A stretch of 13,956 nucleotides of DNA from an uncultured Lachnospiraceae bacterium (lineage in GTDB: Bacteria > Bacillota > Clostridia > Lachnospirales > Lachnospiraceae), in assembly GCA_934370915.1 (NCBI GenBank), contig CAKRNI010000051.1:1-13956 (forward strand), written 5' to 3'. The position numbers were made by a program, and so were the translations under genes. Positions 1-13,956 of the stretch are shown here, one piece after another. The number at the start of each line of letters is the position of its first letter. Positions within the stretch are counted from its first letter, which is position 1. The notes under the pieces were generated by a model that was not told where the DNA came from, did no database searches, and saw nothing but the letters and a program-made list of their open reading frames with translations.

Positions 1-60
1 AAAAAGACCGTCTGTGGGCATAGGATATCTTTCCTGTCATTTCCCGCAGACGGTCTTTTT
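1..60 (-). terminator. Strong intrinsic terminator after the DUF368 gene
   Basis: A perfect 14-bp inverted repeat occupies 1-14 and 47-60. The arms carry GACCGTCTG and CAGACGGTC, and the ends are A5 and T5. The 32-nt loop can form a smaller helix (AGGA/TCCT and GGG/CCC pairs). It starts 3 nt past the stop codon of the minus-strand gene. Because both ends carry T-tracts on their respective strands it could act in both directions and also stop a converging gene outside the window. The first base of the window is inside the A-run, so the element may extend further. Confidence 0.9.
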
Positions 61-63
61 TAT

Positions 64-942
64 TTACCGCTCGCCCACAAATACCGTAACGAAAGCCCCG
101 GCAGCCATGAGGACGATTCCAAATAAGATCTCCCACAGTGACAGGGAGCCGAGCTTCGATACAAGCCCCGTGTTGATAAAGATTGCAATCGGGGACGAGA
201 TCACGAGGCCTAAGATCGCGCAGAATGTCTGCACGCCGTACTTCTCAAAGAGGAACGTGATCAGCTTTGCGATCAGAAAGATTCCCAGAACCACTCCGAT
301 CCCAAACGGCGCCAGGAGCAGGATCCCGTCCTTCATGCCCGCAAGGTCAAAGGCGCGGAGATTGTCAAGGAATGTCTTGATCGTATTGATGATCGCGTAA
401 TAATAGCCGAAGATCATCAGCATCATGGAGCCGGAAACACCCGGAATTACCATTGTGGCAGAAGCCACAATACCGAGGATAAATAAGATCACCATATTCC
501 CCGGAGTCATCGCGATCACCGTGAGGGCGTCCTTGCTCTCCTTTAAGAGCGGCATACCGCCGGAGATCGCAAAGGCGATCACAAAGGCAAGGATTCCAAA
601 GACACCGACCCCTCCCGAAGATACCTTTGCCCTCATGGACGAAAAGATCGCCGGAAGTCCACCGAGGATCAGGCCCACAAATGCCATACAGGTAACGAAG
701 GTATGCTTATCGAGCAGGTATTCGATGGCGTAGGTAAAACCCACAATGCCGATTCCGGCGCCGATAATGATCGGGATCAGAAACAGGATACTCTTTTTGA
801 ATTCCCGAAACAGGCCGGAGATCGAACCGATGAGCCGGTCATAGATACCGAGAGACACCGCCATTGTTCCTCCGGAAACGCCCGGAATGATGTTCGCGAT
901 GCCGATCATGATCCCCTTTATGATATTTCCAAAAAATTCCAT
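64..942 (-). CDS. DUF368 family membrane protein, PopT-type undecaprenyl-phosphate transporter
   Basis: 292 residues, very hydrophobic, with about eight membrane segments. The family hallmark is an internal duplication with two PGVSG loops, seen here at residues 20-26 (PGVSGGT) and 167-172 (PGVSGS). DUF368 proteins (PopT) are established as transporters that return undecaprenyl phosphate from the outer to the inner face of the cytoplasmic membrane for reuse in peptidoglycan and teichoic acid synthesis. The length is normal for the family. The ATG start is supported by GGAGG six bases upstream. The gene is monocistronic: its own promoter lies over the end of the preceding permease gene and a strong terminator follows directly. 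The link with the neighbouring wall-modification operon is thematic and not transcriptional. Family assignment is firm; the exact substrate is inferred from family members. Confidence 0.92.
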   Translation of the reverse strand: MEFFGNIIKGIMIGIANIIPGVSGGTMAVSLGIYDRLIGSISGLFREFKKSILFLIPIIIGAGIGIVGFTYAIEYLLDKHTFVTCMAFVGLILGGLPAIFSSMRAKVSSGGVGVFGILAFVIAFAISGGMPLLKESKDALTVIAMTPGNMVILFILGIVASATMVIPGVSGSMMLMIFGYYYAIINTIKTFLDNLRAFDLAGMKDGILLLAPFGIGVVLGIFLIAKLITFLFEKYGVQTFCAILGLVISSPIAIFINTGLVSKLGSLSLWEILFGIVLMAAGAFVTVFVGER

Positions 943-989
943 GATAAACCTCCGATTTCTCTATCCATATTCCAGATTCAGGAAACGGC

Positions 990-1017
990 AAAACCCGGCA
1001 GTTCCCTGCCAGGTTTT
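990..1017 (-). terminator. Leader hairpin: terminator of the permease gene or popT attenuator
   Basis: A 12-bp inverted repeat with one mismatch (990-1001 and 1006-1017, loop TTCC) lies 50 nt after the permease stop codon. Read on the minus strand the stem is followed by only four T residues and then GCC, so it is a weak-looking terminator. It also lies about 18 nt downstream of the predicted start site of the DUF368 transcript, inside that gene's leader. It can therefore end the permease transcript, attenuate the DUF368 transcript, or stabilise the 5' end of that mRNA. Confidence 0.6.
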
Positions 1018-1041
1018 TCCTCTCCTATTCAGACTTGTTCG

Positions 1042-1070
1042 ATTATACATGATATTCGTTGATCTATCAA
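1042..1070 (-). promoter_or_regulatory. Sigma-A promoter of the DUF368 gene
   Basis: On the minus strand a TTGATA -35 box (1070-1065) is separated by exactly 17 nt from a perfect TATAAT -10 box (1047-1042). The predicted start is near 1035, giving a leader of about 93 nt before the ATG at 942. The -35 box overlaps the TGA stop codon of the upstream permease gene, so the two units abut without free spacer. Confidence 0.82.
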
Positions 1071-3523
1071 TCGTTTTTCAGCACTCCGATGCCTTTTCTA
1101 ACAGATTTTGTACTGATTTTACTGTAATTTAACGCTTTCTCAATGCATTCCGGAACCGTATCTCCCATAATCTGGTAGACCCGTTCATCCACAGTTCCAT
1201 TTCCGGAGGAAAAGGCGCTGTCGGGTTTTATGGACACGACGATCTCGATTCCCATCTCATAGGTGCAAAGGCGGTTTCTGTCAAGCATGACCTCCGGCGC
1301 ACTGGCGGAAAGGATCTCCTCGATCTTCCTCCGGTTCTCCTCCGACCCGTCATTTACGATGGTAATCGTCTTCTGACCGTTATAATAAACAGGGCTCAAT
1401 TCCGTTTCTGTCGCCACTCCCCCGCCGTCTTCGCTGATCGGAACGTCCTCTCCTGTGACCGCATTCTCCCCGGCTGCAGTGTCCTCATACTCCGTCGGAT
1501 ACAGGATCTTTACCTGTGTGACATCAGCCACAGAGAGCTTCGCTGTCACATCCGTGCCCGCCTGCTTTAAGAGGGCAATAGTTTTTGCAAAGGACGGATA
1601 GACCGGAACGAAGTTCACGATCTGCATATCATCCATCCGGAATCCCGGGGAAGTATAGCCTCTCTGGGTGCTGATCGCGCCGAGATACTCATTCTCCGCC
1701 TTTGTGAGAAATCTCAGTGCTGCCACCGGAGCCTCGACGGCTCTCTCATTGATGGTGAGGCCTGCCAGTTCCTCCTGATACGCCGCGAGGATCTCCGCAC
1801 GGAGTGTGTCATCTGCACTCACCTCAAGGATACCACGGTCTGACAGCCAGTAGATCCCCGTAATATTCTCCGGCTGATAGGACATCACCGGATATGTGCC
1901 GTCCTTGTACTCCTTCGTCGCATAGATCTCATCCATAGTACTGCCAAGAACGGAACGGGTGATCCGGTAAGAACGATAAACCGTCTTTCCGTTTTTCTGC
2001 CGATAGCCTGCCTCAACATAGATCATATAGCCGCCGTCATTGCGGTAGCTGTAGGAGTTGTCGCCTTTCAGCCGCAGGTCCCTCTGCTGCTTCGCGTTCT
2101 CTACCGCCTTTTCCGCAAAGGCACGGACTACCGCGTAATCGGTAAGCTTCATATTTGCGTCCGCATAATCACTTGAATTCATATAGCGCCAACTATAAGA
2201 ATCACCGCTCCGGTACGGAAGCCCGCAGTCCGGCTCATTGTCAAGGTTCAGGTCGATGGATGCGGATACAAAGTCCTTTTCATCCGGAATATAGGAATCA
2301 AATCCAAAGACGTCCATCCAGAAGGCTCCCACCACAAGGAGAGCTATGACACCTCCGATCACCGTCTGGACTGGATTTGCAAAAAGCTTCGTGAAATCAA
2401 AATGATAAATGATCTCGATGAGGCAGCTCGTAAGTACAAGTCCAAGTACAAAGCCGACCGCCGCCCATACGCCGCTGTAGTAGATGCACCATAAGAATAC
2501 CGTCGTGGTCACGGTCATCGGAACGAGAAGCAGGATCTTGATCGGCGCCTGAGTCTTCTTAAATGACATGGCCTTTCCCGCCGCCTCCGAAGGGCGGATC
2601 CTATAGAGGACCAGTGCGATCCCGGTGAGGATCACCGCCGCAAAGATCCCGAGTCCACAAAGCTTTAAGAGCTCTGCGCCGCTGTCAGCGGTACTCTGCA
2701 GCTCCATCTGGATCCTGGAAAATCCATAGTCGATATCGTCATAAAACTGGTCTGAGTGAAACATCTCAAGCCCCACGCCTGCCAGCTTTGTGAAATAGCC
2801 GATGGGGGAACCGTATTTTGCAAGCCAATACACATCGCCTTCTCTTCCCCGCGTCACAAAGAACAGGGATTTTAAGCCCTCGATCAGCAGGGAGACCGCC
2901 GGCAAATATCCGTACAGGACGCCTGCGCCGAGGATCGAGATAAAGAGATTCCCTGTGAGAAGCACCGCGATCACCATCACCACATAGATCAGGAGAAATC
3001 CGATCATATTGACCGCGAAGGAAGCAAACATCATCCTGAAAAGATCGCCCGCCGCGATCCCGTTTCCGCAGAAAATTCCAAACGCCGCAAACATATTGAT
3101 CAGGTAAGCGGCCAGGATGATCAGGAATCCGTCAAGGAATTTCACGGCAAACAGCATCTCCCTCTTCACAGGGAGGCTGTTGTAAAAATCGATCTGTTTC
3201 TTTGAGTGGAGATACAAAAATCCTGTGAGTCCGAGAATCATCGCCGCGGCTCCGACCACCATGAAGAGGGCATAATTTTCAAAACCCAGGATCTCACCGG
3301 CAAGCCGCAGGATCTTCGTCTGACGCAGTGCCTCCGGCACCATATTCTCGTATCCGGTTCCGGAGATCAGCCATTGTTTGTACTGGTTTCCGATATTTCC
3401 GATGCCCATGGCTGCCGCCATCGGCATCGCAAAAAACAGCGCCAGAACCGAAAAACCGATGGCCCAGAGTCTCCGCTTCAGGTCCTCCTTCATAAGTTTA
3501 AAAAATAAGTTTCTTGATGTCAT
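1067..3523 (-). CDS. Large ABC transporter permease, DUF6449-type
   Basis: 818 residues from the ATG at 3523. The reading frame is open to a GTG at 3544, but the GGAGG ribosome site lies inside that extension and sits 9 nt before the ATG, so the ATG is the better start. The N-terminal ~400 residues hold about eight membrane helices in the ABC-2 permease style. The remaining ~410 residues are mostly soluble and would face outwards. They are rich in Asp, Glu and Tyr and resemble the DUF6449 region of clostridial permeases. The gene overlaps the end of the ATPase gene by 26 bp, indicating translational coupling. With the GntR regulator it forms a YtrA-type regulator-ATPase-permease operon. The substrate is unknown; relatives are often linked to wall-active antibiotic or envelope stress. 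Permease role is secure; DUF6449 assignment is from recognition of its style. Confidence 0.88.
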   Translation of the reverse strand: MTSRNLFFKLMKEDLKRRLWAIGFSVLALFFAMPMAAAMGIGNIGNQYKQWLISGTGYENMVPEALRQTKILRLAGEILGFENYALFMVVGAAAMILGLTGFLYLHSKKQIDFYNSLPVKREMLFAVKFLDGFLIILAAYLINMFAAFGIFCGNGIAAGDLFRMMFASFAVNMIGFLLIYVVMVIAVLLTGNLFISILGAGVLYGYLPAVSLLIEGLKSLFFVTRGREGDVYWLAKYGSPIGYFTKLAGVGLEMFHSDQFYDDIDYGFSRIQMELQSTADSGAELLKLCGLGIFAAVILTGIALVLYRIRPSEAAGKAMSFKKTQAPIKILLLVPMTVTTTVFLWCIYYSGVWAAVGFVLGLVLTSCLIEIIYHFDFTKLFANPVQTVIGGVIALLVVGAFWMDVFGFDSYIPDEKDFVSASIDLNLDNEPDCGLPYRSGDSYSWRYMNSSDYADANMKLTDYAVVRAFAEKAVENAKQQRDLRLKGDNSYSYRNDGGYMIYVEAGYRQKNGKTVYRSYRITRSVLGSTMDEIYATKEYKDGTYPVMSYQPENITGIYWLSDRGILEVSADDTLRAEILAAYQEELAGLTINERAVEAPVAALRFLTKAENEYLGAISTQRGYTSPGFRMDDMQIVNFVPVYPSFAKTIALLKQAGTDVTAKLSVADVTQVKILYPTEYEDTAAGENAVTGEDVPISEDGGGVATETELSPVYYNGQKTITIVNDGSEENRRKIEEILSASAPEVMLDRNRLCTYEMGIEIVVSIKPDSAFSSGNGTVDERVYQIMGDTVPECIEKALNYSKISTKSVRKGIGVLKND

Positions 3524-4397
3524 ATCCTGCCACCTCCGTTTCACTGATAAAGATTTCTTCCAAAGACAGCGGAATCAGCTCGAAGAACAGCGGTTCGCAG
3601 GCTGCCATCTGCCGTTCTACGTTCTCCCTCGCGCCGCGGACGGTGATCGTCGCGAGACTTCCCCTGTATTCCGTCTTTAAAATATCAAGCTCCGTAAGGT
3701 CTTCCACTTTTATGCCGGGTTTTAAGACACACTGGATCTTGTGAATGTTTAACTTCATATCGTCCAGATCCTTGGAGAGCAGGATCCCGCCTTTGTGTAA
3801 AAGGCCGACATGATCACAGATATCCTCCAGCTCTCTCAGGTTGTGGGACGCAATGATCGGAGTCAGATTCCGCTCCGCCATATCACTTGCAAACAGGCTC
3901 TTTACCGCCTGACGCATCACCGGATCCAGACCGTCAAAGGTCTCGTCGCAGAAGATATAGTCCGTCCCCGCGCAGATTCCGTAAAGAATGGAAAGCTGCT
4001 TTTTCATCCCCTTTGAGAATGTGGAGATCTTTCTCTTTTTGTCCAGATCAAAGGACTGCAGGAGATGGAAAAATCTCGGCTCATCAAAGGCCGGATAGAT
4101 AGACTTATAAAATTTCATAAGCTCCAACGGAGTTCCGTTGGCGAAAAAATACTGGTCATCAGAGATGTAAAAGAATCTCGATTTCACCGCCGGGTTCTCG
4201 TACACGTTTTCACCGTCGATCAGCACTGCTCCCTCATCCGGTTTTAAGATTCCGCTGACCATACGCAGAAATGTACTTTTTCCGGCACCGTTCGTTCCGA
4301 TCAGTCCGAACACACTGCCGTCCCTGATCTTCGCGCTGATGTGATCGACCGCCAGAATATCATCAAACCGTTTTGTCAATCCGTTTGTCTCGATCAT
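3498..4397 (-). CDS. ABC transporter ATP-binding protein of a YtrA-type operon
   Basis: 299 residues, one nucleotide-binding domain. Walker A is GTNGAGKST at residues 34-42, the Q-loop glutamine is near residue 82 (DDQYFF), and the signature region is FSKGM (127-131) in place of the usual LSGGQ. Walker B with the catalytic pair is CDETFDGLDP, with D151 and E152, and the switch histidine is H185 (ASHNLRE). The C-terminal ~90 residues resemble the regulatory extension of CcmA/YhcH-like ATPases. It would power the permease encoded next. The ATG overlaps the TGA stop of the GntR gene (ATGA, 4 bp), so the two are translationally coupled. All catalytic residues are present, so it should hydrolyse ATP; the transported substrate is not evident. 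Confidence 0.95.
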   Translation of the reverse strand: MIETNGLTKRFDDILAVDHISAKIRDGSVFGLIGTNGAGKSTFLRMVSGILKPDEGAVLIDGENVYENPAVKSRFFYISDDQYFFANGTPLELMKFYKSIYPAFDEPRFFHLLQSFDLDKKRKISTFSKGMKKQLSILYGICAGTDYIFCDETFDGLDPVMRQAVKSLFASDMAERNLTPIIASHNLRELEDICDHVGLLHKGGILLSKDLDDMKLNIHKIQCVLKPGIKVEDLTELDILKTEYRGSLATITVRGARENVERQMAACEPLFFELIPLSLEEIFISETEVAGYDIKKLIF

Positions 4398-4783
4398 TCG
4401 TCTCCACCTCCGTTCCTCTTTGCCGCTTTATACTGAATCTCTACCATATTTTTGATCTCCTCGCCGGGAATTCCCACCCGGATCGCCTCATCGATCATAT
4501 CACTCACCTGAAGGAGAACTTCCTTCTTCCTGTTTTCCTTCATCACTGTATTATCTGCCACAAAACTTCCCTTCCCCTTCACTGTGTAAATATATCCCTG
4601 CCGCTCCAGTTCCACGTAGGCGCGCTGAATTGTATTTGGGTTGATGGAGAGCTCCATCGCCAGAGCCCGCACCGACGGCAGCGGTTCATTCTCTTTCATG
4701 ACGCCGAGCAGCATCAGTTCCTCGAGCTTCGAGACCACCTGTTCGTAGATGGGGCGGCGGTCTTTGTAATCTAATATGATCAC
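4394..4783 (-). CDS. GntR family transcriptional regulator, YtrA subfamily
   Basis: 129 residues from a GTG start at 4783. An ATG two codons upstream (4789) directly abuts the AAGGAGG ribosome site with no spacer, whereas the GTG has an ideal 6-nt spacing and gives the N-terminus MIILDYKDRRPIYEQ, typical of this subfamily. The first ~70 residues form the GntR winged helix-turn-helix (PSVRALAMELSINPNTIQRAYVELE region, then the wing GYIYTVKGKGSFV). The remaining ~55 residues are a short helical tail without an effector domain, as in YtrA proteins. These usually repress their own ABC-transporter operon, and a matching operator lies at 4962-4986. The gene is first in the operon and overlaps the ATPase gene by 4 bp. 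Inducer unknown. Confidence 0.93.
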   Translation of the reverse strand: MIILDYKDRRPIYEQVVSKLEELMLLGVMKENEPLPSVRALAMELSINPNTIQRAYVELERQGYIYTVKGKGSFVADNTVMKENRKKEVLLQVSDMIDEAIRVGIPGEEIKNMVEIQYKAAKRNGGGDE

Positions 4784-4796
4784 AGGCATCCTCCTT

Positions 4797-4947
4797 TCTG
4801 TGCATCGTAGTGTAAGTCCGACATGTGTCTTCTTGTTTTCATTTCATGAAAACAAGAAGCTATGGGCGTTGCCCATATACAGCCATATACCAAAAAGTGC
4901 TTATGCAAGCAAGCTTGCAACACACTTTTTCGCATATGTCTGTGCAT
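4797..4947. repeat. Hairpin-rich leader element flanked by a 9-bp direct repeat
   Basis: TCTGTGCAT occurs at 4797-4805 and again at 4939-4947. The 133 bp between them contain three separate inverted repeats: a perfect 14-bp stem with a 3-nt loop (4829-4842 / 4846-4859), a perfect 7-bp stem (4861-4867 / 4871-4877), and an 8-bp stem AAAAAGTG/CACTTTTT (4892-4899 / 4923-4930) enclosing an inner 7-bp stem (4904-4910 / 4913-4919). The layout suggests either a small non-autonomous mobile element with target duplication or a structured 5' leader RNA of the GntR operon. No terminal inverted repeat is obvious. The stretch contains no gene. Confidence 0.55.
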
Positions 4948-4961
4948 GTCCCAACTGTTTT

Positions 4962-4986
4962 ACTGTATTATCACTCTTAATACACT
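4962..4986 (-). promoter_or_regulatory. Predicted YtrA-type operator of the GntR-ABC operon
   Basis: On the minus strand AGTGTA (4986-4981) and TACAGT (4967-4962) are separated by 13 nt. The known YtrA operator is AGTGTA-N13-TACACT, so this is a match with one change. The symmetry extends inwards (AGTGTATTA / TAATACAGT). It begins immediately after the -10 box and covers the predicted start site, a position suited to repression by the regulator encoded downstream. Confidence 0.78.
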
Positions 4987-4987
4987 T

Positions 4988-5016
4988 AGTATAGAAAAAA
5001 AGACCTGCAATGTCAA
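4988..5016 (-). promoter_or_regulatory. Sigma-A promoter of the GntR-ABC operon
   Basis: A consensus TTGACA -35 box (5016-5011) and a TATACT -10 box (4993-4988) are separated by 17 nt on the minus strand. The predicted start near 4981 leaves a leader of almost 200 nt. The -35 box sits in the loop of the terminator that ends the preceding operon, and the T-run of that terminator forms much of the spacer. Confidence 0.82.
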
Positions 5017-5035
5017 TGAACATCACAGGTCTTTT
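4995..5035 (-). terminator. Intrinsic terminator of the dlt-type operon
   Basis: A perfect 10-bp stem AAAAGACCTG/CAGGTCTTTT (4998-5007 and 5026-5035) with an 18-nt loop that can pair further (ATGT/ACAT). It is followed on the minus strand by seven T residues (5001-4995). It lies 14 nt after the lipoprotein stop codon. Its core resembles the terminator at 11636-11675. Confidence 0.9.
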
Positions 5036-5049
5036 CTCTTACAAAATTC

Positions 5050-5643
5050 TTACGCTTCCGGTGTGATCGCCGTGTACTCAACAGAATCGATCACTCCGTC
5101 CGTCACAAGGAACTGGAGTCTGGACTTATCCTTCGTGTAAGTATAAGCGCCGAACTCTTCCTCATAATCGGTACCGTATGCCGCTTCCATCTCCTCTTTT
5201 GTGGAACCGATATGGATCCCTTCCGGTGTGGAGACGGTATCATCGACAAAATAAACCGAGTTCACATTATCCTTACCGTTTAACGGGTATGTATAGAGAT
5301 CGAATCCCGGATAAGAATACGTCTTATCAAGGCCCTTGAAGGCACAGCTCGTCGTCTCAGCATAGTTTTCCCACTCTCCGAGTCCCTCGAGGATCGGAGC
5401 CGCATCTGCGTTCATCGCGATCACCGTGTCACCTGCTACGAAGGTGAAGCCGGTAATCTCTGCCTCCTCAGCGCTCTCAGATGCTTCCGCCGTCGTCTCA
5501 GCAGCCTGACTGCTCTCTGCCGCCGTTGTCTCGGTAGCCTCTGTCTTTGCAGCCGCTGTGCTTCCGGCACCACTGCCGGAGCCGCAGCCTGCCATGGACA
5601 GCGCTGCTGTCATAAGAACCATTGTGAACATTGTTTTTTTCAT
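5050..5643 (-). CDS. Small surface lipoprotein at the end of the dlt-type operon
   Basis: 197 residues. A lipoprotein signal peptide is clear: MKK, a hydrophobic core, then lipobox MAGC with the lipidated Cys at residue 20. Residues 21-62 are a low-complexity Ala/Thr/Ser/Glu linker that would span the wall. The C-terminal ~135 residues form a compact acidic, Tyr-rich domain with GIHIGSTKEEMEAAYG (142-157), a pattern seen in SmpA/BLIP-like folds of secreted lipoproteins; I do not recognise a named family. ATG start with GGAGGAG upstream. It follows the dltD-like gene by 45 nt containing a short hairpin, and precedes the operon terminator, so it is probably co-transcribed. A role in wall-polymer acylation or sensing is inference from position only. 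Confidence 0.88.
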   Translation of the reverse strand: MKKTMFTMVLMTAALSMAGCGSGSGAGSTAAAKTEATETTAAESSQAAETTAEASESAEEAEITGFTFVAGDTVIAMNADAAPILEGLGEWENYAETTSCAFKGLDKTYSYPGFDLYTYPLNGKDNVNSVYFVDDTVSTPEGIHIGSTKEEMEAAYGTDYEEEFGAYTYTKDKSRLQFLVTDGVIDSVEYTAITPEA

Positions 5644-5661
5644 AATCTTCTCCTCCTGACG

Positions 5662-5679
5662 TCCCGGATCCTTCCGGGA
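5662..5679 (-). other. Intercistronic hairpin before the lipoprotein gene
   Basis: A perfect 7-bp stem TCCCGGA/TCCGGGA with a 4-nt loop lies between the dltD-like stop and the ribosome site of the lipoprotein gene. No T-run follows on either strand, so it is unlikely to terminate. It could protect the mRNA end or set the relative level of the lipoprotein. Confidence 0.5.
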
Positions 5680-5688
5680 TCTGCCATT

Positions 5689-6759
5689 TTATTCTTTATC
5701 ACTGTTGAACATCTTCAGATACCCGTAGGTGTCAAGCTCCTCCTGCTGTCTTTTCTCCATATCATAATAGGCAGCGCATTTCTCAGCCCATACAGAAGCG
5801 ATCGCTTCATCCGCCCGTCTGTCCGGAACCTGAAATTCATCGCGCAGAATCTTTCCGAAATATGCTCCCATCTTTTCTGCTCCGGAAAGATTTAAATGGA
5901 GTCCGCCGTCATACGTATCCTTCGTAAAGTCGATCCCGACCTCGTCTGTGAGCTCGAGGAAATTATAATAGGGAAGCTCATAGGTCTTCGCATACTCCTC
6001 AATCTGCTCCTCCCACTCATCGTACCACGCCGGATATAAGCTCGGCGCCTTCACAAGGATCAGCTGAATGCCGTTCTCCTCACAGAGCTTTCGCATCTTC
6101 TCCAGATACTTCCATGAATTTTCACCAAATTCATAATTGGCAAGCTTCTTCGGCTTTGGGAACGTCTGGGCCGGCTTCACATCGATCCGCATATAATATC
6201 CACTCTGGGAAACAGGCCGCCTCGTGAACAGATATTTAAAATCATCTGATGTGAGTTCCTGCCATCTGGAGTGATAGCGAAGGATCGGGAATACATAGTC
6301 CGCAAACTCCTCGTCCTCCATCATGGAGGCTCTGATGTCATCCACCTTCGACTTCGACCACTTCATCCCGTCCAGGGTCATCCGGTTATACGCCTCCTTC
6401 TGGGGAGTATCATACTTCATGGAGAGCACATTGAATACAACGACCTCAGGCTTTTCATACTCAAGCGTCTCCTCCAACAGGTAATAGGACTGCCAGATCA
6501 GCTGCTGGGCACTTCCCCTGATGTAGCTTGTGATTCCGTAGTCCTCCCACATGGTGATCGGTGAGAAATTCTCGTAAACTTCGCAGTCCCCGATAAAGAC
6601 GACATCATGATCCGTCGTTTCCTTATAATATTCGGAAATCAGTGCGCCCTCCACGATGTCACCCATATATTTCGGCATCAGAAGCCGCTGTAACAACCAT
6701 AAGCCTCCCAGAACGACCAGTCCGAGTCCCAGGAATACCGATAACGATCTTTTTTTCAT
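5689..6759 (-). CDS. dltD: DltD-like SGNH-fold acyltransferase with Cys in the nucleophile position
   Basis: 356 residues, shorter than the ~400-430 usual for DltD. A short N-terminus plus one membrane helix (residues ~6-28) anchors an extracellular domain. The first SGNH block is VVFIGDCEVYENFSP (53-67), where DltD proteins have GSSE; the nucleophile position is Cys59 instead of Ser. A possible block III Asn is N110 (VVVFNVLSMKYD), and the last block is YDGGLHLN with D284 and H288. In known systems DltD acts outside the membrane in the final transfer of D-alanine to teichoic acid. The ATG start has GGAGG overlapping the stop codon of the MBOAT gene, only 12 nt away, indicating coupling. The fold and operon role are well supported; the acyl group and acceptor are not. 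It could also be called a generic SGNH/GDSL hydrolase. Confidence 0.85.
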   Translation of the reverse strand: MKKRSLSVFLGLGLVVLGGLWLLQRLLMPKYMGDIVEGALISEYYKETTDHDVVFIGDCEVYENFSPITMWEDYGITSYIRGSAQQLIWQSYYLLEETLEYEKPEVVVFNVLSMKYDTPQKEAYNRMTLDGMKWSKSKVDDIRASMMEDEEFADYVFPILRYHSRWQELTSDDFKYLFTRRPVSQSGYYMRIDVKPAQTFPKPKKLANYEFGENSWKYLEKMRKLCEENGIQLILVKAPSLYPAWYDEWEEQIEEYAKTYELPYYNFLELTDEVGIDFTKDTYDGGLHLNLSGAEKMGAYFGKILRDEFQVPDRRADEAIASVWAEKCAAYYDMEKRQQEELDTYGYLKMFNSDKE

Positions 6760-6771
6760 ATTCCCTTCCTC

Positions 6772-8364
6772 CTAAAACTGATTGTAAATGAACTGGCTGG
6801 AATCAAAGCCAACACCGTAGGCGCCAAAAATAAGCACGGCAAGGAACAGACCGTACCAGCACACAAACCGGACGATCAGCGGTTTTGCCGCAATCTTTTC
6901 CCGCACACTTCCGCTCCTCTGAATCAGGCTCGTCATAATAAGGATCAAAAGCCCGACGAACAGGACCAGATAATCTGCTGCCGCAAGCCCCAGTGTCTGG
7001 AATCTTCCATCAAAGAGCTGCGGGATCCTCGAATATACCAGCATGTTCCCAAACATCCGGAAGGTAAGCGGAACATCCCGGTAGCAGTCAAACATGCGGA
7101 GCGAGCTCATGAGCAGGATCGTCCTTGCGACCTGAAACATCTTATACCACAGCGTTCCATCCACGGAAAAATGTTTATGGAACCACTTGTAACACGGCTC
7201 CAGCTCCTGAGAAATCATGAGGACCACAAAGTTCATCATTCCCCAGACGATAAAATTCCAGGCCGCCCCATGCCAGATTCCCGTCGCAAACCATACGACG
7301 GCGCTGGCTGTGTAGACCGGCATGCGCTTTCCAATGTACTCGCCGAAATGCTTTCTCGCGAATTTATTGAACCTTAACATCGGATCCGACACGGAGATCG
7401 GATAGAAAATATAGTCCGTAAACCAGGTTCCCATGGTGATATGCCAGCGTCTCCAGTATTCCGCGATATTTTTTGAGAAATACGGGCGGTGGAAGTTCTC
7501 TTTCAGGTGGATCCCAAACAGCTCCGCCGTGCCGATGGTGATATCGATTCCGCCGGTGAAATCCGCATAGAGCTCCAGAGCATAGAACATCATTCCCAGA
7601 AACACATAGATCCCATCATAAGTCGCCGGGTCATGGATGATCGTGTTGACCGCGGTCAGGATCCGGTCGGCGATCACAAGCTTCTTAAAGAATCCCCACA
7701 GGATCCGCTGAAGGCCAAAGGAAACTGCTTTCCAGTCAAACTTATGGTCTGCCCACATATCTCCCGACACATCGTCAAAGCGGCTGATGGGTCCCTGAAC
7801 CACCTGAGGGAAGAAAGAAATAAACAGCGCAAAAGAAAAAAGCCCTTTTTTCGCCGGATATTTTCCGCGGTAAACATCTACGAGATATCCCACAGCCATA
7901 AACGTATAGAAGGAGATTCCCATCGGAAGGATCATGTTCTTAAAGCTGATCGGCTCCCCCGCATGGAATGCGTCCAGAAAAAAATTGACATTCGCGATGG
8001 CAAAGTTCGTATACTTTAAAACCGCAAGAATTCCCAGATTAAAGAAAAGACATGCGAGCATCCATTTCCGCTGGATTTTTTTCATCCCTGCTTTATAGGC
8101 CTTTCTCTCTTCCTTTGTGAGTTTCGCCTTATTTTCTTTTATATACGCGGCAGAGATTTCCCCGTAATGACCGATCTTTAAGGCAGCAAAATAAGTGGTC
8201 ACGGTCGTCACCATGATAAAGATCAGGTTTTTCGGACCGGACCAGTAGTAGAACAGATAGCTGGCCGCCAAAAGCAGCTGCCACTGGAACCTTCTACACA
8301 GTGTGTAGTAAAGGACCAGAACAGCCGCTAAAAACGCCAGAAATCCGTAGGATGTAAATAACAC
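6772..8364 (-). CDS. dltB: MBOAT family O-acyltransferase, DltB-like
   Basis: 530 residues, about eleven membrane segments. MBOAT motifs are clear: PMGISFYTF (147-155), QGPISRF (190-196), ENFHRPYFSKNIAEYWRRWHIT (289-310, with H308) and GIWHGAAWN with the conserved membrane His365. In Dlt systems this protein passes D-alanine from the carrier protein to the outer face of the membrane. The protein ends in SSQFIYNQF; a Tyr-containing aromatic C-terminal tail of this kind is found in the separate DltX microprotein, which has no gene here. The start is GTG (8364) rather than ATG; the ribosome site GAGGAG lies in the last two codons of dltC, 6 nt before the start after the stop codon. It could also be grouped with AlgI-type MBOATs, but the neighbours argue for DltB. 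Confidence 0.92.
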   Translation of the reverse strand: MLFTSYGFLAFLAAVLVLYYTLCRRFQWQLLLAASYLFYYWSGPKNLIFIMVTTVTTYFAALKIGHYGEISAAYIKENKAKLTKEERKAYKAGMKKIQRKWMLACLFFNLGILAVLKYTNFAIANVNFFLDAFHAGEPISFKNMILPMGISFYTFMAVGYLVDVYRGKYPAKKGLFSFALFISFFPQVVQGPISRFDDVSGDMWADHKFDWKAVSFGLQRILWGFFKKLVIADRILTAVNTIIHDPATYDGIYVFLGMMFYALELYADFTGGIDITIGTAELFGIHLKENFHRPYFSKNIAEYWRRWHITMGTWFTDYIFYPISVSDPMLRFNKFARKHFGEYIGKRMPVYTASAVVWFATGIWHGAAWNFIVWGMMNFVVLMISQELEPCYKWFHKHFSVDGTLWYKMFQVARTILLMSSLRMFDCYRDVPLTFRMFGNMLVYSRIPQLFDGRFQTLGLAAADYLVLFVGLLILIMTSLIQRSGSVREKIAAKPLIVRFVCWYGLFLAVLIFGAYGVGFDSSQFIYNQF

Positions 8365-8367
8365 GCC

Positions 8368-8595
8368 TTACTCCTCGTCAAGACGGCGGATCAGGTTCCA
8401 GATCGCCTCCGCGGAGTTAAAGTTCTCCGGCACGATCTCGTCAGCCGGGATCGTAACGTCAAATTCGTCCTTGATCTGTGTGATCAGTGTCACGATGTCG
8501 AAGGAATCGAGAATTCCGTCGTCGATCAGGGTATCGCAGGACTCGAAGTCCACATCTTCGTGTAAATCAGATAACATATCTAAAAGTTCATTCAT
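8368..8595 (-). CDS. dltC: DltC-like acyl (D-alanyl) carrier protein
   Basis: 75 residues, the usual size for a discrete carrier protein. The phosphopantetheine site is Ser31 in DDGILDSFDIVTL (25-37), with DSF where fatty-acid carriers have DSL; DSF is common in DltC. The protein is strongly acidic and predicted to be four-helical. It would be charged by the adenylating enzyme encoded just upstream and would deliver the aminoacyl group to the MBOAT protein encoded directly downstream. It starts 18 nt after the dltA stop behind a modest AGAGG ribosome site, and its stop lies 3 nt before the dltB start. Identification is firm; the loaded amino acid is inferred. Confidence 0.93.
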   Translation of the reverse strand: MNELLDMLSDLHEDVDFESCDTLIDDGILDSFDIVTLITQIKDEFDVTIPADEIVPENFNSAEAIWNLIRRLDEE

Positions 8596-8613
8596 GGTTT
8601 CAGTTCCTCTCTC

Positions 8614-10128
8614 CTATAAATTTGCACACCTGTTTTTTAATTCCATCCGGTTGAGCTTTCCGTTTGCCGTAAACGGCATCTCTTCGATCTTCTCCACGAG
8701 ATTCGGGATCATATAGCGCGGAAGCTTTTCCTTTAACACCTTGATGATATCCTTTCCCTCTGCGTCACCGACATAGAACAAAACGATCTTTTCCCGCTCC
8801 TTGTCATAAACGCAGCAGGACATGCGGATCCCTGCCATCTGGTTCACATGGACCTCGATCTCTCCAAGCTCGATCCGGTGTCCCATGTGCTTGATCTGGT
8901 GATCCTTTCTCGAGACAAACACGAGTTCTCCAAACTCATTGTATCGTCCGATATCGCCGGTCCGGTAGATCAGCTCCGGATAACAATCGTTCAACGGGTT
9001 CTGGACGAATACTTCCTTCGTCTTCTCCGGGTTCCTGTAGTATCCCAGAGTCACGCAGGTTCCGCGGATGCAGATCTCACCGGTCTCTCCCTCTCCCGCC
9101 AGCTGATCCTCATCATTTAAGAGAAGGATCTCCGTATTCTTAAAGGGGCGTCCGATGGGAATCACGTCATCCGGGCCAAATTCCCGGTTGACCCTGTAAT
9201 AGCAGGACATTCCAGTGCACTCGGTCGGTCCGTAAAGATTCGTAAACTGTGCCCCTGGAAGCGCCTGTCTCCAGAGATTGAACTGTTTAATCGGGAAGAC
9301 CTCACTTCCGAATGCCACCGTGTGAAGATACTTCGGCACAACCTTGTCAAAGGTTCCCATAGATGAGATCATCGTCAGTGCCGATACGACCCAGCACACC
9401 GTATTGATCTGATTCTCATTCAGATATTCCACCAGCTTCACCGGGAACATAAACAGACTCTTCGGTATCAGATATGTCGTAGCCCCAAACATCATGGTCG
9501 GGTACAGTTCCTTTAAGCAGGCGTCAAAATAAAGCGGTGACTGATTTCCGAAGACGGTCTCCCGGTTAAATCCAAGAACCCGGGAAAGATTCTCCACATA
9601 ATCGAGAACGGACCTGTGGCAGGCCGCAACGCCCTTCGGAACTCCGGTGGAACCGGAGGTAAATACGATGTAGATCGGATCCGTGTCCATAGAGGCCTCG
9701 CGGATCTCTGCCAGCTTCCCATCCTGAATCTCCGTCTTCACTGCATCCTCAAACCTGAGAGTATGGCCGGGAAAGCCGATCTTTATCAGCTTCTTCTCCG
9801 TATACGCGTCACAGATCATCAGACGCGGTTTTAATGTCTCCAGGATCAGGGATACGCGGTATTCCGGCATCTCCTCATCAAAGGGAACATAAAAGCACCG
9901 CCCGTAGACAGCGCCGTAAAACGCGGCAACCGCCTCCGGACTTTTCTTCATATAGATCACGACCGGTTCCCGGTAAAAGCCTTCACGGGACAGATAGCTT
10001 CCGATCGCACGGGAATACCGGAAGACCTCCGCAAAGGTCAGTCCATGTTTTCCATCGGTATAGGCAGTTTTATCCGGAACTTCTTTCACCGTTTTTTCGA
10101 GATATTCCAGAATATTTGTCTGTATCAT
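8614..10128 (-). CDS. dltA: DltA-like amino acid adenylating enzyme (D-alanine--carrier ligase family)
   Basis: 504 residues, typical of DltA. It is a complete adenylation enzyme: P-loop FTSGSTGVPKG (156-166), substrate-pocket Asp202 (YFDACLKE), YGPTEC (299-304), YRTGD with D392, hinge region VSRKDHQIKHMGHRIELGEIE (405-425), and catalytic Lys491 in NGKLNR. It would use ATP to form an aminoacyl-adenylate and load the DltC-like carrier. Asp202 fits binding of the amino group as in DltA. In FGSEVFP (273-279), however, Gly274 falls where Bacillus DltA has the Cys tied to D-alanine selectivity. ATG start with GAGG upstream; 25 nt after the transglutaminase-like gene, leaving no room for dltX. Family firm; substrate D-alanine only probable. 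Confidence 0.92.
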   Translation of the reverse strand: MIQTNILEYLEKTVKEVPDKTAYTDGKHGLTFAEVFRYSRAIGSYLSREGFYREPVVIYMKKSPEAVAAFYGAVYGRCFYVPFDEEMPEYRVSLILETLKPRLMICDAYTEKKLIKIGFPGHTLRFEDAVKTEIQDGKLAEIREASMDTDPIYIVFTSGSTGVPKGVAACHRSVLDYVENLSRVLGFNRETVFGNQSPLYFDACLKELYPTMMFGATTYLIPKSLFMFPVKLVEYLNENQINTVCWVVSALTMISSMGTFDKVVPKYLHTVAFGSEVFPIKQFNLWRQALPGAQFTNLYGPTECTGMSCYYRVNREFGPDDVIPIGRPFKNTEILLLNDEDQLAGEGETGEICIRGTCVTLGYYRNPEKTKEVFVQNPLNDCYPELIYRTGDIGRYNEFGELVFVSRKDHQIKHMGHRIELGEIEVHVNQMAGIRMSCCVYDKEREKIVLFYVGDAEGKDIIKVLKEKLPRYMIPNLVEKIEEMPFTANGKLNRMELKNRCANL

Positions 10129-10153
10129 CTTTCGTTCCTCACTGTATTTTTAA

Positions 10154-11533
10154 TCACGGAGACGGAGTCGTCGGGGTAGCCGGATATTTCGAGTGGTCGA
10201 TCTTATGGCTTCCGCGGCCCGTTGTGTTGGAATAGTTCTCCAGCTGTGCATCTGTCAGAAGGCAGAAGGTTCCGCCTGCTGAACGCGGAGTTGTATCAAA
10301 ATGATACCAGCCGTTTCCACAGTCTACAAGACTCCACCAGTGATGTCCATCTGTGCGGATCACTTCCAGATTTGCGATTCCTGCCTTATCCAGAAGAGCC
10401 TTCGATACCGAATAATAGGTATAGCAGTCTCCGCGCTTTGTCCGGAAGCCGGTATAAGCGGATTTCACCCAGTTTCCTTTCTCGGAGTGATTTACATAGC
10501 GCATATTGGAGCGTACCCAGGAGTAGATCGCTCTCGCTTTCTGGGTCTTATTCATAGAAGCGTTGGTGATCTTTGCAAGGGTCTGCTCTGCCATCGCATT
10601 CACCTGAGCCGTCATCTCCGCATCGCTTGCAGCCGGAACCTGTTCCGTTACCACTCTGCTCTGTGTTTTTTGTGCCTGTGAGGCTGGCTTTACCGCAGCG
10701 ATTCCATTTGCATCAAATACATATAACACACCGTCGACGGTCTGCTCCGTATTCTTCAGCGCTTTTCCATCCGCGCCAAGATAGCGTCTTCCACCCTCGA
10801 CATCATGCCAGCCAGTCTGCATTGCGCCGCCTGTCATGTCAAAATAGTAGGAGGCGCCGTCGATATCCTGCCAGCCGGTACGCATTGCGCCATCCGCCCC
10901 CAGAAGATACCAGGCACCGTCACCGCCGATCTGCTGTAATCCGGTGCGCATGATCCCATCGTCACCGAGATAATAGTAGACACCGCCGACCTTCTGCCAG
11001 CCGGTTTCCATCCTGCCGTCCGCCCCCATATAGTAATAGACGTCATTCAGCTTCAGCCAGCCTTTTACGGCAATCCCATCTTCACCAAGATACAGCCATT
11101 TTCCGTCCTTTTCTTTCCATTCACTGCGAAGGATCGTGTTCTTATCCTCACGGTATATCCAGCCGTTATTCGTAAGGATCCAGCCTTCTGTAGCCTTCAT
11201 CGGCAGGAGGATTCCATACTCATCTGCATGATAATACTGGCTGTCCAGCTGGACATTTACATTCGTATACATAACGCCATCAGGATCCATGATATAACGC
11301 GCCAGATCTCCCTGCATGACACCGGTTACCGCATATCCGTCTTTTCCGAAGTAATACCAGTTGCCGTTTTCTTCCTGATGCCATTCATTCTGCAGATAGG
11401 ACCCGTCATCGTTGCGATACCAGGTTCCTGCCGTATCTTTTACAAGTTCACCGGCGAATGACGGAAACGTCAGGCAGAGTGTGCTGATCCCTGCTAAAAG
11501 CGCGATCCGTTTTCCTTTCATATGCCTTTTCAT
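10154..11533 (-). CDS. Secreted wall-binding protein with transglutaminase-like domain
   Basis: 459 residues. A signal peptide (KRIALLAGISTLCLTFPSFA, cleavage near residue 27) is followed by about ten ~20-residue choline-binding-like wall repeats from ~35 to 280, of the form GWQKVGGVYYYLGDDGIMRT. A polar linker (~281-305) leads to a C-terminal transglutaminase-like domain (~306-450). Its Cys-His-Asp triad is C370 (KRGDCYTYY), H398 (GHHWWSLV) and D413 (YHFDTTPR). Bacterial members with this fold act as proteases, peptidases or cross-linking enzymes on the surface. The ATG at 11533 has GGGAGG 8 nt upstream; a second ATG at codon 5 is less well spaced. It is the first gene of the operon and lies 25 nt before dltA, so co-expression with wall acylation is likely. 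Its substrate is unknown. Confidence 0.92.
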   Translation of the reverse strand: MKRHMKGKRIALLAGISTLCLTFPSFAGELVKDTAGTWYRNDDGSYLQNEWHQEENGNWYYFGKDGYAVTGVMQGDLARYIMDPDGVMYTNVNVQLDSQYYHADEYGILLPMKATEGWILTNNGWIYREDKNTILRSEWKEKDGKWLYLGEDGIAVKGWLKLNDVYYYMGADGRMETGWQKVGGVYYYLGDDGIMRTGLQQIGGDGAWYLLGADGAMRTGWQDIDGASYYFDMTGGAMQTGWHDVEGGRRYLGADGKALKNTEQTVDGVLYVFDANGIAAVKPASQAQKTQSRVVTEQVPAASDAEMTAQVNAMAEQTLAKITNASMNKTQKARAIYSWVRSNMRYVNHSEKGNWVKSAYTGFRTKRGDCYTYYSVSKALLDKAGIANLEVIRTDGHHWWSLVDCGNGWYHFDTTPRSAGGTFCLLTDAQLENYSNTTGRGSHKIDHSKYPATPTTPSP

Positions 11534-11559
11534 ATTGTGTTCCTCCCTTTCTTCTTGAA

Positions 11560-11588
11560 AGTATAGAACAACCCCTATCGTTTTGCAA
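11560..11588 (-). promoter_or_regulatory. Promoter of the transglutaminase-dlt operon
   Basis: TTGCAA (11588-11583) and TATACT (11565-11560) are separated by 17 nt on the minus strand. The predicted start near 11553 gives a leader of only about 20 nt, ending in the GGGAGG ribosome site. The -35 box is 4 of 6 to consensus, suggesting moderate or activator-assisted use. Confidence 0.7.
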
Positions 11589-11594
11589 CCCCTA
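11569..11594 (-). promoter_or_regulatory. Tandem 9-bp direct repeat over the dlt promoter
   Basis: TAGGGGTTG is present twice on the minus strand, at 11594-11586 and 11577-11569, with an 8-nt gap and a 17-nt start-to-start distance. One copy overlaps the -35 box and the other lies in the promoter spacer. The arrangement resembles a direct-repeat operator for a response regulator, but no regulator gene is in the window to test this. Confidence 0.5.
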
Positions 11595-11635
11595 AATACT
11601 CAACTATGACCATTGTCTCGTTTTTCACAGCAAGC

Positions 11636-11675
11636 AAAAAAGGACCTGTAATGTCCGAAAACATTACAGGCCCTT
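11636..11675 (-). terminator. Intrinsic terminator of the pyruvate:ferredoxin oxidoreductase gene
   Basis: A 15-bp stem with one G-U pair (11640-11654 and 11661-11675, loop CCGAAA on the plus strand) is followed on the minus strand by a six-T run (11641-11636). It lies 13 nt after the stop codon and separates this gene from the dlt-type operon. Confidence 0.93.
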
Positions 11676-11688
11676 CATTATCTTTCAA

Positions 11689-13956
11689 TTACTTCTCGTC
11701 GTAGAGTGTAACTAACTTCTCAAGGTAAGCGTACTTATCCTTAGCGTTCTGCTCTGCCTTAGCAAACAGCTTCTCAGCTCTTGCCGGGTTCTTAAGTGCG
11801 AGAGATGTGTAACGAACCTCACCCTTGATGAACTCCTGGTAGTCAACTGTAGCCGGCTTGCAGTCAAGGCTGAACTTCTTGCCCTCAGCTGCCGGGTTGA
11901 ATCTGAAGAGATTCCAGTAACCGGACTGAACAGCAAGCTTCTCCTCTGTCTGAGCCTTTGCCATACCCTTCTTGATACCATGGTTGATACACGGAGCGTA
12001 TGCAATGATCAGGGACGGTCCCGGATATGCCTCAGCCTCAGCGATTGCCTTGATAGTCTGGTTCATATCAGCACCCATGGAGATCTGTGCAACGTATACG
12101 TAGCCATAGCTCATAGCGATTGCAGCAAGGTCTTTCTGCTTAACTTCTTTACCGCCTGCAGCGAACTGAGCAACAGCACCTGTCGGAGTAGCCTTGGAGG
12201 ACTGTCCGCCTGTGTTGGAGTAAACCTCAGTGTTGAATACCATGATGTTGATATCCTTGCCGCTTGCAAGTACGTGGTCAACACCGTTGAATCCGATATC
12301 GTAAGCCCATCCGTCACCACCGAAGATCCACTGGGACTTCTTAGCCAGGAAATCTTTGTTGTTAACGATGTCCTTGCATGTCGGGCAATCGATGTTCTCA
12401 AGAGCTGCAACAAGTTTGTCAGTTGCAACGCCGTTTGTAGCGCCGACACTGAATGTGTCTAACCACTCCTGGCAAGCAGCCTTAACTTCTGCTGTTGCGT
12501 TCTCATTTGCAGCAACTTCCTCAACTTTAGCCTTTAAGCCATCGCGGATTGCCTGCTGAGCGAGTAACATACCATAACCGAACTCAGCGTTATCCTCGAA
12601 CAGGGAGTTAGACCAAGCCGGTCCCTTGCCTGCCTTGTTAGCTGTGTAAGGTGTGGACGGTGAAGAGTTACCCCAGATAGAAGAACATCCTGTTGCGTTT
12701 GCGATGTACATTCTGTCACCGAATAACTGTGTGATCAGTTTTGCGTACGGCGGCTCACCACAGCCTGCGCATGCACCGGAGAACTCAAGGAGCGGCTGTT
12801 TGAACTGGCTGCCCTTTACAGTTGTCTCTTTGAATTTATCGATTACATCCTGCTTGATGTCAAGTGTCTGGCCGTAGTTGAATACTTCCTGCTCTGCAGT
12901 GTTTCCTTCAAGCGGAACCATTGTAAGAGCCTTCTCACCCTTCTTGCCCGGGCATACGTTCGCACAGGAACCACATCCGGTACAGTCAAGAGCGGAAATT
13001 GTCATAGCGAACTTGTACTCCGGCATACCAGTCATCGGGATGGTCTTTGTGCCAGCCGGTGCCTTAGCAGCCTCTTCCTCTGTCATAGCTACCGGACGGA
13101 TAACTGCGTGCGGGCAGACATAAGAACAGAAGTTACACTGGATACAGTTGTCCGGATTCCAAACCGGTACGTTAACTGCGATACCACGTTTCTCGTATGC
13201 AGCGGAACCGGACGGAGTTGTACCGTCAACGTAATCCTTGAATGCGGATACCGGGAGGTTGTTACCTTCCTGAGCATTTACAGCAGCCTGAATGTTGTTA
13301 ACGAAGTTGATAACATCCTCGCGGCCCTCTGTAGCGTGAACCATGTCAAGACCTTCGTCTTCACAGTTCTTCCAGCTCTCCGGAACCTGAACCTCTACAA
13401 GTCCCTTAGCGCCGGCATCGATCGCTGCCCAGTTCTTCATAACAACGTCTTCACCCTTACGGCCGTAAGTAGCCTTTGCAGCTGCTTTCATAAGCTCGTT
13501 AGCCTTGTCAGCCGGGATGATCTTTGTTAACTCGAAGAATGCGGACTGAAGGATTGTGTTGATACGGGTCGGGCCCATGCCTGTCTCAATACCAAGTTTA
13601 ACACCGTCGATGGTGTAGAATTTGATGTTGTGGTCAGCGATGAACTTCTTAACCTGTCCCGGTAAGTGCTTCTCAAGACCCTCAGCATCCCACGGGCAGT
13701 TGAGGAGGAATGTACCGCCGTCAACAAGCTCCTGAACCATGTTGTACTTACGGATGTATGCCGGGTTATGACATGCAACGAAGTTTGCTTTGTGGATCAG
13801 GTATGTGGACTTGATCGGAGTATGTCCGAAACGTAAGTGGGACATTGTAACACCGCCGGACTTCTTGGAGTCATAATCGAAGTAAGCCTGAGCGTACATG
13901 TCTGTGTTGTCACCGATGATCTTGATGGAGTTCTTGTTAGCACCTACAGTACCGTC
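11689..13956 (-). CDS. nifJ: Pyruvate:ferredoxin (flavodoxin) oxidoreductase, 3' part; 5' end outside window
   Basis: 755 residues are visible, starting in frame at the window edge (DGTVGANKNS), so roughly 420 N-terminal residues of a ~1175-residue family are missing; the Met at 13899 is internal. The enzyme oxidises pyruvate with CoA to acetyl-CoA and CO2, reducing ferredoxin, in the cytoplasm. Visible parts: the end of the gamma-like domain (SHLRFG...), a two-cluster ferredoxin domain with CIQCNFCSYVCP (near 13146-13114) and CTGCGSCANVCP (near 12984-12952), the third cluster cysteines in CAGCGEPP and ATGCSSIWG, and the thiamine diphosphate site GDGWAYDIGFNG with EVYSNTGGQ. No key residue is missing. 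Codon use is more strongly biased than in the neighbours, as expected for a highly expressed fermentation gene. Confidence 0.97.
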   Translation of the reverse strand, partial: DGTVGANKNSIKIIGDNTDMYAQAYFDYDSKKSGGVTMSHLRFGHTPIKSTYLIHKANFVACHNPAYIRKYNMVQELVDGGTFLLNCPWDAEGLEKHLPGQVKKFIADHNIKFYTIDGVKLGIETGMGPTRINTILQSAFFELTKIIPADKANELMKAAAKATYGRKGEDVVMKNWAAIDAGAKGLVEVQVPESWKNCEDEGLDMVHATEGREDVINFVNNIQAAVNAQEGNNLPVSAFKDYVDGTTPSGSAAYEKRGIAVNVPVWNPDNCIQCNFCSYVCPHAVIRPVAMTEEEAAKAPAGTKTIPMTGMPEYKFAMTISALDCTGCGSCANVCPGKKGEKALTMVPLEGNTAEQEVFNYGQTLDIKQDVIDKFKETTVKGSQFKQPLLEFSGACAGCGEPPYAKLITQLFGDRMYIANATGCSSIWGNSSPSTPYTANKAGKGPAWSNSLFEDNAEFGYGMLLAQQAIRDGLKAKVEEVAANENATAEVKAACQEWLDTFSVGATNGVATDKLVAALENIDCPTCKDIVNNKDFLAKKSQWIFGGDGWAYDIGFNGVDHVLASGKDINIMVFNTEVYSNTGGQSSKATPTGAVAQFAAGGKEVKQKDLAAIAMSYGYVYVAQISMGADMNQTIKAIAEAEAYPGPSLIIAYAPCINHGIKKGMAKAQTEEKLAVQSGYWNLFRFNPAAEGKKFSLDCKPATVDYQEFIKGEVRYTSLALKNPARAEKLFAKAEQNAKDKYAYLEKLVTLYDEK

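Follow-up and report, generated by a model that had tools for sequence, protein, structure and literature searches.

By controlling envelope charge, Dlt-type systems are known to contribute to host signalling and to tolerance of antimicrobial peptides. In the Dlt pathway, as laid out in the available text of PMC12148441, D-alanine borne by a carrier protein is passed to a tyrosine within the FXYXXF motif of DltX, and other MBOAT proteins carry such a motif at their own C-terminus; the DltX motif is written FLYFGF in the available text of PMC11035591. We compared these pathways with a six-gene cassette in the window, by which we mean the whole 13,956-nucleotide stretch analysed, from an uncultured Lachnospiraceae bacterium. 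An initial annotation had described this cassette as looking like a distinct acylation system, of the dlt type. The failure of its proteins against equivalog models, its gene set and its motifs support the distinctness: the cassette is a widespread MBOAT–SGNH acyl-transfer variant that is not a member of Dlt and is undescribed in open-licence PubMed Central, where text searches found no published account of it.

All six genes lie on the minus strand in the order TG-A-C-B-D-LP, and the coordinates of the open reading frames bear out the A-C-B-D order and the intergenic gaps of 25, 18, 3, 12 and 45 nt reported initially. TG (10154..11533) encodes a secreted transglutaminase-like protein of 459 aa with choline-binding-type repeats, A (8614..10128) a stand-alone amino-acid adenylation enzyme of 504 aa, and C (8368..8595) a carrier protein of 75 aa with a phosphopantetheine serine, Ser31. 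They are followed by B (6772..8364), an MBOAT acyltransferase of 530 aa with an acyl-shuttle C-terminus built in, D (5689..6759), a membrane-anchored SGNH-fold protein of 356 aa, and LP (5050..5643), a lipoprotein of 197 aa whose lipobox cysteine is Cys20. The single promoter and terminator proposed for the operon fared differently. The terminator (4998..5034, minus strand) is well founded, as the RNA from 5045 to 4990 folds with -26.2 kcal/mol (z -8.2) and none of 200 shuffles folded equally well. The promoter is plausible and weakly supported: the candidate on the minus strand (11560..11588), TTGCAA-17-TATACT read from 11588 to 11560, matches 9/12 consensus positions, and promoter-like sites in the region occur at the shuffle level (8 observed versus 7.8 expected). 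Five weak terminator-like sites, at 9915, 8385, 8216, 6827 and 6813, were found inside the operon on the same strand.

Several features of the surroundings were also observed. The strongest promoter-like site of the region, TTGACA-17-TATACT (11/12; 4988-5016, minus strand), sits in the descending arm of the cassette terminator and would drive the downstream GntR-ABC genes. The pattern CCTGTRATGT...ACATTRCAGG is common to the cassette terminator and to the terminator at 11639-11676, which belongs to a neighbouring pyruvate:ferredoxin oxidoreductase-like gene, and the two are possibly one repeated element. About 4 kb past the cassette, a separate transcription unit encodes an undecaprenyl-phosphate translocase family protein (64-942, minus strand), which scored 129.6 bits against PF04018 and 154.8 versus 400 against NF052563 PopT. 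No Rfam family and no tRNA was detected when the window was scanned for them, and a search of a plasmid collection was without match.

As a statement of likeness the dlt-type label holds; as a statement of membership it does not. A scored over TIGR01733 (319.1 versus 317.4) and fell under both DltA cut-offs, TIGR01734 (254.9 versus 559.85) and NF003417 (271.1 versus 476 bits). C matched PF00550 at 22.1 (cut-off 20.8), with the phosphopantetheine serine present in 71/71 proteins, and was under the DltC models TIGR01688 (28.8 versus 52.35) and NF003464 (35.4 versus 68). B was over the Pfam MBOAT model PF03062 (39.6 versus 27) and under TIGR04091 DltB (135 versus 375). The sole family match of D was Lipase_GDSL_2, below its cut-off (21.7 versus 32.9), and sequence-family search gave no DltD match. 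The pocket code of A, DAKSAGLGMK, differs from that of the canonical Gottfriedia DltA, DLMSLCTVAK, at 7/10 positions. A canonical dlt operon with merely shuffled gene order was rejected on the equivalog cut-offs together with the A code.

The absence of DltX, noted initially, applies to a separate gene, for which the gaps between genes leave no space; it does not apply to the acyl-shuttle motif, which B carries at its C-terminal end as FIYNQF (6775..6792, minus strand), of the FXYXXF type. The F, I, Y and last F of this motif were present in 74/74 B proteins, as were His308 and His365. We propose that FIYNQF takes the place of DltX. With a motif of its own at the C-terminus, which the canonical DltB of L200 is without, B is built like PatA and AlgI and yet would be fed by a carrier protein. 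The cassette thus combines an invariant-His MBOAT bearing a C-terminal FXYXXF motif with an adjacent SGNH-fold partner.

For the gene-neighbourhood check put forward with the initial annotation, we searched for loci with D and used the best 80 matches listed (58-71% identical). All six genes were found in 59 of these 80, with a racemase in 53 of those 59, and the window's order, racemase ignored, was found in 50 of the best 80 matches listed. Presence per gene among the best 80 matches listed was TG 62, LP 75, B 77, C 71, A 70 and racemase 57; the initial list of components had overlooked the racemase. Where the sequence extends 6 kb or more upstream and 2.5 kb or more downstream of D, as it does in 52 of the best 80 matches listed, the six-gene set was complete in 52/52 and the racemase present in 47/52; the flanking genes are hence conserved beside the dlt-like genes, as the claim that TG and LP belong to the system had predicted. 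Gene orders are permuted in several loci (L001, L025, L050, L070, L078 and others), and the set has therefore been retained through rearrangement. When the remaining open reading frames of 73 loci were clustered, the racemase family recurred in 45, followed by a family present in 7 loci, which makes the edges of the cassette sharp. D or its cassette was detected in 21/120 genomes of one family, 35/295 of its order and 3/398 across the phylum. One locus lies in a member of the Bacillaceae, Gottfriedia endophytica (L011), which carries a Clostridia-type cassette, with the racemase after LP, alongside canonical dlt genes; this suggests horizontal transfer of the Gottfriedia cassette.

We further considered which amino acid is carried. 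Lys206 of A (codon 9511..9513, minus strand) occupies PheA-type position 239 and is the proposed reader of an acidic side chain. Among 65 A proteins this position was K in 61 and R in 4, and the canonical DltA of locus L200 has Met there. In a wider set of 93 A domains, all 71 that share a locus with a racemase have K or R at position 239 (71/71), and the 22 without a racemase at the locus have K in 15, R in 2, H in 2, and Q, L and I in 1 each. The basic residue also occurs in four loci of another kind, the Ser-type A-C-B-D loci described below (K in 4/5). As a basic residue at position 239 thus occurs in 17/22 A domains without a racemase at the locus, and also in these four loci, it does not single out the present cassette. 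In nonribosomal peptide synthetases (NRPS), the domains that select Glu and aminoadipate show K and R at position 239; the reading of K239 as a sign of an acidic substrate leans on such codes, a text search of open-licence PubMed Central having found no paper for the NRPS Glu code. The racemase of the relatives passed the cut-offs of both TIGR00035 (5/5 tested) and NF052483 cysteate racemase (5/5), and a text search on cysteate racemase in open-licence PubMed Central gave no help on the substrate. The window cassette has no racemase gene. In 22 genomes tested, the racemase was by the cassette in 19, elsewhere in 2 (37-41% identical) and not found in 1. Taken together, the basic residue at position 239 and the racemase in relatives suggest that the amino acid is acidic, probably the D-form, and Glu- or Asp-like, and they make the initial proposal that it differs from D-alanine a probable one.

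D shows an SGNH fold, as judged by an AlphaFold2 model and structure comparison, and lacks the Ser-His-Asp triad: Cys59 (codon 6583..6585, minus strand), the proposed thioester site, replaces the serine of GDS. Because GDCE is part of one of the two patterns used in the first search, the best 80 matches listed could not settle the question of the cysteine; genomes were therefore sampled anew by protein search. The resulting table of 59 loci holds 19 of 21 orthologues from one sample, 16 distant relatives and the orthologues of a further sample at 58% identity or below; nine of that further sample at 59-64% were left out, and a 3.2-kb locus (L148) is not in it. The residue at this site is Cys in 43/43 loci with a D profile score of at least 431 and Ser in 16/16 at 308 or below. 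Cys-type D is accompanied by TG in 36/43 loci (31/32 of those with more than 4 kb on both sides, L170 being the exception) and by LP in 39/43 (30/32), and Ser-type D by TG in 0/16 and LP in 0/16, as sought by profiles built from the best 80 matches listed, which could miss very divergent copies. A or C is present in 29/43 Cys-type loci, and A and/or C in 5/16 Ser-type loci. Fourteen Cys-type loci without A/C were counted; in five of them one flank does not exceed 4 kb, and the genes may lie off the contig there. The cysteine in D therefore tracks TG and LP, not the donor module, and the initial account overlooked that Cys-type D accompanies TG and LP with or without A/C. We also weighed the cysteine as a consequence of an aminoacyl donor, which was ruled out by the Ser-type D proteins with A/C and the Cys-type D proteins without.

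The rest of the triad is not constant either. His288 of D is replaced by Asp in L176, L177 and L182, and 11/43 Cys-type D proteins have N or S in place of Asp284, which is odd for a classical triad. In a tree of D, the 44 Cys rows group into a single clade (100/99). Its closest neighbour is L130 (99/94), a Ser-type A-C-B-D locus, with L186 and L188, of the same type, placed near it more weakly. Presence of the donor changes at several points inside the Cys clade, some absences being contig ends. With a single clade of Cys-type D, the association with TG and LP may go back to one event: the cysteine, TG and LP arrived together, perhaps once, and the donor module changed or was lost more than once.

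The two outer partners are each marked by an invariant cysteine. The window TG scored 41.4 bits against PF01841 Transglut_core (cut-off 23) and 83.3 against PF19127; 54/54 members of the family match PF01841, and Cys370, His398 and Asp413 are invariant in 54/54. A profile search of the PDB with the TG core gave marginal matches, of which the best transglutaminase-like one was 3isr (E 0.059). A surface Ig-like domain is present in 53/54 TG proteins and choline-binding-type repeats in 1/54, that of the window. The idea that wall-binding repeats hold TG on the modified polymer does not extend to the family, and the repeats were rejected as a general targeting device. The window repeats are of a superfamily shared with choline-binding proteins, glucansucrases and clostridial toxin repeats. 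In LP, the lipobox cysteine is present in 71/76, and a second cysteine, Cys100 of the window protein in an (S/N)CA motif, is invariant in 50 and present in 39/39 further LPs, with or without A/C. The LP model (pLDDT 92-98 over residues 61 to 190) has a two-lobed alpha/beta fold resembling that of YjgB and of the N-terminal portion of a CAP-domain protein, and the VIA matches speak to fold and not to function; Foldseek of LP found no match at E <=0.001.

Nine Cys-type loci with more than 4 kb of flanks are without A and C, and TG is kept in 8/9 of them. In L163 an FkbH-domain protein (6673-8562; TIGR01686 248.8 versus 146.65) lies between D and B, and another (2816-4606; TIGR01686 287.5) has the same position in the shorter locus L183. 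Since FkbH proteins charge carrier proteins with glyceryl groups, these two loci suggest a donor other than an amino acid. Four loci (L124, L125, L128 and L167) have A domains with very different codes; because Asp235, which binds the alpha-amine, is lost in L124, L125 and L167, the substrate there may not be an amino acid. A cassette without A/C, L127, has a peptidase M15 (D-Ala-D-Ala dipeptidase-like) gene at 4124-6271, just upstream of TG, a hint at peptidoglycan. Five further loci (L130, L186, L188, L191 and L192) consist of the four genes A-C-B-D with a Ser-type D; no TG, LP or racemase was found in them. They appear as a second, likewise uncharacterised system for aminoacylation. The L186 locus has, between A and B, a gene for a GNAT-type protein of 263 aa.

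Starting from the sequence-based gene set, the motifs, the SGNH fold and cysteine of D and the link of this cysteine with TG and LP, we infer a substrate, an order of transfer, a thioester on D and a role for TG and LP. We lean towards ATP-driven acyl export of the MBOAT–SGNH type for an amino acid other than D-alanine. The racemase, in the window species encoded elsewhere in the genome if present, would supply an acidic, Glu- or Asp-like D-amino acid, which A would adenylate and load onto C as a thioester. B would carry the acyl group across the membrane and onto the tyrosine in the FIYNQF motif at its own C-terminus, and the aryl ester so formed would pass to Cys59 of D as a thioester, with TG and LP joining the last extracytoplasmic step. 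Since three outer proteins each have an invariant cysteine, thiol chemistry is suggested. A cysteine can accept an acyl group from a tyrosine ester, and the resulting thioester, unlike a serine ester, could still move on to an amine or another cysteine enzyme, which would explain the change from Ser to Cys where TG is present. Speaking against this thiol scheme, three D proteins have no His288 and eleven of the 43 no Asp284, and the link with TG and LP may go back to one ancestral event. A tentative extension, to which we give a limited chance, is a surface relay that keeps the thioester energy outside, from the carrier through the MBOAT tyrosine ester and the cysteine of D to the cysteine of TG and perhaps Cys100 of LP, with TG forming an amide, and no ester, at a surface amine. 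The module that supplies the acyl group would then be interchangeable, being an acidic amino acid supplied by A/C with the racemase, other types of A domain, an FkbH-type protein or none nearby. In the literature searched (open-licence PubMed Central), no MBOAT–SGNH system working via a cysteine or passing its acyl group to a transglutaminase fold was found.

A simpler chemistry, in which D esterifies hydroxyls of surface glycans and TG and LP are accessory, the former as a wall hydrolase or peptidase and the latter as a regulator or docking protein, is unlikely in our judgement: it leaves unexplained why Ser is replaced by Cys in D exactly where TG and LP occur, and why Cys100 of LP is invariant. 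The genes could also be a divergent Dlt system, rearranged and changed by neutral drift, that esterifies D-alanine to teichoic acid. The same four enzyme classes are present, A resembles DltA (271 bits to NF003417), and no DltB over the cut-off was found in 21/22 cassette genomes, a gap that the cassette could fill. The exception is Gottfriedia, which has both systems in one genome, and the cassette is thus not a simple Dlt replacement; with A, C and B under their cut-offs, D without a DltD match, 7/10 code positions changed and Cys for Ser in D, we regard a drifted Dlt system as improbable. Still further from our expectation, and very improbable, is TG as a true cross-linker that joins the amine of a polymer-bound amino acid to glutamine side chains of surface proteins and so anchors them. 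The intact Cys-His-Asp of all 54 TG proteins would suit such a role, and an ester-linked amino acid would offer the amine; however, TG is kept in eight of the nine well-flanked loci without A/C, where an amine-less acyl group would be expected.

If the favoured account of non-D-alanine export is true, a parallel system that adds negative instead of positive net charge, or an amide-linked acyl group, would revise the picture of the surface of gut Clostridia. The cassette also offers a natural test of the acyl-shuttle model, in that the donor modules and the Ser/Cys site vary and the MBOAT tyrosine motif is constant. With respect to known systems, the relatives' racemase passes the cut-offs set for TIGR00035 and CuyB racemases, but it is tied to an adenylation-carrier-MBOAT module. 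The Ser-type A-C-B-D loci share with the cassette the ligase, carrier, MBOAT and a related SGNH protein, and differ by Ser in D and by having no TG, LP or detected racemase. The PatA/PatB and AlgI-type O-acetyltransferases, as covered in the available text of PMC12148441, resemble it in the MBOAT's own C-terminal tyrosine motif and in the SGNH partner outside the membrane; unlike the cassette, they draw on acyl-CoA, have neither ligase nor carrier and rely on a Ser nucleophile, and that text does not name a TG or LP among their parts. With Dlt (DltXABCD) the cassette has in common the adenylating ligase, carrier protein, MBOAT, membrane-anchored SGNH protein and FXYXXF acyl-shuttle motif. In contrast to Dlt, its order is A-C-B-D, its motif is on the MBOAT instead of DltX (B having 530 aa, and the canonical DltB in L200 383 aa and no FXYXXF motif), its A code is another and its D carries Cys, and it has TG and LP in addition, joined in most relatives by a racemase.
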